Below, in pieces: positions 1-64,000 of a DNA stretch of 64,000 nt. The notes beneath the pieces are model-generated. The model was not told the origin of the DNA. It did not search any database and worked only from the letters and a program-made list of their open reading frames with translations. The number at the start of each line of letters is the position of its first letter. Position 1 is the first letter of the stretch. Source of the stretch: a virus; the IMG/VR virus record IMGVR_UViG_3300005338_000001, positions 1-64,000 of that record. One strand, given 5' to 3'. A program made the translations under genes and the position numbers.

Positions 1-9
1 TGTGAAGTT

Positions 10-786
10 TCATACGATTTGCGCCAGCCCCAGTTCCTTCATTTTCAGCACCGCTCTGTCGCGGATCATCTGGTTGGCACCTTCGCAGCGTCCGCATCCT
101 GACCCGTTGTGGATGCGCCACTTTTGCAGTTCCAATTCCGGTGGAGAAATGATGCGCCAATTTTTGTAGCACAAGCCGATCTCCAGCAGCTCCCCAACGT
201 CCCATCCGTGAATCGGAAAGGATTTGTCCGTGCAGCGCGAATCGTTTGCGCGGCGCAATTTCCATCGCCCGTCCTCCTTGACCGCATAACAGTCGTCCAT
301 GACATGAAATCCAACGTCAGAGGATGCAACCGCCTTTCGCCTGTACCCCACCATTCCGGTGGCGTGCGAACCAATCTGCCCCACGCCATCGGCAATCATG
401 GAACGGAAATAGCCAAGCAGATCGGCTCGGAACTCAATGTCGAAATGAGCGATGAACGCCCATTCGTGGTGTCCGCAGTTGTCGAGCATCCACTGGCACG
501 TCCACGCCACGTCACGGATGATGGCCGGATCGGGTTCTGGGTTCTCAGGATCAGGTGTGTGCCAGCGCATCCGCACATGATCTGGCGGTTCTGGCATTTG
601 GTGAACGGTGATGGCGAATGGCAGGCTGAGTCCGCAGATGTATTCCAAGACCTGTGGGGTGCAGTCCTTGTCGATGAAATGCACATGCACGTCCGACAAG
701 TCGCAATGCCTTTGAAGCGTGTGCATCATGATGGGGAGCAACACATCCACAAGTGGGCCATTGAGCGCGATGCACAGGTCGATCAT
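10..786 (-). CDS. Glycosyltransferase-like protein (GT-A type)
   Basis: Predicted sugar transferase carried in the virion operon; donor and acceptor cannot be read from the sequence. The 258-residue product shows alternating strand/helix pattern, with HFDIEF at residues 114-119 placing an acidic pair (D116, E118) where GT-A enzymes hold their metal-binding DxD. The C-terminus is Cys-rich (CGRCEG). No membrane segment is evident. The ATG overlaps the stop of the upstream glycosyltransferase by four bases (ATGA), so the two are translationally coupled. It is the last gene before the left edge. The family call is inference from fold pattern and neighbours; a hypothetical protein is the alternative. 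Confidence 0.5.
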   Translation of the reverse strand: MIDLCIALNGPLVDVLLPIMMHTLQRHCDLSDVHVHFIDKDCTPQVLEYICGLSLPFAITVHQMPEPPDHVRMRWHTPDPENPEPDPAIIRDVAWTCQWMLDNCGHHEWAFIAHFDIEFRADLLGYFRSMIADGVGQIGSHATGMVGYRRKAVASSDVGFHVMDDCYAVKEDGRWKLRRANDSRCTDKSFPIHGWDVGELLEIGLCYKNWRIISPPELELQKWRIHNGSGCGRCEGANQMIRDRAVLKMKELGLAQIV

Positions 787-1547
787 GCGGGTATCGGCGT
801 GTGCTTGTCGGACTTGTCCAGCGCGTCGTAGGCGGCGATGTCGGCCTTGCGCTGCTCTGGCTCCATTTTCTTGTACGCGAGATGATAGTGATCAATGAAC
901 GGCCCCTGCATCGGATCGTCCTCGATGTAGTCCGGGTCTTTGCCGGTATTGCTGTCCCATGCCCGTTCGTGCATTCGGGGAATGGTCGTGAATCCCATGC
1001 CGACTTTGGACTTCATGCACCGCATTTGAAAGTCCCGAATCAACATCCAGTTTTCGCACGGCTGCTTCATGCCGAAACCGAACCAGTGCCGGCGCGAGAA
1101 CCGCACGGCTCTGATGCCTTTCTGCTCAGCCTCCGCGATCTTGGCATTCAGCAAGTCCCGATGATGATACGTACGGCCCGTGTCGGTGACGATAAGTTTC
1201 GGATGTTGCTGCGCCGGGTAACGGTCAGTTCCTTCGCAGCGCAGTTCCGGAAGTGTGACGCCCATGCGCTCGTCTATATCCATCACCACACACCAGTCAG
1301 ACTTCACGCTGTTGAGCAACTGACTCCGCACCGCTCCGAATCCGTTCGACAGATTCCAGAGCGGCGGGTGTGGCAGTCCCCACTTGCGGATGATGTCCAG
1401 AGACCCGTCTGTGGATGGCGTCATGTCCATCGAACAGTCGGCCAAGAAAACCTCATTAAAAAATGAGGTAGCCATTTCGAGGAATCCCGGCAGTGCGTTG
1501 GCTTCGTCTCGGAATGAAGCTGCTACAGCAATGGTTGGAGCACTCAT
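783..1547 (-). CDS. Family 2-like glycosyltransferase
   Basis: Nucleotide-sugar transferase of the GT-A fold, 254 residues. The N-terminus has the typical strand followed by RDEANALPGFL (residues 13-23), and MDIDER at 89-94 supplies the DxD (D90, D92) that binds metal and sugar nucleotide. The reading frame is open upstream to 1697, but ATG 1547 is preferred: it lies five bases after the stop of the upstream methyltransferase and starts directly at the GT2-like strand. The stop overlaps the next gene's start (ATGA). With its neighbours it suggests decoration of a virion or cell-surface component; the target is unknown. Confidence 0.65.
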   Translation of the reverse strand: MSAPTIAVAASFRDEANALPGFLEMATSFFNEVFLADCSMDMTPSTDGSLDIIRKWGLPHPPLWNLSNGFGAVRSQLLNSVKSDWCVVMDIDERMGVTLPELRCEGTDRYPAQQHPKLIVTDTGRTYHHRDLLNAKIAEAEQKGIRAVRFSRRHWFGFGMKQPCENWMLIRDFQMRCMKSKVGMGFTTIPRMHERAWDSNTGKDPDYIEDDPMQGPFIDHYHLAYKKMEPEQRKADIAAYDALDKSDKHTPIPA

Positions 1548-1552
1548 TTTTT

Positions 1553-2167
1553 CTAGGGTCGCACAAGTGTAAAAAATCCTGTCGAGTGCCGAGCCTTCGC
1601 TGCTGCCGGCTTGATGCCGTGAATGTTGTAGCTGGCGTTGATGTTGAAGTCCGGCGCATGGTCCTCCAGAAAGCTGATCCACTGCTCCATCGGCCATCGA
1701 ATCACGTGCGTGACGTCCATCTCGTCCTCGGGACGCACGTACCTTCCGTCCGTAACGGAAGTGAGCGGCACGATGAAGAGCATTCCCTTGGTGATCTTGT
1801 CGTTCAGCGCTTCGATCAGGATGCCGAGATCAAGGATCGGAATATGCTCGATGCAATCTTTAGAAAGCAGCCAGTCGAAGGACCGTTTTGGGAACTCGTT
1901 GGACATGTATTCCGCCACTTCCGCGTCGCAGTTCTGCACCGCCCATTCAGAGATGTCGTATCCGAACGCGCGGTAGCCCAGCATCCGCATGGCGCGGACG
2001 TAGTACCCGCGGCTGGCCCCGCAATCCAGAACGCTGTCACCGCGGCGGAAGTTCAGGTACTCGGCGATCTTCTTGCAAGCCGGCACTGTGAGGTCTGGCT
2101 TCCACGAGTAGTCCTTGTAGTTGCTGCCCTCCCCTCTCAGAAAGTATCCTTCCGTGAACGGATTCAT
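1553..2167 (-). CDS. Class I SAM-dependent methyltransferase
   Basis: Small-molecule-type methyltransferase, 204 residues, with a clear Rossmann core: VLDCGASRG at residues 46-54 is motif I, and GYDIS near residue 70 supplies the acidic residue (D71) that contacts the SAM ribose. It has no target-recognition or DNA-methylase PPY motif, so it is unlikely to act on DNA bases. It sits immediately before two glycosyltransferases in one coupled operon, an arrangement seen in sugar or glycan modification clusters. Its start overlaps the stop of the upstream small gene (ATGA). The substrate is unknown; a methylated sugar is an inference from context. Confidence 0.75.
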   Translation of the reverse strand: MNPFTEGYFLRGEGSNYKDYSWKPDLTVPACKKIAEYLNFRRGDSVLDCGASRGYYVRAMRMLGYRAFGYDISEWAVQNCDAEVAEYMSNEFPKRSFDWLLSKDCIEHIPILDLGILIEALNDKITKGMLFIVPLTSVTDGRYVRPEDEMDVTHVIRWPMEQWISFLEDHAPDFNINASYNIHGIKPAAAKARHSTGFFTLVRP

Positions 2168-2460
2168 GCCGCTCCCATCAGGCTCAGCTTGGTCGCCACT
2201 TCCTGCTCTGTGTGCAGCTTGAACAGATTCGTCTCAGGCCACCTCAGCCCCTCAGCCGCGTCGTCGAACGGAGGACTGTAGAAGGCATCGTTGTTGCCCT
2301 TCCAGATGTAGTGCTGGCGCTTGTCCGGATCGGTGCTGTGGCAGAGCACGTAGGCGTGGGGTGCTGGCAGCGGCGGCAACGCCACCATGTCGTCCCAGTG
2401 CTTGTCCTTGTTGATGCGCAGCTTGGGCTTGTCAGCGCCGTTGCGGGTATGGTCTTTCAT
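2164..2460 (-). CDS. Small hypothetical protein in virion operon
   Basis: 98 residues, not recognised. The chosen ATG at 2460 forms an ATGA overlap with the upstream zinc-ribbon gene and the stop overlaps the methyltransferase start in the same way, which fixes both ends. The frame is open upstream to 2508 but that would overrun the coupling. Composition is polar with a HWDD segment near the start and an aromatic central part (HYIWKGNNDAFY); no signal peptide or membrane segment. A role with the adjacent modification genes is only suggested by coupling. Confidence 0.6.
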   Translation of the reverse strand: MKDHTRNGADKPKLRINKDKHWDDMVALPPLPAPHAYVLCHSTDPDKRQHYIWKGNNDAFYSPPFDDAAEGLRWPETNLFKLHTEQEVATKLSLMGAA

Positions 2461-2717
2461 GCGGGAACGGAGAGTGCGTACAGTGGAGGTGGTTGGTAGG
2501 CTGGCCATTCCTGCGGAAGCGTTTGGCGGTTCACTTCATTGTCGTGCCGGCAGATCGGGCAATTCCAGAACCAGAATTGCACGCTGATTGACTCGGGATG
2601 AGTGCCGCACTCCAAAGAGATGCGCTTGTCTTGAACGTCGTTGCTTTCTACCAGAATTTCTGAGTTGCATTTTCGGCAATTCATTTCGAGTCCCGGTCGT
2701 TTGGAGATGATCTTCAT
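2457..2717 (-). CDS. Zinc-ribbon mini-protein
   Basis: 86 residues. Two cysteine pairs, CRKC (residues 14-17) and CPIC (about 53-56), spaced by roughly 35 residues, form a standard zinc-ribbon pattern with an intervening beta-rich stretch (VQFWFWNC). Such proteins bind nucleic acid or proteins; nothing here tells which. It is coupled by ATGA overlaps on both sides. It is one of about ten small CxxC proteins in the window. Confidence 0.6.
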   Translation of the reverse strand: MKIISKRPGLEMNCRKCNSEILVESNDVQDKRISLECGTHPESISVQFWFWNCPICRHDNEVNRQTLPQEWPAYQPPPLYALSVPA

Positions 2718-2947
2718 GTTGCTTTGCTATTTTCGATCACCTCAAACGCATCCCTGTTGCAAAACACAACGGTTTCGCGATGCACCTTTCCCGAGTCCGT
2801 CATAAAGCTGTGTATGTCGTAGAACGCTTCGTCAAGCGGATGGCCGATAACAAAACCACCACTGAGGCCCATGATCGTCATCTCAAGGTCGTCGCCATGC
2901 ACTGCACGGATTTCGTGCAGCTTTGAAAGGAGTTCGTCGAGTCTCAT
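2714..2947 (-). CDS. Small hypothetical protein
   Basis: 77 residues, unrecognised. It opens with an amphipathic helix (MRLDELLSKLHEI) and is otherwise alpha/beta in pattern. ATG 2947 is preferred over the longer frame (to 3103) because it makes an ATGA overlap with the preceding gene and the extra N-terminus is Arg/Cys-rich and looks out of frame. Stop overlaps the next gene. No functional motif seen. Confidence 0.55.
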   Translation of the reverse strand: MRLDELLSKLHEIRAVHGDDLEMTIMGLSGGFVIGHPLDEAFYDIHSFMTDSGKVHRETVVFCNRDAFEVIENSKAT

Positions 2948-3129
2948 GGGCCTATGTATTCTTGGCGCGTCCAATGGGACCATTCCTTGAAGAACGCAAC
3001 GCGCTGGCCATTCAGTGAAAAGACGAGCCAGTTGCCTTGCTCTTCCATCGTGTCGGCGATGACTGCAACAAAGGTGCCGGTCCCATCTTTGACCTGATAG
3101 CAATACTGCTTGAAGGCGGATTCGCTCAC
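2944..3129 (-). CDS. Small hypothetical protein, GTG start
   Basis: 61 residues, beta-rich (FVAVIADTMEEQGNWLVFSL), unrecognised. The start is GTG at 3129: it overlaps the upstream stop as GTGA and is preceded by AAGGAG about seven bases upstream, one of the clearest Shine-Dalgarno sites in the window. No upstream ATG fits as well. This site shows that the host uses conventional Shine-Dalgarno initiation for at least part of the genome. Confidence 0.6.
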   Translation of the reverse strand: MSESAFKQYCYQVKDGTGTFVAVIADTMEEQGNWLVFSLNGQRVAFFKEWSHWTRQEYIGP

Positions 3130-3494
3130 GTGATCTCCTTTTCTGTGAACACGCGCTGAAACTGCCGCATGATCCAGTCCCAGCCGATAACGCTTCCGTT
3201 TATCTCGATGCCGAGGTCGGTGGCCTCGCAATCGAAACTGTCGTTGTAGTCCCCAGCGGCCCACGTGATCTCGTAGAGGTTCTTGTTCTCAAGTTCCTTG
3301 TCGCGCTTATCATCTTCACGCATCATGCGGCGACTGTGCTCTGAACCTTCCTCCATCGACCGTTTCCGCCTCTCCTGCCATTCATCCTGCTCGCGTTGCC
3401 ATTCGGGCGCGAGTTCAGACAGCAACGCCGCGATCTTTTCGGGATCGATTTGTCGCGCTGCTTTGTTTTCCTGAATTGTCGTGTTGGTGTCCAT
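3126..3494 (-). CDS. Charged helical protein of the head region
   Basis: 122 residues. The first two thirds are strongly helical and charged (EWQREQDEWQERRKRSMEE, then REDDKRDKELENK) and look like coiled coil; the last 45 residues are a compact acidic, beta-prone tail with several Trp. The ATG at 3494 overlaps the upstream TGA (TGATG). It lies just after the scaffold-like gene in transcription order, a position often used for head decoration or assembly factors, but no family is recognised. Confidence 0.55.
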   Translation of the reverse strand: MDTNTTIQENKAARQIDPEKIAALLSELAPEWQREQDEWQERRKRSMEEGSEHSRRMMREDDKRDKELENKNLYEITWAAGDYNDSFDCEATDLGIEINGSVIGWDWIMRQFQRVFTEKEIT

Positions 3495-3646
3495 CACTCG
3501 AAAATGCTGGCCGCTTCCGTGAAGGTCATCGGCGCTTGTTGAGTCGCACTCTGTTCGCCTTGCGCAGATTCTTCAACGCAGCCCGGCGTTTTTTCACGGA
3601 CGTGCTGCTCCCGCCCTTCTGGCAAAACTCCTTGTGATTCATACAT
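3494..3646 (-). CDS. Small acidic hypothetical protein
   Basis: 50 residues, Glu/Gln-rich, without hydrophobic segments. ATG 3646 is used; the frame is open to a GTG at 3682, which would add 12 residues. It sits between the scaffold-like gene and the charged helical protein in the same transcription unit. It is supported by coupling to the downstream gene (TGATG) rather than by homology. Confidence 0.4.
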   Translation of the reverse strand: MYESQGVLPEGREQHVREKTPGCVEESAQGEQSATQQAPMTFTEAASIFE

Positions 3647-3699
3647 GGATGCTCTCGTAACCGTTTGCCAAGCGGTTGTCACGAACTCTTTTCAACTTT

Positions 3700-5076
3700 C
3701 TACGGCTTCCACTCACCAGTGTTGATGCCTCTGGCGACCCGCTCGGAGAATGTGAGGTTCTTGTCCTTATCCTCTTGGCTCTGCGGTTCACGCGGCGCAT
3801 CGCCGCCAGCCCCCACAGTGGCAGACGATCCCTTTAGTTCCTGCACGTAGGCGTTCAGCCGCTCGATCTCGGCGTCCTTCACCTGAATCTCGCCTTCGTA
3901 GTGCTTGATCGTCATCGGCAGCACTGCGGCTTGCGCAGACAGCCGCGCCTGCTCGTACTGCGACTGGTTGTTCAGCCACGTGTTGTCGGCCTGCTTCACG
4001 AAGTCCCGTACCTGCGCCAGTTCGGCGTTCCACGCTTCGTCGCCTTCCTTCTCTTTCAGGAACGGCGCGGCAGATTCGATGGCTTCGCTCCAGACCTTCG
4101 GTAGCGCCTCGGCGCGTTCGGTCGCGATGGCGGCGCGCTTCAGTGACTCGGCTTCGGACTGTTGCCGAACATAGTCGTCGTAGCGCTGCTTGCCGCCGGC
4201 CTCAATGGTCGCTTGGTGGCGTGTCAGTTTCGTGTGGCGCTTCAAAAGGTCGCCAAGGTCTTGCTGCACCAGATTATTCCACCCTTCCGTGACTTCCTCG
4301 AATTTCGCATCCTTCGCCGTGCCCCTAAGGTTCGCCAGTTCGATCAGCATCGCGGCGTCCACCTCGCGCTCCTCTGCGAATGCCTTGAATTCCTCCCGCA
4401 GCGCCGCCATCGGCTTCTCCACCTCATCCATCCACATCTTCGTCTTCTTGACGTTGGTGCCGCCGAGTTCGGTTTCGTAACGCTCGCGTTCCTTCTCGAA
4501 TTCGCTGAGCTTCTTTTGCAGCGCTGCGACCGCTTCCTCGTCCTTCACTGGCGCACGGCTTTCCAGTGCCTTGATCTTGGCTTCCAGTTCCGGGATGACG
4601 GACGCCTGCTTGCGCTTGAAGTCTCGGTTCTCGTACACAAGCGGCTTGAAGGCTGCCGCTTGCGCAGGAGACATGTTCTTAGTCGAGGTCTCGATGTGCT
4701 TGTCGAGTTCTGCGTCAGTCGATTCGGCGGTGATGACTTTGGTTTCCACTGGTGCCTCGATCTTCAGCGGCTTCTCTTTCACCACTTCACCGACTGTTGT
4801 TTCAGGCTTCGGTTCCGGTTTCTTGCCCGCCCGTTCGGCAAGCTTCTGTTCCAGATTTGTTTCGTCCGCGCTCGGGTCTGCGCTGAGCAGGCTCAGTACA
4901 TCGGACAGTCCCGGCCCTCCGACTTGAAACTTGTTCGGACCCTTGGACAGTTCATCCGGCGTCGGTGGGGGCGCAAGCAGCGCAGTTGAGGGCGGCGCTG
5001 GTGTCGCGGCAGCAGGAGGCGCTTGCTTGGTTGCCTTGGCGGGTTTCGTGGGGGCTGGCAGTGTGGTAGCTGGCAT
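3700..5076 (-). CDS. Putative capsid scaffolding protein
   Basis: 458 residues. The first 50 residues are Ala/Pro-rich and flexible; the rest is highly charged and helical with long predicted coiled coils (about 150-215 and 310-430), for example ELEAKIKALESRAP and KDAEIERLNAYVQELKG. This composition, the lack of enzyme motifs, and the place one gene downstream of the portal fit a scaffolding protein that guides prohead assembly. A major capsid protein would be expected next but the following genes are small; it may lie off the left edge. The call is position plus composition, not a motif match. Confidence 0.5.
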   Translation of the reverse strand: MPATTLPAPTKPAKATKQAPPAAATPAPPSTALLAPPPTPDELSKGPNKFQVGGPGLSDVLSLLSADPSADETNLEQKLAERAGKKPEPKPETTVGEVVKEKPLKIEAPVETKVITAESTDAELDKHIETSTKNMSPAQAAAFKPLVYENRDFKRKQASVIPELEAKIKALESRAPVKDEEAVAALQKKLSEFEKERERYETELGGTNVKKTKMWMDEVEKPMAALREEFKAFAEEREVDAAMLIELANLRGTAKDAKFEEVTEGWNNLVQQDLGDLLKRHTKLTRHQATIEAGGKQRYDDYVRQQSEAESLKRAAIATERAEALPKVWSEAIESAAPFLKEKEGDEAWNAELAQVRDFVKQADNTWLNNQSQYEQARLSAQAAVLPMTIKHYEGEIQVKDAEIERLNAYVQELKGSSATVGAGGDAPREPQSQEDKDKNLTFSERVARGINTGEWKP

Positions 5077-5085
5077 AGGTCAGGA

Positions 5086-5418
5086 TTATTTGGTTTTGCG
5101 TGAAATTTGTTTGTGAGGAGGCTCTGGATCGTCCTGCATGAAGGCCGCGTTCCACCCGTCGTATTCCTCCTGCCGTTCCGGCTGCTTTGGTGCCGCCGTC
5201 GCCAACACCCGCAGCGTCCGCAGTGTCGCGTAGCCACCCGCGCTGTAGGCTCCCATGCGGGTTGCGGCGGCATCGCTCATACTCTCCGGCATCCGCGGCT
5301 CCAGTGTCCGTTTCACCAGCGCCTCAGCTTCCCGGTAGATCGGGTTGTCGAGCAGTTTGGCGAGGGCTTCGTGGAAGCGTGGTTCGGTGCGGAACTGTTT
5401 GGGTGTCAGATCGGGCAT
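5086..5418 (-). CDS. Small protein between portal and scaffold
   Basis: 110 residues, unrecognised. Helical N-terminal half (FHEALAKLLDNPIYREAEAL) followed by a small-residue-rich turn region and a basic C-terminus. The start lies ten bases after the portal stop and the stop ten bases before the scaffold start, so all three are almost certainly co-translated. A role in head assembly is inferred only from position. Confidence 0.55.
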   Translation of the reverse strand: MPDLTPKQFRTEPRFHEALAKLLDNPIYREAEALVKRTLEPRMPESMSDAAATRMGAYSAGGYATLRTLRVLATAAPKQPERQEEYDGWNAAFMQDDPEPPHKQISRKTK

Positions 5419-5428
5419 GTCAGGTGAA

Positions 5429-7828
5429 TCAATAATCCGGCGTGTGCATCGTGGCGTTTGTCACGATGTCGCTCTGTGAAGCTGGCGGTAGCGCTGCCGC
5501 CAGTTCGGCGTTGTGCTTGTTCACCTTGAGGGCAATGTCGGCGTCTGTCTTGCGCTTGTCGTTCTGAATCCGTGCCTGCACGTTTGCGACACTGAGCATC
5601 TGATCGGTCTGCGCCTTCCGCACCACGGCCTCCAGCTTCGCCTGCTCAGTTTTGATCTTCGCCACCTGCACCGGATCGGGCGTCTCCTGTTGCGCTGCTT
5701 CCTGCGCCTGCTCGTCCAGCACCTTGTGAAGCTGTCGCACGAACGTCATCCAGATGGCGGCGTAGTCTTTCAACGCTTTGCGGTACGCGCCATAGACTGC
5801 CGCTCGGGTCGGATCGCCGGACATTGCGGCGACGTGCTGTTCGCAGTGCGGGATCGCGATGCTGAGGAACGCGATGTACGGCTGAAGTTCCGTGATGTCG
5901 CCTTGTTCGCCATTGTCCCGCCAGTCTTGCAGGATTTGGATCGAGGATGCGATGTTCGGGATCGTGGGTGCATCTCCGTCCCCAAGATGCACCATCGCGT
6001 GAACCGTGTGGTTCTGTCCGGCTATTGGCTGAATGTTTCCGCCTGAAAAGAATTCCGCGTTCTCCATCTGCGCGTTCCACTGCTCATCGGATGGGCGTGG
6101 CTTCAGGGACCGACCTCGGTAACGAAGTGCATTCCTCAACCCTACTTCCTGCACGTCCAGATCGAACAGCACCCTCGGGCGGCCCACTTCGTCGTAGGTG
6201 CTGAGGCGAGACAACAGGCGTTGTCCGATGGCTTGCTTGCTTCCAGGTGATCCACCCCCAATGGCTCGCACCTCTTCAATGCGCTGCACCGACAGAATCA
6301 TATCGACCGTGACTCCGTAGGCCGCGCATCGCTCCACGAAGTCCTGCACTTCCGGGTAGTCGCCGAACCGTTTCTTGCGCACGATCTCACTGGAGCGCCG
6401 CCACATTTCCCGAAATGACCTTCTTCGGGATCGGTAAAACATGTTGAGTGCGCCGGTGGACAGCACGGCCTCCAGACCTTGCTCGGCTTGTAGCTCGTAA
6501 GCCGTCCGCGCCTGCCGGTTCTGCTGAACACCTCGCGCCTGATAGCTTGGCGCAACGTTCTGCATCATCATTCGCATGTCGGCGGCGACCGGCAGGGTTG
6601 TGCGGGTATGATCCTGCCACTGATGCTCAACGAAATCAACCTCGTGCGAAATGACAGCGATTGGTCCGCTCATGGTAATCGGATCAACGTCCAACAAGTC
6701 GTTGTTTGTAGCTTTCAGGAATGTACGTCCAGTCAGCTTCACGTTGTCCAGCGTCGCGCAGGCCATCTTGTTCAACTCTTGGATGAACGGGAACATCTTG
6801 TAGCCGTAGCCACGAATCTGGTGATACTGCCCCACTCCTATGTTCAGACAGAATGCAGTGTAAGGATTTTGGCCTTTCTTGAACCGCCCCAGCTTCACGT
6901 AAAGGAAATCGTCCACCCCTTTGTCTTGAGGAAGCGTGTCGCGCTCGATGATGTGATGCGAAATGCTGCCGTCATACTCACGGCTCCATGAGTGGACGAT
7001 TCGGACACGGGCAGCGTCGTGCTGATTCGCCCACAGGTCGTTGTTCTTCAACCACGCCGATACCTTGTCCCATTGGAGTGTCCAGTCCACTGGCAGCGGT
7101 TTGTCGCCGTAGATCGTCGCCCGCACCAGCGCCTTGCGGCAAGCCTCTACATTCCATCCCATTTCCTTCGCGGCACTCTCGTTCCTGATGCGCGAGTAGA
7201 GTTGGCTTGGCAACAGAGTTTCTTCGATCAGGAAAGTGTCGATGTGCTTCTCGGACGCCTTTGTGCCGCGGGGGATGTAGCAGTTTCCCCATCCGGTCGC
7301 ATCCGGCATCCATCCGTCGTCGTCGGTATGGTAGAGGAAACCCACTCCATGCCGCAGGAACTCCACCGCGAGAAGCTGATTTGTCTTGTCAAACTCCTCA
7401 TGGTCCCGCGCCATCTTTGTCCACTCCGCTGCGATCACGTCCTCAGCGTACTCGCGCTCTGCGTCATCCATCACGCCGATGGGTAACTCGACCGAGATCA
7501 ATACCGGGGTATTGTCGTCCAGATCGTTGTACTGGGTCAATGCTTGCTGCATCCGCGCATCGCCTTCGCCGAGATTGATGTTGGTCCGATCCGCGTTGCC
7601 GCTCCGAGCCAATGAGTCCGCCGTGTAAGGCGGTTTTCCGTCCAGCGCGTTGTTGATCCCGTACCGCTGCATGGAGGATTTGGAATCGTCCAGCACCGCT
7701 TTCTGCATGATGTCCCTCAGCGCTTTGGCGGAACTGAGGCGACCAAGCTTTGGTTTCCCGCTCTCTGGAAACGGTTCCATCATTATGGAACCTGTGCTTG
7801 GAGTCTTTTTGCTCGGCGCTTTTGGCAT
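5429..7828 (-). CDS. Portal protein (podovirus long type)
   Basis: Forms the dodecameric portal ring through which DNA enters and leaves the capsid. At 799 residues it matches the long P22/Sf6-like portals: an N-terminal region with DDAEREYAEDVIAAEW-type helices, a beta-rich clip/wing region with many Trp and Tyr, and a long helical C-terminus from about 690 (PVQVAKIKTEQAKLEAVV) like a barrel. It is downstream of terminase and upstream of the scaffold-like gene, the usual order. ATG 7828 is used, which overlaps the upstream glycosyltransferase by 46 bases; an in-frame ATG at 7783 makes a tight TAATG overlap and could be the true start. Confidence 0.75.
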   Translation of the reverse strand: MPKAPSKKTPSTGSIMMEPFPESGKPKLGRLSSAKALRDIMQKAVLDDSKSSMQRYGINNALDGKPPYTADSLARSGNADRTNINLGEGDARMQQALTQYNDLDDNTPVLISVELPIGVMDDAEREYAEDVIAAEWTKMARDHEEFDKTNQLLAVEFLRHGVGFLYHTDDDGWMPDATGWGNCYIPRGTKASEKHIDTFLIEETLLPSQLYSRIRNESAAKEMGWNVEACRKALVRATIYGDKPLPVDWTLQWDKVSAWLKNNDLWANQHDAARVRIVHSWSREYDGSISHHIIERDTLPQDKGVDDFLYVKLGRFKKGQNPYTAFCLNIGVGQYHQIRGYGYKMFPFIQELNKMACATLDNVKLTGRTFLKATNNDLLDVDPITMSGPIAVISHEVDFVEHQWQDHTRTTLPVAADMRMMMQNVAPSYQARGVQQNRQARTAYELQAEQGLEAVLSTGALNMFYRSRRRSFREMWRRSSEIVRKKRFGDYPEVQDFVERCAAYGVTVDMILSVQRIEEVRAIGGGSPGSKQAIGQRLLSRLSTYDEVGRPRVLFDLDVQEVGLRNALRYRGRSLKPRPSDEQWNAQMENAEFFSGGNIQPIAGQNHTVHAMVHLGDGDAPTIPNIASSIQILQDWRDNGEQGDITELQPYIAFLSIAIPHCEQHVAAMSGDPTRAAVYGAYRKALKDYAAIWMTFVRQLHKVLDEQAQEAAQQETPDPVQVAKIKTEQAKLEAVVRKAQTDQMLSVANVQARIQNDKRKTDADIALKVNKHNAELAAALPPASQSDIVTNATMHTPDY

Positions 7829-8691
7829 TTGTTCAGGCGTTTGGACAGGAACGGAGATTCACCCAGCGTTTTAAGCACTTCCGATCCTTCAGGGCAAGCA
7901 ATCTTTTGTCTTAGCTTTAGACATTCGATCAAGGTGCCGTCCTTGCAGCCGTGCAGCACCATCGCGCCGATCCGCACCTCGTGGTCAATCGCCTGTCCGG
8001 TCTGTGTGAATCTCAGTGTCACTTTGCTGCAACGGATTTGCAGTGGCTTTCCGGAACGACCGCTGAACGGACAAAGGTGATACCGGCCCGTGCTCCAGTT
8101 GTGCTGAATCAATTTCGTGTCACGGACGTGTGGCATGATGTCCTGCGAGATGGCGTGATCGAACGCGAATGACGGACGTAGATGCAGGCGTGTGAACTGT
8201 TCCAAAACTGGCGGATAAATGGCTGTGCCGACCAGATGCTCGCCGACTTTAATGCGTTCGTTTCCGACTACGTTGAAGGTGTCCTGAACGCATCCAAGGA
8301 ACGGTTTGCTGAGGTCTTGGTTGTATAGGTCTGCCAACACGTCCATCCATCTGGCGTGCATTGGCGTGCAGTCCGGTTCAAAGAAGTACCACGGGCATCG
8401 CAGTTCCGGCACAGCGGCAATCATCTTGGCTGTCTCACGAAAGATCACGTTGGCGGCAGTTGGCCACGTCTGCTCGTGATCCTTGATCGTGACGGTTAAG
8501 GCGCGGGGCGGTTCCTGCCAGTCCATCGCCTTGAAGTGATCGACGATTGGCGCGCGTTTCTCTGGCGGCAGTTCAGATGACCAGACCAGCAGCGCCTTGT
8601 GGCGACCATACGGGCCGAGTGTCCTCATCCATTCGGCGACTTGCAGCGCCAGATGTGCGTCAACGGACGAGACTGGAAAGACGAGGAGCAT
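7783..8691 (-). CDS. Glycosyltransferase-like protein
   Basis: 302 residues with a GT-A pattern: N-terminal strand MLLVFPVSS, a helix-strand series, then WYFFEPDCTP (residues 101-110) where E105/D107 occupy the DxD position, and LLVWSSEL earlier for the nucleotide side. The C-terminal 60 residues are basic and may contact nucleic acid or membrane. It is inserted between two small genes and the portal, in the middle of the head-gene operon. It is the third of four glycosyltransferase-like genes in the virion module and is only distantly similar to the others by eye. The acceptor is unknown. Confidence 0.55.
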   Translation of the reverse strand: MLLVFPVSSVDAHLALQVAEWMRTLGPYGRHKALLVWSSELPPEKRAPIVDHFKAMDWQEPPRALTVTIKDHEQTWPTAANVIFRETAKMIAAVPELRCPWYFFEPDCTPMHARWMDVLADLYNQDLSKPFLGCVQDTFNVVGNERIKVGEHLVGTAIYPPVLEQFTRLHLRPSFAFDHAISQDIMPHVRDTKLIQHNWSTGRYHLCPFSGRSGKPLQIRCSKVTLRFTQTGQAIDHEVRIGAMVLHGCKDGTLIECLKLRQKIACPEGSEVLKTLGESPFLSKRLNKCQKRRAKRLQAQVP

Positions 8692-8697
8692 TCCTTG

Positions 8698-9042
8698 TTA
8701 CGCGCTAGTGGATGGAATTCCCCCGTTGGCGATGCAAGCGCTCGCGACTGGTTCTTTCGTCAACGCCTGCGCCTGCTCAAGTAACGCCACAGCTTTCGCC
8801 AGCAACTCCGGAATAGGGCGAAGGTTATCTCTGAGATTTATTCCAGCATACCAGTCATGAATCTGGCGCGTGATTGCAATGAGTGGCCCCATCGCCATTT
8901 CTGCCGATGCGGAGTGAACGGCCAGTTCTCGAACCTTGCATGGATCTCCGTCCATCGCGACGATTCCGGTTGCGTTTGGGTTGATGAAATCGCCGAGAAC
9001 TCGGAGATAGAGTGGCTTGTACGGTGTCAGGTTTGGTTTCAT
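8698..9042 (-). CDS. Small hypothetical head-region protein
   Basis: 114 residues, unrecognised. N-terminal beta-prone segment (YKPLYLRVLGDFINP), central alternating pattern, and a helical end with ELLAKAVALLEQAQAL. No Cys-rich or membrane segment. It lies between the terminase-side small gene and a glycosyltransferase, with gaps of under seven bases, so it is part of the same message. Confidence 0.55.
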   Translation of the reverse strand: MKPNLTPYKPLYLRVLGDFINPNATGIVAMDGDPCKVRELAVHSASAEMAMGPLIAITRQIHDWYAGINLRDNLRPIPELLAKAVALLEQAQALTKEPVASACIANGGIPSTSA

Positions 9043-9045
9043 AAA

Positions 9046-9273
9046 TCAGTCTTCTTTCCTGCCTTTCATCCGCACGATCTCGTTCATGTTTTTGGAGATT
9101 TCATCCAAAGTTTTCTTCATGTCCCCACCGTGCATGGATGCACTCAGGCTGATCTGTGCGGCTGCCAGCCCCATCGAAAGGGCCGGATAGCCGTTGGGGT
9201 CGTTGATGTACTTCAGCATCACGATGTCGAGGTCTTTGAGGATGTCTTTGCAGAGCTGTTGGTTGTGTTTCAT
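9046..9273 (-). CDS. Small helical protein after terminase
   Basis: 75 residues, almost entirely helical (LCKDILKDLDIVMLKYIND, then LDEISKNMNEIVRMKG). ATG 9273 is preferred because it lies just past the terminase stop; the longer frame to 9429 sits inside the terminase gene. No family recognised. Position between terminase and portal is where some phages keep small head-joining or regulatory factors. Confidence 0.5.
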   Translation of the reverse strand: MKHNQQLCKDILKDLDIVMLKYINDPNGYPALSMGLAAAQISLSASMHGGDMKKTLDEISKNMNEIVRMKGRKED

Positions 9274-9280
9274 GTTTTGT

Positions 9281-11110
9281 TTAATAATCGAAGCCGTACT
9301 TTTCCTCCACCAGTTCTGCCGGTTGCCACTTGCCGCGTCTTGCGCCTGCCGTGACCGGCATCCGCGCATCTTCCAGGTTCGTCGGCACAGCTTCGCGGTC
9401 TGCCGCCTCGGCCTTGTTCTTAAAGGCATTCCACTGCGCTGCCGCGTGCAGGTTCGCGGCCCGCGAGACGGCGGCGCGGAACTTGAGCTTGGATCGGGCG
9501 TGGTCGAGGCCCATGAAAAAACTGTCTCCTTTGTCGGGGCTGCGACCGATTCGTTTCTTCATGGTGCGCTTCGGCTCCACCGCTCGCTTTCCTCCGGACG
9601 TTCCTCGCTTTTCCGGATCTTCCAGCCTCGCCATCATATCGGCGGCAATTCCCTTCGTGATGCCGCGCAGTTGGCCGCTGCGCAGGAAGTCTTGCCCGAC
9701 GAACCACACCTCCGAAACCCTATCCGCGTACTGTTCCGATGCTGGTAGTGAGCGTGGCCCGCATGGTGTCTCAGAAGCGGAGTCTGCCAGACAGATGCCG
9801 TTCGGTGAACTGTCGCCAAGCTTCTCGCAAAGGAAACTCCCGAACGTCACACCTCCTCCGGTAGCGTCATAGACGATGTTAGATGGCATGGCATTGTGTT
9901 TCCGGCACAGGGCAATGAACTCATCCACTATCTGCGGCATCCGCTCCCGCTTTGGATCGCTTTCCTTCATCAGTTCCTCAACCTCCACCTGTAAGGTTTG
10001 CAATCCTGATTTCGACGTTCCAAACGAAAGGATGTGCGCTGGGCACTCATCCCCGCCGCTCGCCCATGACGGATCGCAAACCCCGATCTTCAGCGGCGGT
10101 ATCATCCACTCATCGTCACGAAGCTTCGTCATGGACCCAGAATTCACGATCTCGGGTTCGGAATAGATGCAGCCCGTGACGGTTCCTTCTGGGCACCAGA
10201 ATCCCTTCACCATGCGCCAGAAGTTCAGGCTGTTGGGGCCAAGTTCTGCGATGACCTTTTCGATGTCTTCCTGTGTCGGCAGGAACGCGAATATCTTTTT
10301 CCCGAGCGTGATGTTTGGAGACAACGTGAGGTCGAACCGGATCGCGATGCCGAGCCGCGTCTTCCAGCGCGTTGCTGTTTCGTCGATGGTCTTCCATCCG
10401 CCGACCGGCTCCGACAACGCGCCATGCGGATCGAAACGCGAGTTCGGGTTGCCGATGCCAATGAACTGGAATTCCGGGTTGGAACTGAGGTTCGAGGTCG
10501 CGGCCTCAATGAGCGCGTGCGACAGCTCTGGCAACTCGTCTCCGATCAGGAAGACGCGCGTGTTCTTGATGCCGATCAGCTTCCCGATGTTTTGCTTCTC
10601 CTGCTTGCTCTCACCGGCGATCAACGCGATGCCGGATCTTTCCGATCCATAGATTCGGTTCTCTGAATCGTACGTCCGTATGGTGCCGATGGACGAGACG
10701 AGTTTGCCAGGCATACCTGTAGCGGCGCGGAACAAATCCTCAATAGCCCCCCAGATGCGTTTGCGGCTTTCCTTGAGCGACGTGGACGTGACCAGCACCA
10801 TTGTGTCGAGCGGCGCGGCCAGCCAGTTGACGATTGCCCACAGCGCAAAGAACTGCGTTTTCCCCGAGCTCCTGCCTCCCGACACCGACACGTACTGGTA
10901 GTTGCACGCCGCTTCCAGCATCTCCTCTGCCCACGGATGCCACACGAAGCCGTGCTTGCGTCCGTCGTCGGGCCACAGGATCGCCACGATCTTTTTGAAG
11001 TGCCCAGCCTTCCCGAGTCCGCCCTGTTCGGTCATGATTCCATGTCGGAAGCACATCAGTTCGACGGTCAGAATTTTGTCGGTGGGCCAGTCTCGGCCGT
11101 ACAAGTGCAT
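9281..11110 (-). CDS. terL: Terminase large subunit
   Basis: DNA-packaging motor and headful/cohesive-end nuclease, 609 residues. Walker A is GGRSSGKT (residues 78-85), Walker B is RVFLIGDELPE (185-195) with D191/E192, and a coupling motif follows around FIGIGNPNS (217-224). The C-terminal RNase H-like nuclease has its acidic residues in VCDPSWA (D346), IVYDATGGG (D415) and SPDKGD (D526, D529). Length and motif order are normal for TerL. It lies at the head of the terminase-portal-scaffold run; a 200-base gap separates its start from a divergently read gene. No small subunit is confidently identified. Confidence 0.92.
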   Translation of the reverse strand: MHLYGRDWPTDKILTVELMCFRHGIMTEQGGLGKAGHFKKIVAILWPDDGRKHGFVWHPWAEEMLEAACNYQYVSVSGGRSSGKTQFFALWAIVNWLAAPLDTMVLVTSTSLKESRKRIWGAIEDLFRAATGMPGKLVSSIGTIRTYDSENRIYGSERSGIALIAGESKQEKQNIGKLIGIKNTRVFLIGDELPELSHALIEAATSNLSSNPEFQFIGIGNPNSRFDPHGALSEPVGGWKTIDETATRWKTRLGIAIRFDLTLSPNITLGKKIFAFLPTQEDIEKVIAELGPNSLNFWRMVKGFWCPEGTVTGCIYSEPEIVNSGSMTKLRDDEWMIPPLKIGVCDPSWASGGDECPAHILSFGTSKSGLQTLQVEVEELMKESDPKRERMPQIVDEFIALCRKHNAMPSNIVYDATGGGVTFGSFLCEKLGDSSPNGICLADSASETPCGPRSLPASEQYADRVSEVWFVGQDFLRSGQLRGITKGIAADMMARLEDPEKRGTSGGKRAVEPKRTMKKRIGRSPDKGDSFFMGLDHARSKLKFRAAVSRAANLHAAAQWNAFKNKAEAADREAVPTNLEDARMPVTAGARRGKWQPAELVEEKYGFDY

Positions 11111-11311
11111 GTTTTTAAGCGAATATCCGATACAGTATTGCTGCGAACCATCCGCCGAATCCGAGATACATCAAAATCCACCAACAACGCCACTCTCTGT
11201 CTGATTTCGCCTGCCGTTTAGGGTCGAGCGAATAAAAAGGGTTTCGAGGAAACATCGCCGCGCACTTTGTCAGTTCTTGCGCCGCGCGTCAAGCACTGGT
11301 ATGGCACTGAA

Positions 11312-11881
11312 ATGCCTGACGACACAGAACCAAAGGACGCCACTGTTTACGAGGATGGCGACATTCGGGTGGCGATTTACACCTGTTCCCTCACCCATTC
11401 CTCAACAGCAAACGAAATCAACACCAGCTTCCGTATTAACTGGCGCGGCAACGGCGACAAGGGCACGATGGATGTGCAGCCTTGGGAACGTGCGGTCGAG
11501 ACCGCTGAAGCCAAATTTGCCGAACTGCTGGCGAAGCGCGAGACAGACGGCCACTACATCGATCCGGTCTCCAAACTTCCGTCTGCCACCAAGCAGCAGA
11601 TCCTTGCATGGGCCGGCGCGGTGCCGCTGGAACTCATGAATGTGCCGATCAATCTGTGGCCGACTGCCGCACGGGCGCGACTGTTGGCCATCACGACCGC
11701 GCAGGTTTTTGCTGTCACGGAAGCCACGAAGCCGAAGGATCTCAAGACGCTGCTGGACATTGTGAACATCATCGATCCTCAAGGTGCGCCACAGCCGAAG
11801 CAGAACGGGAGTAATGTGAACATCACGCTGCTGAGCGGCGCGCTTCCGCCGCTGAAGGTCGTGCGGGATGTAGCTGGCTAG
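11312..11881 (+). CDS. Hypothetical protein divergent from terminase
   Basis: 189 residues, the only plus-strand gene within the virion block. ATG 11312 is preferred to a TTG 15 codons earlier. The N-terminal half is beta-rich (DGDIRVAIYTCSL, TSFRINWRGN), the middle helical (TAEAKFAELLAKRE), and the C-terminus ends in a short beta segment (NVNITLLSG). Its location against terL invites a small-terminase role, and the C-terminal beta strand would fit, but no HTH is visible and the opposite strand is unusual, so it is left as hypothetical. Its end overlaps the end of the convergent Cys-rich gene by four bases. Confidence 0.55.
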   Translation: MPDDTEPKDATVYEDGDIRVAIYTCSLTHSSTANEINTSFRINWRGNGDKGTMDVQPWERAVETAEAKFAELLAKRETDGHYIDPVSKLPSATKQQILAWAGAVPLELMNVPINLWPTAARARLLAITTAQVFAVTEATKPKDLKTLLDIVNIIDPQGAPQPKQNGSNVNITLLSGALPPLKVVRDVAG

Positions 11882-12507
11882 CCTCGCTTCCAGCAAAACA
11901 CGGGCGTCGTTTCGATGTCCTTCTGATTCTTCTGGATCGCATCCAGCGGGACATGAACAAGCAGGCGAAGATCGCAGCCACAATGTAGGCACGCCTTGAG
12001 CGCGTCATTGCTCGACGTTCGCTTGTTACCGATCAGGTTGAACAGCTTACCGGCCCATCGGCCAAAGAAGTTGGTGCATGACGGGCAACCGGCCAAGTGT
12101 ACATCAGCGTTCAATGGACAGAGAGCGCACACAGCGGCACGTTGATCTGCAACCTCCTGCGTCACTGTTTCCTCAGAACGCCACCAATCCTTCACCGTAT
12201 CAAAAAACTCGAAGATCGAGTCGCCGGTGATCAGCTTCTTGGCCTGCAACAGTGCCGGACTCGACTCGTCCACGTAGGCGCAGCACTTCGCCCGCTTCTC
12301 TGGCGGCAGCGCCCGGCAGCAGCAATCTTGAAACTGCGCTTTCGGATTGTCCAGCGCGATGCCGCGCGCGTTGCATTCCTTTAGCCACAGCGCCCATAGT
12401 TCTTCGTGCGAGTGGCTGCGCACGAGGTCGTCTGTGCCGGGCAAGTACGCGACGACGGGCGTGTGCATCGCGCTCACCCACCACATCTTCGTTTCTTCAG
12501 CGCCCAC
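11878..12507 (-). CDS. Cysteine-rich putative zinc-binding protein
   Basis: 209 residues with three cysteine groups: CCC near residue 62 and CC near 74, CALCPL and CPSC around 127-144, and CLHCGC near 172, enough for two zinc sites. The first third contains a HEELWALWLKECNARG helix. Its ATG overlaps the stop of the giant polyvalent protein by 11 bases, so the two are co-translated; it is therefore likely a late gene. Function not recognised. Confidence 0.6.
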   Translation of the reverse strand: MGAEETKMWWVSAMHTPVVAYLPGTDDLVRSHSHEELWALWLKECNARGIALDNPKAQFQDCCCRALPPEKRAKCCAYVDESSPALLQAKKLITGDSIFEFFDTVKDWWRSEETVTQEVADQRAAVCALCPLNADVHLAGCPSCTNFFGRWAGKLFNLIGNKRTSSNDALKACLHCGCDLRLLVHVPLDAIQKNQKDIETTPVFCWKRG

Positions 12508-15500
12508 GTTTCGCCTCCCGTTGCTGCTTCAGTGCCAGCCACGGCTTCAGCAGCGCCTTCTCATGGTCGTCGGCCTTTTCCATCACGCGCTTCATTTGGT
12601 CGGCGCTGAAGTAGTAGGTGGACGCGACAATCGGCGGCAGCTTTGACAGCTTTATGGCGGTGCTGGCCTGCGCCTCGGTGATCTTCTTTTCACGAATCAG
12701 TTGGCGCAGTTCCGCGTAGTCGCCTTTCGAGGCCATGAGCTTCGCGTGCGCCTTGGCGACATTTTGCTCGTGCTTCTGCTCGGTGATGCTGCCAGCCGGG
12801 ATTCGGGACTTGTTGATCTCGGACACCAGCTTCATGGCCGGTGTGTCGGTCAGCTTGCGCGGGGCCGGCATGACTCCAATCATCGGCGCGATCATTTTGG
12901 TTCCGCTCTCGCCGCGCTCTTGCAGCTTTTGCTCGCCCCGAATCCAGAACGGGACAAACGCCTTCGCGACATACTTGCCGGTCTGCGCGATCTGCTGCGC
13001 GGCGTTGTCGTCCTCGTGTCGAACTTCGACGCCGTAGTAGTCGCGGTTTTTGATGATGTCACCGATCAACGAAAGGATCGGATGCGCCTTGTCCACCAGG
13101 GTTGTGAGTGCTGCCTCTTTGTAGGCGATCACGTCCTTCATGTAGGTCGGCAGGATGAAGCGCTCAGGATTGCCGCGCTCGTCCTTTCCGCCCGTTCGGA
13201 ATGCCCACCAGTCCTTGTCGGTCGGCTGTTGTCCCGTGAAGGCGTAGGTCAGCAGTCCGTTCAGGAGCGTCACTCCGACACCGAGCGAGATGGCATAAGC
13301 CACGCGATCCGGCACGTCGGATGGTAGCTTGCCGTCCTTTGCCCACTGTCGGAAGAATCCAATCATGTCCTTGAAGGCTCCGCCGAGTTCCGCGATCGTA
13401 CCGCCAGTCCAACCGGGTGCCCGCACGACACCTTGCACGAAGTTCTTCGCTGCGTTGTGGGCGAACAGCCTGTCGTAACGGACCTGCCCAAGACGCGAAT
13501 CCACGCGGTTCCACGCCTGACGGAATTGCGGTGTCAGTTCCTCCAGAGTCTTGCCGGGATTCTGCTCAATGATGCGGTTCGCCAGATGCGCCCAGACGCC
13601 CGCTTTCTGTCGCGGCACCAGTCCCTTCATCAGAACGTGCGCCATCAGTTCGGTGGCGGCGATGGGGCTGCGCAGTGCAGCGCGGACACGATGGCCGCTG
13701 AACCAGTCGCGTTCCATCTTGGCGTGCTGCTCGGTCATCAGGCCGCGTTCCATTGTGAATCCTCCGCCCGCCAGTTCGGTTGCGCGCACCAGCTTCGCCA
13801 TCTTGGGGTCAATGACGGCATTCGGATCGCGCCATGCGTTCAGCAGTCGATTGCCAGTACTGAATGTGTCCTTCACGGCACGGAGGAAGTCGTAACCCGT
13901 CTGCGCCAGTTGGCCGGCAGTGCGGTTGCCGCGCAACACCCCGAACACGTCCTTGATCACATTTGCTCCTGCGGAGATCTGCGCCTCAGCGGTGGTGAAT
14001 CCGGCATGGAAGGCTGAGCCAACGCCAAGCTGAAACTGGTTGAGGGCGTTTGCCGCCGCCATCCAGCCGGTAAAGAGTTTCCCGAAGTGCTGATTGTTGT
14101 AGAGCGAAGACGACAGGTAGTTGTTCAGCACGTCGCCCACGGCATTCGGGACGATCCGGCGTCCCATCAGCATCATGCCCGGCACCTTCACCTTCATGGT
14201 GGTGCCTTCGGGTGGAATCCCGTCGAGTCCGACATCAGCCGGGTCGATCTGGTTTCCGTCTTCATCCAAAAGTCTTGAGTTTTTACTCGTGACCTCGATC
14301 TCGCGCGGTCCCCACACGTTGCCGTATTTGTCGTTGAGGTACTGCCATCCTTCGGGCGGTTGCTCCGACAGGCGAGCGATCTGCATCTGGCCTTTGTCTT
14401 TGAGGTCTTTGATGACCTGTTGCGCCATGATGTGCCGGTCGAGTTCCGCCCAGCCAAGCTTCATGATGTCCACTGGATTGTAGCTGGCGGGCCGCAAACC
14501 GAACTCGAATGCCGTGCGAATGTCCTGATCAAAAACCTTCTGCTTTCGGAACGATTGCCGGCCAAGCAGCGGTGTCTTGGTGAGGTATCCGAGCGCGTCC
14601 TTGTCGGATGCTGTGCCGTTTTTCAGTGCCTCGTCCACGCGCGACTTCACCCATGCGCGCTGTTCTGGCAGCGTGTCGTTGACGCCCATTCCTTCCGGAA
14701 TGATGCCTTCGGTGCGAGCTTGTTCCATCGCGAAATTGAAGGCTTTGCGGCTCTGCTCCGTCCAGATGCCCTTCATGTAGTTTTCCCGAAGGCTCAGGAT
14801 CGGAGCATCCGCCTCATCCAACAGATCGATGCGTTTCCGGTCTTCACGCTCCTTGATGTCGGCCAGTTCCTTGAGCTTGCCGGTCTGCTCCTTGCCGGTG
14901 CTCATGTCCGACATGAACTGCACGCCTGGATTACTTTCCTGCGGCATGTTCTCGCGATTCACGCCCTTGCGCTCAAACAGTCGCCAGAATGGGTTGACCT
15001 GATCGTTCAGGCTTTCCTGTCGGTGGTGCATCTCCCCGAGTCGTGCTCCGATCAGTTCTGCCGCGGCCAGATGCTCAGGACTTTTAGTTGTCGGCGCGAC
15101 CAGCGAGGCGATGCCGTCCTTCATGTCGCGCAGGATGTCGAGTCCCGGCGCGGCCAGTTCTTTCGCCTTCTCGTAACCTTCACGCAACACGTCTCCTGAA
15201 ACCGCCCCCGCCTCGCTGCTGTTCAGCGGACGCAGCCTGCCGGGCGACGGTTCGGAACTGTTGCTCGGCATCGGCCTGTCCTGTGGTGTGGCGGCGCTGG
15301 GCAGCAGATGCGACTCCAGCGCCTCCTTGGCGGCAGCCTCGTCGAACTGGTGGCCGGTGCTGCGGAAGTGCTCCAAAGCGGCAGCAATCGCACGGGCGAC
15401 GCTGCGGGTGGCCTTCAGGACGCCGATGGCGATGTCGATGCCGGTGTTCCAGATGGCGCGGAAGCTCGCCGGACTCATCAATGGAAAGATTTCGAGTTGT

Positions 15501-18055
15501 GCGGTTCCGTTCGGTTTCTTGCGGGCAGCTTCGAGGCGAGCGATAGCGCGGTCGATTGCGCCGGACTGAAGCTCATCCGTCAAAAGTTGGTGCGCTTCGT
15601 CAGTGTCGGTCGCTGAACCGTTCTTCACCACGTTGCTCCGAATCTTCTTCGCAAGTTCACTCTCCTGTCCGTTCTTGGCGACTTCGCCACGGTACGTCTC
15701 GCGCAACGCTGGCGTGATGGCGCTCTTGAGCGGCTTCTCCGAAGCGGGCGCAGGCGTCTCCACCACAGCCTCAGCTTTTGTTTCTGGCTGCTCTGATTTC
15801 AGCCTTGCGATTAGTTTTTCAACCGCAGCCTGAGAACGCTTATCTCCTCCGTACATCGCGTTGTTGTCGATGGCAACCGCGTCGGTGATTTTTCCGGTGT
15901 TGTTGTATGCACTGACCGCCGCCTTCTGCGCCGCTGTAAGCCCTTTTGTGGGCAGCGATGGCCCAGCCGCCGGAGCCTCAGCCTTCGGTGCTGGCGGCCT
16001 CTCTTCCGCCGCGAGTGGCTTCGGCTCTGGCTGCTCGTTCGCGCGCAGGTCTGAACTGTGTAAATCTTCCTTTGACTCAGATTGACCGGAAATTCTTGCG
16101 ATCTGTCCTGAAAGATATCGCCCTTCAAATACTTTTGATCCGCCCATTTCCACAATGAAACCGCGCTGATCCTCTGGCGGTCGTTGTAAACCGTGTTCCT
16201 TCGCAATTTCATCGTGTCCCTGATTCCATTTGCTGCCAACCTTTAGGCCATTCGCTGTCTTGATCGCTGTGCTGATCACGCGCATTCCGGTTCCCGGAGA
16301 CTCAGGAGGCAATCCGTCATTTGGGGCATCTACTTTCAAATCTTGCTTATCCGGTTGCCGCGCCGCGACCGGCGCTGTCGGCTGGGTGGAAACGGGTTCG
16401 CGATACGCCTCTGGAACGAACGCCATGATCTTCGCCTTCTCGGATGGCGCGATGCTTGGGTCGTTTCGGATTGCTTCCACGAAATCCTTGTTCTGCAAAT
16501 CAGCGGGCACGAACGGCCATTTATCGTCCCATCCTTTCGCGCGCCGTTCAGCCAATGCTTCGTCCATCCATGTCGGTTTAGGCGCTACTTTCGGTGTTTC
16601 CTGCCGCACTTGCACTCCGACATCTTGCGGCGACACTTCTTGCAAACTTTTTCCTTCGTCTTCAACTGGCTTCACCTCCTTGGGTGTTTCGGTTTCTGTC
16701 TTCTTCGCAGATTCCTCATCCTGCTTCTTCAGCACGGCATCCGTCTCGGACTGCACGCGCCGCATCTCCGCATCGTAGGCTGCAAACGCTGCCGCCTCAT
16801 GCGTATCGGCCAACGACCGCTCGGCAGCGGCGGTCTGTGGCATCCCTGTAGCTTCAGCCTGCGCGGCAGCGGCGCGCGACGCCTCAGCGGCATCCAAGTG
16901 CGGCTTGGCGGCTTCAGCGGCCCGTGCGCCGTGCGCGACGAGCCGCTGCGCGCCGTGCATGATGGCGTTCTGGAGCACGAAGGCGGGGATGCTGCCGCCG
17001 AGGTCTTCAGAGAACTTCTTCCAACTCATCGGCTTGCCGTGAACTGTGGCGTCATAGAGATGATCCGCCAGCGTCATGGCAAGCGCGTCGGTAGTGCCGC
17101 GGATGCCAGCCTGTGCGAGAATCTGCTTGGATGCCGGCAGGAAGCCAGCCGCGTCCACGGGCGGTTTCCAAGGAATCAATCCTGTTGCAGCGAATCCGAG
17201 TGCCGATCGGACGGCGGAATCGATCACGCTCACATCATCACGACCCTGCACGTACTTGGCGGTCGCGCCCTGCTCGGCTCCGGTGCGTGCGCCCTTAACT
17301 AGCAACGGCGCGACCCGCTCAACCAGCGAAGGAATGGCACGCTTGCCAGCCTGAGCGGCTGCCAGCAGGGCTTTCTCGCCCGCTTCCGTAGTGGCGCGAC
17401 CAAGCACGCGGCCAGCGGCGTCCTTGACGATTCTGGACTGTGTGCCGCCGCCTGCCGCTGATACGAGGAAGTTCACCATTGAGGCAGCACCGGAAGCAAC
17501 CGGATGCTGTTGGCGGTTCACCTCGCGCTGCAACTGTTCGCGAGCGTAGCCAACCGGATCGGCGTTCTGGTTGATCGCCTCGACTCCTGCACCTGCTGCC
17601 GCACCTGCTGCGATGTCGGCGGCAGCCATTCCTATTGGGCCTGATGGGATCGCGAGCGTCGCGGCACCAGCACCCGCAACGCCTGTCGCCAAGGCTGCTG
17701 GAAATCCGGCAGAAAGTTCGGTGCCGAATGATCCAAGCGCGCCTTCGGGAGACGGTGGTTTCGGCGTAAGCTCTGCGCGATTGATGCTCCGGTGAATGTC
17801 GTTGAATCGTCCGGTGATGGTATGAACCAAGCCGTCGAATTGATCGGGCGGCATCACGTCCTGATACTTCGGAAGTTCTGATTCGATGACGTTCTGCGCG
17901 TTGGTCGCCACTTCTCTCTGCCGTTCCGGTGTCAGTGTATCCCAAATCGGATTGCTCGCCACGTCCACCTCAGACAGAAACTCTGGCAGCGCCTTTCGGT
18001 AATCGAACGAAGGCGCTTGAACTGGTTCCTCGGTTGCTGATCCGTAGAGCGGCAT
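12497..18055 (-). CDS. Giant polyvalent / ejection-type virion protein
   Basis: 1,852 residues, the largest product here. Residues 1-90 are helical; 100-200 are Gly/Ala-rich and hydrophobic (ALATGVAGAGAATLAIPSG) and could insert in or cross a membrane; about 380-700 is Ala/Glu/Pro-rich coiled coil and linker; 1250-1800 is a denser globular region with a second hydrophobic stretch (ISLGVGVTLLNGLLTYAF) and motifs such as FRTGGKDERGNPERF. Long, multi-domain proteins of this kind in podoviruses are packaged and injected with the DNA; several carry polyvalent-protein domains of the LPD series. I cannot place a catalytic motif. Location next to two other virion proteins supports an internal or ejected role. 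Confidence 0.65.
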   Translation of the reverse strand: MPLYGSATEEPVQAPSFDYRKALPEFLSEVDVASNPIWDTLTPERQREVATNAQNVIESELPKYQDVMPPDQFDGLVHTITGRFNDIHRSINRAELTPKPPSPEGALGSFGTELSAGFPAALATGVAGAGAATLAIPSGPIGMAAADIAAGAAAGAGVEAINQNADPVGYAREQLQREVNRQQHPVASGAASMVNFLVSAAGGGTQSRIVKDAAGRVLGRATTEAGEKALLAAAQAGKRAIPSLVERVAPLLVKGARTGAEQGATAKYVQGRDDVSVIDSAVRSALGFAATGLIPWKPPVDAAGFLPASKQILAQAGIRGTTDALAMTLADHLYDATVHGKPMSWKKFSEDLGGSIPAFVLQNAIMHGAQRLVAHGARAAEAAKPHLDAAEASRAAAAQAEATGMPQTAAAERSLADTHEAAAFAAYDAEMRRVQSETDAVLKKQDEESAKKTETETPKEVKPVEDEGKSLQEVSPQDVGVQVRQETPKVAPKPTWMDEALAERRAKGWDDKWPFVPADLQNKDFVEAIRNDPSIAPSEKAKIMAFVPEAYREPVSTQPTAPVAARQPDKQDLKVDAPNDGLPPESPGTGMRVISTAIKTANGLKVGSKWNQGHDEIAKEHGLQRPPEDQRGFIVEMGGSKVFEGRYLSGQIARISGQSESKEDLHSSDLRANEQPEPKPLAAEERPPAPKAEAPAAGPSLPTKGLTAAQKAAVSAYNNTGKITDAVAIDNNAMYGGDKRSQAAVEKLIARLKSEQPETKAEAVVETPAPASEKPLKSAITPALRETYRGEVAKNGQESELAKKIRSNVVKNGSATDTDEAHQLLTDELQSGAIDRAIARLEAARKKPNGTAQLEIFPLMSPASFRAIWNTGIDIAIGVLKATRSVARAIAAALEHFRSTGHQFDEAAAKEALESHLLPSAATPQDRPMPSNSSEPSPGRLRPLNSSEAGAVSGDVLREGYEKAKELAAPGLDILRDMKDGIASLVAPTTKSPEHLAAAELIGARLGEMHHRQESLNDQVNPFWRLFERKGVNRENMPQESNPGVQFMSDMSTGKEQTGKLKELADIKEREDRKRIDLLDEADAPILSLRENYMKGIWTEQSRKAFNFAMEQARTEGIIPEGMGVNDTLPEQRAWVKSRVDEALKNGTASDKDALGYLTKTPLLGRQSFRKQKVFDQDIRTAFEFGLRPASYNPVDIMKLGWAELDRHIMAQQVIKDLKDKGQMQIARLSEQPPEGWQYLNDKYGNVWGPREIEVTSKNSRLLDEDGNQIDPADVGLDGIPPEGTTMKVKVPGMMLMGRRIVPNAVGDVLNNYLSSSLYNNQHFGKLFTGWMAAANALNQFQLGVGSAFHAGFTTAEAQISAGANVIKDVFGVLRGNRTAGQLAQTGYDFLRAVKDTFSTGNRLLNAWRDPNAVIDPKMAKLVRATELAGGGFTMERGLMTEQHAKMERDWFSGHRVRAALRSPIAATELMAHVLMKGLVPRQKAGVWAHLANRIIEQNPGKTLEELTPQFRQAWNRVDSRLGQVRYDRLFAHNAAKNFVQGVVRAPGWTGGTIAELGGAFKDMIGFFRQWAKDGKLPSDVPDRVAYAISLGVGVTLLNGLLTYAFTGQQPTDKDWWAFRTGGKDERGNPERFILPTYMKDVIAYKEAALTTLVDKAHPILSLIGDIIKNRDYYGVEVRHEDDNAAQQIAQTGKYVAKAFVPFWIRGEQKLQERGESGTKMIAPMIGVMPAPRKLTDTPAMKLVSEINKSRIPAGSITEQKHEQNVAKAHAKLMASKGDYAELRQLIREKKITEAQASTAIKLSKLPPIVASTYYFSADQMKRVMEKADDHEKALLKPWLALKQQREAKRGR

Positions 18056-18064
18056 GGCGAGGAG

Positions 18065-19900
18065 TTACTGTACGTCCGCCGCCGATTCAACGATCTTCGG
18101 CGATTCGGTCGGTGGCAGAATCGGCACTGTCACGCCGTCCGTAGTGACGTGCGGAGTCGGCACGCCGTTCAAGTCCTGCAAAGTCACGTCGTTTCCTTCG
18201 GTCAGATGTTGCGCGACCTGATCGGCAACGTCGGGATGCAGCCCTGCCGATGAAGCGGCGTCATGGAAGTTCGCCAGCGCGGAGTTGTAGCGTGCCAACG
18301 CATCGCTCTTGATAGTCTGCTTCACGGTTTCCTTCGCCTTTGCAATATCAGGTCCGAAGTCAACCCCCATGAATCCAGCAAGCCTGCCAAGACTTTCTGG
18401 CGTCTCAGTTTCGCCAATGATGGAAGCGTAGGCTTTCTCGGGATCAAAGCTCGCGTGCTTTTTAAGCGCGCTGATGGATTCGGCCAGATTGATCGTCTTC
18501 GCGCCTTCCTTGGCCTTTTTTGTAACGTCACTCTCAGTGCTGGGTTGTGCCCATTTCGGCATGAGCTTCGGAGCCTTGGACTTCACCGGCAACGCGACCT
18601 TCCGAGCTTCCGTCGCCTTCGGTGCATCCGAACCCCAAATGGCTGAGGTTGTGTCAGGCTTCGCGATCTCGGTTGCGGGCGCATCCGGCAGCACGATGCC
18701 GCTCTGGTGCGCGTTGTCGTCGGTGCCGTGATTTTCTAGATGGGTTTGGATTTGCTGCCGTTGCGCCTCAATCTCGTTCTGTTTTTCCGAGACGTAATCT
18801 GCCGTGGACTTCCCGGCCTTCTTGGCAGCCGCATCAAAATCGGCGCTCAGGCTGGAGTATTTCTTGTCCAGCTTGTCGAGGTTGGAAAGCTGGGCCTTGA
18901 GTCGCGAGGTCTGCTGCGGAGCCTTGCGGATGTCCTGCGTCTGCTGGCTTCTTGCGTTCGTCAACTCCTGCTGCATAGCCTGATGCGCGAAGCCGTCAAG
19001 CTGTTGCTCAATCTCCTCTGGCGTCATCGAACGCATGGCCTTGATTCGCCCCGCCGAATCTTCGTATCCCGGAAGAATCGGAAGGCTCGGATTGGCGATC
19101 ATCGAAAGGACATCTGTGCGGGCCTTTTTACCGGCAGCGCTCACCCTGCCTTGAATGGCTGGCGTCATGGCAATGCCGCTCACGTCGAGTTCCTTTTGCG
19201 CCTTCTCTGTGGCGGTCATCTGACCCTTCGCATTCCACGCCAAGGCTGAGTTTGGATTGAGGCGAATCTGCTCCTTCTGTTCCGCAACTTTCGCGTCGTG
19301 CTTCATCATCATCATGTTGGATGAGACGAAGTTTCCATTCGCGTCCCTCACGACGTACGGAGCCTTTCGGATCGCGTCGTATCCGAGCACGCTTCCAAAA
19401 TGTTCAAAGTCCTTGATGGATTCCTGCGCATCCTTCAACGCGGTATCAATCGCAGCCTTCCCAGCATTTGTCGCGGCCCCGTACTGATACTTCGTGCGAA
19501 GAAGGTTTACCTTCATGGCGTAGTCCGGATCGTCCGCACGTAGGTGCAGAAGTTCGATCCCGATGTTCGGGACATCAATTTCCGCCTGCCGTTCCTTGGC
19601 CCTCGCGACCAGCGCCTTCATGTAATTGGCACGCTCTTTCTCGTAGTCCAAGTCCATCTTCGATCCGTCCAAGAGCGCGCGGTGAGCCGCTATCTTGGTC
19701 CGCACTTCTTCCAGTTCCAGCTTACGCTTTTCAATCGGCTGCTTGGCGGCCTGTTCGGCGGCGATTCGCGCCTCGCGTTGCTGTGCCATCTCGGCAGCCC
19801 GATCCTTGTCCGCTTGATTGATGTCCTGAAAGCGCAACCTTGCCGCAAGTTCTCGCTGCTTTTGCGGATTGGCGGCGTCGGTGCTGTATCGAACTCCCAT
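18065..19900 (-). CDS. Putative internal virion protein, coiled coil
   Basis: 611 residues, almost wholly helical and charged with Ala/Lys/Glu/Gln heptads (residues 20-110 and 300-390), a beta-prone stretch around 180-200, and a disordered Pro/Ala linker near 400-440. No enzyme motif or signal peptide. The size, composition and position (between a peptidoglycan-binding virion protein and the giant polyvalent protein) resemble the three-gene internal core/ejection blocks of podoviruses. Stop and start codons are within ten bases of both neighbours. The assignment is by context. Confidence 0.5.
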   Translation of the reverse strand: MGVRYSTDAANPQKQRELAARLRFQDINQADKDRAAEMAQQREARIAAEQAAKQPIEKRKLELEEVRTKIAAHRALLDGSKMDLDYEKERANYMKALVARAKERQAEIDVPNIGIELLHLRADDPDYAMKVNLLRTKYQYGAATNAGKAAIDTALKDAQESIKDFEHFGSVLGYDAIRKAPYVVRDANGNFVSSNMMMMKHDAKVAEQKEQIRLNPNSALAWNAKGQMTATEKAQKELDVSGIAMTPAIQGRVSAAGKKARTDVLSMIANPSLPILPGYEDSAGRIKAMRSMTPEEIEQQLDGFAHQAMQQELTNARSQQTQDIRKAPQQTSRLKAQLSNLDKLDKKYSSLSADFDAAAKKAGKSTADYVSEKQNEIEAQRQQIQTHLENHGTDDNAHQSGIVLPDAPATEIAKPDTTSAIWGSDAPKATEARKVALPVKSKAPKLMPKWAQPSTESDVTKKAKEGAKTINLAESISALKKHASFDPEKAYASIIGETETPESLGRLAGFMGVDFGPDIAKAKETVKQTIKSDALARYNSALANFHDAASSAGLHPDVADQVAQHLTEGNDVTLQDLNGVPTPHVTTDGVTVPILPPTESPKIVESAADVQ

Positions 19901-19903
19901 AAA

Positions 19904-21322
19904 TTAAGAAGTCGGGATTCCGGTCATGTCTGGAGCCGGATAGCCGGGTGGAAGCGAAACTCGTTCTCCCGTCGCCTTGCGCTCTACTGGCACCGCAGAC
20001 GGCAGCGGCATGTTTGATGTCGGCGGCGCAACTGGCGTCGCCGCTGGCAACGGCATTCCCGTGGCGAATCCTCCGCCTCCGTACTGTGGGGCCGACACAG
20101 TTCTCATGCCGCCTGAAACTCCCGCTCCAACTTCCGCTGCTGTATCGCTCGGCAGCACCCATCCGCCCTTTGGCGGGAATACGCTGCGCAAAATGTCCGC
20201 GCGGGCGGCAGGGTCGTTTTGCGCAGCCTGCCATTTCGCGCCGAGATCGGGACTCGCGCCTGCAAGATGCGCGCCCAACGCCTGATCAAGCGGCCTGCCC
20301 ATCTCAACCAGTGTTCCGTTCGCGGCTGGTGCGGCGTACTGGCCGCTGGCGTTTGTGTAACCTTTGCTCGCATCGTTCGGATCAACCACGTTCCATTGCG
20401 TGACCTCATGGCTTTGTGGAGCGAACAATGAGTCCCAGTCCTTCGTGGGAGTCATCCCCGGCGCTGGAGCGGCGTTCAGATCGCGGTACTTTCCGGGAAT
20501 GTTGTTTCCTTCGGCGTCTTTGTTCGCACCGTCGCGATCCTTTTTTGGAATGGCGCTCTGATCTCCGGGTACGTTTGTCGGCTGCGCAAGGGTGATTCCA
20601 ACGTCCTCTGGAAAGTATCCATGCTTGTCGGCGAATTCCTGACGCGCCTGATCGCGCTGCGAGAAGATCGGTCTTTTGTCGGCATCGCGCCCGGCCTTTT
20701 TGAGTGCGTAGCCCCTTGCGGATTCGGCGCGATCTTGTCGCTTTAGATCGGCATCTATGCGCTTGTCGCCCGCAGATTGAGCAGGCTTGTTCGCAGCGGG
20801 CTGTGGATTTGCAGCAGGTGCAGGAGGATTCGCAGCAGGCGGCGCAACTTCATTTCCAGCATCTGGCACAACCGGCCTTTTGGGCACGGGCATTTCCGAT
20901 TTCAGTTTGTTCCACACCGCATCGGAAACTCCGGGGGGTCGTTCCTTGTCGCGAGCATCGAATGCCGTAAGTGGCTTTGTGATGTCACCGCGCGGCTCAG
21001 AGATAAATGGCGATACGCTCGCGGTCGATGCAGTATTCTGTGCTTGAGCAGGTGCTTTCGGCACCGGTTGCGTTAAGGTTTTAGGGGAATCGGCAGCATC
21101 AATCGGCCCGTCGTGAATTGGCTCGTTTAGCGCCGCGATGGTTTCGCTGTCGAGATCGCCAGTCGCCCTCTGTTGATTTGCACCCCTTGCTTTCTGAAGT
21201 CTGATGATGGCGCTTCTGGTTGCTGCATCGAGCTTCCCGTGAATCGCGCCTGTGTACCATCCATAGGATTTCAGCTTCTCTTGAGCGTCCTTGATGGCTG
21301 CTGTTGATGCTTCTTTCGCCAT
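19904..21322 (-). CDS. Virion protein with peptidoglycan-binding domain
   Basis: 472 residues. The N-terminal 65 residues match the pattern of a PG_binding_1 three-helix domain: DAQEKLKSYGWYTGAIHGKL, then RSAIIRLQKARG and a final ETIAALNE helix. The remainder is low complexity (Pro/Ala-rich, residues 80-190) and disordered-looking, ending in Pro/Ser-rich repeats (MPLPAATPVAPP, MPLPSAVPVE). No hydrolase motif is seen, so it likely tethers the particle or an ejected complex to the cell wall. ATG 21322 is chosen: GGAGG lies eight bases upstream. A longer frame from 21337 is less likely. Confidence 0.6.
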   Translation of the reverse strand: MAKEASTAAIKDAQEKLKSYGWYTGAIHGKLDAATRSAIIRLQKARGANQQRATGDLDSETIAALNEPIHDGPIDAADSPKTLTQPVPKAPAQAQNTASTASVSPFISEPRGDITKPLTAFDARDKERPPGVSDAVWNKLKSEMPVPKRPVVPDAGNEVAPPAANPPAPAANPQPAANKPAQSAGDKRIDADLKRQDRAESARGYALKKAGRDADKRPIFSQRDQARQEFADKHGYFPEDVGITLAQPTNVPGDQSAIPKKDRDGANKDAEGNNIPGKYRDLNAAPAPGMTPTKDWDSLFAPQSHEVTQWNVVDPNDASKGYTNASGQYAAPAANGTLVEMGRPLDQALGAHLAGASPDLGAKWQAAQNDPAARADILRSVFPPKGGWVLPSDTAAEVGAGVSGGMRTVSAPQYGGGGFATGMPLPAATPVAPPTSNMPLPSAVPVERKATGERVSLPPGYPAPDMTGIPTS

Positions 21323-21323
21323 G

Positions 21324-21401
21324 TCAGTATCCTCCAATTATCGGATCGGCCACCGCATCCGCGATGCTGGGAAGCTTGGTTTTTAGTCTGGGTCCGGCCA
21401 T
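21324..21401 (-). CDS. 25-residue micro-ORF duplicating a C-terminal tail
   Basis: Encodes MAGPRLKTKLPSIADAV plus ADPIIGGY. The last 13 residues align with the C-terminus of the preceding gene (NADELNDPTLGGY) at both protein and DNA level with the same spacing, so this is a duplicated gene end. It starts two bases from the upstream stop, has GGAGG eight bases before its ATG, and its own end provides GGAGG for the next gene. It is either a real micro-protein or a translational relay between two virion genes. Confidence 0.5.
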   Translation of the reverse strand: MAGPRLKTKLPSIADAVADPIIGGY

Positions 21402-21402
21402 G

Positions 21403-22404
21403 TCAGTATCCTCCCAGCGTCGGATCGTTCAGTTCATCCGCGTTCAGGATGCGCGGGATTCTCGTATTCGCGGGACGAAAATTGCTGGCCTGCCGACTCA
21501 AGCGGCCCAGTGCTCGGTTCAGCGCCCTGTCGGCCCGCTCGTCATCGGTGCCGCGATACTGCAAGTGCAGCAGTGCGTCCTCCAGAGCCACAAAATTGTC
21601 CACGAAAATGAAGTCGTTATCGAGTTCCGCCTCCACGAAGCGCAACCGCAGCAGGCACGAAGCCGTGTAGGTGTCGGTGTTGTCGGGAGCGACCGGAGCC
21701 TTGTAGCGGCGGTAGTTCGGGTTTTTCTCGCTCGGCTGGTACGCGGCGACCAGATGCTCGTTGGTGGCCGGATTTGGATCGCCTGGGTCAATGGCGTAAA
21801 CCGTGATGACGCCATTGGTATTCGGCTTCACCACCTGAGTGATTTTAGTGAACGCATTCGTCGTCGTGACGCTTCCGGTCGCGGCCAGCAAGTCCACCGC
21901 CTCCCCTGTTCGGATGTTGGTTCCTGTGGTTGTGCGGATCACCCTGCCGTCACCGTCGAGTCCGTAAATCTGAAGGATCGATTCGTAGATTTCCGTCGTC
22001 GGACTGGCGTCAGTGTAGAACTTCAGCAGGCATCCTGCCGCGTTGATGTCGCGCGGTTCACGGATGCAGCAGTAGCCGTCCCCCAAGTCCACGATCTGCC
22101 CCACAACATTCGGGTCCGTGGCCCCAGTCATTGATCCCGGCCCAGCGGGGCTGTACTGGAGCCACGGATCGCGAATCAGCAGCGGGTTGGATGACCGAAG
22201 GATGCCGAGACAGGTCTGGTAGTAGCGAGGAAGCGTGAGGATGCCGCCGTAAATCGGCAAGTCGTCCTGTAACAGTGCGTCCTTGAGCTTCGTGTCGGTG
22301 ATGAGGACTTCGCAGGCGGCGTTAATTTGGTCGGCCACCAGATCCGGATCGAGATGCGACTGCTTACGAAGGATCTTTTGTTTGGCTTGTCCGAGGGTGA
22401 GCAT
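21403..22404 (-). CDS. Putative head-tail adaptor / tail structural protein
   Basis: 333 residues. It opens with a helix typical of small podovirus adaptor proteins (LTLGQAKQKILRKQ, then LVADQINAACEVL), followed by a beta-rich region (LPIYGGILTLPRYYQT, GQIVDLGDGYCCI) and a helical C-terminus with DNFVALEDALLHLQY. It lies in the tail/virion block and is preceded by the best promoter of the late region. It ends in NDPTLGGY, a tail copied in the adjacent micro-ORF. The adaptor assignment rests on pattern and position; a minor virion protein is the alternative. Confidence 0.45.
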   Translation of the reverse strand: MLTLGQAKQKILRKQSHLDPDLVADQINAACEVLITDTKLKDALLQDDLPIYGGILTLPRYYQTCLGILRSSNPLLIRDPWLQYSPAGPGSMTGATDPNVVGQIVDLGDGYCCIREPRDINAAGCLLKFYTDASPTTEIYESILQIYGLDGDGRVIRTTTGTNIRTGEAVDLLAATGSVTTTNAFTKITQVVKPNTNGVITVYAIDPGDPNPATNEHLVAAYQPSEKNPNYRRYKAPVAPDNTDTYTASCLLRLRFVEAELDNDFIFVDNFVALEDALLHLQYRGTDDERADRALNRALGRLSRQASNFRPANTRIPRILNADELNDPTLGGY

Positions 22405-22461
22405 TCGTCGATGAATAATTCATGGCGACGCGCGGGCCGTGTAGCTGCGTACTTGGTGACG

Positions 22462-22490
22462 AGATTACGGAACCGGCGCAGGAGTGTCAA
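22462..22490 (-). promoter_or_regulatory. Sigma70-type promoter for adaptor gene
   Basis: Minus-strand TTGACA (22490-22485), 17-base spacer, TAATCT (22467-22462). The predicted start of transcription is near 22455, leaving a leader of about 50 bases to ATG 22404. It overlaps the 3' end of the upstream glycosyltransferase, so it is an internal promoter of the late operon. Confidence 0.6.
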
Positions 22491-23881
22491 GCGGTCAGTT
22501 TCAGCTTCACGTCCCACGGCCTCGGCTTCCCGAAAAAGCAAACAACCTTCACCTTCTTTTTGTTGAGCGGTTTGTCGTAGTCGAGTCCCTTCAGCCAGTT
22601 GAACCGATAGCTCGTCACCTCTCCGGGATGCAAGTCTTGCCATGTCGCGACGGGCGGCATGTAGGTGTTCCAAAAATCATCGTCGCCAGCGAATTCCTCA
22701 ATGTGCTGTTCTGGATTCTGTGTCCACCGCTCCCAAGCGAGTTGCCGTTCCGTTGGATGCAGAAGCATCATGCCGCACTGTCTCGGCTTGTGATCTGCGA
22801 CTCCTTTTCGGAACTGTTTCAGCACGACCGTCTCGGGATGCGCGAAGTAACCATCCGGAAGTTCCCGAATCGTTGTGTCGAGATCGATGTAAAGGAATGG
22901 GCTGTCTGGAAACACTGTCGGGCGGAACATTTCCATTTTGCTCCACCATCCCGGCCAGCCGTGCAGCAACGGAACCACGTTCAGTTTCGGAAACAGCTTC
23001 GCATCGAAGTCAGTCATCAGTGTGACGTTCGCTTTTCCGATCTGCTTCACCATGCGGTGAACGTGCTCTGGCTTTAAGTCGCCTCCGCTGCGGAGAACCA
23101 GAACGACGTTGCGTTCACCGATCTTACTTTGTTTCTGCGCGAGCGTTTTCTTTGCCGAACCGCGCATGTTGTGCAGCTTCTGTCGCCAATGTGGGATGTC
23201 GCGCTCGCACGCGGCGATCACATCCTCAATGGAACGATGCGGCATGATGCCGGCGAGTCTTGATTCCGGGTTGCTGACAGTGAAGCGCACGCCCTGTGTG
23301 GCAGCCTGTGGCACGAAGTCGGCGAAGAACTTCACTGTCTCATCATGAAGGAATTTGTTCTCTGCGCGCTCCTGCTCAGTGAGGTAGTTTCCGTCAGCGT
23401 AGTCGCCTTTCGCGTGACTCAGATCCACCCCCACCAACGCAATGTCGCGGATGCCGAGCCAGAGGGTGAACTGCAAGGCTGACAGCAGGGAGTTCTTACT
23501 CTCGTAGAAGGTGCTGCGCTCACTCCAGTCCCACACGTTGCCGATCTTTCTCAAGTCGAGGAAGCAGGTGTTAATCAGGTTTACCAGCTTCACGCCTGCC
23601 ACCTCACAGTCACCGATTCCGGCGCGCATGATTTTCGGGAACGGCTCGAAAAACAACGCCTGATTGAAGTTTTCCGGCGTGTCAACGCCATGCCAGTAAT
23701 CCGGCTTCAGGCGCGGGTAGGTATTGTTCACACCGATCACGATCCGTCCAATTCCTCGCAACCTTTCCACTGGTTCGTGCGCGAAGCTCGGGCCGTTACA
23801 CGCGATGATGCCCTGCACGCCAAGATGCGCGTTGTGTAGGTTGAACGGGCGCAGCCGAGATCCGTTGTATCGCCAGAGCAT
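22487..23881 (-). CDS. Two-domain glycosyltransferase-like protein
   Basis: 464 residues, apparently a fusion. Residues 20-230 carry IIACNGPSF (25-33), GVNNTYPRLKPDYW and a SKNSLLSALQFTLWLG helix followed by DIALVGVDLS (146-155), the pattern of GT42/DUF115-type sugar transferases. Residues 255-464 begin a second Rossmann-like module (NVVLVLRSGGD) with FLYIDLDTTI (329-338), a DxD typical of GT-A enzymes. ATG 23881 overlaps the collagen-like gene's stop (TAATG). It sits in the fibre region of the virion operon, so modification of the fibre or of a surface receptor is plausible. Substrates are unknown. Confidence 0.6.
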   Translation of the reverse strand: MLWRYNGSRLRPFNLHNAHLGVQGIIACNGPSFAHEPVERLRGIGRIVIGVNNTYPRLKPDYWHGVDTPENFNQALFFEPFPKIMRAGIGDCEVAGVKLVNLINTCFLDLRKIGNVWDWSERSTFYESKNSLLSALQFTLWLGIRDIALVGVDLSHAKGDYADGNYLTEQERAENKFLHDETVKFFADFVPQAATQGVRFTVSNPESRLAGIMPHRSIEDVIAACERDIPHWRQKLHNMRGSAKKTLAQKQSKIGERNVVLVLRSGGDLKPEHVHRMVKQIGKANVTLMTDFDAKLFPKLNVVPLLHGWPGWWSKMEMFRPTVFPDSPFLYIDLDTTIRELPDGYFAHPETVVLKQFRKGVADHKPRQCGMMLLHPTERQLAWERWTQNPEQHIEEFAGDDDFWNTYMPPVATWQDLHPGEVTSYRFNWLKGLDYDKPLNKKKVKVVCFFGKPRPWDVKLKLTA

Positions 23882-24450
23882 TACGGGCCGTAAACGGTAG
23901 CGGACTGAGATACCCCATCCCAATCAATGTAGAAGATCGTGAATCCTACTCCCGGCGATGAACCGCGCGAACCTTTTGATCCTTTGGAGCCTGTTTTTCC
24001 GGTGTAACCGCTGTAGCCTGAATACCCAGAATAGGCCGATCCTCTTGAACCTCGCGAGCCGCGTGATCCGCGCGATCCGCTGAATCCAGAATACCCTGAG
24101 TAACCAGAACCGGTCGCGCCTTGCTGCCCATCATTACCGTTGCCGGGCACAGGGCCGAGCGGCCATACCTCGTACAGCGGCTTCGGCGCAAGCGGCACGA
24201 TGGGTCCGCCGAGCGGTTTGCTCGGAGGCGGCTGCATCTTCCATGACGGATTGATTCCTCGAACCGCCTCAGCCAGCCCGTCCATCGTGATGGCGGGCGG
24301 GTTCTTGCTCGGCTTCGGATTCGGAGCGCGCTGCATGTCCCTGAGCTTGTCCAGCGCAGATCGCTGATCCAGCTTGTCGAGCGCCTTCTGCGCGTCACGT
24401 GCGTTCTTGCGGATCGCCGCCTTCTCAGGTGTCCATTGAGCGTCTGGCAT
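23881..24450 (-). CDS. Collagen-like fibre protein
   Basis: 189 residues. A helical N-terminal third (KNARDAQKALDKLD) is followed by a Pro-rich linker and about 16 Gly-X-Y triplets between residues 116 and 163 (GYS, GSR, GSK and similar), interrupted once at GSAYSG. Such repeats form collagen triple helices in phage tail fibres and spikes. The last 25 residues are a compact hydrophobic beta cap (GFTIFYIDWDG) that could nucleate trimers. It is coupled to the next gene by TAATG and lies between a tail protein and a glycosyltransferase, fitting a glycosylated fibre, though that is inference. Confidence 0.7.
   Translation of the reverse strand: MPDAQWTPEKAAIRKNARDAQKALDKLDQRSALDKLRDMQRAPNPKPSKNPPAITMDGLAEAVRGINPSWKMQPPPSKPLGGPIVPLAPKPLYEVWPLGPVPGNGNDGQQGATGSGYSGYSGFSGSRGSRGSRGSRGSAYSGYSGYSGYTGKTGSKGSKGSRGSSPGVGFTIFYIDWDGVSQSATVYGP
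23962..24105 (-). repeat. Tandem 9-base repeats encoding Gly-X-Y
   Basis: The DNA behind the collagen-like segment repeats with 9-base period (two or three triplet types, such as GGNTACAGN and CGNGGNTCN on the coding strand). It is a coding repeat, not a CRISPR array, and is prone to length change by slippage. Confidence 0.75.
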
Positions 24451-24453
24451 CGG

Positions 24454-26238
24454 TTAAGGCGGAACGGGTTTCGGATACGCGACGTAGATGATCGTGAATT
24501 TCCACAGCCGATGATTGTAGCGTTCGTGCTTCACCGCCGCCACAATGTAGGTGTCGCCATCGGTCGGCACGACAGGCGGCACGGTAGCTGAAATGGATGG
24601 CGTGTAGTAAATCCACTCAGCCGCACTGGCCGGAATCGCCACGTTAATGGAAGCTGCGGGATGGATGGTGGCGGGAATCGTGAAGGTACGCTCATTCGCG
24701 ATGGCGCGGCCACCACCAGCCTTCGCCAGAATGGCAATCGCGGTAATGGCCTGCGGCGAGAACAGCGTTACCTTCGGAAGCGCTGCAAGGAACGCCGTGT
24801 CTGTCGGATTGGAGGTGTAGCGCTCGAAGAAGGAAGCCGGACATGGCCCTCGGTATCCCTGCTCGATCTGCGCTTCCAGCGCCACGTCTGCCGCAATGGA
24901 GTCCCCGTCTGCCACGTAAGCGTGATACCATGTCAGGTCGCGAAGGCTGTCCGGCCAGCTATACTCGTATGTTCCCAGCGTGTGGATGTCCTTGCTGCCG
25001 TCTTGGTGCAGCATCCAGTCCAAGTCAGCAACATCAGCGGATGAAACGATCCGCACACTCCGCAGCCCGTCCATGCCCATCGGCTTGTACTCGATGGAAA
25101 CGCCATCACCAGCCGCGATCATCTCAGCGGTCAGTAACGCAGCGGTGGCCGGCACGGCTGACTGCGCGACGATCTGTTTCGTGATGCGTACTGCCGTGAA
25201 GGTCTGCTGATCGAGGTCGCTCTCGGGAATCAGCGGCCCATAGACCGGCTCGTAGATGCGGGTCAGCGCAACGATCTGGCCCTTCTCATTCTCGTAACTC
25301 TGATCCAGCAACTTGACGAAGTAGCCGACCGTCATGGTCAGTCCCGAATGCGATCCGGTGGCCGCTTGGCTGAGCGTCAGCGTCGTGGTGCTGTCGATGC
25401 TGACAATCGTGGTGCCTGCCGGGATGTCGGTGCCGGTCACGAGTCCGCCCGCGTACCGGCCTCCGGTGCTCGCGACCGTGAGGCTGGTGGTGCCGTGGGT
25501 GGAGACGCCTGTCAGCGTTGAGGTGAGGCCAAAGGTGCCGGCAGTGAAGCCGATAATCGGGCAGATGTCGGACAGCGGAGTTCCGAATGCCTGTGACGTA
25601 TTGGGGATGCGCCATGTAATTCTTGGCCATGCAGTCAACCCAAATGGCGTTTCGATCCGGTAGCCGAATCCATGCGCTTCCGCAGCGTCGTCCTCGTCGG
25701 ACAAATCCGGGATGTGCTCGAACACGCGCTTCACTCGAACGTAAATCGAATCGATCCTCGGGTCGCCAGTCTGCTCGGTCAACTGGTCCGATTCAATCAG
25801 CGTGGAATCAGGAAATACAGGGTTGCCTTCAACATCCAGTTGCGGATCGGCAGTCCCAAGTGCCAGCGGCCCGTCTCGCAGCCAGTCGTCTCGCCGCATG
25901 ATGTAGGTGCGTTCAATGCGAGGGAATCGCGCGGGTCCGTAAGGCGCGGAAACCTCAAAATTATACGAGTCCTGATCCGTAAGGTCTTTGGTGTAAACCA
26001 ACAGCATCCAGCCCACGCCCACCGAGTCGTCAGGCTTGATCAGCGACAGGATGTGCTCGGGAAACTTGACGGTATCGGGATGAGCCTCGCCGTACTCGGG
26101 CGGCTTCGGCCTGCTCGTGATCGTGTCGGAGTTCAGGTACCGATAAACGAAGAAGTCCGCGAGATTCTTCGTGCCGTATCCCGCCACGTAGCTGACGCCT
26201 GGAATCGGCCATTGCTGTTGCGTCGGAGGTGTCGGCAT
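24454..26238 (-). CDS. Virion/tail structural protein
   Basis: 594 residues from ATG 26238 (frame open to 26373). The protein is beta-rich throughout. Residues about 230-300 form a Thr/Ser/Gly-rich, Ig-like segment (TSLTVASTGGRYAGG, STTTLTLSQAATGS) of the kind common in phage tail and fibre proteins. There is no signal peptide or catalytic motif. It is the second gene of the late operon and precedes the collagen-like fibre protein with three bases between them, so a baseplate or tail-tip part is likely. No named family recognised. Confidence 0.55.
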   Translation of the reverse strand: MPTPPTQQQWPIPGVSYVAGYGTKNLADFFVYRYLNSDTITSRPKPPEYGEAHPDTVKFPEHILSLIKPDDSVGVGWMLLVYTKDLTDQDSYNFEVSAPYGPARFPRIERTYIMRRDDWLRDGPLALGTADPQLDVEGNPVFPDSTLIESDQLTEQTGDPRIDSIYVRVKRVFEHIPDLSDEDDAAEAHGFGYRIETPFGLTAWPRITWRIPNTSQAFGTPLSDICPIIGFTAGTFGLTSTLTGVSTHGTTSLTVASTGGRYAGGLVTGTDIPAGTTIVSIDSTTTLTLSQAATGSHSGLTMTVGYFVKLLDQSYENEKGQIVALTRIYEPVYGPLIPESDLDQQTFTAVRITKQIVAQSAVPATAALLTAEMIAAGDGVSIEYKPMGMDGLRSVRIVSSADVADLDWMLHQDGSKDIHTLGTYEYSWPDSLRDLTWYHAYVADGDSIAADVALEAQIEQGYRGPCPASFFERYTSNPTDTAFLAALPKVTLFSPQAITAIAILAKAGGGRAIANERTFTIPATIHPAASINVAIPASAAEWIYYTPSISATVPPVVPTDGDTYIVAAVKHERYNHRLWKFTIIYVAYPKPVPP

Positions 26239-26270
26239 CGCCGTGCCTGTAGCCGAGATGCAAGGCTGCG

Positions 26271-26477
26271 TCAATCCACGAATTCGCGACGCAGCGCGAC
26301 AGTCGGCTTCACGCGGCCCGGAAACCGAACAGCAATCGACTCCGATGCATCGTTTCGTCTGATGCCCGGCCACTGTTCCTGCACTTCGGAATCGTCAGGG
26401 CGCAGGACTTCGACTTCCGTTCCTGCCGGATACATCACTCCGCCAAGCTTGCCGCCATATTTTGTCCTGAGTGTCAT
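26271..26477 (-). CDS. Small beta-rich protein, first gene of late operon
   Basis: 68 residues from ATG 26477. Sequence is beta-prone (GKLGGVMYPAGTEVEVLR) with an SH3-like look, followed by basic residues. The longer frame to 26540 adds a Cys/Trp-rich stretch that looks non-coding. It has a reasonable promoter 70 bases upstream and heads the leftward virion operon. Confidence 0.55.
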   Translation of the reverse strand: MTLRTKYGGKLGGVMYPAGTEVEVLRPDDSEVQEQWPGIRRNDASESIAVRFPGRVKPTVALRREFVD

Positions 26478-26546
26478 GATGAGGAAATTGGACTGGCGCA
26501 GGAATTGGAGTCCCGTGCACCAGCATGGCCGCAAAGCCACAGCGTC

Positions 26547-26575
26547 CCGTTACCAGATGCGTGCCGCCGCGTCAA
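26547..26575 (-). promoter_or_regulatory. Candidate late-operon promoter
   Basis: Minus-strand TTGACG (26575-26570), 17-base spacer, TAACGG (26552-26547), about 70 bases before ATG 26477. The -35 element lies inside an inverted repeat (26567-26599), so binding there would control it. Confidence 0.4.
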
Positions 26576-26599
26576 CGCCTCAGTTTCAGGTTGACGCGG
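26567..26599. promoter_or_regulatory. Perfect 10-base inverted repeat
   Basis: CCGCGTCAAC at 26567-26576 and its exact complement GTTGACGCGG at 26590-26599, with a 13-base loop. No T-run follows on either strand, so an operator is likelier than an intrinsic terminator. It overlaps the -35 of the candidate late promoter. Confidence 0.4.
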
Positions 26600-26732
26600 T
26601 TGCGGTGGCTGTGCAGAGTTGCGACAGGTGGACCTGCAAGTGGCCATCGGGATAAAATCCGAGACACGGGCAGGCGTTAAGGCTTACGGTGAAACGCCGT
26701 TATTGAGCCGAGCCGCAAGCCGCCTCCCTAAT

Positions 26733-26804
26733 CGCGGGTTAATTCATCGGCAGAAATCTGGCCTCATAATCCGGAAGTAGTGGGTTCAATTCCCACACCC
26801 GCAA
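26733..26804 (+). tRNA. tRNA with CAU anticodon, initiator-like acceptor end
   Basis: Cloverleaf: acceptor CGCGGGT/ACCCGCA with a C1-A72 mismatch, D arm ATTC...GAAA, anticodon stem CTGGC/TCCGG with loop CTCATAA (anticodon CAT at 26765-26767), T arm GTGGG-TTCAATT-CCCAC, discriminator A73; no encoded CCA. C1-A72 is the hallmark of bacterial initiator tRNA, but the anticodon stem has only two of the three consecutive G-C pairs and position 11-24 is elongator-like (T-A). Elongator Met or lysidine-modified Ile are alternatives. Confidence 0.75.
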
Positions 26805-26854
26805 CCCCTCTGCGAACTTCCTTGCATCCGCCGCCGTTGCGACGAAGATACGGA

Positions 26855-27064
26855 ATGATTACTTCGCTGCTGTTCATTTTGCTCTACGCACTCGTCGCGC
26901 TGCTCTGCCTCCTGCTCGTCTTCTACATCGTCGAGCTTTTCATCGCCATCCCGCCGCAGATCAAGAAAATCATCTACGCCATTGTCGGCGTCCTGCTGCT
27001 CATCCAGATCGTCCAGCTTTTCGTGGGCGGGTCGCTCTGGTTTCCGCTGCCGATGCGCAGGTAG
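26855..27064 (+). CDS. Small two-span membrane protein (holin-like)
   Basis: 69 residues from ATG 26855. Two hydrophobic segments (LLFILLYALVALLCLLLVFY and IYAIVGVLLLIQIVQLFV) are separated by a short charged turn (PQIKK), and the tail is short and basic. Small two-span proteins near lysis or late genes are often holins, but no endolysin is next to it and similar small membrane proteins occur in bacterial chromosomes. It follows the CAU tRNA by about 50 bases on the same strand. Confidence 0.6.
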   Translation: MITSLLFILLYALVALLCLLLVFYIVELFIAIPPQIKKIIYAIVGVLLLIQIVQLFVGGSLWFPLPMRR

Positions 27065-27114
27065 CGCTGCTGGTGTTCCTGTTTGCGGCGCTCGGCATCA
27101 GGCTGCCGTGACGG

Positions 27115-27609
27115 TCAGTAGTGGATTTTAGGCGTCATCTGAGGTCCGATTGAAAAACTCGGATAGGCGCGGAGGAATTCTTGCGGGTTCTGTGCGCGCT
27201 GCATTGCTCGCCACTGTTTCCTCGGCATTCCTTTTGGTCGTCCTGCTGAATTTCCGTTTTTCATCTTCGCCCTAGCCTGATCGCGAAGCTCCTGCCATCG
27301 ATCCTTTTTCCGGATCTTGTTTTGTCGCGGCTTGGACATGAAGTTGTTGGCGTAACGGTCGCGCAGCTCAGCAGCATCCAGTGTGTCTGTTTTGTGCCGA
27401 TGAACCATTCGGTGACAAGCGTGGCACAGCAGCACCAAGTCCTTCAGGATCGTGTCGTACGGTGTTGCGCGATACTTCCAATGGTGACACTCCAGTTGCC
27501 TGTCTGTGCGGCAGATCACACAGGCGCGTTTGTACCGCGACAGGCATTGGATGCGAAGCTGTTGCCAGTGGTCGGTGGTGAGGTATTGCTGGTACTGCTG
27601 GGCGTTCAT
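27115..27609 (-). CDS. HNH endonuclease
   Basis: 164 residues from ATG 27609. The nuclease core has CVIC (C30, C33), LECHHW (H42, H43) and LCHACH (C62, C65, H66): a zinc-supported HNH with a His-His first strand. The C-terminal half is strongly basic and suited to DNA binding (RKKDRWQELRDQARAKMKNG). Phage HNH proteins act in packaging, homing or DNA repair; this one lies alone, not next to terminase, so a homing or stand-alone role is more likely. It is convergent with the holin-like gene. Confidence 0.75.
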   Translation of the reverse strand: MNAQQYQQYLTTDHWQQLRIQCLSRYKRACVICRTDRQLECHHWKYRATPYDTILKDLVLLCHACHRMVHRHKTDTLDAAELRDRYANNFMSKPRQNKIRKKDRWQELRDQARAKMKNGNSAGRPKGMPRKQWRAMQRAQNPQEFLRAYPSFSIGPQMTPKIHY

Positions 27610-27908
27610 GGGATCACTTAAAACGAAGAAAGGAAAGAACAGGAAAAGCAAAAGCCCCCCCGAAAAGCTGAGCCGCTACCATGCGGAAAAGGAAAGAAAA
27701 AAAGAAGGAAAACCAGAACACCGCCACAGCGATGCTCGACGTTTTCGCTCTTGCTGGTACGCCAGTCCTGCCGATCCCGTTCCTGCCAGCGAACATCATC
27801 GCATTCAGGGCGGGGTAGAACTTAGTTACCCTCTACGCTTGGGCTGGCTGTAGCGACGCCCTTTCGCCGGGATTTACATGACCGGCAACGTGGTTCGTGC
27901 CGTTCCCT

Positions 27909-28024
27909 GAATTGTGATCTGAACGCGGCCTCAACGCCAAGCCATTGCCCTAGCCCGGCCACTGAGCGCTCAGTGTAGGCATCGGATCGCCGTGGGAATT
28001 ATACCCACCGCCAGATCACAATTC
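27909..28024. repeat. Nested dyad: 13-base arms around a 16-base palindrome
   Basis: GAATTGTGATCTG at 27909-27921 and its exact complement at 28012-28024 flank the perfect palindrome CACTGAGCGCTCAGTG (27960-27975). The centres of the two symmetries differ by one base. The layout suggests a protein-binding or recombination site or a DNA cruciform. Confidence 0.6.
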
Positions 28025-28090
28025 AAAGAACGGATTTGCATTGGCGTCATCCAAGTCGTGCCCCAAAAAGAGGGAGTGCCGTACAAAGAG

Positions 28091-28127
28091 AAAGCCGCAG
28101 CGCGATTAGGGCGGGCTGCGGCTTTTC
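28091..28127. terminator. Bidirectional intrinsic terminator
   Basis: A perfect 10-base stem, AAGCCGCAGC (28092-28101) with GCTGCGGCTT (28115-28124), closes a 13-base loop. The plus strand continues with TTCT and the minus strand with TCTCTTTG, so it can end transcripts from either side. It is downstream of the AcrVA2-like operon. Confidence 0.7.
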
Positions 28128-28293
28128 TACAGGATACTCGTCCTGCTAAGCATCTGGCTCGGGCCTTGCGGCAGTTGCCAAAGTTAAGAAAGTCTTGTGT
28201 TCGCGCCCTAATCGCGATGCTGCAAAGAACTGCCGTCACTCTGCCTCACGCACCGCACCGGCGCAAGCATTTTCTCAGAAAAGTTTCGGCGCG

Positions 28294-28494
28294 CTATTCT
28301 TCGTCCCCGTAATCACCGCCCCAGCGGTCTGTGTCATCGCTGTCGTCGTCCAGCACCGCCTTGATGAGCCGATGCTGCTCCACCTGCAAGACTCCGATGG
28401 CCGACGCCAATGAAAGCTGGAACTCATGGCAGTAGCGCGTCACGAGTTTTGAAAGGTCCGCCTCGAAGGCGATGATTTGTTCGCGCTCAGTCAT
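28294..28494 (-). CDS. Small acidic helical phage protein
   Basis: 66 residues. The central helix (LVTRYCHEFQLSLASAIGVLQ) and the acidic tail (DDDSDDTDRWGGDYGDEE) recall small phage proteins found next to anti-CRISPR or host-interaction genes, but no function is known. Its ATG overlaps the stop of the AcrVA2-like gene (ATGA), so both are made together. Confidence 0.65.
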   Translation of the reverse strand: MTEREQIIAFEADLSKLVTRYCHEFQLSLASAIGVLQVEQHRLIKAVLDDDSDDTDRWGGDYGDEE

Positions 28495-29405
28495 GCGGTT
28501 GCCGTTTCTAGTCTCTTTGCGCCGATGAGCTGCCGCTGAATCCAGATCACCTTGATGACGGTCTTGCCGTTACCGCTGCGCTGGTGGCGAAAGTGTCCGC
28601 GACGCCAATGAATGCGGCGGTGCCCGTGCTCGTTGTCGCCTGCGTCGCCGATAACCGCTTCTGGCTTCCGATACGCGCGGCCAATGAAGTTCGGACTCCA
28701 CAGTTCGCACTGCTTTTTCTTTTTGTGCTCCTTTGCTTCGCGGACCTGAACGCCGGTTTCAATGAACTCAGGGCACGCCAGCATCCCAAGGATCAGTTGC
28801 AGCGCCGACTTCGGAATGCTCTTGCTCGCGAACAATTCCTCCTCGGGATTCATCGCCTCTCCATCGTTCTGTCCGTAATCCAATCCGAACCCGTGAACGG
28901 TTGCGTTTGAAGCTTCGGAAATTGCGGTGCTGTCGAGCGGACTTTCCCAAGTGAAAATCTTCCCGCTGGATGCGAGGGCTACGATGATCATCGTTTCGCG
29001 TCTCTCGTGAACGGGCCAGTTTGTGATGATGGATTTTTGCAGGAACGGATTACTCCACAGCGGTTGTTCAAACGCATACGTGCGACCCGGTTCAGTCTTG
29101 ATGACCGCCATCAGGTTGATGTGCCCGCATGGGCAGAGAAGCATTCCATGAGGCAGCGCAAACAGCATCGCCGGAAACGGCCACGGCATTTCTTCCATCG
29201 AGAAGTCAGCCGGAAGGTCTGTGTTGATGAGCGATTGAAACAGGTCTGCCGCCACAAAGAATGTAGGCACCTCAAAATCATTGAGCGCCCGGATCGCCTT
29301 CAGGACGGTGCCTCCCGTGTCGCGACTGAACGCAGTGCGATCAACAGCGTGTTCATCGGTGAACTCCGGTCGTGTATCATTTTGAAAGATTTGCGGACTC
29401 GCCAC
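28491..29405 (-). CDS. AcrVA2-like protein (possible anti-CRISPR relative)
   Basis: 304 residues from GTG 29405. The C-terminus has the HWRRGH pattern (residues 266-271) followed by a spaced Arg/Gly stretch and VIWIQ, which matches the characteristic end of AcrVA2 and its wide family, and the overall length is close to AcrVA2's (about 320). The middle holds a PFPAMLFALP segment where AcrVA2 has a similar hydrophobic strand. AcrVA2 blocks production of Cas12a; most homologues have no tested target. It is coupled to a small acidic gene and is divergent from a basic micro-ORF. The match is from memory of motifs and needs a profile search. Confidence 0.5.
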   Translation of the reverse strand: MASPQIFQNDTRPEFTDEHAVDRTAFSRDTGGTVLKAIRALNDFEVPTFFVAADLFQSLINTDLPADFSMEEMPWPFPAMLFALPHGMLLCPCGHINLMAVIKTEPGRTYAFEQPLWSNPFLQKSIITNWPVHERRETMIIVALASSGKIFTWESPLDSTAISEASNATVHGFGLDYGQNDGEAMNPEEELFASKSIPKSALQLILGMLACPEFIETGVQVREAKEHKKKKQCELWSPNFIGRAYRKPEAVIGDAGDNEHGHRRIHWRRGHFRHQRSGNGKTVIKVIWIQRQLIGAKRLETATA

Positions 29406-29412
29406 GGTGCGG

Positions 29413-29427
29413 CGTCTGTGTCAGACG
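29413..29427. promoter_or_regulatory. Operator-like inverted repeat between divergent genes
   Basis: CGTCTG-TGT-CAGACG fills half of the 28-base gap between GTG 29405 (minus) and ATG 29434 (plus). A repressor bound here would cover both start regions. Confidence 0.4.
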
Positions 29428-29433
29428 TGAGGG

Positions 29434-29550
29434 ATGAACACGAAGCTCAAGGGTAAGAAATTCGATCTCGCACAGCTCGGAAAAGCGATTGTGGATGCGG
29501 CGACCAAGCCCGCGAAGAAGCGTGCCGCGCGGAAAGTTGCAAAGCGCTGA
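29434..29550 (+). CDS. 38-residue basic micro-protein
   Basis: Begins MNTKLKGKKFDLAQLGKAI and ends in a run rich in Lys, Arg and Ala, so it would be a basic helix able to bind nucleic acid or an acidic partner. It is divergent from the AcrVA2-like gene across a 28-base gap with an inverted repeat. The reading frame is short and Shine-Dalgarno spacing (GAGGG directly before ATG) is poor, so this is a candidate only. Confidence 0.35.
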   Translation: MNTKLKGKKFDLAQLGKAIVDAATKPAKKRAARKVAKR

Positions 29551-29562
29551 TTCGATTCGATC

Positions 29563-29655
29563 TCAGCGATCCCACTTGTTCGGCTTCATGACCGATAGGA
29601 ACGGCAGCCACAGCAGCACCAGAGGCGCTACAAGGATGGTGACGAGGGTTTTCAC
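29563..29655 (-). CDS. 30-residue membrane micro-protein
   Basis: From GTG 29655, which overlaps the upstream stop as GTGA. One hydrophobic helix (LVTILVAPLVLLWLPFL) is followed by a short basic tail. It is co-translated with the two-span membrane protein upstream, so the two may form one membrane complex. Confidence 0.45.
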   Translation of the reverse strand: MKTLVTILVAPLVLLWLPFLSVMKPNKWDR

Positions 29656-29954
29656 TTGTTCGGAGACTGCTGCGCCGTCAGCCGCTTGGCGAGCAGGAAC
29701 AGTCCGATGGCGACTGCGGCGCCGATCGCAACGACGATGCCTTGGACGAGTTCGGTGAAGTAGCCGGTTGAGTGGTACGGATGGAAGATGGATTGCGGGA
29801 CAAACTTCTGGCCGTGTCCGTCCGCGACCGCTGTGCCGTCTGGCGTGACGGTAAAGACCAGAAAGGCCAAGCACGCGTACCACGCTGTCCACAGGCCGGC
29901 CACGGCGGACACGATGTAGCAGCAGACTGCGAGAATCAGGCGGAGCGGTTTCAT
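29652..29954 (-). CDS. Two-span membrane protein
   Basis: 100 residues. An N-terminal hydrophobic segment (LILAVCCYIVSAVAGLW and the stretch after it) and a second near the C-terminus (VVAIGAAVAIGLFLLA) flank a roughly 35-residue polar loop; the ends are basic. It could be a lysis or superinfection protein. It starts eight bases after the stop of the membrane-anchored protease and ends coupled to a one-span micro-protein, so the three form a membrane-directed operon. Confidence 0.6.
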   Translation of the reverse strand: MKPLRLILAVCCYIVSAVAGLWTAWYACLAFLVFTVTPDGTAVADGHGQKFVPQSIFHPYHSTGYFTELVQGIVVAIGAAVAIGLFLLAKRLTAQQSPNK

Positions 29955-29961
29955 GCGGCAA

Positions 29962-30783
29962 CTACCTCGCGAGCGTCAGCGGCATCAGGGTTGATCCGGA
30001 TTTGCGCCAAAGCCAGAGTGGCACATCTGCCGGCACCGCAAAGTTGAGCATCTGGCCTCGGATGAAATGAGACCTGACAACTGCCACAACCTTGCCACTG
30101 GCATCAATCACCGGGCCGCCGCTTGAACCGGGAGAGATGGCAGCGGTGATTTGCAGCATCTCATGCTCATCCTCATCCGTCCGTGTTCCGGAAACGATCC
30201 CTTCCGTGATTGAGAATTCAAAGCCCAGGGGATTGCCGATCACTGCAATGCGGGTGCCCGGAGCAACGCGGGTTGCATCGCTCAACTCTAAAAACGAGTG
30301 GTTTCTTCCGCCAGTGGAAAGCACCGCGATGTCGTAGTCCTTGTGCAGAGCGATTGCACCAGCCACGTTGTACACATCGCCGTTGATCGTCTTCACTGTG
30401 GCTGTGTGCGCGCCCTCCACCACGTGAAAGTTGGTCACCAGCAATCCGTCCTCGGAAATGAAGAAACCGGATCCGGTAGCGGTCTTTCTTCCAAATACGT
30501 CAAAGACAGAAATCCGCACAACCGCTCTGCTCGCGTCTTCAAAAATGCGCGCAGTGTCGAACGGTCGCGACGGCTTCTCAGCGCGGACAGGCGCAGGCGT
30601 CTCGGCAGCCGAAGCGGTTTCCTTGACTGGCGTTGCGTTGTTCCCCGAGTCCTGCCGCAGCGCTCCGATGACCAGCACTAGGGCAATCAGTCCGCCAGCA
30701 ACCCAGCAAGCAATCTGCACCCGCTGATTCAAGCGTTCTGCGGGAGGAGTCTTTCGCAAAATTACCTTCGGTACTCTTCTCAT
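29962..30783 (-). CDS. Membrane-anchored trypsin-like serine protease
   Basis: 273 residues from ATG 30783. A transmembrane anchor lies at about 24-42 (IACWVAGGLIALVLVIGAL), then a Pro/Ala/Glu linker, then an S1C (HtrA/DegP-type) domain: TNFHVV gives H120, KDYDIAVL gives D151, and SPGSSGGPV gives the nucleophile S221 (codon AGC at 30121-30123). There is no PDZ domain, so it is a minimal protease. The frame is open to a TTG at 30897, which would add a doubtful second hydrophobic segment. Secreted or periplasm-facing cleavage is expected; such genes are unusual in phage cores, and a host-derived gene is possible. Confidence 0.75.
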   Translation of the reverse strand: MRRVPKVILRKTPPAERLNQRVQIACWVAGGLIALVLVIGALRQDSGNNATPVKETASAAETPAPVRAEKPSRPFDTARIFEDASRAVVRISVFDVFGRKTATGSGFFISEDGLLVTNFHVVEGAHTATVKTINGDVYNVAGAIALHKDYDIAVLSTGGRNHSFLELSDATRVAPGTRIAVIGNPLGFEFSITEGIVSGTRTDEDEHEMLQITAAISPGSSGGPVIDASGKVVAVVRSHFIRGQMLNFAVPADVPLWLWRKSGSTLMPLTLAR

Positions 30784-31121
30784 GGCATCTGTGGTGCTCT
30801 GAAAACGAGCGGCGCGGTCACCGCATCCCGCCGAGGCACCTGAGAGAGCCAGCACGGTAATGACAGCGACCGCGCCTATCCGGCGCGATGGCTGCAAAGG
30901 ACCGTGCGTGAAAATTCTCAGGTTTTCGGCGGGCCGTTCGCAGAACGCGAAATTGAATGTTGTTGTCCGCTGAAATCAGCCAACGCAAGCGGTTGCGTCA
31001 ACACAAGAATCACTGGAAGCGCTTGGAGAGATTCGTTCGGCTTTTAGCGTCACGTTTTTGGGTTGCGAAAAGAGTTGCAAAAAAGAGTTGCGTAGGTCCG
31101 CAACACCTGTATCATGCCCTC
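30784..31121. promoter_or_regulatory. Divergent intergenic region with GTTGC repeats
   Basis: Gap between the protease and the winged-helix gene. From 31062 it contains three GTTGC half-sites 12-13 bases apart, including AAAAGAGTTGC twice (31068-31078, 31081-31091), and an inverted pair GTTGCG/CGCAAC (31087-31092, 31099-31104) just before ATG 31122. These fit binding sites for a regulator, possibly the winged-helix product itself. The rest shows no gene. Confidence 0.45.
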
Positions 31122-31553
31122 ATGAACGAAGACGATTTTGACTCTCAGATTCAACGCGACATCACTGCGATGGAAACGGAATTACGCGACCTTCAGCGCG
31201 CACTCGATGCAGCACGAACGTATCGTGCGCTCCGTCGCAAAAAGGGCGGCGTGAAATCGCCGACCATGACCCCCGATCCGATGCTGCCGCTGACTGCAAA
31301 TCACACAGCGAAGAACGGCAGCAACAAGAAACAGACCGCCGCGAAGGCGATCCGCGAAGCCATTGCATCGTGTGCGACCGACTACACGGTTTACGATCTG
31401 GGGCGCATCCTCGCGGCGCGCGGCACGCCAGTTGGCCGGCCTGCACTCTCACAGTTCCTGTCCCGGCTTTTGAAGGACAAGGAAATCACCCTCAAGACTC
31501 CGGGCAAAGGTCCGAAACCAAACGTCTTCACCAAGGAGGTAACAACCACGTAG
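31122..31553 (+). CDS. Coiled-coil / winged-helix DNA-binding protein
   Basis: 143 residues from ATG 31122. An acidic helix (DSQIQRDITAMETELRDLQR) likely dimerises; a basic linker follows; the C-terminal 65 residues have the helix-helix-strand pattern of a winged helix (TVYDLGRILAARG, then ALSQFLSRLLKDKEITLK). The repeated GTTGC sites directly upstream suggest autoregulation. It is followed by an intrinsic terminator and a tRNA. No family name can be given. Confidence 0.55.
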   Translation: MNEDDFDSQIQRDITAMETELRDLQRALDAARTYRALRRKKGGVKSPTMTPDPMLPLTANHTAKNGSNKKQTAAKAIREAIASCATDYTVYDLGRILAARGTPVGRPALSQFLSRLLKDKEITLKTPGKGPKPNVFTKEVTTT

Positions 31554-31560
31554 AAAAAGC

Positions 31561-31594
31561 GAACCCGGCGAGCGCTGAAACGCCTGCCGGGTTC
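31561..31594 (+). terminator. Intrinsic terminator after winged-helix gene
   Basis: Perfect 9-base stem GAACCCGGC (31561-31569) with GCCGGGTTC (31586-31594), preceded by GAAAAAGC and followed by a weak TAATT run. It ends six bases before the tRNA, so the tRNA is transcribed separately or by read-through. Confidence 0.6.
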
Positions 31595-31599
31595 TAATT

Positions 31600-31672
31600 G
31601 TCGTAGTAGCTCAATGGATAGAGCACCTGTCTGCTAAACGGGAGGTTGCTGGTTCGAGACCAGCCTACGACG
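31600..31672 (+). tRNA. tRNA with Ser-type GCU anticodon on an Arg-like body
   Basis: Cloverleaf: acceptor GTCGTAG/CTACGAC, D arm GCTC-AATGGATA-GAGC, anticodon stem CCTGT/ACGGG with loop CTGCTAA (anticodon GCT at 31633-31635), five-base variable loop, T arm GCTGG-TTCGAGA-CCAGC, discriminator G, no encoded CCA. The anticodon would read serine AGC/AGU, yet bacterial tRNA-Ser has a long variable arm, absent here. The D loop GGATAGAGC and C35-U36 are features of tRNA-Arg (UCU). Amino-acid identity is therefore uncertain. Confidence 0.8.
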
Positions 31673-31761
31673 CAACTAACAAACCAGCGGTTGCCCGCCA
31701 GCCTGCACATTGACACGCGCAAGGTAACGACGGGACCGCTTAAAAGCAAGCACAAAATCCC

Positions 31762-32613
31762 ATGAACAAACTCGACCGTTCCAAGCGCGCGCAAATCCTG
31801 CGCTGTCTCACTGAAGGCACTTCCATTCGTGCCGCTGCACGCCTCACCGACTGCGCGATCAACAGCGTGGTGAAACTCCTGATTCAAGCGGGCCGCGCCT
31901 GCACGGAGTATCAGGATCGCACACTCCGAAAACTCAACTGCCAGAGGCTGCAACTCGATGAGGTTTGGAGCTTCGTTTATTGCAAGGAAAAGAACGCCAC
32001 TGCGGAAGAAAAAGCCGCTGGCGCTGGCGACGCGTGGACGTGGACGGCACTCGACGCGGACTCAAAGGCAATCGTCGGCTGGTTTGTCGGCCCGCGCAAC
32101 GCGCGCTCGGCATTCCATTTCATCGGCGACCTTGTTGATCGGATGGCTTCGCGCAAAGTGCAGATCACAACCGATGGATTGAGTCTCTACGTCAACCCCG
32201 TGCATTCGATGTTCTGTGGCGAGGCCGATTACGCGCAGTTGCAGAAAATCTACGGCACAGAGCCGATGCCGTCTGGCCGATACAGTCCCGCGCAATGCAT
32301 GGGGAGTCGTCGCGCTGTGCTCAACGGCAACCCCGATCCCGCACATGTTTCAACGTCCTACGTGGAACGCCAGCATTTGACGCTGCGCATGAACAACCGC
32401 CGCTTTACGCGCCTCACGAACGCCTTTTCAAAGAAGCTGCAAAACCTTGAGCACTCCGTTGCGCTCTACACGATGAGCTACAACTTCTGCAAGATTCACA
32501 GTTCGCACCGCGTCACTCCCGCAATGCAGCTTGGAATTGCGGATCACGTGTGGGAGACAGAAGAGATCGTTGACCTGATTGACGCTCTCGAAATGGCTGG
32601 AAATTCAAAATGA
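31762..32613 (+). CDS. IS1-family transposase-like protein
   Basis: 283 residues. An N-terminal HTH (SIRAAARLTDCAINSVVKLL, residues 21-40) is followed by a DDE catalytic core: LQLDEVWSFV (D66), ITTDGLSLY (D138) and YVERQHLTLR (E202), with the basic RRFTRLTNAFSKKL stretch after the last acid as in IS1 InsB. Single-frame IS1-like transposases of about this size exist. I could not find flanking inverted repeats or a target duplication, so the element may be decayed or domesticated. It follows the Ser/Arg tRNA. Confidence 0.75.
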   Translation: MNKLDRSKRAQILRCLTEGTSIRAAARLTDCAINSVVKLLIQAGRACTEYQDRTLRKLNCQRLQLDEVWSFVYCKEKNATAEEKAAGAGDAWTWTALDADSKAIVGWFVGPRNARSAFHFIGDLVDRMASRKVQITTDGLSLYVNPVHSMFCGEADYAQLQKIYGTEPMPSGRYSPAQCMGSRRAVLNGNPDPAHVSTSYVERQHLTLRMNNRRFTRLTNAFSKKLQNLEHSVALYTMSYNFCKIHSSHRVTPAMQLGIADHVWETEEIVDLIDALEMAGNSK

Positions 32614-32621
32614 TACACGAC

Positions 32622-33125
32622 CTAGAAATCAATGATGTTGTGAGAGGACAGGATGCTGACAGGAGGAAGATCGCAATCAACCAGAGCCATCCCCACATCT
32701 TCGGCATGTGCTTGCAGCAATGGCAGGCGCGTCGTAACCAGCATCTGGCAGTTCATGTAGGCCGCCTCCACCAGCACACGGACATCTTGGCGAGATCCAC
32801 CAGGCAGGACATTTCTTGCGAGGATTTTGCTCACGTGCATTTTGGTGACTGCTTTTTGAGTGTCCGTAAATGCCGGGCAATCGCAATCACTGTCCTCAAT
32901 TTCTTGCCGCACCAATCTGGCTCGTTCGCGTTGTTCCCTGTCTGCTGATTCCGTTTCTGTGGCTGCAATCTCCACAAGAACGGATGGACAGATGATGAGA
33001 TCGAGCCGGAGTTTTTTCCGGAGAACTTGGATTGCTTTCGTGTGATGCGAAATTCCAAACCGCTCCGCAAACAACACTTTCGTGTCAAGAGCAGCCCTAC
33101 GCGGCTGTTCTTGGGCAAGAGCCAT
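32622..33125 (-). CDS. PIN-domain protein (possible toxin)
   Basis: 167 residues. Acidic positions of a PIN ribonuclease are visible: ALDTKVL (D14), CPSVLVEIAAT (E52) and RQDVRVLVEAA (D114), with the final LVTTRLPLL strand where classical PIN domains have LVTxD; here the D is replaced by R. The overlapping upstream gene encodes a small acidic protein and a palindrome precedes both, the layout of a VapBC-like toxin-antitoxin pair. Loss of one acid may reduce activity. It is convergent with the IS1-like transposase. Confidence 0.55.
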   Translation of the reverse strand: MALAQEQPRRAALDTKVLFAERFGISHHTKAIQVLRKKLRLDLIICPSVLVEIAATETESADREQRERARLVRQEIEDSDCDCPAFTDTQKAVTKMHVSKILARNVLPGGSRQDVRVLVEAAYMNCQMLVTTRLPLLQAHAEDVGMALVDCDLPPVSILSSHNIIDF

Positions 33126-33255
33126 TTTCGGAACGAGCGTAGTTTTCCAACTGCGTCAACTGCTCATCGGTGTAGTCGCTGAGCCGCTCACGAACTTCGT
33201 CCAATTCGGCTCCGATGGCGCTCTCAAAAGCTTCTTCTGTTGGTGTCGTGTTCAT
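33097..33255 (-). CDS. Small acidic protein, possible antitoxin
   Basis: 52 residues from ATG 33255, acidic and helical (EEAFESAIGAELDEVRERLS). Its last 29 bases overlap the start of the PIN gene, as in many antitoxin-toxin operons. A perfect 8-base inverted repeat lies 22 bases upstream. No DNA-binding motif is obvious in so short a protein, so the antitoxin label is contextual. Confidence 0.45.
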   Translation of the reverse strand: MNTTPTEEAFESAIGAELDEVRERLSDYTDEQLTQLENYARSENGSCPRTAA

Positions 33256-33276
33256 GGTGTCGTGTTCTTAGCGAAC

Positions 33277-33297
33277 AGTTCGCAAATCCTGCGAACT
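33277..33297. promoter_or_regulatory. Operator-like palindrome upstream of PIN operon
   Basis: AGTTCGCA-AATCC-TGCGAACT, a perfect 8-base inverted repeat with 5-base spacer, upstream of ATG 33255. AT-rich sequence just beyond (33310-33355) may hold the promoter. Confidence 0.5.
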
Positions 33298-33392
33298 GGC
33301 GCAAGTAGAATGTAACATTTTTGTTTAAAAAAACTTTAAATTACCTCTGAAACAGTCCGAAAACGTCCCACAAAAGGTCCAAAAATGTTCCA

Positions 33393-33423
33393 GAAAAACT
33401 CCACTCTGTGAGAGCGGTTTTTT
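33393..33423. terminator. Bidirectional terminator after IS1595 transposase
   Basis: Short hairpin CCACTCT-GTG-AGAGCGG (33401-33417) with one mismatch, followed by six T on the plus strand and, on the minus strand, by AGTTTTTC. It separates the transposase from the PIN operon. Confidence 0.5.
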
Positions 33424-33499
33424 CCAGCGAAGAGAGATAGAATTTTGAGGCACGGCAACCCTCCATTCAAGCAGAGCCCGTTCCAAACGCCAGCACGTT

Positions 33500-34483
33500 T
33501 TACAGTCCACCCGTCGTGTCGTGCATCGTGAGCCGCTTTCCCTGTGCCTGTTTCAGTCCGGCAACCGTGCGTTCGCCGTCCGTTTCCTTCCGGCTGTTCC
33601 AGCGGAAATCGAACTCCGCGACGTAGCGCCCAAGGTGCTTGCGCGAGATGTGATGGAAGTTTCCGATCACGCCACGGCGCAAAAGCGAGAACGAGCTTTC
33701 CGCGTAGTTCGTGGAAACAACTTCGCCGTCCGGCTCGGTGCGCTGGTATTCGCGTTTCCCGCCAGCCTTTCCGTGCGTCACGAATTTGTGGCGGAAGTCC
33801 GCGCCGAGTTTCTTGTATCCGGGATGCTCGTCCGTGTGAATGGTGGAACCCGCCGCCACGTGCTCACACACGGCTTCGCGCAGGTTCTTGCCCGTCACGA
33901 TCTCGGAAAGCACAACGGAGCGGCGCTTGCCCGTCTGGCGCTCTACTAACGCCACGACGGCAGACTTTGATCCACGGCGGAATCCCTTGCCCTTCGTTTT
34001 CGGACCGTAGTAACACTCGTCAACCTCTACCATACCGTTCAGTTTTCCATCGGGAGTGACATCGGCCAGAGAGTGGCGGATGCGATGGCAGAGAAACCAC
34101 GCGGACTTGTAGGAGCCGAGTCCAAGGTGACGCTGCATCTGCTTTGCGCTCATTCCCTTTTTCGCACCGCTCATGAGATACCAAGCGATCAACCACTTAT
34201 CGAGGGTGATGTGCGAGTCTTCAAAAATCGTTCCCACCGTGACGCGGAAAGACTTTTTGCACTCTGCGCACTGGCGCAAGCCGACACGGATTTTCTTTTC
34301 TTTGTTCGCCGTGAGCTTCCAAATTTTCTCCGCGTCCGCGTTTCCGCAGTGCGGGCAAACGGGACCGTTTTTCCAGAGGATCGTTTCCATGTATTCGATG
34401 GCTTTCTCCTCTGTGGAGAAGCGCGCCATGATTTCGGGAAGCGTCAAATCTTCCGGCGTGAGAAACGTGTTGCTCTTGTTCAT
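33500..34483 (-). CDS. IS1595-type (ISXO2-like) transposase
   Basis: 327 residues, full length for the family. An N-terminal zinc ribbon (CPHC at 43-46, CAEC at 72-75) precedes an HTH-like region and a DDE core: MVEVDECYYG (D155), IHTDEHPGY (D218) and NYAESSFSLLRRG (E262), followed by HHISRKHLGRYVAEFDFRWN, the conserved end of this family. All catalytic residues are present, so it could be active. A leaderless promoter directly precedes the ATG. It abuts the truncated end of TnpB, which it probably interrupted. Confidence 0.88.
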   Translation of the reverse strand: MNKSNTFLTPEDLTLPEIMARFSTEEKAIEYMETILWKNGPVCPHCGNADAEKIWKLTANKEKKIRVGLRQCAECKKSFRVTVGTIFEDSHITLDKWLIAWYLMSGAKKGMSAKQMQRHLGLGSYKSAWFLCHRIRHSLADVTPDGKLNGMVEVDECYYGPKTKGKGFRRGSKSAVVALVERQTGKRRSVVLSEIVTGKNLREAVCEHVAAGSTIHTDEHPGYKKLGADFRHKFVTHGKAGGKREYQRTEPDGEVVSTNYAESSFSLLRRGVIGNFHHISRKHLGRYVAEFDFRWNSRKETDGERTVAGLKQAQGKRLTMHDTTGGL

Positions 34484-34489
34484 GCGCGA

Positions 34490-34518
34490 AGAATCTCACC
34501 GCGTAGAACAATTGTCAA
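34490..34518 (-). promoter_or_regulatory. Leaderless-type promoter of IS1595 transposase
   Basis: TTGACA (34518-34513), 17-base spacer, GATTCT (34495-34490), then six bases to ATG 34483. The -35 overlaps the last codons of the truncated TnpB. Confidence 0.5.
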
Positions 34519-35324
34519 GGGGATAATCCCGAAATGTTGTCGTAACGGTTGACGTAACCGCGAGCGACTTTTTGCAAATAGTCCTTTCGCTGATTCGCGA
34601 CCCGCTCATGGATTCTCGCCGCACGACTCGCTGCTTTCTTGCGACGGTTACTGCCTTTTGTTCGGCGGGCAATCATACGCTGCGCGATGCGCAGTGCCCT
34701 CAGTGTGTGTTTGAGGTGCCGTGGATTCTCAACCTTGTTGCCTTCACTGTCCGCGACCAGATGCTTGAGTCCGAAGTCCAATCCTACGCTCAGTCCTGTT
34801 TTTGGAAGTTCTTCGGTCTCAGTTGCGCACACGGCCTGCAAATACCAACCACTCGGCTTGTGAAGGATTCGGCAGAATTTGAGCACGCCATTGATGTCCC
34901 GATGCCGATTGAACCGGATGCGTCCCCCGAGCATCTTTCCGGCCTTGAAATAGCTTTCGGAAATCCCATTGCTTACGGCATCTCGGAACTGGATGGAATG
35001 CCATCGGTTCGCACCCTTGAAGCGCGGGAAGCCTTTCTTGTTCGCGCCCTCCTTGCAGCGCCGAAAGAAGTTCGCAAAAGAAACATGCAAACGCTTGAGT
35101 GTGGTATCCACAACCACGGCGGGAATCTCAGGATGCTCTTTGCTGCCGTGCTTTTTGTCCTGCGCGAAAAGGTTCATGTGCTTTCCGGTCGCCTTGTAGT
35201 GGGAAACCAGTTCCACCAGCGCGGAATTGTAGAGTTCCCGCGACAATCGCAGCGTCTTCCACAGCGCAGTTTCCTGCGACGGATTCGGCCTGAGACGAAA
35301 TTCGTAGGTGAGCATCTTCGGCAT
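34515..35324 (-). pseudogene. tnpB: Truncated TnpB (IS200/IS605)
   Basis: 269 residues against about 370-400 for complete TnpB. The RNA-guided nuclease's N-terminal helical and beta-barrel part is intact, and GLDFGLKHL (D183) is the first RuvC acid. The protein stops at RYDNISGLSP, just where the VEDL glutamate, the CxxC zinc finger and the third acid should follow, so the nuclease centre is incomplete. The break falls at the IS1595 unit, whose promoter overlaps the last codons. The lost 3' part is not seen on the far side. The guide RNA normally encoded at the 3' end would also be lost. Confidence 0.8.
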
Positions 35325-35359
35325 GATGGCGCGCGCAAAAAGAAAGTGCAAGAAATATC

Positions 35360-35389
35360 TTGACCGTTTTTGGACCACCGTGGTAGATG
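35360..35389 (+). promoter_or_regulatory. Leaderless-type promoter of early operon
   Basis: TTGACC (35360-35365), 18-base spacer, TAGATG (35384-35389), seven bases to ATG 35397. The same geometry occurs before several other first genes in this window. Confidence 0.5.
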
Positions 35390-35396
35390 TAGTCCC

Positions 35397-35558
35397 ATGC
35401 CGAAGAAAACTGCACGCAATTACGACGAGGATTACCGCGCCAGAATCCCCGCAACATTACTTCCGCCGCTGACGAAGCTCGCGCAAAAAGGCAGCCGCAA
35501 AGTTCCGCAGGAAGTGATTCTCGCGGTGTCCAACCACATCAAGCGTTCTGGAAAATGA
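35397..35558 (+). CDS. Ribbon-helix-helix-like small protein
   Basis: 53 residues from ATG 35397. The order of a short strand (YRARIPATLL), a first helix (PPLTKLAQKG) and a second helix (PQEVILAVSNHIKR) fits an Arc/MetJ ribbon-helix-helix repressor. As first gene of the rightward early operon and divergent from tnpB it could regulate both. Coupled to the next gene by ATGA. Confidence 0.5.
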   Translation: MPKKTARNYDEDYRARIPATLLPPLTKLAQKGSRKVPQEVILAVSNHIKRSGK

Positions 35559-35809
35559 GCACCCCCACGACTCACGAACTGAAAACTTGGCCCGAGTTTT
35601 TCGAGCGCATTCTGGACGGCTCGAAACCGTTTGAGATTCGGCGCGGTGATCGCAACTTCAAAGTCGGCGACACGCTGCTGCTCAAGGAATGGAAGCCGAT
35701 GGCGCGCGAGTACACGGGCCGAGAGGTTCGCAAGGTCATCACCTACACACTGACCGGCATGGGCCTTGAAGCTGGCTTCATCGCGCTCGGACTCGCAACT
35801 GCACCATGA
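35555..35809 (+). CDS. DUF3850 (ASCH/PUA-like) protein
   Basis: 84 residues. The sequence follows the DUF3850 pattern closely: HELKTWPEFFERILDG, KPFEIRRGDRNFKVGD, LLLKEW, YTGREV and a GLEAGFIALGL end. These ASCH-type domains are RNA-binding and common in phages; the exact role is unknown. ATGA overlaps join it to both neighbours. Confidence 0.8.
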   Translation: MSTPTTHELKTWPEFFERILDGSKPFEIRRGDRNFKVGDTLLLKEWKPMAREYTGREVRKVITYTLTGMGLEAGFIALGLATAP

Positions 35810-36246
35810 CCCCGCATCCTGACCCCTTGTCGCAGGAGACGAAGCGCATCCGGCTGGCGGAGGCGGCGGGCTGGCGATTTGTCAGAGCTACGTATCGCGG
35901 CAGATCCGTCTGCCCCAAAGAAGGACTGTCGCTACTGTGGTTTATCGACAAGGTTGAATCGAGTCGCGACTGGCTTGTCGAAGAAACAAGCGAGCGGCGT
36001 GATTTGGAGCCTCACGAAATCGACTGCCTTCCAGACTTCTTTGTCGATCTCAACGCGACGCACGCGCTGGAGAAGCTGCTGACGCCAGCGCAAGCGCAGA
36101 GCTACTTCCAGACCATTCGAAAAATCATTAGTGAACCGCCAGAAGGATCAGAAGTAACCATTTCCTGTTTCTACATCCACGCCAACGCCGCAACCCGCGG
36201 CGAAGCGCTAGGTTCGGCGCTCGGCCTCTGGCAGACGGGGCAGTAG
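35806..36246 (+). CDS. Phage ABA-sandwich-like protein
   Basis: 146 residues. It contains the common phage pattern LPDFFVDLNATHALEKLL followed by a central strand and an ATRGEALGSALGLW end, which matches phage ABA-sandwich proteins of unknown function. An N-terminal extension of about 60 residues precedes it. It is coupled to the DUF3850 gene by ATGA and lies in an early-type operon. Confidence 0.55.
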   Translation: MTPHPDPLSQETKRIRLAEAAGWRFVRATYRGRSVCPKEGLSLLWFIDKVESSRDWLVEETSERRDLEPHEIDCLPDFFVDLNATHALEKLLTPAQAQSYFQTIRKIISEPPEGSEVTISCFYIHANAATRGEALGSALGLWQTGQ

Positions 36247-36260
36247 CGACACTCACCACT

Positions 36261-36428
36261 ATGACTAAAACACAAAAACTCATCACTGGATGGTTGATGC
36301 TACTCGCTGCCGCTATTCTCATCGCAACTGGATTCGGACTCGTTTTTGGAGTGTCTGGAGTCTGCATTTCGCTTGGAGTCACATTGGTGTTTTACGCCAT
36401 CGGATTCTTCGCAGGAGCCGACGTATGA
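36261..36428 (+). CDS. 55-residue two-span membrane protein
   Basis: Two hydrophobic segments (GWLMLLAAAILIATGFGLVF and ISLGVTLVFYAIGFFAG) with only a short turn between. Its stop overlaps the RusA-like gene's start (ATGA), which supports it as a real gene. Function unknown; small membrane proteins of this type may alter the host envelope. Confidence 0.55.
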   Translation: MTKTQKLITGWLMLLAAAILIATGFGLVFGVSGVCISLGVTLVFYAIGFFAGADV

Positions 36429-37015
36429 ACAAGGACACCGAGCACCAGATCCAGCGCAACGAAGCCGAGCGCAAGCTGCGGGACGCCGATGCGCTGATCC
36501 TCGCAGCGCGGTTTCCGAACATGAGCCGCAGTTGCCGCGCGGCGAACATCTCTCACGAAATTCCATCAGGCGCATCAGTAGCGGGCAACCGCGAAGGCAA
36601 AGCGAGCGCCGCCACAGCCAGCAGTGCCGCTCCGGGTAATCGGGCCGGGGGCGGCGGCAAGCTGGTGTTGCGACTCGTCGGGCAGGTTCGCGGGGGCAAG
36701 AACGCGATGGGTGTTACGAAGACAGGTAAGCACTACGCACGTACTGCGTTCAAGAAATGGCGCGCTGACATGGCCTCGCAAATTCGTGCGCAGTTACCAC
36801 CTTACGCGCCGATTGTCGAGCCGTGCAAACTTCGGATCGACTACGTTGCCGGTGACGGTAAACGGCGCGATCAGACCGGAATTTTCGATGCGCTGTTCCA
36901 TCTGCTTGAACACACCCGCGTCATACTCGACGACAGTCTTTTGTGGGTCACAGAATCCACTAAATCGTACGATAAGAAAAGCCCCGGCGTCACCATCACG
37001 TTTTTGAATCCATGA
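36425..37015 (+). CDS. RusA-like Holliday-junction resolvase
   Basis: 196 residues. The RusA signature is present in the C-terminal 110 residues: KLRIDYVAGDGKRRDQTGIFDAL (D149 and D155) and RVILDDSLL (D169, D170), which bind metal and cleave four-way junctions made during phage recombination or replication. An N-terminal 75-residue Ala/Ser/Gly-rich region is unusual for RusA and may be a linker or an independent helix. ATG 36425 is fixed by the ATGA overlap with the membrane micro-gene upstream. Confidence 0.75.
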   Translation: MNKDTEHQIQRNEAERKLRDADALILAARFPNMSRSCRAANISHEIPSGASVAGNREGKASAATASSAAPGNRAGGGGKLVLRLVGQVRGGKNAMGVTKTGKHYARTAFKKWRADMASQIRAQLPPYAPIVEPCKLRIDYVAGDGKRRDQTGIFDALFHLLEHTRVILDDSLLWVTESTKSYDKKSPGVTITFLNP

Positions 37016-37515
37016 ACACCGACCCCGACCCCGACCCCGCCTCCGCCACCAGCGCCAGCACTGAAGCCGCGCCTCGCAACCGCTGCAACTGCCCGCAGTG
37101 CCAGACCGACGACTGCCCGGCTGGAATCGAGTTGGCCGCGGCGGTTGCTGAACTGTGTACCGTGGCACACGAACACGACAAACTGCGCGACAAATTCTTC
37201 TCGCATCCTGCCGTGCTCGATCTGAACCAGCGCCTCGTCTCAGCAGAACTGGATGCGTGGCGCGTCCTGATGCTGTACGGCGCTACGCCCGAGATCGTCC
37301 ACGCCTTCATCCGCGGCCAGCAGGATCGCATCTGTTGCTGTGAGGGCATCGAATCCGCACTGGAGCGCGTCCTTGCGGCCCTGCGGCTGTGCCGTGACGC
37401 GCTGAACCAGACAGTGTGGGGCGGCGAGGTATCCGATGATGCTGTGTCGGCGGCGAACATCTGCGCCGTCACCGCAGCGGACGCCGTGCTGGACGGCGCG
37501 AAGGAGGAGGCGTGA
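37012..37515 (+). CDS. Hypothetical protein with Cys knot
   Basis: 167 residues. A disordered Asp/Pro/Ala N-terminus is followed by CNCPQCQTDDC (about 25-35), probably a zinc site, then helices. A second group (ICCCEG) lies near residue 108. No family recognised. ATGA and GTGA overlaps join it to both neighbours. Confidence 0.55.
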   Translation: MNTDPDPDPASATSASTEAAPRNRCNCPQCQTDDCPAGIELAAAVAELCTVAHEHDKLRDKFFSHPAVLDLNQRLVSAELDAWRVLMLYGATPEIVHAFIRGQQDRICCCEGIESALERVLAALRLCRDALNQTVWGGEVSDDAVSAANICAVTAADAVLDGAKEEA

Positions 37516-37634
37516 AGCGCAGGAAATCGAAACTGGAAATCGGGTGGCAGATACTGGCTGCGTGCTTCATTACTGAAGCTGCGCTCGTCGTAATCAGTAC
37601 CGTTCGTACTATTTGGATGAAACTTAACTTATGA
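37512..37634 (+). CDS. 40-residue membrane micro-protein
   Basis: From GTG 37512 (GTGA overlap), preceded by AAGGAGG. A basic start (RRKSKLE) is followed by a single membrane helix (WQILAACFITEAALVVISTV). Its stop overlaps the next ATG (ATGA). Both overlaps and the strong ribosome site make it a real gene; function unknown. Confidence 0.55.
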   Translation: MKRRKSKLEIGWQILAACFITEAALVVISTVRTIWMKLNL

Positions 37635-38524
37635 CCACCACCCCCTTCGACCCCACGCTGCCGTACTGCACCAGCATCGCCTCCCCAAGCAACGGCCCGC
37701 GCCTCAGCACCAGCTACACGGTGCCGCGCTTCACGCTGCCGCCGTGGCGGCTGCCGGAACCGCCACCGGGACGGCAGTGGCACAAGGCGGGATTCACCCA
37801 AGAGATGCTGCCTGCTGGTTACAGACCGTTACTGGAAGATGAGCACACTGTTGAAGGCGATGAGTGGCTGAACTACCAAGGTATTTGGGAGTCGCGTTTT
37901 TGGCGTGGCGTTATCACACACGGACACGCCTTTACCAGAACGCGCCGCCCGCTACCTGTTTCCGGCTGGCGCGAGCACCACGGCGGCGAGTGTCCGGTGC
38001 CGCCGGAGACGGTGGTGGAGGTGATTGCGAACGAAATTATTCATCTGCCGAAAAAGGCTTTCTACTGGCAAAGCGGATTGGATTCATGGGTCAAGAATAG
38101 CGGCAGCTTTCACACGATCACCGCCTACCGCATCGTCACCCCCGCATCCGATAGGCTCGCTGAAGTGAAGGCAGCGCACGCGGCAGGCAAGACGGTGCAG
38201 TTCCGTGCCAAAGAATGGCAGCCGAACGACTGGAAGGATCTTCGCGGAAACGCGGATATCAATGAGCATCTATCTGTCCTCGGATACGAGTGGCGCGTGA
38301 AGCCGGAACCCCGCTACGTGGCATGGGACTTCAACTCGCGGCCCCGTGAAGTGACATGGGTTTATCGCAAAGGCTTCCTCACCGACTCCATGATCACCGC
38401 ATGGGGCGACGATGTGGTGATCATTGCCACCAAGCACGGACCGGTTCCGCAGAGCTACGGGGCGCTGCTGAACGACTGGCTGCAAAGAGACGGAAGCCCG
38501 TGCGGTCGCCAAGTCACTGACTGA
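37631..38524 (+). CDS. Phage protein with repeated small beta domains
   Basis: 297 residues. Residues about 175-230 match a common phage module (AHAAGKTVQFRAKEW, then LGYEWRVKPEP), and a second weaker module precedes it (PPETVVEVIAN to AYRIV). Such domains occur in many phage proteins of unknown function. No catalytic motif. It is coupled by ATGA to the membrane micro-gene upstream. Confidence 0.5.
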   Translation: MTTTPFDPTLPYCTSIASPSNGPRLSTSYTVPRFTLPPWRLPEPPPGRQWHKAGFTQEMLPAGYRPLLEDEHTVEGDEWLNYQGIWESRFWRGVITHGHAFTRTRRPLPVSGWREHHGGECPVPPETVVEVIANEIIHLPKKAFYWQSGLDSWVKNSGSFHTITAYRIVTPASDRLAEVKAAHAAGKTVQFRAKEWQPNDWKDLRGNADINEHLSVLGYEWRVKPEPRYVAWDFNSRPREVTWVYRKGFLTDSMITAWGDDVVIIATKHGPVPQSYGALLNDWLQRDGSPCGRQVTD

Positions 38525-38525
38525 C

Positions 38526-39194
38526 ATGAGCAACACCTTGCGACCCGACAATCTGAAGTCCATGATGCCGTACATTCGGCGCTATGTGGATGGAGAGTCT
38601 AGCACTTTGCTGAGTGCGGAATTGGGGACATATCCGGCGGCGTTTCTGTCGATAGTCAGAAGATCCGGTCAGGCAGTCCGGAGCCGCGGGAGACCGATTG
38701 GATCGCGAAGCGTTTCAGACGTTCGGAGCGCGCTGTGCAAGGTGACGCTTGACGATGAGAAGGAAATTCTTCGGCAGTTTGACGAGGGATTGCCGCTTCA
38801 TGTGATAGGCGGCCTGCACAACATCACACGGGAGCGCGTGCGGCAGATCGTCAAGCGAGAAGGCCGGCAGCCGCGTGGTTGGCGGTTCAATACGCGACGC
38901 ATCGAACTACCGATGGATAGGCTGCGAATGGACTGCAATGCGGGACTAAGCGCATCCGAAATGGCTTCCAAATACGGATGTGGATATGAGACACTCAAGC
39001 GTAGGCTTGCCGAGATTGGAATTAAAGCCATTCACGCACGGCGGTTGAGGCTCGACTTGGAAACCGTCAAGAATCAGTATCGCACGATGGGGTGTTACCG
39101 TGTCGGTAAGCTGAATGGCTGCTCGGGACCGACAGTGCTGCGATTCCTGCATCGTCACGGCATCAAGACACGCAAATCGGGCCACCGTCCATGA
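38526..39194 (+). CDS. Tandem four-HTH DNA-binding protein
   Basis: 222 residues made of four helix-turn-helix-like modules (about 10-55, 75-117, 128-173, 176-222). The second has NITRERVRQIVKREG, close to the recognition helix of sigma-70 region 4; the others share the pattern of a small helix, turn and basic helix (SASEMASKYGCGYETLKRRL, CSGPTVLRFLHRHG). It could bind an extended site as a regulator or recombination accessory. No sigma region 2 or catalytic core is present. Start is two bases after the upstream stop. Confidence 0.55.
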   Translation: MSNTLRPDNLKSMMPYIRRYVDGESSTLLSAELGTYPAAFLSIVRRSGQAVRSRGRPIGSRSVSDVRSALCKVTLDDEKEILRQFDEGLPLHVIGGLHNITRERVRQIVKREGRQPRGWRFNTRRIELPMDRLRMDCNAGLSASEMASKYGCGYETLKRRLAEIGIKAIHARRLRLDLETVKNQYRTMGCYRVGKLNGCSGPTVLRFLHRHGIKTRKSGHRP

Positions 39195-39469
39195 CCGTCA
39201 TCGGCCAGCACAACCTCGCGCCCACCAGTCCGGCAGAGCGGCTGCACGACATCATCGACCGCTACTGGCAGACGCACGGAAAGCCGCCGGCGGAAGTGCT
39301 GGCCAACTACGGCTTCCGTCACGAGTTCGCGCAGCACGTGATGCTGACAGAGCCGTGGCTGTTTGGAACCGCCTACGCGCCAGTGCCGTTCAGCAATGAG
39401 TTCCTGTTCCGCGACGTGCCGGTGCGCTGCGTCCTCCAGGGCGGCGTCAGCGTGCTGGTGATACGATGA
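39191..39469 (+). CDS. Hypothetical protein
   Basis: 92 residues, alpha/beta, unrecognised. Helical start (AERLHDIIDRYWQTHG) then beta C-terminus (VRCVLQGGVSVLVIR). ATGA overlaps on both sides support the frame. Confidence 0.5.
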   Translation: MTVIGQHNLAPTSPAERLHDIIDRYWQTHGKPPAEVLANYGFRHEFAQHVMLTEPWLFGTAYAPVPFSNEFLFRDVPVRCVLQGGVSVLVIR

Positions 39470-39666
39470 GGACTCGCTACAAACAGCGCTACGACGGCGA
39501 CCGCTTCCGTATCCCGTGGAAGAACTGGATCATGCGGTGTTGTGACTGTGGACTCGTGCATCGGATGACTTTCGAGCTTCGCGGCAAGCAACTGTGGCTG
39601 CGGCCAGTCACCGATCACCCGAGAACAAAAGCGGCGAGAAAGCGCAAGGAATTCAAACGACCATGA
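39466..39666 (+). CDS. Small phage protein with Cys knuckle
   Basis: 66 residues. MRCCDCGLVHRMTFEL (about 23-38) is a compact half-zinc knuckle followed by a basic tail (KAARKRKEFKRP). Proteins of this pattern are common in phage early regions; role unknown. Coupled to neighbours by ATGA. Confidence 0.6.
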   Translation: MRTRYKQRYDGDRFRIPWKNWIMRCCDCGLVHRMTFELRGKQLWLRPVTDHPRTKAARKRKEFKRP

Positions 39667-39995
39667 ACGACCAAGAAGCTAACATGCAGGAAACCCGAGT
39701 CGCCAAGTACCGCGCCTTGGATCATACCCGAAACGAAATCTACGCCGCCATCAAGGCCGTCACGGAAGACGATCCGAGCGGTCCATGCGGACAAGGACCG
39801 TTCACCGGAAACATGCGCGAGTCACGGCAGGTTGCGAGCATGATGCTGCACTTCAGCCCCACCCGCGGAGGAGCGCCAGCGGTTGACATGAGTGTCGCGC
39901 ACCTGAACATCGAGGCGAGTGAGCTTGGCCGCTTCATTGAAGCCCGACTTCGCGCCAAGCTGGAACTCGTGAACGCCGAGATCGAGAAGCTGTAG
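39663..39995 (+). CDS. Hypothetical early protein
   Basis: 110 residues from ATG 39663 (ATGA overlap). N-terminal helix, a Gly-rich turn (SGPCGQGPFTGN), a helix pair and a C-terminal acidic coiled coil (ARLRAKLELVNAEIEKL). No family recognised. Last gene of the first part of the early operon before a promoter-plus-leader element. Confidence 0.5.
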   Translation: MNDQEANMQETRVAKYRALDHTRNEIYAAIKAVTEDDPSGPCGQGPFTGNMRESRQVASMMLHFSPTRGGAPAVDMSVAHLNIEASELGRFIEARLRAKLELVNAEIEKL

Positions 39996-40019
39996 CCTCC
40001 CCGCCGCGGCATCCGCCGC

Positions 40020-40047
40020 TTGACACGGCGGCGGGGCGCGCTACGGT
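40020..40047 (+). promoter_or_regulatory. Promoter of methyltransferase leader
   Basis: TTGACA (40020-40025), 16-base spacer, TACGGT (40042-40047), followed by GCGGGTGCCG. The same -35, spacer length and downstream ten bases recur at 41193-41230 before the PP-loop gene. Confidence 0.6.
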
Positions 40048-40053
40048 GCGGGT

Positions 40054-40153
40054 GCCGGGCATCTGTCGGCGGCTGATTCAGACCAGTCCATCACAAACTT
40101 CCGCCTCTCCTGCGCCGTTCACTCGAACGGGTCTGACGCAGGAGAGGCATTTT
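40054..40153 (+). ncRNA. Leader RNA or small RNA before DNA methyltransferase
   Basis: Predicted transcript from the promoter at 40020 to a long hairpin with a T-run, about 100 bases and without a credible gene. It may be an attenuated leader of the methyltransferase message or a free small RNA. The start is an estimate from the -10. Confidence 0.4.
40103..40153 (+). terminator. Terminator-like hairpin before methyltransferase
   Basis: 12-base stem GCCTCTCCTGCG (40103-40114) with CGCAGGAGAGGC (40137-40148), inner CCGTTC/GAACGG hairpin, then ATTTT, eight bases before ATG 40161. Placed as an attenuator or small-RNA terminator. Confidence 0.6.
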
Positions 40154-40160
40154 GTTGAAC

Positions 40161-41186
40161 ATGAGCCTCACGATCCTTACCGGCAATAACCGCACCACAC
40201 TGAAGACGCTGCCAGACGAGAGCGTGAACTGTTGCATCACCTCACCGCCGTACTGGGGGCTTCGGGACTACGGCCACTCAGACCAGATCGGCCAAGAGCC
40301 GACGCCAGAGCAATACGTTGCGAGTCTTGTGGCGGTGTTCACGGAAGTGCGCCGAGTGCTGCGCGCAGATGGGACGCTGTGGCTGAACCTTGGGGACAGT
40401 TACGCCGGCGGCGGGCGAGGTGGCGGATCTCCGGACTGTAAGCAACGAACGAATGTCGGCAGCCTTGTCGCGCCATCACCAAAGATTCCAGGACTGAAGC
40501 CCAAAGACCTGATCGGCATCCCGTGGATGGTGGCGTTCGCGCTCCGCAGTGCGGGCTGGTGGCTGCGTTCGGAGATCATCTGGCACAAGCCCAACCCGAT
40601 GCCCGAGAGCGTCACCGATAGGCCAACCTGCGCGCACGAGAAACTGTTCCTGCTGGCCAAGAGCGCCGACTACTACTGCGATATGGCGGCGATTCGGGAA
40701 CCTGCATCACCTTCGCTCATCAAACAGGTCGAGGAAGGATACAACGGCGAGGCGCTGAAGGACTACCTGAGCGCCAGCGTGCAGGACGCCAGCGCCACCA
40801 AGGCCCGGATCATAGGGAACGCCAGAAAACGAATCGACAAGCAGCGCGGACACGGCAGGCGTCACGAAGGATTCAACGAGCGGTACGACAACCTCACGCC
40901 CGCCGAGCAGAACTTGCTCGGATCAAACAAGCGCAACGTCTGGACGGTCGCGCCGGCCAATTTCCGCGAAGCCCACTTCGCCACCTACCCGCCAGCCCTC
41001 ATCGCGCCCTGTGTGCTCGCCGGATGCCCTGTAGGCGGGGTTGTGCTTGATCCGTTCGGCGGAAGCGGAACAACCGGCATGGTGGCGCTGGAATACGGTC
41101 GCAGGGCTGTTCTGTGTGAGCTGAATCCCGATTACGTCGCCCTCATCCACCAGAGAACCAACGTGACTGTAGGGCTGGGGATATAG
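40161..41186 (+). CDS. Site-specific DNA methyltransferase (N4/N6 class)
   Basis: 341 residues from ATG 40161. Motif IV is TSPPYWGLRDYG (27-38) near the N-terminus and motif I is DPFGGSGTT (about 297-305) near the C-terminus, with AVLCELNPDY following: the beta-class order. TSPPY suggests N4-cytosine, though N6-adenine enzymes also carry it. A 170-residue central part between the motifs would recognise the site. No restriction endonuclease is adjacent, so it is an orphan that probably protects phage DNA or marks it. Its own promoter and terminator-like leader point to controlled expression. Confidence 0.85.
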   Translation: MSLTILTGNNRTTLKTLPDESVNCCITSPPYWGLRDYGHSDQIGQEPTPEQYVASLVAVFTEVRRVLRADGTLWLNLGDSYAGGGRGGGSPDCKQRTNVGSLVAPSPKIPGLKPKDLIGIPWMVAFALRSAGWWLRSEIIWHKPNPMPESVTDRPTCAHEKLFLLAKSADYYCDMAAIREPASPSLIKQVEEGYNGEALKDYLSASVQDASATKARIIGNARKRIDKQRGHGRRHEGFNERYDNLTPAEQNLLGSNKRNVWTVAPANFREAHFATYPPALIAPCVLAGCPVGGVVLDPFGGSGTTGMVALEYGRRAVLCELNPDYVALIHQRTNVTVGLGI

Positions 41187-41192
41187 CGCACC

Positions 41193-41220
41193 TTGACAAG
41201 AACGCGCGGTGATGTAGCGT
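41193..41220 (+). promoter_or_regulatory. Promoter of PP-loop gene leader
   Basis: TTGACA (41193-41198), 16-base spacer, TAGCGT (41215-41220), then GCGGGTGCCG as in the preceding module. It starts seven bases after the methyltransferase stop. Confidence 0.6.
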
Positions 41221-41226
41221 GCGGGT

Positions 41227-41332
41227 GCCGTGTGAAAGCGGCACTCAGATGCGCAACCATTTCCAGCCCGCCTTGGGCCACTCACGTCTCCGCGCAGGAA
41301 CTTTCACCGTGAATCCGAGGCGGGCCTTTTCT
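41227..41332 (+). ncRNA. Leader RNA or small RNA before PP-loop gene
   Basis: Second transcript of the same design: promoter, GCGGGTGCCG, about 100 bases with internal pairing (GTGCCGTGTGAAAGCGGCAC) and a final hairpin with T-run that ends at the start codon. Possible attenuator or small RNA. Confidence 0.4.
41266..41332 (+). terminator. Terminator-like hairpin before PP-loop gene
   Basis: GCCCGCCT (41266-41273) pairs with AGGCGGGC (41318-41325), followed by CTTTTCTT and directly by ATG 41334. The 44-base loop can fold further (CACTCACG/CGTGA). Confidence 0.55.
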
Positions 41333-41333
41333 T

Positions 41334-42263
41334 ATGCCTGACCCAATTCACATCATCTCGCTCGGCGCGGGCGTGCAAAGCTCCACAATGGCCCTCATGG
41401 CTGCGCATGGCGAGATAACACCGATGCCAGTCTCGGCGGTGTTCGCGGACACGCAGGCTGAGCCGCAGAGCGTTTACCGATGGCTGGAGTGGCTGGAGCC
41501 GCGACTTCCGTTTCCAGTGCTGCGAGTGACGAAAGGCGACATGACGCACGCGAGTCTGGAGTCACGAACAAAGCGCGACGGCTCGGGGACGTGGACGAAA
41601 AGCCTCATCCCTGCATTTGTGAAGAACCGAAACGGGACGCGCGGCATCATGGGGCGGGCTTGCACGTGGGATTACAAGGTCTGCCAGTTGGAGAAAGCGG
41701 CCCGCAAGCTTGGCCTTGAGGCCATCAAGGAACGTGCAAAGGAGATGCGCGCCCGACTGAAGGACTGGAAGGCTCTGGAACTTCTCGCCGATCTCGGGCA
41801 ATGCGATCATCGACCAAAGCCGAAAGAGAAGGAACTGCCCACCGTGGTTGTTCAATGGATCGGCATCAGCATCGACGAGGCGCACCGCATGAAGCCCGCG
41901 CGACTGCCGTGGTCGGAACATCGCTGGCCGCTGATCGACGCCGGCATGAAACGGTACGATTGCCTGCGGTGGATGGAAGCGAAGGGCTACCCGACTCCAC
42001 CGCGTAGCGCGTGCGTTTATTGCCCGTTCCACAGCGATGCGGAGTGGCGTCGCCTCCGAGACTCCGAGCCGAAGGAATTCGAGCGCGCTGTCCAATTCGA
42101 GCGCGACCTTCAGCGCACAAAAGCCAAGAGCGACAACATGGACGGCATCCCGTTCCTGCACTCGTCCCTGAAGATGCTGGACGAAGTGGACTTCTCCACC
42201 GACATCGAACGTGGGCAGGGCGAGCTATTCGGAAACGACTGCACGGGGCTTTGTGGTGTATGA
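41334..42263 (+). CDS. PP-loop / PAPS-reductase-like phage protein
   Basis: 309 residues. The ATP-pyrophosphatase loop is SLGAGVQSST (9-18), followed by a VFADTQAEPQSVYRWL segment, as in adenine-nucleotide alpha-hydrolases of the PAPS-reductase group. A CVYC pair (C227, C230) lies in a C-terminal part that ends in another Cys pair (C303, C307). Related phage proteins are widespread and of unknown reaction; DndC of the phosphorothioation system has the same fold, but the neighbours DndD/E are absent. It follows a DNA methyltransferase behind a matching leader, so DNA or tRNA modification is a reasonable but unproved idea. Confidence 0.7.
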   Translation: MPDPIHIISLGAGVQSSTMALMAAHGEITPMPVSAVFADTQAEPQSVYRWLEWLEPRLPFPVLRVTKGDMTHASLESRTKRDGSGTWTKSLIPAFVKNRNGTRGIMGRACTWDYKVCQLEKAARKLGLEAIKERAKEMRARLKDWKALELLADLGQCDHRPKPKEKELPTVVVQWIGISIDEAHRMKPARLPWSEHRWPLIDAGMKRYDCLRWMEAKGYPTPPRSACVYCPFHSDAEWRRLRDSEPKEFERAVQFERDLQRTKAKSDNMDGIPFLHSSLKMLDEVDFSTDIERGQGELFGNDCTGLCGV

Positions 42264-42592
42264 AGCTGGGCCACTGGTTCCGCCTGCCGCACGAGATTTT
42301 CCTTGAGGACATGCCCGACTCGCCGCGACGGGTCATCATCTACCTGTTCAGCCTTTCGCTGTATGGCGGGGAGTGCTCGCCCGGATACGCAGCCATCGAG
42401 CGCCACACATTCCTGAAGGAGAATGCCATCCGGAGCGCAATTGCATGGCTGCAAAAGAAGCACTGGATCAGCCACACGATTCGCGGCCAGTCCGGCAAGA
42501 ACATGCGCATCTACATCCGAATCCCGCCAAGGCTTCAGTCCACCAAGGCATCGAACGTCATCGACGGCGAGGCTCAGTTCAAGGTGGTTTAG
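42260..42592 (+). CDS. Winged-helix replication-type protein (HTH_36-like)
   Basis: 110 residues from ATG 42260 (ATGA overlap). The product starts with WFRLPHEIF and continues through a YLFSLSLYGGECSPGYAAIE helix and a LKENAIRSAIAWLQKKHWI recognition region ending in a basic wing (RGQSGKNMRIYIRIP). This is the pattern of small HTH_36 domains at the start of phage replication initiators, here without further domains. It is the last gene before a 1.1-kb gene-free region with repeated TACGG motifs, so an origin-binding role is inferred. Confidence 0.6.
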   Translation: MKLGHWFRLPHEIFLEDMPDSPRRVIIYLFSLSLYGGECSPGYAAIERHTFLKENAIRSAIAWLQKKHWISHTIRGQSGKNMRIYIRIPPRLQSTKASNVIDGEAQFKVV

Positions 42593-42613
42593 AGCAATTC
42601 CAGACCCTCATCA

Positions 42614-43080
42614 CGGTACGGGTCTAGACCCACAGCCCTTCTCTGTAGAGCCGAACTTCTCAAATTGGCCCCAACAGGGTAAACCACGGCTCGCCTTAGA
42701 GGAAAGCCCCTCGCGCGTCTCCTCAGCCGTCCCTCGCGCGCGGGACTGTGCTGTACGGACACGGAGCTGCTCAGCACGGCTGCCAGTGCGGTGACGGCTA
42801 CGGGGCTATGCGGGAACAGCGTCTGGGCAGTACGGCGTACGATTCGCGCACGTTAAGGACAAGTCGGGATCAGGAGATAATTTTTTACGGGCTTGCCTAC
42901 CTTAGAAGAACGCTGAGCGGATTGGCCCCGGCAGGGGGTGTCTCCTCCCCTTCACTTCTCACAGCCCAAGCCCGCGCACGCCAGCCCCGCTACGTCGCGT
43001 CGTAACGGTACGGCTGAGGTGCTGGCAGCCCAGGAGCGGTACGGATGCGGGTACGGGGCTGCTGCGAGGTGATGCGGTAC
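42614..43080. repeat. Dispersed CGGTACGG-type repeats
   Basis: Exact CGGTACGG at 42614-42621, 43006-43013 and 43037-43044; GGTACGGGG from 43050; GCGGTAC at 43074-43080; related TGTACGGA (42752), CTACGGGG (42798) and AGTACGGCGTAC (42829-42840). The spacing is irregular, with clustering near 43.0-43.08 kb. Confidence 0.5.
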
Positions 43081-43320
43081 TGTAGCGGCTAGAACGAGGG
43101 AGCGGTGTAGCTGTATGGCCGATATGGCGACAGGTTACGACCGTTGAGGCTGAGGCACTTGTGAGTCAATTCCATATGACTACGATTGTGCGGCAGTTAA
43201 GCGGATCGGCTGAATGTGGGACAGGATGGCATCACGTAAAAGATCGGGCCGTGGACCGCGTGGTTGCCTGAATATGCGCCAGATCTGCGCAGTCTGGTGT
43301 GATGTCAGATGATGGCTAGA

Positions 43321-43348
43321 TTCTATCCATATGGACAGTTTCTATCCA
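43321..43348 (+). repeat. TTCTATCCA direct repeat pair with palindrome
   Basis: TTCTATCCA at 43321-43329 and 43340-43348 (19-base period). The palindrome TCCATATGGA (43326-43335) overlaps the first copy. Iteron-like but only two copies. Confidence 0.4.
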
Positions 43349-43622
43349 CTCACTCCGCAACAGGCTTGTGCTGTTACCGTTACTGCCGCTTCCTGTCACG
43401 ACCTCTGCCGCCTTTCCATTTGTCGCCCCTTACCGTAGCGAGTTTCCGCGCTCCTGCAAGCTCCTGTGAGCCTCGCCAGCGCGCTTGAGCTGCTCTGCGC
43501 GCCTCAGTTCCGCGGTGTCCTGGGCTGGCGGTGTGGCTGGGCTTCCCTGTTGGCGTTGCGGCGGATGCGCGGATCGGTGGCTGTGCTGCCCTTACATTGC
43601 CGTTGACCTTCACGGCACGACA

Positions 43623-43658
43623 CAGCCTCGGTTCCTCCACGTGAGGTTGCCGAGGCTG
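43623..43658 (-). terminator. Hairpin after leftward operon
   Basis: CAGCCTCGG (43623-43631) pairs with CCGAGGCTG (43650-43658), with inner CCTC/GAGG. It lies 24 bases past the stop of the leftward zinc-binding gene. No T-run follows on the minus strand, so termination is uncertain. Confidence 0.4.
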
Positions 43659-43681
43659 CGCGGTGAAAGGCTGCTTGTGGG

Positions 43682-44227
43682 TTAGGCGGCGACTTGTTGC
43701 GGTGGCTGGGTGGCGATTCTGCGCAGCCACTTGAGAGTGGAGGCGCGGCCCGAGGCCCCGCAATGCTGCGCGTACCAGTTCACCTCGTCAAGCAGCGTCA
43801 GGAGTGCGCCAGTCTTGCGATCCTTGAATCCGCGCGAGTGCGGTTGCGTGCTCCATGCTCCTTTGTTCGCCATGATCAATTCCGCGATCTCTGCCGTCAC
43901 CTTCGCGTCCTTGGCGGCGGCGAGCTTGCGCTTGTGGGCGCGCAGTTCGGGGCTGTTCTTGTAGGCTCGCAGCAAGCCTTCGTCACCGACCTTCGCGATG
44001 CAGTCGCAGCCGACCTTGAAGCGCCTGCCGTCGCTGCTCTGGCAATGGCACTCGTAGCGGATGCCGGTGAAGCAGTAGTCACAGCATCCGCCGGCCTGCG
44101 ATGAACCGTCCGCGTGGGTGATTACGTTCTCGCTCATGCCGGTGAAGGTGAAGGGAGCCTTGCCGAGTCCGGCCAGCTCGAAACGATGCTTGCCGACGTG
44201 CTCGGGGTTATCAGTCTTCGCGCTCAT
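43682..44227 (-). CDS. Phage Cys-rich (zinc-binding) protein
   Basis: 181 residues from ATG 44227, one base after the upstream stop. Residues 46-80 carry CCDYCFTGIRYECHC and GCDCIAKVGDEGL, a compact zinc site of a kind seen in several phage proteins; the rest is helical and basic (ELRAHKRKLAAAKDAKVTAEIA), ending in a short helix with LKWLRRIA. No enzyme motif. It is second in a two-gene leftward unit starting at 45221. Confidence 0.55.
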   Translation of the reverse strand: MSAKTDNPEHVGKHRFELAGLGKAPFTFTGMSENVITHADGSSQAGGCCDYCFTGIRYECHCQSSDGRRFKVGCDCIAKVGDEGLLRAYKNSPELRAHKRKLAAAKDAKVTAEIAELIMANKGAWSTQPHSRGFKDRKTGALLTLLDEVNWYAQHCGASGRASTLKWLRRIATQPPQQVAA

Positions 44228-44228
44228 G

Positions 44229-45221
44229 TCAGTTGCCCTCCTTGCTCGACAGGGCCGCGCCTGCGATCTTGCGGATGTGGCCCTCGATGTTTGCGGGCCG
44301 GTTACGCGGCGGCGTGTTGCACAGATCCGCGATGCCCTGTAGCGCCGCCTCGCAGCGCCTGAGCCGAGCCAGTTCTGCCGCCGGATCGGCGAGGCCGGCC
44401 AGTGCGTTGACACAGGCGACGATGCGGCGGGCGTTTGCTTCGCCGTCAATCTCGGCAACGCCGGAGTCGTCAGCGCCGGAAATAACGCTGACATAGCCGA
44501 TCTGGTTTTCGTTCTTGTACGCAGTCCGCTTCCACGGTTCTGCCGTGTGTCGCGGTTCTGTTGCTGGCGCGGGCGTGGCGGACTCGGCTTCCCGGTTCAC
44601 CCACTCGATCTGCTGCTCACCGGGCACCAAGGGCTGCTTGGCGGGTTGCGGTGCGGGCGCAGGGGCGGCGGGCGTGCGACCAATGGCAATGTTGTAGTCG
44701 GCCCAAACGCTTGCCGGATCGGAAATGCTTGGGCGCTTCGGCTCAGGGGATGCGTGCGCGGCGGGCACCTTCCTGCGGACGGCCAGCATCGCGGACCCGT
44801 CATCATACTTGCCGACCGTGGCGATCTCAAGGTCTGGGTGCGTGATCTCCAGCGTGGTGTCCGCGCAGCGCAGCCAGTCGCGCACACCTCCGAAGCTCTG
44901 GGTTTGCAGGTGCGCCACGGCAGGCTCGCCGATCTTCACCATGTAGGTGCGGGTTGTGCCCGTCAGGATACCGACGAACTGCGCGCATAGCCAGTAATCG
45001 TCCCCATGCTGCATCACGTCCACCGTCTGCGGCTCGCACGTCACGTAATCGGTATCCGCGGCGTTGCTGCCGTATTGGATGAACTCCTTTTTCACGTTCA
45101 GCGTCAGCGTCCCGACCTTGCGGGAGTTGCGCCCGTTGTAGCCATTCGGTTTCCAGTCGTGGGCGTTTGCAAGACTCGGCGCGCTTGCGGGCGTTTGGGA
45201 TGTGGGATGTAGTGATTTCAC
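44229..45221 (-). CDS. Hypothetical protein with phage C-terminal module
   Basis: 330 residues from GTG 45221. The N-terminal 150 residues are beta-rich; a long Pro/Ala/Glu linker (about 160-220) follows; the last 100 residues contain the common phage module NARRIVACVNALAGL with a preceding beta sheet. Function unknown. It starts from a leaderless-type promoter that contains one of the GGTAAGG motifs, opposite the plus-strand small gene at 45400. Confidence 0.55.
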   Translation of the reverse strand: MKSLHPTSQTPASAPSLANAHDWKPNGYNGRNSRKVGTLTLNVKKEFIQYGSNAADTDYVTCEPQTVDVMQHGDDYWLCAQFVGILTGTTRTYMVKIGEPAVAHLQTQSFGGVRDWLRCADTTLEITHPDLEIATVGKYDDGSAMLAVRRKVPAAHASPEPKRPSISDPASVWADYNIAIGRTPAAPAPAPQPAKQPLVPGEQQIEWVNREAESATPAPATEPRHTAEPWKRTAYKNENQIGYVSVISGADDSGVAEIDGEANARRIVACVNALAGLADPAAELARLRRCEAALQGIADLCNTPPRNRPANIEGHIRKIAGAALSSKEGN

Positions 45222-45228
45222 GCTGCTG

Positions 45229-45256
45229 ATTTAACCTTACCGGAAAGGATGTGCAA
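45229..45256 (-). promoter_or_regulatory. Leaderless-type promoter, leftward
   Basis: TTGCAC (45256-45251), 16-base spacer containing GGTAAGG, TTAAAT (45234-45229), then seven bases to GTG 45221. Confidence 0.45.
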
Positions 45257-45632
45257 CAACTTTAATTTCATCTCTTTTCTGTCCTTGGCGCTAAGTGGCA
45301 CGATGCTTGCTTTTCACAAACCATGCCAGTAAGGACGTTTATTTACTGTAAGGTGATTCTGGCTTGTGTGTGGCGCGAGCGTGGCGGTAAGGTGTCGCCA
45401 TGAGTGAACAAGAAAAGAAGAATCAGCACGCCGTTGCGCTTGGTCGTCGCGGTGGCAACGCCAGGGCTGCGAAGTTGACGCCCGAACGCATGAAAGAGAT
45501 TGCGGAAATTGCGTCCTTGGCGGCAAAGAAAGCGCGTGAATCGAAAAAAGATGCTGTTGTAGTCGCCCCGTAACTCAACCACTTACAAACAATCGTATCA
45601 TCGGAATCACTTTTCTTTTGACACCTTACCGC
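45235..45632. promoter_or_regulatory. Five GGTAAGG-type operator motifs at a divergent switch
   Basis: CCTTACCGG (45235-45243), AGTAAGGA (from 45329), TGTAAGGTG (45347-45355), GCGGTAAGGTGTC (45384-45396) and its exact complement GACACCTTACCGC (45620-45632). They overlap the promoters of three genes (leftward 45221, rightward 45400 and 45654), which suggests one shared regulator. Confidence 0.55.
45400..45573 (+). CDS. 57-residue basic helical protein
   Basis: Starts MSEQEKKNQHAVALGRRGG and continues with the NARAAKLTPERMKEIAEIAS motif, a pattern found in small bacterial and phage proteins and in the tails of some regulators. It is basic, helical and Ala-rich, likely DNA- or protein-binding. 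The possible -10 TAAGGT lies six bases before ATG, so it too would be leaderless. Its promoter carries the GCGGTAAGGTGTC motif. Confidence 0.6.
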   Translation: MSEQEKKNQHAVALGRRGGNARAAKLTPERMKEIAEIASLAAKKARESKKDAVVVAP

Positions 45633-45646
45633 AAAGGCTCTTTACT
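45618..45646 (+). promoter_or_regulatory. Leaderless-type promoter, rightward
   Basis: TTGACA (45618-45623), 17-base spacer, TTTACT (45641-45646), seven bases to GTG 45654. The inverted GGTAAGG motif lies over its -35 and spacer. Confidence 0.6.
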
Positions 45647-45653
45647 CCCCATC

Positions 45654-45887
45654 GTGAAACAGAACAACACCCCATCCGCCGCAACGCTGTCTGTCAGCGA
45701 CGCCCGCAACGTGAATTGCGCTTACAAATGGATCGCCACGAAGGGTCCGCGCTTTCAAGCCACGGTCGGCGTGGGATTCTTCACGAAGGCCGACGCGCAG
45801 GCGTTCGCCAGTCGCGAGAACCGCCGCCACGACAGCGGCTACTACGTTGCTCGCGTCTCCGAAGTCATCAATCCTCGCTTCAACTAA
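45654..45887 (+). CDS. Hypothetical small protein, GTG start
   Basis: 77 residues from GTG 45654. The earlier TTG at 45618 is the -35 element, not a start. Pattern is beta-alpha-beta (CAYKWIATKGPRFQATVGVG, then ADAQAFASRENRR), with an aromatic end (GYYVARVSEVI). No family recognised. First gene of the rightward accessory operon. Confidence 0.5.
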   Translation: MKQNNTPSAATLSVSDARNVNCAYKWIATKGPRFQATVGVGFFTKADAQAFASRENRRHDSGYYVARVSEVINPRFN

Positions 45888-45892
45888 CCGCC

Positions 45893-46189
45893 ATGCCTCG
45901 CCTGCCACAAACGCCAGCCGCCACGCTGGCAGCCGTTCTCGAAAAACTCAAAGTCGCCAGCGGAGCGAGGGTGGCCGACATCAAACTCGTCTTGAAGGGC
46001 CTTCAACGCAAAGAACGGTCCGGCGCGCTGCCGCCGAACAAGGGATGGGTCTTCGCGGCACAAGAAGCGAAGACGGCGCTCGGCATGGCGAGGCTCGCTG
46101 GCTTCCCGTGCCGATCTGAATTTGCGGAAAAACAAATGGAAGCGGCCACAAAACGCGCCGCAACTTGGCTCAAAAAAGCTGCCGCCTGA
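45893..46189 (+). CDS. Small basic helical protein
   Basis: 98 residues from ATG 45893. Mostly helical and strongly basic (LVLKGLQRKERSG, AATKRAATWLKKAAA). The C-terminal half has KTALGMARLAGFPCRSEF, which resembles a small DNA-binding fold. It begins five bases after the preceding gene. No specific family. Confidence 0.45.
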   Translation: MPRLPQTPAATLAAVLEKLKVASGARVADIKLVLKGLQRKERSGALPPNKGWVFAAQEAKTALGMARLAGFPCRSEFAEKQMEAATKRAATWLKKAAA

Positions 46190-46291
46190 TTCGTCCTTCG
46201 CATCCCGCTTCCCGGCCAGTCTGGGGGGCGGTCGCGAGGGCCGCGAGGCACTCGGAACAACAACAAACCAAACCTTCAACACATCATCACT

Positions 46292-46942
46292 ATGGGCGAA
46301 TACACACAATACAACGAACGCCGGATCAAGATCGGCACCTGCGAGGATATGCTCTATCTTCGCGCAGACCAAGCCGTCCTTGTGATGGCAGAACGCGGAT
46401 CGGTCGATCCGTTCAACCAAACTGACGGCATCCGCTTCCGCTTCCCGTTTCCCGACGAGGACAGCGTGGAGCCGGGCGCGTTTCAAGACCCGTTCCGCCG
46501 GCTCTATGTCTTCGGCGCGAAGCTGCCGGACGGCATCGATCACCACTCGATCCAGTTCAGCAACCAGAAGGGCCTGCTGGTCTCGCTGCCGTGCCCTGAG
46601 TCACCGGAAGGCAAGGCTGCGACCTACAAGGTCCATAAGAACGGTTACGGCGGCGAAGTGGCGATCAGCCAGCAACGGCTGATTGACGGTAAGCTGGTGC
46701 TAATCTGCGAGTGCGGATCGTGCGGCGCAAAGTACCGCTGTCCGACGCTTGTTGAATCAGAGCCGGTGATCGAGGCGTTGCTGACTCAGTGCGAGGTGTG
46801 GGATCAACGGGTCAAGAACGGCCTCGACAAGCATCCCGACGCGCGGCTCGAATCGTTCCGCGAGATCGCCAAACGAATCTTGGACGGCTACACCCAGCCA
46901 AATCACTGGACGGCATCACCGCGCGAACTCGCCACAGCCTAA
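46292..46942 (+). CDS. Hypothetical phage protein with zinc site
   Basis: 216 residues. Residues 1-75 are beta-rich with acidic loops (FRFPFPDEDSVEPGAFQDPF). CECGSCGAKYRCP (about 139-151) is a tight zinc knuckle, and the C-terminus is helical. Similar mixed beta/zinc proteins are frequent in phage accessory operons. It stands 100 bases after the previous gene and three bases before a DNA methyltransferase. Confidence 0.5.
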   Translation: MGEYTQYNERRIKIGTCEDMLYLRADQAVLVMAERGSVDPFNQTDGIRFRFPFPDEDSVEPGAFQDPFRRLYVFGAKLPDGIDHHSIQFSNQKGLLVSLPCPESPEGKAATYKVHKNGYGGEVAISQQRLIDGKLVLICECGSCGAKYRCPTLVESEPVIEALLTQCEVWDQRVKNGLDKHPDARLESFREIAKRILDGYTQPNHWTASPRELATA

Positions 46943-46945
46943 ACC

Positions 46946-47728
46946 ATGAAACACATCCAAGTCACCGAACCCGTGTCCGCAACCCTGCGCGCCTCCACTG
47001 TCACCGCAAACACCCTAACGCTTCCAGGCCAGCTTGACCGGCCCGCATACGTCGCCGTGATGAAGGTCATCGAGGCAGCGGGCGGGAAGTGGGACAAGCG
47101 CGCCAAGTGCCACACCTTCACCACTGACCCGCGCGAAACCTTCAAGGAAGCGCTCGGCAACGGCAAGATCGCCGACCGTAGCGAAAAGGCTGTCCGCACT
47201 GAGAAACAGGCGTTTTACACGCCCGCCGCCGTGGCCGACATCATGATCGAACACGCCTGCATTCAGCCGGGGCACAAAGTCCTTGAGCCGAGCGCCGGCA
47301 ATGGGGCGCTTATCCGCGCAATTCCGAAACATCTCACACATGTCGAGGTTGTCGCCATCGAATCGGACGAAAAGGGCTGCTGGGGCGCGCTCACTGATTC
47401 TGATCTGGCTCTCAGGGTGCGGGCGATCTTCGCCGACTTCCTCACATCCGATCCGTCGCAAGAAAAGTTTGACCGCGTGCTGATGAATCCTCCTTTCACG
47501 AAAGGACAGGACGTGGATCACGTCACCCACGCGCGCAAGTTTCTCAAGCCTGACGGATGGCTGCTCGCCATCATGTCGCCGTCATTCGAGCATCATAGCG
47601 GCAAAAAGTTCGAGGTGTTCCGGCAACTGATGGCCGAGCGCGGCGAAGTGCTGGAACGGTTCAGCAATGGCGAGTTCAAGGAAAGCGGCACCGCGATCAA
47701 CACCGTTCTCGTAAAGCTTCGCGCCTAG
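46946..47728 (+). CDS. N6-adenine-type DNA methyltransferase
   Basis: 260 residues. After an N-terminal 85-residue extension comes FYTP (90-93), motif I VLEPSAGNGAL (112-122), the acidic residue in AIESDE (137-142) and catalytic motif IV NPPF (181-184), the alpha/gamma order of N6-adenine enzymes. The N-terminal part (LPGQLDRPAYVAVMKVIEAA) resembles a recognition or substrate domain of phage methylases. No partner endonuclease is present. It is one of three orphan DNA methyltransferases here. Confidence 0.8.
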   Translation: MKHIQVTEPVSATLRASTVTANTLTLPGQLDRPAYVAVMKVIEAAGGKWDKRAKCHTFTTDPRETFKEALGNGKIADRSEKAVRTEKQAFYTPAAVADIMIEHACIQPGHKVLEPSAGNGALIRAIPKHLTHVEVVAIESDEKGCWGALTDSDLALRVRAIFADFLTSDPSQEKFDRVLMNPPFTKGQDVDHVTHARKFLKPDGWLLAIMSPSFEHHSGKKFEVFRQLMAERGEVLERFSNGEFKESGTAINTVLVKLRA

Positions 47729-47817
47729 CCGCCCGCCTCCCGTGTCCGCGCTTCGGCCACAGTGCTGGAGCGCGGCGGCGGGATGCTGGAAGCAGCGTTG
47801 CCGAACACACAAACCAC

Positions 47818-48012
47818 ATGAAAAAACAGATCACCGAACCGCAATATCCAGCAATCCTCCATTTCATCGAACCAAAGGGCGACCGCGAATACATCGTGGT
47901 TGCAACTGAGGGGCCGATCTCGGATCATCTCATCTCGGGCTACGAAATCTACAGTACTATGGAAATTGACGAGGAAGGCTCACTGCCGACCGACACGCCG
48001 CTCCATAAATGA
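47818..48012 (+). CDS. Small hypothetical protein
   Basis: 64 residues, beta-prone and acidic (AILHFIEPKGDREYIVVATE). Its stop overlaps the next micro-ORF start (ATGA). No motif recognised. Confidence 0.5.
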   Translation: MKKQITEPQYPAILHFIEPKGDREYIVVATEGPISDHLISGYEIYSTMEIDEEGSLPTDTPLHK

Positions 48013-48095
48013 CCTCCCCGCGCCTCACCTTCCGCCTGTCGCTAGCCCTGCTGCTCGCAGCGATCTGCTCAGCCCTCTGCATCGCAATCCAGTAA
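48009..48095 (+). CDS. 28-residue membrane or secreted micro-protein
   Basis: From ATG 48009 (ATGA overlap). Consists of MTSPRLTFR followed by the hydrophobic LSLALLLAAICSALCIAI and a final Gln, like a signal peptide or single membrane helix. Support is the coupling only. Confidence 0.4.
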   Translation: MTSPRLTFRLSLALLLAAICSALCIAIQ

Positions 48096-48102
48096 CCACA
48101 CC

Positions 48103-48366
48103 ATGAACACCATCTGGAAATTCCCATTGGCCGTGACCGACGAGCAGTCCGTCATCATGCCGGAAGGCGCGGAGATCCTTTGCGCCGAAGTGCAGCACGA
48201 ACAGCTTTGCCTTTGGGCGCTCGTCAACCCCGATGCGCCCAAGCAGCGCCGTATCATCGAAGTCTTCGGCACCGGCCACGACATGCCGGACGGCTGCCGC
48301 AAGTACATCGGCACCGTGCAGATGATGCACGGCTCACTGGTCTGGCATGTCTTCGAGAACGTCTAA
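48103..48366 (+). CDS. DUF7352-like phage protein
   Basis: 87 residues. MNTIWKFPLAVTDEQSVIMP, CLWALVNPDAPK and YIGTVQ...LVWHVFE match a small conserved phage family, all beta in pattern. Function unknown. Seven bases after the micro-ORF in the same operon. Confidence 0.65.
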   Translation: MNTIWKFPLAVTDEQSVIMPEGAEILCAEVQHEQLCLWALVNPDAPKQRRIIEVFGTGHDMPDGCRKYIGTVQMMHGSLVWHVFENV

Positions 48367-48380
48367 CCCCAAGCCGAACC

Positions 48381-48587
48381 ATGAACACCATCCTTGACTT
48401 GTCACCTGTCGAAAAAGACAGCCTCATCATCTGCCTGAACTGCGAGCTTCGCCAGCACACCGGCGAAAGCGCGAGGCACCTGAATCGTATCTTTCGCGCG
48501 CTCGTAGGCCGCGATCACGACGTTTTCGAGCGCCACTGGCCAAAGCACTGCTCGCCACCTGAAAAGTGGTACAAGGAGGCCGAATGA
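48381..48587 (+). CDS. Small helical protein
   Basis: 68 residues, helical (LIICLNCELRQHTGESARHL) with an aromatic basic C-terminus. Its stop overlaps the next ATG (ATGA); AAGGAGG near its end is the ribosome site of that gene. Unrecognised. Confidence 0.5.
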   Translation: MNTILDLSPVEKDSLIICLNCELRQHTGESARHLNRIFRALVGRDHDVFERHWPKHCSPPEKWYKEAE

Positions 48588-49099
48588 ACGCCTCGCACTA
48601 CCGCTGCCGCGCCTGCGGCACTGTCTGGCCCGCTTCCGAGGCCGTTACTGAACATGTAGCCCTTGACGTGAGGACGTGCGCTGATGCGACTTGCGGCGGC
48701 ACCTGCGATCCGGTGGCCGAGCCCGCTGCCGTCTCGGATGCGCCTTTCCTGTCAGCAGCCGAGGCCAGGGTTGCGCTCTGCGTCACGAGTCATGAGCCTT
48801 GGTTTCACCGTCACCCGATGGGCGGGCTGGAAATCTACCAAGATGCCGAGACAAACGAACCGCTGGCGACGTTCGGCAGCGAGGCCGATTGCGACAAGGC
48901 CATTGCGGCCCACAACATGACATATGCGCTCGGAATCGCGCCCGCTGCGGTGCCGTTGCTGCTGGAGGCGCTGAAGGCTTACGAGGAGGCGCTTTCGGAC
49001 GGTCCCGAGAATTGCAGCTTTGCGCGTTACGAGGCTGTATCGGCACAGGCCCGTGTCGCCATCTCTGTCGCCATCTCTGTTGCTCAACTCAAGCCATGA
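48584..49099 (+). CDS. Zinc-ribbon protein with helical tail
   Basis: 171 residues from ATG 48584 with AAGGAGG just upstream. CRAC (8-11) and a CADATCGGTC group (about 31-40) form a zinc ribbon; residues 80-171 are helical with alternating small residues and end in a repeated VAISVAISV strand. No specific family; nucleic-acid binding is possible. ATGA overlaps both neighbours. Confidence 0.5.
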   Translation: MNASHYRCRACGTVWPASEAVTEHVALDVRTCADATCGGTCDPVAEPAAVSDAPFLSAAEARVALCVTSHEPWFHRHPMGGLEIYQDAETNEPLATFGSEADCDKAIAAHNMTYALGIAPAAVPLLLEALKAYEEALSDGPENCSFARYEAVSAQARVAISVAISVAQLKP

Positions 49100-49389
49100 A
49101 CCTCGACATCGACCCCATGCCCGACACCGCTGCCGTCCCCGTCGCCGAAGTGTCGGGCCTCGCCGAGCAGCTTTTGCGGCAGGCCCGGCTGCTGAACGAG
49201 AACGGAGACACCATTGACGCGCTGCACTTCGATCTGATGCGCGCGAAGCTGGCCATCGCTGAGCTTCTGGCGCTGATGAACGAGCGCATATTGGTGCTGT
49301 CGGATGCCGGACGTTGCGGATCTGAGGCGTTGCGGGTCGTGCGCTGCGTCACGGCGGCGAAGGATGCACTTGAGGATTCGAGACGATGA
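49096..49389 (+). CDS. Small helical hypothetical protein
   Basis: 97 residues from ATG 49096 (ATGA). Long helix from about 20 to 65 (GLAEQLLRQARLLNENGD, LMRAKLAIAELLALM) and a basic C-terminal helix. Likely coiled-coil or protein-binding. Unrecognised. Confidence 0.45.
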   Translation: MNLDIDPMPDTAAVPVAEVSGLAEQLLRQARLLNENGDTIDALHFDLMRAKLAIAELLALMNERILVLSDAGRCGSEALRVVRCVTAAKDALEDSRR

Positions 49390-50222
49390 ACACTATCCCA
49401 CAAGCCAAGGAATCAGAAGTCATTCGGCTTCTGCAAAAAGGCTACTCGCTTCGCACGGTTGCGCGACTGACTGAAGTGGACAAGAACACTGTGCATCGCG
49501 TGAAGATTGGAAAATTGCCGTTCGTTCCGAAACAGAAGCCGACTCGCCCCGATCCTGATGGCTTTTGCCAGTGTGGTTGCGGCTGCCGCACCACTCGGCT
49601 TCAGTACGACGATCCGGTTCGCGGCTTGAAGGCCGGCCAGTTCGCGCGATTCAAGCACGCGCACTACCACAACTTGAAGCGGGCGCTCGATCCGTCTTGG
49701 GGCGAACACTCGCGCCGGACTCAGCTTCAATGGGAGCGAAAGGAAGCGCTGGTTGTGGCGGTCCTAAGCTCTGGCGGGATCAAGAGCCTTGATGAAATCC
49801 GACAGGAAGTAGCGCCCGAGTTTCGCCTTGAGGGCGCTTCCAAGATGATCAACAACGCCCGCAGGCTTGGTCTGTGGGGTCCGATTCCGTCGATCCTTGT
49901 TCGCAGGCCCCGCAAGGCATTCGTACCGTATGTGAGGATGGAGATTCCCTACGAGCGAGAAACCGAGATTCCGTTGCTGGTAAATCGTCGCTCCATTCAG
50001 GCGCTTGACGCCCCGCATCCTGAGTTTGAGACTTCTTACTACGACTACCTCGCCAGCACTGCCGAGAGTCCGCTTGAGTTGCTGATGCTAAAAGAGGAAA
50101 TGGAGTCGGAGGAATACCAAGACAGACAGAGACGAATCCGCGAATGGCAGCTTTGGAACGAGCGCCAGAAGCCGTTCAATATCGGCGAACTTGTCCACAA
50201 AGCCTTCGAATCCGCATCGTGA
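49386..50222 (+). CDS. HTH protein with Cys-rich GH-motif domain
   Basis: 278 residues. An N-terminal HTH (VIRLLQKGYSLRTVARLTEV, residues about 12-31) is of the transposase type and resembles the one in the IS1-like gene. CQCGCGCRTTRL followed by GLKAGQFARFKHAHYH (60-94) is a small zinc motif often seen at the start of HNH-type phage proteins. A second HTH-like region (SLDEIRQEVAPEFRL) precedes a basic linker. Site-specific DNA binding is likely; no catalytic residues were found. Confidence 0.55.
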   Translation: MNTIPQAKESEVIRLLQKGYSLRTVARLTEVDKNTVHRVKIGKLPFVPKQKPTRPDPDGFCQCGCGCRTTRLQYDDPVRGLKAGQFARFKHAHYHNLKRALDPSWGEHSRRTQLQWERKEALVVAVLSSGGIKSLDEIRQEVAPEFRLEGASKMINNARRLGLWGPIPSILVRRPRKAFVPYVRMEIPYERETEIPLLVNRRSIQALDAPHPEFETSYYDYLASTAESPLELLMLKEEMESEEYQDRQRRIREWQLWNERQKPFNIGELVHKAFESAS

Positions 50223-50235
50223 ACATCACCACTCT

Positions 50236-50601
50236 ATGACCGCCGACCTAACCGCCAAGCTGGCCGCGATCCGCGCAGCACTGAACCGCACCATTGATCT
50301 GGACGCCAAAAGGACGCCGGGAGAGTGGCGAGCCGACGCCGACGAGGTGCTGTATGGCGACGGCTGCCTGATCGCTGATTGCATGGTCGGCCTCTACGAC
50401 GATATTGACGACCGTGCGAACGCCGCCTTCATCGCCACCGCCGCCAACACCTGCGCCACGACCGCCAAGGCGCTGTTGCGGGCGCTAGACGGGCTGGAGG
50501 CAGCGCAGGAGGACTACCAGACCGAGGAACAGTTCAAGGCTACTTTTGGGGCGCTGGTGGCGATCTGCGCGATGTGGCCGGACATGGAGGCCAAGGCGTG
50601 A
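50236..50601 (+). CDS. Hypothetical phage early protein
   Basis: 121 residues from ATG 50236. RTPGEWRADADEVLYGDG and NAAFIATAANTCATTAKALL are a pattern found in many small phage proteins of unknown role: a beta segment followed by a helical bundle. Its stop overlaps the next GTG (GTGA). Confidence 0.55.
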   Translation: MTADLTAKLAAIRAALNRTIDLDAKRTPGEWRADADEVLYGDGCLIADCMVGLYDDIDDRANAAFIATAANTCATTAKALLRALDGLEAAQEDYQTEEQFKATFGALVAICAMWPDMEAKA

Positions 50602-51182
50602 ACATTCCTTGCGTTGATATTCCAGAGGGTGTTTCTGGTAACTGGCGCGTTGAGCGCTTCACGGTCTCAGAGAAGGACGTTGCGCTGCACAACATCCGCT
50701 GCATGTTCAAGGCTGGATTTGGAAACCGAACCATGCGGGCCGGAACCTATACGCGGATTGTGCGCGGAACCCTGTGCGTCATGTCCGACACTGATGCCGA
50801 GAAGCGCGATCACTGGCAACCCGTCCATCACGCGAAAGGCAATGTGCTGATCAACGGACTCGGGATCGGCATGGTGCTAAACGCCTGCCTGATCAAACCA
50901 GAGGTCGCACACTGCACTGTGATCGAGCGAAGTCCCGACGTGATCGCGCTGGTGGCCCCGCACTGGCGGCAACGGTTCGGAGACCGGCTCACCATCATCG
51001 AAGCCGACGCTTTCGAGTACGCGCCGCCGAAGGGCATCCGGTTCGGCGCGGTTTGGCATGACGTATGGAACGACATCAATCCTGACAATCTCGACGGCAT
51101 GAAGCGCCTGCATCGTCGCTACGGTCGCCGCACCGACTGGCAAGGATCGTGGTGCCGCAGCCTGTGCGAGCTGTATCGGTAG
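50598..51182 (+). CDS. SAM-dependent methyltransferase-like protein
   Basis: 194 residues from GTG 50598 (GTGA overlap). NVLINGLGIGMVLNACL (83-99) is a Rossmann motif I, VIERSPDVIAL places the ribose-binding acid, and LTIIEADAFEY is motif III, as in spermidine-synthase-like methyltransferases. No DNA methylase PPY. The N-terminal 80 residues are beta-rich and different. Substrate unknown. It is the last gene of the rightward operon and converges with a DNA methyltransferase. Confidence 0.6.
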   Translation: MNIPCVDIPEGVSGNWRVERFTVSEKDVALHNIRCMFKAGFGNRTMRAGTYTRIVRGTLCVMSDTDAEKRDHWQPVHHAKGNVLINGLGIGMVLNACLIKPEVAHCTVIERSPDVIALVAPHWRQRFGDRLTIIEADAFEYAPPKGIRFGAVWHDVWNDINPDNLDGMKRLHRRYGRRTDWQGSWCRSLCELYR

Positions 51183-51203
51183 CAGCCGCAACAGCCGTCC
51201 CCG

Positions 51204-51908
51204 CTACAGCTTCAGTTCGGCGGTTTCCATCGGCGGCTCGGTCGGCCTAAAGAGTAGCTGTTGCGCGCACTCACGGCGCAGGCGCGTGCAGGCCGATTCG
51301 TAATGCAGCGGATCAACTTCACAACCAACAAAGTTTCTCCCGCTGCGGAGACAGGCAACTGCGGTTGTGCCAGAACCGAAGAACGGATCACAGATAACGA
51401 AGTGCAGCGGCAGCTTGCTTAGGATTTGCTCGATGATGCCGACTGGCTTCTGGTGTGGATGCGTTCTGCCGCGCGACTCCCAACTGACTTGCACCTCGCT
51501 GCGTAAAACGCCTTCGTCGCGACGCCCGATCCAAGCGTTACCGCGAATGTAGATCATCTCCCATGACGGCTTCCACGGAAACGACAAGTCACCCATACCG
51601 AACGCTGGCCCCTTGTCCCAAACCAGAACCGCCTTTGTGTCCCGAATCGGCGGCGTCTTCCAAGTGCCAAAGGCCGCGACGTTCTCGAATCCTTCTAGGG
51701 CCGCATCGCGCACACTCGTATCTGAGTCGCCCGCAATCTGCGTCCGTTGCCATGATGCGCCGTGGTTCGACGAGTGCGAGATCCCGTACGGCGGATCTGT
51801 AACAGCAACGTCCGCCCTGATGCCCGGCAGCAGCTCCAGCGCGTCGCCGCACAGCAGCGAGGCGGTGCAGCCGTTCAGGGAGAAGGTCTCGGTGCGGAGA
51901 GGCGTCAT
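51204..51908 (-). CDS. DNA adenine methyltransferase-like (beta class)
   Basis: 234 residues from ATG 51908 (ATGA overlap). Motif IV is DPPYG (38-42) and motif I is DPFFGSGTT (about 174-182), followed by FVGCEVDP: the beta-class order. The target-recognition part between the motifs is short, as in small phage enzymes. No restriction partner is adjacent. Third orphan DNA methyltransferase of the window. Confidence 0.85.
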   Translation of the reverse strand: MTPLRTETFSLNGCTASLLCGDALELLPGIRADVAVTDPPYGISHSSNHGASWQRTQIAGDSDTSVRDAALEGFENVAAFGTWKTPPIRDTKAVLVWDKGPAFGMGDLSFPWKPSWEMIYIRGNAWIGRRDEGVLRSEVQVSWESRGRTHPHQKPVGIIEQILSKLPLHFVICDPFFGSGTTAVACLRSGRNFVGCEVDPLHYESACTRLRRECAQQLLFRPTEPPMETAELKL

Positions 51909-52195
51909 GGCAGAACTTCTCGCACGGTGGTTACGACTACGATCCTGAATCCGCTCCAGCCGGGACAGTTTCCGGATGACTTCCAATCGCGATACTCCTC
52001 CATCGCCTTGTCAGCCGATGCCTTGTCCGTGAAGGCATCGATCACATCCCATCGCGAAGGTTGTTGTGATCGCTGAGCCTGGAACTCGTAGAGTATGTCT
52101 TTCATGGCCACTCCCACCCGTTCCGTTCCGCCAGCCGCACACACGGTTGTCGGGGCGCTGGCGGCCTTGCGCGTGGCTTTAGGGGAGTGTGTCAT
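51905..52195 (-). CDS. Small hypothetical protein
   Basis: 96 residues from ATG 52195 (ATGA overlap both ends). The first 30 residues are low complexity; from MKDILYEFQAQ there is a compact alpha/beta domain with WDVIDAFTDKASADKAMEEY and a basic-hydrophobic end (FRIVVVTTV). A start at 52105 is possible. Unrecognised. Confidence 0.5.
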   Translation of the reverse strand: MTHSPKATRKAASAPTTVCAAGGTERVGVAMKDILYEFQAQRSQQPSRWDVIDAFTDKASADKAMEEYRDWKSSGNCPGWSGFRIVVVTTVREVLP

Positions 52196-52350
52196 GACCT
52201 ATGCTTGTCGTAGAGTGCCATCCATCCACCAATCACGGGAATGATGTAGCGCCACTTCTTGAAGCGCTGTTGGCCGCTCTTGAGCCATGCCATCATGTCG
52301 GCAACGCCCACCACAATGCCAATGATCGCCAAGACTTGAAGCGCGCTCAT
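52192..52350 (-). CDS. 52-residue single-span membrane protein
   Basis: From ATG 52350 (ATGA). A hydrophobic N-terminal helix (VLAIIGIVVGVADMMAWL) and a second short hydrophobic stretch (YIIPVIGGWMALY) flank a basic loop. Function unknown; the frame is fixed by ATGA overlaps on both sides. Confidence 0.5.
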   Translation of the reverse strand: MSALQVLAIIGIVVGVADMMAWLKSGQQRFKKWRYIIPVIGGWMALYDKHRS

Positions 52351-52568
52351 TCTTCCTCCGTTTCTTCGACCGCGCCGCAATGCTCGTGGCATATTGAGCA
52401 AATGTCGTTGTCTGGCCATCCTGGGCACAGGAAACGGGCGTGACAGCACGAACTGACCGGCATCTCGAAGCTGGTTTCCAGTTTCGGCAACGGTGCGGCC
52501 CGTCTCGCACCTTCCAGCCAGTCGTGGCGGATCGGCTGCTCTGGATTTTCGCGGCTGTATTGACTCAT
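52347..52568 (-). CDS. Zinc-binding mini-protein
   Basis: 73 residues. Cysteines in CCHARFLC and CSICHEHC (residues about 41-64) give a two-site zinc pattern, followed by an acidic tail (AVEETEEE). It is one of several small CxxC proteins in this region. Coupled to the next gene by ATGA. Confidence 0.55.
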   Translation of the reverse strand: MSQYSRENPEQPIRHDWLEGARRAAPLPKLETSFEMPVSSCCHARFLCPGWPDNDICSICHEHCGAVEETEEE

Positions 52569-52578
52569 GGTTGGTCTC

Positions 52579-53157
52579 CTATTGTTTCACAAATTCTCCA
52601 TGCAGCCGATTTGCGGCTTCTCGGTATGCGGATGATGCCGCTTCAGGGGATTCAAAAAATCCTAGGCAATTACATTTCCCGCTTATCCATATTCTCGCGC
52701 GGAATTTCTTCTTTTGATTCTCCCATGAAACGCCCTTGAATCCGCTCGTGTTGTTGGAATTTTCACCTCGGTTGTAAGCATTCTGTTGATTTGTCGCTGT
52801 CCGCAGGTTGGACCGGCGGTTATCTAGTTTGTTGCCGTTGATATGATCGGTAAAAAATCCCTCTGGCGTATGGTTGACTTCGCGGTGCATCAGGATTGTC
52901 CTCCGTTTTCCATTAGAAGTGGCACTGTTACGACACGCATATCCCTTAACATCAAGGTACCACTTCCATTGCGTGAGAAAATCGTAGTCATCCTTATCCA
53001 CCAGCACGAATTTTCCTTTGGTGATCTGGATTCTGCGGCCTTCCTCCGAGTTTTCCATTTGCCTTGCTGGCGCGTTGCTTGGCGGCAGACTTGCTCTTTC
53101 CTCCGACTCTCCCGCCAAGTTTCCCAAGAGCAACGGCGTGTTTGTTTTTTTGTTCAT
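52579..53157 (-). CDS. Free-standing HNH-AP2 homing endonuclease
   Basis: 192 residues. An N-terminal 40-residue region of unknown role precedes an HNH nuclease: LMHREVNH (89-96), TDHINGNKLDN (103-113) and the NLRTATNQQNAYNR stretch (117-130), then an AP2 domain (SGFKGVSWENQKKKFRARI, then LGFFESPEAASSAYREAA). This two-domain build is typical of intron-encoded or free-standing phage homing endonucleases. It has its own strong promoter, so it is a separate selfish unit in the early region. No interrupted intron was found around it. Confidence 0.88.
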   Translation of the reverse strand: MNKKTNTPLLLGNLAGESEERASLPPSNAPARQMENSEEGRRIQITKGKFVLVDKDDYDFLTQWKWYLDVKGYACRNSATSNGKRRTILMHREVNHTPEGFFTDHINGNKLDNRRSNLRTATNQQNAYNRGENSNNTSGFKGVSWENQKKKFRARIWISGKCNCLGFFESPEAASSAYREAANRLHGEFVKQ

Positions 53158-53163
53158 TCATGC

Positions 53164-53192
53164 AGTAAACCAAAAGCGGTTTGGGTTGTCAA
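53164..53192 (-). promoter_or_regulatory. Leaderless-type promoter of homing endonuclease
   Basis: TTGACA (53192-53187), 17-base spacer, TTTACT (53169-53164), six bases to ATG 53157. Its -10 and spacer length equal those of the 45618 promoter. Confidence 0.6.
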
Positions 53193-53216
53193 CGGTTTTC
53201 TCTCGGTAGTATGGAC

Positions 53217-53543
53217 TCATTGCGGAAACTCCAGTTCGTATTCAAAAACAGGATACGGCGTTTCCTCTTCGGTCGTGCGCCAAATCTTGCCGCGCGTTGT
53301 CCCGCTGTTGCCGTCGAACCAGTCTTTTCCGATCCACTCTCGCTCGGCGAACTTCGGCTTGGCTCTGGTTTCGTCAAAGGGTTGCTTGGCGAAGATGTGC
53401 TCATACTCGAACTGAAGCACCTCCTGCCAGTCTGGAACTCGCGCGATGACAATGGACATCATCGTTCCGTCTTCGCTTGTCCAAAACGCCGCCCCTCTGT
53501 TGAATGCTGCGTTGAATAATTTCTGCTCGCGTGTCGTTTTCAT
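53217..53543 (-). CDS. Hypothetical protein
   Basis: 108 residues from ATG 53543. Aromatic and acidic, with an alpha/beta look: AAFNRGAAFWTSED, then EVLQFEYEHIFAKQPFDE and an acidic beta end (YPVFEYELEFP). No motif recognised. The longer frame to 53717 is Arg/Ser-rich and lies inside the next gene, so it is rejected. Confidence 0.5.
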   Translation of the reverse strand: MKTTREQKLFNAAFNRGAAFWTSEDGTMMSIVIARVPDWQEVLQFEYEHIFAKQPFDETRAKPKFAEREWIGKDWFDGNSGTTRGKIWRTTEEETPYPVFEYELEFPQ

Positions 53544-53547
53544 GAGA

Positions 53548-53835
53548 TTATTGTCGTGAATGGATGAAGTCTCTTGGCTGCTGCACGATGACCCGAACCA
53601 GCGCCAGCTTCGCGAGCGTGGCCTTGTCGTCCTGCGCCTCTCGGAGCTTCGCCAGTGTGGTGTTGGGTGAGTGCATACAGTAGTTCCGCAGATGTCCGGC
53701 GATGTCGTGGACCGCATCGGGATCTTGTGCGATGCCGGACTCCGCGATGGTGTCGAGCAGATCGGCTGCCGCGCATAGGTTGCGCAGGTAGCGGGCGTCC
53801 AGCAGGGCGGCGTTGCGACTCTCAGTTTTCGTCAT
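53548..53835 (-). CDS. Hypothetical helical protein
   Basis: 95 residues, all helical (ARYLRNLCAAADLLDTIAES), with HDIAGHLRNYCMHS in the middle. The gene overlaps the end of the preceding one by 14 bases. Unrecognised; may be a small phage protein-binding factor. Confidence 0.5.
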   Translation of the reverse strand: MTKTESRNAALLDARYLRNLCAAADLLDTIAESGIAQDPDAVHDIAGHLRNYCMHSPNTTLAKLREAQDDKATLAKLALVRVIVQQPRDFIHSRQ

Positions 53836-54061
53836 CGGTTTCGGATTCTAGGCTGGCTTCTTTGGAATACTTGTCGTCGTGATCAGCGTAGAACTCCTCA
53901 GCGGTGTAGTGCGCCTTGCAGCGGCTACAGTTGAACGCGACGGCGGGAAGTCCCATGACGAACGGTGCGCCCCAGTTCTCATACTTCGGCGCATCCTCGA
54001 TCTCAACGATCAATCCGCAGTCGGGACAGGACAGGTGCCTGCGCATCCATTTTGGTTTCAT
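53822..54061 (-). CDS. Zinc-ribbon protein
   Basis: 79 residues from ATG 54061 (ATGA overlap). SCPDCGLIVEI (about 10-20) and NCSRCKAHY (about 44-52) are a classic two-CxxC ribbon, followed by an acidic C-terminus with Asp and Glu repeats. Binding of nucleic acid or a host protein is possible. Confidence 0.6.
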   Translation of the reverse strand: MKPKWMRRHLSCPDCGLIVEIEDAPKYENWGAPFVMGLPAVAFNCSRCKAHYTAEEFYADHDDKYSKEASLESETDDEN

Positions 54062-54396
54062 CGGAATCGGTAGCTGGGCCAGATTTCTTTCCAGAACTGG
54101 CTGAACGGCGTGTGTCCGCAAGCATCGCAAAAGACTTCCCACGACTCGAAGGCGCGGCTCTTGCGACGCTGCGGGATGGCTGGCTTCGGCTGTGCGGCGC
54201 GCCACTCGCGCAGTGCTGCTCGGCCCGAAGCCGTCATGCTGAAGTATTCGTCGGGCACGAACGATTTTCGACCGGCGCTCTGCATCAGTCCCAGGGCAAT
54301 GAGTTGCTGCATCACGGGGCTGTCGCCGCAGTAGAAGCCTCCTGCTGCTCGGTTGCTGGTGTGGTCGAGGATATCGGCTTGTTGGTTGGTAATCAT
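54058..54396 (-). CDS. Hypothetical winged-helix-like protein
   Basis: 112 residues. Helices QADILDHTSNRA and MQQLIALGLM, a beta pair (SFVPDEYFSMTASGRAALRE) and a CDAC pair in a C-terminal extension resemble a small transcription-factor fold. Not recognised by name. Its stop overlaps the next ATG (ATGA). Confidence 0.5.
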   Translation of the reverse strand: MITNQQADILDHTSNRAAGGFYCGDSPVMQQLIALGLMQSAGRKSFVPDEYFSMTASGRAALREWRAAQPKPAIPQRRKSRAFESWEVFCDACGHTPFSQFWKEIWPSYRFR

Positions 54397-54399
54397 GGG

Positions 54400-54702
54400 T
54401 CAGTCTTCTTCGTCAATGATTTCGTCGCACATTCCGCCCGCAAGGACGCCATCGCAGATCGAGTGCGTGCAGCGGCAGTGCTTCGCGCACTCGGCAAGGA
54501 ACGCATGATACTCTGGCGTGTCGTGGTCGTCCTGTGGCTGCTGCTTCGCCTCCCGCTTCTCGCGTCTCCGCGCCTTGTCCCGAGCGGCCTTGCGCTGGAA
54601 CGTACAGGGGTTGCAGAACTCGCGGAACTTCGCAAAGATGACCGTGCCGCATCCGCCCTTGCACGGGTGCTGCTCCACGATGGTCTGGCCGGCGGTGTTC
54701 AT
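54400..54702 (-). CDS. Cys-rich protein with basic helix
   Basis: 100 residues. Four cysteines in CKGGCG and CNPC near the N-terminus and four more near the C-terminus (CAKHCRCTHSIC) frame a strongly basic helix (QRKAARDKARRREKREAKQQ), ending acidic. Zinc-stabilised nucleic-acid binding is likely. Coupled to its upstream neighbour by ATGA. Confidence 0.55.
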   Translation of the reverse strand: MNTAGQTIVEQHPCKGGCGTVIFAKFREFCNPCTFQRKAARDKARRREKREAKQQPQDDHDTPEYHAFLAECAKHCRCTHSICDGVLAGGMCDEIIDEED

Positions 54703-54887
54703 GGCTGTTTGTCCGATTTTCGCTTTGGCATCTCGTCATTCCCAAGACATGACTCCAGATGCGTCCAAGTCATCACGGTTCTGCCGCAATTCGGACAAGT
54801 GAACACGCGCGGAGTGTATTTGTGGCGACTGTTGCCGATGATCTGCACCGGCGTGTCAGAGGTGGTGTCGAGTGGGTATGATTTCAT
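54699..54887 (-). CDS. Small zinc-ribbon protein
   Basis: 62 residues from ATG 54887 (ATGA). FTCPNCGRTVMTWTHLESC supplies CxxC plus His-Cys, a treble-clef-like site. Basic tail. No family name. Confidence 0.55.
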   Translation of the reverse strand: MKSYPLDTTSDTPVQIIGNSRHKYTPRVFTCPNCGRTVMTWTHLESCLGNDEMPKRKSDKQP

Positions 54888-55270
54888 GACTTGAGTAGTT
54901 CCGGCATCCCTCCGCGGATCGCAGCCTCGCGGCACGCCTGATTCAGCCGCTCTGGGTGGCGCTCGTCGTAGAGCCATCCGAGCCGTCGCGCTTCGTTCGG
55001 GTTTCCGTGAATCCGATCATGCGCCTCGCGCGACACCACGATGAAGCACATGATGCGTTGACCAATCCTGCCGGCGAAGTGATGCCCGTCAGTGGCCGGC
55101 ACGGTCAGGAACGCCTCGCACATCGGATGCTCTTGCAGCCTCTTGGCCAGCGCGCGGCGGTATTTGGCCTGCCACGTGGCTTTCGCGGGGCTGACACGAC
55201 GTAACGGCGACTGGCGCAGGCGTCCAGTGCGGGCGAGCGGCGTATTGCGGCGGATGGGTGAGCGGTTCAT
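54884..55270 (-). CDS. NinG/HNH-like recombination protein
   Basis: 128 residues from ATG 55270 (ATGA). A basic N-terminus (RSPIRRNTPLARTGRLRQ) leads to CEAFL, GHHFAGRIGQR and AHDRIHGNPNEARRLGWLYD, the pattern of phage NinG-like and HNH proteins that bind recombination or repair structures. The metal-binding His residues are present. NinG works beside Holliday-junction enzymes; the RusA-like gene is elsewhere in this window. Confidence 0.6.
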   Translation of the reverse strand: MNRSPIRRNTPLARTGRLRQSPLRRVSPAKATWQAKYRRALAKRLQEHPMCEAFLTVPATDGHHFAGRIGQRIMCFIVVSREAHDRIHGNPNEARRLGWLYDERHPERLNQACREAAIRGGMPELLKS

Positions 55271-55470
55271 GGCGTGAGAGAAGCTAGCAGCGCCTCCAAT
55301 GAAGTGAATTTGTGCATGTCGTCGTGTCCAGGCCATCGCTGTGCTCTACCGCAAAAACTTCCATCCGCGCAAAGATGGAAACACGGTACGCCTTGGTGCA
55401 TCACGATCTGCATCCAGTCCATGTCCTTTGCGGCCAGCAGCAGCGATTTGAAGCGTCGTTTGGTGATCAT
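55267..55470 (-). CDS. Small hypothetical phage protein
   Basis: 67 residues, helical start (RRFKSLLLAAKDMDWMQIVM) and a C-rich middle (CFHLCADGSFCGR). The ATGA overlap with the NinG-like gene fixes its end. Unrecognised. Between it and the next gene a 21-codon frame (55474-55539) is possible but weak. Confidence 0.5.
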   Translation of the reverse strand: MITKRRFKSLLLAAKDMDWMQIVMHQGVPCFHLCADGSFCGRAQRWPGHDDMHKFTSLEALLASLTP

Positions 55471-55543
55471 AGGTTACGGCTTCGGCTTCTGTGCCGCGTC
55501 AGTCGCGAACGGCAGCGCAGGTTGTGTGGGTGTGGTCATGGTA

Positions 55544-55780
55544 TTAGCAGGTCATGCAGTAGGCCATGCGGCCAAGTTCAGTCAGTTCGTAGCCCTCAAT
55601 GTGGACTGGAAACATACCTCCAAAAGACAGTACCATTGTCCGCTTCCTGACATACCCTTCCGTCGTGAGCGCGTCTGCGATTTTGCTCTTGGTTTGGAAC
55701 AGGTGGCAGCCGCCAGACAGCGCGCCGTTAATCTCGGCAGCGTATATCTTTTCCAGCATCTTCAGTTCTTGCTTTTTCAT
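55544..55780 (-). CDS. Small winged-helix-like phage protein
   Basis: 78 residues. KIADALTTEGYVRKRTMVLS and YELTELGRMAYC form a short winged-helix pattern with a helical start (ELKMLEKIYAAEI). Possibly transcriptional. Coupled to its upstream neighbour (ATGA). Confidence 0.5.
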   Translation of the reverse strand: MKKQELKMLEKIYAAEINGALSGGCHLFQTKSKIADALTTEGYVRKRTMVLSFGGMFPVHIEGYELTELGRMAYCMTC

Positions 55781-55992
55781 AGTATCAGCAGGTTCTCCTC
55801 AGTGCCGTCCAGTGCCCGCAGCAGCACCTTGCCGCCGGCGCGACGGTGACGCACAAGGATCGCCATGAGGGCACAGGATCGGCGCGTCGCTTCCGTGATG
55901 CTGATGTCGTCCAGCAGCCGGCACAGTTCGCCGAGCTGCTTGCGGTGCTGCTTGCTGATGTCCAGCGAGAGGCGGTGGAGGCGGGGTTTCAT
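55777..55992 (-). CDS. Small RHH-like or helical regulator
   Basis: 71 residues from ATG 55992 (ATGA). MKPRLHRLSLDISKQHRKQL is basic, followed by LGELCRLLDDISITEATRRS, a strand-helix-helix pattern reminiscent of ribbon-helix-helix proteins. Function uncertain. Confidence 0.45.
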   Translation of the reverse strand: MKPRLHRLSLDISKQHRKQLGELCRLLDDISITEATRRSCALMAILVRHRRAGGKVLLRALDGTEENLLIL

Positions 55993-56336
55993 GATTCCTG
56001 AATCTCCCAAATTTCTTCCGCAATTGTTTCGACCTTTTTCATGAACTCTGCCACATAGCGATCACGCCATTGCGGCGACAGGTATGCGAACAGCATCTCT
56101 TTGTGAGCGGTCGCGATGTCGTGTATCCACGGCACTTGCGTCGGCTCCACATAGGTCGCGCCAAGTCGGATTTGCTTCAGTGCATTATCCAGCCTTTTGC
56201 TTTGTCCAATCTCGGGGCGGGCGTTGTTGTGCGGATTCGCCTCGTCCATCCAAGGCTTAAATGCCGCGTCGAGCTTGTTGCGCAGATCGGTGTCTGCCTT
56301 GGCGTGTAGTTTGGCTGTCAGGGTTTCGGTGTTCAT
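55989..56336 (-). CDS. Hypothetical helical protein
   Basis: 115 residues, mostly helical with a Pro-containing turn and an acidic C-terminus (EFMKKVETIAEEIWEIQES). No cysteine cluster or enzyme motif. ATG four bases after the helicase-loader stop. Confidence 0.5.
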   Translation of the reverse strand: MNTETLTAKLHAKADTDLRNKLDAAFKPWMDEANPHNNARPEIGQSKRLDNALKQIRLGATYVEPTQVPWIHDIATAHKEMLFAYLSPQWRDRYVAEFMKKVETIAEEIWEIQES

Positions 56337-56339
56337 TGG

Positions 56340-57212
56340 TTAGATCGTGTAGCTGGATGCCATTGCGCGAAGTCTGCGGGTCAGCGATGCGCCGGTCGTG
56401 TCCTCGGTGCCGCGTCGCGTGGCCTCGGCGCGCAGCCGCTCCTCAAGCTGCTTGCCGGTGGCATTGCTGGTGAAGCACGTAGGTCGCTCGAAAGCTTTCC
56501 GATCCTCAAGTAAACCGTAGAAATCTGTGAGCGTGGATTCGGTGAACCGCGACTTGTCCACGTCGTCGAGGAACAGGATCGGCACCGCTGCCCATTCGGC
56601 CAGCCATGCCTCGGCAGCCCGCGCGCCGTCCTCGTACGCGGCTGACATCGCTCGGCTGAGCTTCGCGCCGTGGATGGCGCGGACCTGTCGCCCGGCGAGG
56701 ACGTGTGGCTTCAGCATCGCGAACATGAGGCGAGTCTTGCAGTGTCCGGCGGGACCGACAAGCCCGAGTCCCTTGCGCCATACTTCCCAAGCGAGGATTT
56801 CTGCCACAGCCTGCGCGATCTCGATAGTCTCTAAACCGCCCGCGCCGATGCGCGACGGCTTGCTGCCGACTCGGTTCAGTTCCGCCACCATGCGGGCGGT
56901 GTCGCTGTCCCGGTATTCGGGCGGGCAGATAGCGTCAAACGCAGCATGGCGGGCATCCTGCGCGCACGGCACTGGCGTCTGTGCGGACTTCTCGGCTTCG
57001 TGCTTCGCGATGCAGTCCGGGCACCGCAGTACGCCGAACAGCGGGCGCTCGCCGCAATACATGACGCTGCCCTCGAACAACGTCTCACAGTCGCGGCACG
57101 TTCGCGTTTCGGTGCGGGTAGTGAGGTCGCCCTGCATGATCGGCACGCGCGGGCGGTGAGCCTCCTGAGCCTTTAAGCCAGCGAGTCGGTCGGCTTCGCG
57201 TTCGTCGTGCAT
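56340..57212 (-). CDS. DnaC-like helicase loader (AAA+ ATPase)
   Basis: 290 residues. A Cys-rich N-terminus (CRDC at 39-42, C53, CPDC at 64-67) binds zinc; the ATPase has Walker A GPAGHCKT (153-160), Walker B ILFLDDVDK (212-220), a sensor-like FTSNAT near 252-257 and an arginine-rich end (TRRLRAM). This is the layout of DnaC/IstB-type loaders, which place replicative helicase on phage DNA. It stands directly after the replisome-organiser gene, so the two form a replication pair. No helicase gene is visible, so the host helicase is presumably used. Confidence 0.75.
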   Translation of the reverse strand: MHDEREADRLAGLKAQEAHRPRVPIMQGDLTTRTETRTCRDCETLFEGSVMYCGERPLFGVLRCPDCIAKHEAEKSAQTPVPCAQDARHAAFDAICPPEYRDSDTARMVAELNRVGSKPSRIGAGGLETIEIAQAVAEILAWEVWRKGLGLVGPAGHCKTRLMFAMLKPHVLAGRQVRAIHGAKLSRAMSAAYEDGARAAEAWLAEWAAVPILFLDDVDKSRFTESTLTDFYGLLEDRKAFERPTCFTSNATGKQLEERLRAEATRRGTEDTTGASLTRRLRAMASSYTI

Positions 57213-57215
57213 GGA

Positions 57216-57971
57216 TCAAAACCCCCCCGGTTCAAACTCGCGTTTAGGAACTGTCGCGATGGTTTGTGCATTTCCAACTGCTCGGTTGAGCCAGTTTGTA
57301 AAAAAGATTCGTGTGCATTGGCGATTCTTGTTCTTACACCAAAGCTGCGCTCGTTCGAGTTCGTGTCGGACGTTCAGGCTTTTGTATGCCTGCATCGCTT
57401 CAATGCCGACGATCCATTCCTCATCCGTCTGGTTTGGCTTCTTCGCTCTCGCTTCCCCTTTCGGCTTTGCCGATGGGGTATGCTGCGGAGCAGCTAAACC
57501 GGAATCGGGTACTTCTTTGTTTGCTTCAGAGTTTGCTTTTGCTTCTGCTTTCAGGGTGTCGGGCGTTACTGTCCCGTTACTGTCCGTCACATCGGCGTTA
57601 CGGTCACGCCACCGTTTTTGCCTCCGTGCGTTCGCGTTTAGCGTGTCCGCCGTAGAGGCTAACTCCCTGTATTTTCGGAAATTGAGCAGTTCCCAACCTC
57701 CGTCAATCTTTACGATCCTCCGCCCCTCGTTGTCAGGCGTGCGTGAGTACTGATCCGGCGACAGAAATGCCGTGACGGCCTTCTCGCAGTCTTCGAGCGG
57801 CACGCCCGCCAATCGGGCGAGTCCCGGCAGGCTGGCGTGAACCTCGCCGTTCTTATCCGCCAGTGCCAGCATGGTGATCCACACGATGCGCGTGCGGTCG
57901 GACTCAGCCCAAATCGTAGAGGTCACGATGGTCGAAAAGAGCTTCGTGTAGTTGGGCATACCGTTACGCAT
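57216..57971 (-). CDS. Phage replisome organiser-like protein
   Basis: 251 residues. The N-terminal 100 residues (YTKLFSTIVTSTIWAE, TMLALADKNGEVHASLPGLA, EKAVTAFLSPDQYS, ELLNFRKYRE) follow the winged-helix pattern of replisome organisers that start phage replication; the middle is a charged linker; the C-terminus is a short helical module (EEWIVGIEAMQAYKSLNVR). It probably binds the origin and hands over to the adjacent loader. ATG 57971 is used, overlapping the previous stop; ATG 57959 is an alternative. Confidence 0.7.
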   Translation of the reverse strand: MRNGMPNYTKLFSTIVTSTIWAESDRTRIVWITMLALADKNGEVHASLPGLARLAGVPLEDCEKAVTAFLSPDQYSRTPDNEGRRIVKIDGGWELLNFRKYRELASTADTLNANARRQKRWRDRNADVTDSNGTVTPDTLKAEAKANSEANKEVPDSGLAAPQHTPSAKPKGEARAKKPNQTDEEWIVGIEAMQAYKSLNVRHELERAQLWCKNKNRQCTRIFFTNWLNRAVGNAQTIATVPKREFEPGGF

Positions 57972-58233
57972 AACGCCTCACCGTTACGGAGTCAACAGCA
58001 ATCTTTTCCTCATCTTCCTGCTCACGTGCATCCGACAGCAGCCTGAACCGGCACGCGCGGTAAAAGTCATCTGGGTTTCCGCCGACGAGTGAGATGGCCA
58101 GTACAGAGCCGAACAACTCCACCGCCATCACAACGTACACTTGGCCCTTGCGCGGCGCCAGATGTTCGTATCCGGGATCGGGAATCAGCCATCCCGAGTC
58201 GTCGATGCACAGCACTTTGGCGTTAGGAGTCAT
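57964..58233 (-). CDS. Small beta-rich phage protein
   Basis: 89 residues from ATG 58233 (ATGA overlap). VLCIDDSGW and GQVYVVMAVELFGSVLAISL form a small SH3-like pattern common in phage early proteins. Acidic, no metal site. Function unknown. Confidence 0.55.
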   Translation of the reverse strand: MTPNAKVLCIDDSGWLIPDPGYEHLAPRKGQVYVVMAVELFGSVLAISLVGGNPDDFYRACRFRLLSDAREQEDEEKIAVDSVTVRRYA

Positions 58234-58376
58234 GGCGTCTTTTTCAACGGCTCGCGCACCTGCCCGCACCGCCGGCAACGGAACAGCGTCCAGTCGTGAT
58301 GCAGCCACACCGAGCGGATGCTTTGGAAGCACATGCGTGACGACAGGCGGATGCGGGCGAAGGTCGAGGGCGTCAT
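58230..58376 (-). CDS. 48-residue basic zinc-knuckle protein
   Basis: From ATG 58376. RIRLSSRMCFQSIRS and CRRCGQVREPLKK give one CxxC pair and a basic surface. Its stop overlaps the next ATG (ATGA). Short and weakly supported. Confidence 0.45.
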   Translation of the reverse strand: MTPSTFARIRLSSRMCFQSIRSVWLHHDWTLFRCRRCGQVREPLKKTP

Positions 58377-58380
58377 GGTG

Positions 58381-58989
58381 TTAATTGTCGAACCAGAACA
58401 CGAGACGCGACTCACAGCCTTGTGCCTCGAAGCAGCGCATTGCCACAAGGATCGGCCAGTACTCCGTGATGTGTCGAAGTGAGGTTAGCTGCTCGTCATG
58501 CTCGGCACACAGCAGCGCGTCTGCCATCGCGGCGGGTGCAGTCAGTTGCTTGACGTTCACGGCGAATCCGCACCGATTGAGGTAGCCAGCAATCGCCAAC
58601 TCGAATTCATCAGCGGTCAGCCACGAGTGCGTGTGGTGATCGGAGTTCGTCACCCACGACTTACGCTCGTTCCGAATCACGTATTCGCAGTAGCCTTTGG
58701 CGACGCATTCCGCCGCGTGCTTTGGAGAGTAGTAGGACGATCCATCTTCGTGCTTATAGTCTTCGACCTGATTTTCCATGATGTAGATCGTGTTGTCGGA
58801 GAACGCCGCGAGGGCTGCATCCTTTGGCCACCCGCGCGGTTCTATGTGCGGCACATCGTCCAGTCGAACGCCAGCCATGAAGCCGAACATCCAGTAGTTG
58901 CGACCCGGGTTGATTCTTCCACCGAAGTCACTCCAGCCAGAGTTGCCCTTCTGTTTGTATTCAATGTAGCAGTGTATGTCGCATCCCAT
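58381..58989 (-). CDS. Phage protein of the MGCDIH family
   Basis: 202 residues. It opens MGCDIHCYIEYKQKGNSGW and continues with FGGRINPGRNYWMFGFMAGV, a conserved N-terminal signature in many phage proteins of unknown function; two His/Cys pairs around 112-118 (SDHHTH) could bind metal. The C-terminus is acidic and aromatic. No enzyme class can be named from motifs. Confidence 0.65.
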   Translation of the reverse strand: MGCDIHCYIEYKQKGNSGWSDFGGRINPGRNYWMFGFMAGVRLDDVPHIEPRGWPKDAALAAFSDNTIYIMENQVEDYKHEDGSSYYSPKHAAECVAKGYCEYVIRNERKSWVTNSDHHTHSWLTADEFELAIAGYLNRCGFAVNVKQLTAPAAMADALLCAEHDEQLTSLRHITEYWPILVAMRCFEAQGCESRLVFWFDN

Positions 58990-58992
58990 AGG

Positions 58993-59235
58993 TTACGTCG
59001 TCGGCTTGGGTTTCAGTTCCTCGGCGCTGAGGCGGTCGCGCAGTTGCCGAATGTGCTGCTCGCAGAACTCCAGCGTTGCGCGGTCGCCGCCTCGGACTCC
59101 GTGCAGGTGCTCAGCCGCCAGCGTCATGCCGTGGCGCACGGCTTCGAGTTGCACGGCCCGCAGCGTCACGGTGTCGGCAACGACCCAGTTGTTGTGACCG
59201 AACATCTCGTCCATCCATTCTTCGGCCTGCTTCAT
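58993..59235 (-). CDS. Hypothetical helical protein
   Basis: 80 residues, helical (ADTVTLRAVQLEAVRHGM, EFCEQHIRQLRDRLSAEE). ATG overlaps the upstream stop (ATGA). Unrecognised. In many phages a small helical gene precedes the recombination or coiled-coil protein. Confidence 0.5.
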   Translation of the reverse strand: MKQAEEWMDEMFGHNNWVVADTVTLRAVQLEAVRHGMTLAAEHLHGVRGGDRATLEFCEQHIRQLRDRLSAEELKPKPTT

Positions 59236-60578
59236 AGTTTTCCAGCCTCAAAGGCGATCCATGCGGCGAACTTTGCGATCTGTTCTCGCAGCTTTTGCGA
59301 CAGCGCTTCTCTGGATGCGTCGAGGACCGGCAGTTCCATGTCGCGGATGGTTGCGGCCAGCACGATCAACTTCTGTTTGTCCGGCGCGGCAGCCGCAGCC
59401 CGTTCCGCGGCCAGCTTGGCGGCAGTGGCGTCGGCCTCGCGCTTCCGCTGTGCCGCCAGTTCGGATTCGGCGCGGTCACGGGCTTCAGCATCGGCCAGCA
59501 TACGGGCTTTCAGCGCTGCCTCTTTCTCGGCAGCTTCGTCGCGTATCCGCTTCGCCTCCGCGTCGGCTCTGTCCTGTGCCGCCCTGGCCGCGGCTGCCGC
59601 TTCGGCGCGCTCCTTGGCCAGCTTGCGCTCGTTCTCGGCCCGTTCGGCTGCAAGGGCTTGTTCCTGTGCGAGCATCGCTCCGAGTCTCACCAGCGCATCT
59701 GTCTGGATGGACTGGGCCTCAGCCAACCGCTCTTGAAAACAATCGGGATTCATCCGAATGGACTCGACTGTTTTGATCACTGATGCCACCCCATCGTGTT
59801 CACAGCACGAAACAAGATCAGCTATGTGTTTTCCCATGTCGGACAGGGCCTTTTCGATCTTGAGGAGTCGCGCCGTTTCCTTGGCCTCTGCCTCCGCCTT
59901 GGCGAGACGTTCGGCTTCCTGCTTCGCCTTCTCGGCAGCCTCAGCGGCTTCCTTGGCCTCGCGGGCCAGCCGGTCCTCGTGCGCCACCTTCATGTCGGCG
60001 ATGAAGACGTTGCGCTCCGCTTCCGGCAGCAGGTGCAAGTTGAAGCTGGCGGGGTCGATGCCGGGCCGCAAGTACGGACGCGCAGCATCCTCACACTCTT
60101 GCTTCAGAGCCGCGAGCCGGGCGGCTTGTGCGCGTTCGGCGAACTTCTCCCGTTCCTCAAGATGTGCCTCAATGGGCTTGACCATGAACTCCAGCAGGTT
60201 GTAAACCCCTTGGATGGCCTTTCCGCGCATGATTGAATCGGCCTTGAGGCGGTCCTTCAGCTTTTCACCAGTCGTCCGCTGCTTGACGAGCGCGAGGCGC
60301 AGCTTGCGGTTCGCCTCCATTTCCTTGAGTTGCGTGGCGTCTTGCACATTCGGAGCGGACTTGGCCTTTTCGAGCAGGTCGTGAACCGTTCGGAAGATTG
60401 GCGCGAAGGATTCGATCAGCCCTTGGGCGGTCGCGAGTTCCACACCGCTGTCTTTGACGGTGGTTTCGAGTTGCACGATTTCGGCAGGCTGTGGTTCGCA
60501 CGCGCCTGCACCTGTGATCTGTTTCGCGGCTGCGAGGGATGCGTCTGTGACTGGTTCGGTGTCAGTTTGAGTTGGCAT
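59232..60578 (-). CDS. Long coiled-coil protein, early region
   Basis: 448 residues. After a helical head (1-130) comes an extended Ala/Glu/Lys/Arg coiled coil (about 195-225 and 300-400), for example EAAEKAKQEAERLAKAEAEA and AAAARAAQDRADAEAKRI, and a final helical domain (residues 405-448). Long helical proteins in the early block can be nucleoid-like or recombination-associated; no motif fixes the function. It shares a four-base overlap with a small helical gene. Confidence 0.55.
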   Translation of the reverse strand: MPTQTDTEPVTDASLAAAKQITGAGACEPQPAEIVQLETTVKDSGVELATAQGLIESFAPIFRTVHDLLEKAKSAPNVQDATQLKEMEANRKLRLALVKQRTTGEKLKDRLKADSIMRGKAIQGVYNLLEFMVKPIEAHLEEREKFAERAQAARLAALKQECEDAARPYLRPGIDPASFNLHLLPEAERNVFIADMKVAHEDRLAREAKEAAEAAEKAKQEAERLAKAEAEAKETARLLKIEKALSDMGKHIADLVSCCEHDGVASVIKTVESIRMNPDCFQERLAEAQSIQTDALVRLGAMLAQEQALAAERAENERKLAKERAEAAAAARAAQDRADAEAKRIRDEAAEKEAALKARMLADAEARDRAESELAAQRKREADATAAKLAAERAAAAAPDKQKLIVLAATIRDMELPVLDASREALSQKLREQIAKFAAWIAFEAGKL

Positions 60579-60849
60579 GGGTCAGGGTTGTTGGTTTCAA
60601 AGATTCTTTTCGTTTCTCGCGCAGCCACATGGCGCGAAGGTGCGGCGTCATCAGTCCGGTGCCCTCGCACCAGTCGCATTCAATGAACGGACCTTCGCCG
60701 AAGTCCAGCACTGCCTCGACCTCGCCACCTGCGCCACCGCAGTCCTGACACACGAGCTTGTGCGGCAGCGACGCAACGAAGCGTTTGTAGCGCAGATGAT
60801 GCTGCCAGTGCCGCCAGTCCAGTTGCGCGTAGTCCGTCACGGCGCTCAT
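60562..60849 (-). CDS. DnaJ-type zinc-finger mini-protein
   Basis: 95 residues. CQDCGGAGG and CDWCEGTG (about 34-62) are two CxxCxGxG units as in the DnaJ zinc finger, without a J domain. The C-terminus is basic. Such mini-proteins may bind unfolded or partner proteins. ATGA overlap with the preceding gene; the end overlaps the start of the long coiled-coil gene by 17 bases. Confidence 0.6.
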   Translation of the reverse strand: MSAVTDYAQLDWRHWQHHLRYKRFVASLPHKLVCQDCGGAGGEVEAVLDFGEGPFIECDWCEGTGLMTPHLRAMWLREKRKESLKPTTLTHANSN

Positions 60850-61127
60850 ACATGATCCTCCAGCGCTTCCTTGAACGTGATGCCGGGCTTGTCGGCCTCC
60901 GCGACCGGAACGGCGTTGCAGATGGCCTTAAGGCGTGCGACTTCGGCGCGAAGGTCGTCGTTCTGGTTGCAGGCGTCCGCCAGTTGTGCCGCAAGGCCCA
61001 CCGCCGCCTGCTCCATCGCGTCCCGCTCCTGCTCGGCTTTCCTCAGCGCGGCCAGGGCTTCGTCGCGTTCGCAGACCGGGCACTTTCCAACTGTGAAGTA
61101 ATGGGCTTTAGGACAGGGCGTGTTCAT
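60846..61127 (-). CDS. Zinc/coiled-coil mini-protein
   Basis: 93 residues from ATG 61127 (ATGA). CPKAH...KCPVC near the N-terminus is a zinc site; then a coiled coil (AALRKAEQERDAMEQAAVG, DDLRAEVARLKAI). No family name. Confidence 0.5.
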   Translation of the reverse strand: MNTPCPKAHYFTVGKCPVCERDEALAALRKAEQERDAMEQAAVGLAAQLADACNQNDDLRAEVARLKAICNAVPVAEADKPGITFKEALEDHV

Positions 61128-61408
61128 ATTGAAGATACCATTTCCGCTACGGCTACAACACTGCGCTTCTCTGGTTTGACGAAGCGACTCGCTACTAGGC
61201 CATGCTCGCATTGCCACCACTCACTAAAGAGACCTGTGATTCCAACTACCCACACGCCCCATCCGAATCCAGAAATGAACAACATGTCGCGGACACAGTA
61301 GGTGCGCCCTTTCACTGGAAGTTCACTGAGATACTTACTCGCCTGTGGAGGAAGTTTATCGTCCACACACACCACCTTGTCGCCAACAGTGTAGTTCGGT
61401 TGAATCAT
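61124..61408 (-). CDS. Small beta-rich phage protein
   Basis: 94 residues. NYTVGDKVVCVDDKL and VKGRTYCVRDMLFI give an SH3-like small phage fold, with a hydrophobic middle (GFGWGVWVVGI) and basic end. ATGA overlaps on both sides. Function unknown. Confidence 0.55.
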   Translation of the reverse strand: MIQPNYTVGDKVVCVDDKLPPQASKYLSELPVKGRTYCVRDMLFISGFGWGVWVVGITGLFSEWWQCEHGLVASRFVKPEKRSVVAVAEMVSSI

Positions 61409-61755
61409 GCTTCAGTCTCCAGTTTCGGCGGCTCGGTCCTGAACGCCAGCGACAGCAGCCTCGGATCGCCCAGCACGTTCAATTGCTCGACCTTCACCCA
61501 CTCCGGAGACCACCCAAAGCGCGGCACAGTCCAGCACCACACGTCTCGGCCCTCAGCGAGCGCTGTCACGAACGGCAGTATACCAAGCGCCTGCTCCGGT
61601 TCCATGTAGGCTGCCGCCAGCTCAATCGCCGCGAAGTCCCGCACGTCCACATCGCCGAACCGTTCGCGGCGCTCGCGCTCGGCGTCCAGCTTCGCGGCAG
61701 CGGCGTCGCGCTGTAGCTGGAAGGCGTCTCCGGTGCTGTGGCAGTGCTGGGGCAT
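61405..61755 (-). CDS. Hypothetical helical-beta protein
   Basis: 116 residues. A charged N-terminal helix (AAAAKLDAERERRERFGDVD) is followed by a helix-turn-beta part (LGILPFVTALAEGRDVWCWT). No motif. Four bases after the stop of the next upstream gene. Confidence 0.5.
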   Translation of the reverse strand: MPQHCHSTGDAFQLQRDAAAAKLDAERERRERFGDVDVRDFAAIELAAAYMEPEQALGILPFVTALAEGRDVWCWTVPRFGWSPEWVKVEQLNVLGDPRLLSLAFRTEPPKLETEA

Positions 61756-61758
61756 TGG

Positions 61759-62172
61759 CTACTTTTGGTCAGCAGGCTTCTCGCACGGGATGCCGAAAGG
61801 ATTGGCTTCATCAAAGTGCATCCACCGAGTCTTGCGCGTGATGTTGGCGGTCATTTCTGAATCGAATGGAATCATGCGATCTTCAAAGAATTGGAATCCC
61901 TTCTGCTTCCAAGTTGCAACAAATTGCTCGAAATCTATGCGACTGCCAATGACTTCAACTCGGAAGCGTCCACCGCCAAGCAGTCCATCCCAATAAACAC
62001 CCTGAGTGATAAACTCCCGCACGAACTCGCCATGCTTTGTCTTGAAGGCAACAGTCAAATCATGAAGCTCCATTTCCCACGGTTTCTGTGGTTCCTCTGG
62101 GTGATGCTCACGCGCAGTAAATTGAGGCGCTGGTTCTGGTTGTCCGAATAGCATTCTAAAAAAGGCGTTCAT
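61759..62172 (-). CDS. Hypothetical beta-alpha-beta protein
   Basis: 137 residues from ATG 62172. After a hydrophobic start (NAFFRMLFGQPEP), residues 45-110 are alternating strand and turn (VAFKTKHGEFVREFIT, FRVEVIGSRIDFEQFVATW). Beta pattern with no clear catalytic site. Confidence 0.5.
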   Translation of the reverse strand: MNAFFRMLFGQPEPAPQFTAREHHPEEPQKPWEMELHDLTVAFKTKHGEFVREFITQGVYWDGLLGGGRFRVEVIGSRIDFEQFVATWKQKGFQFFEDRMIPFDSEMTANITRKTRWMHFDEANPFGIPCEKPADQK

Positions 62173-62176
62173 AGTG

Positions 62177-62374
62177 TCAGTCCTCCACAATCGGCACTTC
62201 GCGCCAGCCCTGCTCGGTGCGGAACTCCAGCACATACGTGCCGTCGTCGCGTTCCCGCCACCGCAACGGAAGCTGAGTGTCGGTCGCCACAAGGGCCGTG
62301 ATGCGGACGCCGTTGTTGCGGTCCTCGCCTACGGTCTTGCGCTGTGGGGTCTTGGGCGGAAGCAGGGAGGTCAC
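62177..62374 (-). CDS. Small basic beta-rich protein, GTG start
   Basis: 65 residues from GTG 62374 (GTGA overlap). Basic, beta-rich (LPLRWRERDDGTYVLEFR) with an acidic end. No family recognised. Confidence 0.45.
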   Translation of the reverse strand: MTSLLPPKTPQRKTVGEDRNNGVRITALVATDTQLPLRWRERDDGTYVLEFRTEQGWREVPIVED

Positions 62375-62730
62375 GTCAGATTGGCTTTGATGCTTTCGAT
62401 GATCTGCTCCATCCGCGTCTCGTAGAAGTGCTCGGCCAGCCCTTGCTCGCCTTGCTGCTTCCACAGCAGGAACAGCACGGCCCTGAGCCTCTGTGCCTGC
62501 GTCTTGCGGTCGCGCTCAGTCGTGACCTTCAGCGGCTCGGCCTCGCTGCCGTCGTGCGGCTTCACCGTCACGCAACAGGATCGCCCGTGCAACTGCATGA
62601 GTGCGCCGGCCTCGCTGGGGCGAAGCTCGGGAGTGATGACCTTGAAGGCGACGCTGTGATCAGCCCGCGAGGTGATGCTGCCCATCTCGCAGTGCAGGAT
62701 TTCCAGCGTGGTCAGGAGCGGAGGATTCAC
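62371..62730 (-). CDS. Hypothetical protein, SSB-adjacent
   Basis: 119 residues. Beta-rich N-terminal half (LTTLEILHCEMGSITSR, VAFKVITPELRPSEAG) then helices (LRAVLFLLWKQQGEQGLAEH). It lies five bases after the SSB-like gene. Unrecognised; may be a replication accessory. Confidence 0.5.
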   Translation of the reverse strand: MNPPLLTTLEILHCEMGSITSRADHSVAFKVITPELRPSEAGALMQLHGRSCCVTVKPHDGSEAEPLKVTTERDRKTQAQRLRAVLFLLWKQQGEQGLAEHFYETRMEQIIESIKANLT

Positions 62731-62735
62731 AGGTA

Positions 62736-63473
62736 CTAGAAAGGTACGGAAAGATCGTCCAGTTCGGTGGTTTGCTTGTTCTCGTAGTCAATCGGAGGCT
62801 CCTCCAATGGCGGTTCATCAGAGTGCGCCGCCGTCTGCATCGTGACCTGTTCAGCCTTGGTCTTACCGAGGTACTTGGTCAGGTATTCCTGCAAGCCTTT
62901 GTCCAACTCGGTCGCGGCAGCGTCAGTCTCGGGCGTGGTGTCCTGAATGACGAACTTCGGGAAACGGAACGTGACCTTCCCCTTCTTGCCTTCGCCGAAG
63001 CCCGCGATGCGGATCGCCTTCTTCAGCACCTCTGAGGAATGTGCCTTTCGGAACTCGATCCAGGCGTTCAATGCAGCCCCGCGGAACGAAATGTTTCCGA
63101 GCGTCAGCGGCCCGCCTGCGTCCTTGTAGGCGCAGTAGAGGCTCGCGGTGAAGTTTCCACCGGCAGCGTTCACCCTGTCGCGGATGTTGGCGTAGAATCC
63201 CTGCGCGATCACGCCGCCCTTGAAGGACTTCACCACCATCACGTCAGCCTTTGTGTCCTTCACCTCGTTGGCGTAGATACCGCTGTCGCTGGCGTCGGAC
63301 CAGCCTTTGACTGTCGCGAGTTCGTCGAGCAGCAACCAGACAAACGGGAGCGCTACGGGGATGTTCTTTTTCTGCGCCCGGTCATAATAGGACAGGGTGC
63401 CGTGTTCGCCATTCCACTCAAAAAACTTGGCGGCTGGGTTCGAGGTGCGTTCGGTTGGGTTGGATCGTGACAT
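62736..63473 (-). CDS. ssDNA-binding-type phage protein with SSB-like tail
   Basis: 245 residues. The core (20-195) is a beta-rich, OB-like region with FEWNGEHGTLSYYDRAQKKN, FTASLYCAYKDAGGPLTLGN and an alpha end, as in phage ssDNA-binding proteins that are not typical bacterial SSB in sequence. The C-terminus is acidic and Pro-rich (DEPPLEEPPIDYEN) and ends DDLSVPF, very like the DDDLPF tip with which SSB recruits repair and replication partners. That tip is the strongest reason for the call. Confidence 0.65.
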   Translation of the reverse strand: MSRSNPTERTSNPAAKFFEWNGEHGTLSYYDRAQKKNIPVALPFVWLLLDELATVKGWSDASDSGIYANEVKDTKADVMVVKSFKGGVIAQGFYANIRDRVNAAGGNFTASLYCAYKDAGGPLTLGNISFRGAALNAWIEFRKAHSSEVLKKAIRIAGFGEGKKGKVTFRFPKFVIQDTTPETDAAATELDKGLQEYLTKYLGKTKAEQVTMQTAAHSDEPPLEEPPIDYENKQTTELDDLSVPF

Positions 63474-63500
63474 TGTATTTTTGGTTTGGTTGTTGAGAGA

Positions 63501-63824
63501 TTACTTTTCTTCGCCGCGCGTCGCCATCGCGACGCACTCGCCGAACGTGCTGCCGTAGGCCAGCAGCTTGAAGAACGGTGCGGAACCTTGGTAGTGTTGA
63601 ACGTAACCGTCGTTGTCGCGGACTCGGGTTTGCCACGGCTGCGTCACGACCGTGCCGAGCTGGCAGCGAAAGCCGTTGCCGCGGTTCTCCTGCTCGTTCA
63701 GTGGCGCGACGTAGCGGGCCGTGAGGCCGGTCAGCTTCTCGGCATCGACGGCACCGAGGCGCTGTTCGTGCGATGCGCCGTTCATGCTGACGAGCGGGGT
63801 GATGGTGTCGTGGTTTGTGTTCAT
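63501..63824 (-). CDS. Hypothetical phage protein
   Basis: 107 residues. Mixed pattern with GLTARYVAPLNEQENRGN, QPWQTRVRDNDGYVQHYQG and a beta C-terminus (FFKLLAYGSTFGECVAMAT). No family recognised; 27 bases upstream of the SSB-like gene in the same direction. Confidence 0.5.
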   Translation of the reverse strand: MNTNHDTITPLVSMNGASHEQRLGAVDAEKLTGLTARYVAPLNEQENRGNGFRCQLGTVVTQPWQTRVRDNDGYVQHYQGSAPFFKLLAYGSTFGECVAMATRGEEK

Positions 63825-63836
63825 GTTTGGAATAGT

Positions 63837-64000
63837 CTAGACAGATTTGTGCTTCATAAGCAACAGCAACGCCGCGCCAGCCAACGACACTCCAATGAGC
63901 GCGATTGGAAAAATATACCACTTATCGTCTGTGGTGGCCTTGGGTGCGGTTGCGTTTCTTTCAGCGATTATTGCGGCAGCATTGTGATTGTTGTTGATCG
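63837..64000 (-). CDS. Partial membrane-protein gene at right edge
   Basis: The last 53 codons before stop 63839-63837; the start lies beyond the window. Visible residues are AERNATAPKA, a DDKWY boundary and a C-terminal membrane helix (IFPIALIGVSLAGAALLLL) with a short MKHKSV tail. Partial at its 5' end. Confidence 0.5.
   Translation of the reverse strand, partial: INNNHNAAAIIAERNATAPKATTDDKWYIFPIALIGVSLAGAALLLLMKHKSV

Follow-up and report, generated by a model that had tools for sequence, protein, structure and literature searches.

A viral tRNA with an arginine-like body and a serine-reading GCU anticodon belongs to a rare class scattered on mobile elements

An RNA that interferes with arginine decoding is known from CreTA, a type VIII toxin-antitoxin system made of two RNAs in which CreT sequesters tRNA-UCU, while its antitoxin CreA is crRNA-like and needs Cascade (PMC12737573). 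Phages can also carry tRNAs of their own, some of which evade tRNA-targeting defence nucleases (PMC10264068, PMC11555353). In tRNA-dependent lysogeny, the phage tRNA has the isotype of the host tRNA that is disrupted and serves normal decoding (PMC10865867). Here we describe a tRNA gene with an arginine-like body and a GCU anticodon (bases 34-36) at 31600..31672 (+) of a 64,000-nucleotide stretch, hereafter the window, taken from a virus record of 78,526 bases (IMGVR_UViG_3300005338_000001). With the defence-evading tRNAs it shares the phage location and an altered anticodon loop, but in those the anticodon matches the amino acid, whereas in the window tRNA it does not (PMC10264068, PMC11555353). 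Like the tRNAs of tRNA-dependent lysogeny it is a lone phage tRNA, but those match the isotype of a disrupted host tRNA and take part in normal decoding (PMC10865867). Likeness to CreTA is confined to relatives of the window tRNA, in which a putative toxic RNA that would disturb arginine decoding stands beside an RNA partner; unlike in CreTA, a tRNA would itself be the toxin, the partner is antisense to the anticodon arm of that tRNA, and no partner was found in the window (PMC12737573). Among open-licence papers, we found no description of a tRNA with a self-directed antisense RNA.

Compared with canonical tRNAs, the window tRNA resembles tRNA-Arg(UCU) of phages and bacteria in its body, its A20-U20a D loop, its short variable loop, and an anticodon loop of the form CU-CUAA with C35 and U36. 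It differs from them by A60 and by G34 in place of U34, so that it reads the AGY codons of serine and not AGA/AGG. With bacterial tRNA-Ser(GCU) it shares the anticodon and G73 but neither the long variable arm nor the body. ARAGORN places a tRNA with anticodon GCT at 31600-31673 (+), and the Rfam family RF00005 matches exactly 31600-31672 with 66 bits (gathering score 29, E 3.9e-12) and no non-standard pair marked. All stems are paired (acceptor 7/7, D 4/4, anticodon 5/5 including one G-U, T 5/5), unlike in a tRNA pseudogene with broken stems, and the RNA fold has a z of -3.3. The D loop is AAUGGAUA, the anticodon loop CUGCUAA, the variable loop AGGUU, and the discriminator G73, while CCA is not encoded. 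By reading the sequence, we found the tertiary partners U8-A14, A15-U48, G18-U55, and G19-C56 all present. These results confirm the complete cloverleaf, the GCU anticodon, the variable loop of five bases, and the A20 of the original prediction, which had not remarked on the only anomaly of the molecule, an A at position 60 of the T loop where 112/112 UCU control tRNAs have a pyrimidine. A search of IMG/VR revealed no relative that shares this tRNA body, and we found no sigma-70-like promoter close to the gene. The only other tRNA of the record has a CAU anticodon (26732-26807, +) and looks like a trait of the lineage because terminase-related phage contigs carry a CAU (Met-type) tRNA as the only one recognised.

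Bacterial SerRS requires the long variable arm of tRNA-Ser, while E. coli ArgRS recognises A20, C35, and U36 or G36. The window tRNA has A20 (as do 112/112 UCU control tRNAs), C35, and U36, and its variable loop has five bases; canonical Ser(GCU) tRNAs in the phage loci of our data set are 84-90 nt long with long arms. We made isotype profiles from the 400-odd tRNAs in the fetched loci with the anticodon masked, which in a two-fold validation placed 112/117 Arg(UCU/CCU) and 19/19 Ser tRNAs correctly. The window tRNA scored 52.2 bits as Arg(UCU/CCU), 46.5 as Asn, 45.9 as Thr, 43.6 as Lys, and 11.6 as Ser, which supports the earlier claim of an Arg-like and not Ser-like body. The margin of 5.7 bits over Asn is somewhat inflated because the Arg training set was gathered by a pattern that the window tRNA also fits, a bias in favour of Arg. 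Among phage genomes, the blastn match of highest identity is a tRNA-Asn of a Bacillus phage (85%). The simplest route of descent would be from tRNA-Arg(UCU) by a change of U34 to G, and an origin from Asn(GUU), in which U35 became C, would be a weaker alternative.

A change of the genetic code from AGY to arginine can be ruled out by conserved serines at AGC sites of the phage. In the large terminase subunit, the AGC-encoded residues 81, 115, 294, and 524 are serine in 32/32, 29/32, 30/30, and 27/27 relatives, respectively. A trypsin-like protease ORF (29962..30897, -) has its nucleophile serine, the second one of a GSSGGP motif, encoded by AGC at 30121-30123; the original prediction had rightly named this codon, while its residue number 221 depends on the chosen start and becomes 259 in the longest ORF. 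The commonest serine codon of the phage is AGC (17 per 1000), and 38% of all serine codons in the phage are AGY, which answers the phage side of a proposed check of AGY usage. Together with the protease and the terminase, this strengthens the earlier view that a complete reassignment is unlikely. If arginine were frequently inserted at AGY, the proteins of the phage itself would therefore suffer. Since the body scores as Arg and AGY still means serine, the window tRNA is most simply read as an arginine-accepting tRNA that would misread serine codons.

The window tRNA is part of a recurrent class of AGY-reading, Arg-like tRNAs that is rare and scattered on mobile elements. The sequence pattern of its type with a GCU anticodon was found on 8 viral contigs and in 31/84,980 species genomes of many phyla, and the same pattern with ACU, which also reads AGU, on 15 viral contigs; with UCU it is found on at least 120 viral contigs. 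This rarity fits the label of an orphan tRNA that had been offered as one option in the original prediction. Full pairing of the stems (17/17) is seen in 90/99 UCU controls, 7/39 GCU tRNAs, and 1/10 ACU tRNAs, with losses mostly in the acceptor stem. Because of these broken acceptors, about half of the class look like relics, with the window tRNA among the intact members. Some members have diverged with their AGY-reading anticodons retained. The loci of a bacterial MAG (L039, GCU) and a viral contig (L217, ACU) are 67% identical at the nucleotide level and differ at base 34 of the tRNA, so that AGY reading has been retained, and the same holds for three related viral contigs (L206, L215, and L216; all ACU) with 72-88% identity.

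In the window, the tRNA lies directly downstream of an ORF of 198 aa on the same strand (30957..31553, +) with no significant family match, for which we found no relatives and whose C-terminus by eye looks winged-helix-like. Between the two, a strong hairpin of 13 pairs (31561..31594, +; RNA z -4.7) ends 5 nt before the tRNA and probably serves the upstream gene as a terminator or in processing. On the other side, an ORF for an IS1-like DDE transposase of 283 aa (31762..32613, +) starts 89 nt after the tRNA, followed by an IS1595-family transposase (33500..34483, -). Homologues of the IS1-like ORF adjoin AGY-anticodon tRNAs in L039, L217, L042, and L218 (a fragment), and homologues of the IS1595 transposase lie near GCU tRNAs in L007, L020, L024, L030, and L032, while neither matches any of 123 UCU loci; both thus match GCU/ACU loci only. 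Among viral contigs, IS1 or IS1595 transposases are found near 4/24 AGY tRNAs compared to 0/123 UCU tRNAs (p 0.0006). The gene order in L039 and L217 is a protein of ~200 aa, the tRNA, and the IS1-like gene, and the upstream proteins of these two loci are homologous (E about 1e-11). This order is also that of the window, where the 198 aa ORF gave no significant sequence match to these two proteins. IS1-like transposases elsewhere mostly have no adjacent tRNA, so the association holds only from the tRNA to the transposase, and we do not propose tRNA carriage as a general property of the IS family. A search for terminal inverted repeats enclosing tRNA and transposase revealed no convincing ones, and the neighbours searched included no recognisable tRNA-using enzyme. 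As a side observation, a TnpB-like (OrfB_IS605) protein with a C-terminus that looks truncated (34515-35378, -) adjoins the IS1595 transposase, and the 31.7-35.4 kb region is an IS-rich stretch inside the phage record.

Several relatives of the window tRNA have a putative antisense RNA next to them. We first noticed this in the flanking sequences of L020, L214, and L008, where a putative promoter ~40-80 nt beyond the tRNA is followed by a segment complementary to the tRNA's own anticodon arm; the test over all loci came later. Exact complements of at least 10 nt to the own anticodon arm within 350 nt were found at 9/48 AGY loci and 0/91 UCU controls, where one value of 23 comes from a self-match of the tRNA at the end of a contig and not from an antisense segment. 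In a shuffle test with the loop fixed, 9/25 AGY tRNAs with good acceptors reached p <=0.02 compared to 1/25 with broken ones. One of the nine, L032, is doubtful because it is GC-rich, which leaves eight clear cases with an antisense match of 10-15 nt within about 130 nt of the tRNA (tRNA plus putative antisense at L036:540-750, L020:5250-5460, L008:1090-1302, L214:13950-14172, L019:1440-1658, L024:1330-1510, L040:7243-7400, and L219:9727-9880). The pairing covaries across these eight: 96.6% of cells are paired, 7/11 pairs have changed on both sides, and the covariation is 0.70 compared to 0.21 when shuffled and at most 0.14 when slid. In L036, L020, and L008, a hairpin and then a second segment complementary to the 3' side of the arm follow. 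Promoter-like sequences precede both the tRNA (TTGTCA-16-TATAAT) and the putative antisense RNA (TTGACA-17-TATTAT) of L020 as well as the putative antisense RNA of L008 (TTGAAA-17-TATAGT), and no Rfam family covers the putative antisense RNAs. By reading its flanks, we found that the L036 cassette lies between dnaJ-like and yqeY-like genes, so this arrangement is not only a phage trait; the cassette was not found in 59 other genomes of its family, where matches barely exceeded the tRNA.

No such partner was detected for the window tRNA. The best local antisense match is 6 nt (p 0.87), the two best 10-mers in the whole record lie inside ORFs or far away (a 10-nt candidate at 32937 was rejected since it lies inside an ORF), and the duplex energies of RNA pairs carried too much noise to reveal one. 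We therefore do not claim the window tRNA for the antisense-paired group. Beyond the reach of the original prediction was that the window tRNA belongs to a recurrent class that is often found beside IS1/IS1595 transposases and has some members with a covarying putative antisense RNA.

Our favoured reading, to which we give a probability of about 0.42, is that of a missense tRNA maintained as a passenger with a toxic or addictive effect. It builds on the observed anatomy and body type, the meaning of AGY as serine, the recurrence of the class, its neighbours, and the complementarity in relatives. A real tRNA, derived from tRNA-Arg(UCU) with U34 changed to G, would most likely be charged with arginine because it has A20, C35, U36, and a short variable loop, and hardly with serine because it has no long variable arm. 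If expressed, it would pair with AGC and AGU and place arginine at serine positions in a fraction of events. Given the heavy use of AGC by the phage, it would normally have to be scarce, masked, or induced, and in several relatives the masking may be done by an antisense RNA dedicated to the anticodon arm. The miscoding tRNA could then travel on mobile elements as an RNA passenger that is toxic or addictive, and we infer that the window copy may work in the same way. Against this reading, the window tRNA has no detectable antisense partner or sigma-70-like promoter, carries A60, and is without a same-body relative in IMG/VR, and terminase-related phages have only Met-type tRNAs. Furthermore, half of the class is degenerate and ACU is as frequent as GCU, as mutation alone might give. 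The Arg training set was pattern-biased in favour of Arg, Asn is 6 bits behind, and the charging and the toxicity are putative.

The main rival is a phage tRNA-Arg(UCU) that fell out of use and changed at base 34 by drift, leaving an unexpressed or harmless gene without function, and we consider this a serious contender that ranks next. The broken acceptor stems in half of the AGY class, the comparable frequency of ACU and GCU variants, and, for the window tRNA, its A60, its missing promoter, and its restriction to this genome agree with drift. However, every stem of the window tRNA is intact, L039/L217 and L206/L215/L216 have kept AGY anticodons over 12-34% divergence, and the antisense and transposase associations of intact members would be unexpected. 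Other explanations appear considerably less probable. The tRNA might be a decoy that absorbs an anticodon nuclease or toxin, in line with phage tRNAs that withstand tRNA-cutting defences (PMC10264068, PMC11555353), or it might donate Arg-tRNA to a non-ribosomal reaction, for which an Arg body with an odd anticodon that excludes it from arginine decoding would suit a dedicated donor. Both are improbable given that none of the neighbours searched was recognisable as an enzyme that uses tRNA and that with a good serine anticodon the tRNA would still enter decoding. An origin from tRNA-Asn(GUU) by U35 to C, giving a mischarged or uncharged molecule and not an arginine tRNA, would explain the best match to the Bacillus phage tRNA-Asn and the second rank of the Asn profile, but this tRNA-Asn has U20 where the window tRNA shares A20-U20a with Arg tRNAs, and with the Arg profile 6 bits better we regard such an origin as very unlikely. 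Least credible is a serine tRNA that lost its variable arm and is still charged by a divergent host SerRS for normal decoding: it would account for the GCU anticodon and G73, yet it is at odds with 11.6 bits for Ser compared to 52.2 for Arg and with the length and long arms of the canonical Ser(GCU) tRNAs in the phage loci.

In our furthest-reaching reading, mobile elements may carry a new RNA-only type of toxin-antitoxin system, a somewhat doubtful proposal in which the toxin would be a tRNA inserting arginine at serine AGY codons and a small RNA that pairs with its anticodon arm would be the antitoxin in those cases that have one, with the window tRNA as a member that is controlled otherwise or has lost its partner. 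By sequence, the type VIII arrangement of an RNA antitoxin gene beside an RNA toxin is seen in the eight relatives and not in the window. Working like a toxin RNA and being a member of the tRNAs with an Arg-type body are separate questions. The eight tRNA/antisense pairs, which lie outside the window, are the strongest novelty, and the covarying antisense beside some AGY tRNAs would represent both a new route of tRNA silencing and a new toxin-antitoxin design. If charged with arginine, these tRNAs would be natural agents of directed mistranslation. Annotation software names genes of this class tRNA-Ser, and the disagreement between body and anticodon therefore goes unseen.

Some loci of our data set hold further unusual tRNA-like elements. 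In L206, L215, and L216, a conserved stand-alone non-coding RNA surrounds the tRNA-like element, consisting of a hairpin and a tRNA-like core with a CUACUAA loop and an acceptor of only 5 bp, flanked by terminator-like hairpins; the core is its best conserved portion. L042 carries a second AGY-reading short-arm tRNA (1438-1513, +) with ACU anticodon and Thr-like body just 3' of its GCU tRNA. The 4.4 kb contig L007 has, by sequence, two miscoding tRNAs, as a Leu-like long-arm tRNA (2145-2232, -) with a UUA anticodon that would read the UAA stop codon lies close to the GCU tRNA, and 13 nt of its variable arm (CCTTGGCGGGATA) are repeated just beyond the GCU tRNA. Finally, GCU-loop tRNA-like elements with broken acceptors in L005/L018 and L035 as well as L004, L026, L028, and L029 have 3' ends that recur across genomes (CAGCAAATTAC; CTTGAA-type), and these elements are possibly remnants of attachment sites or another kind of mobile tRNA-like element.
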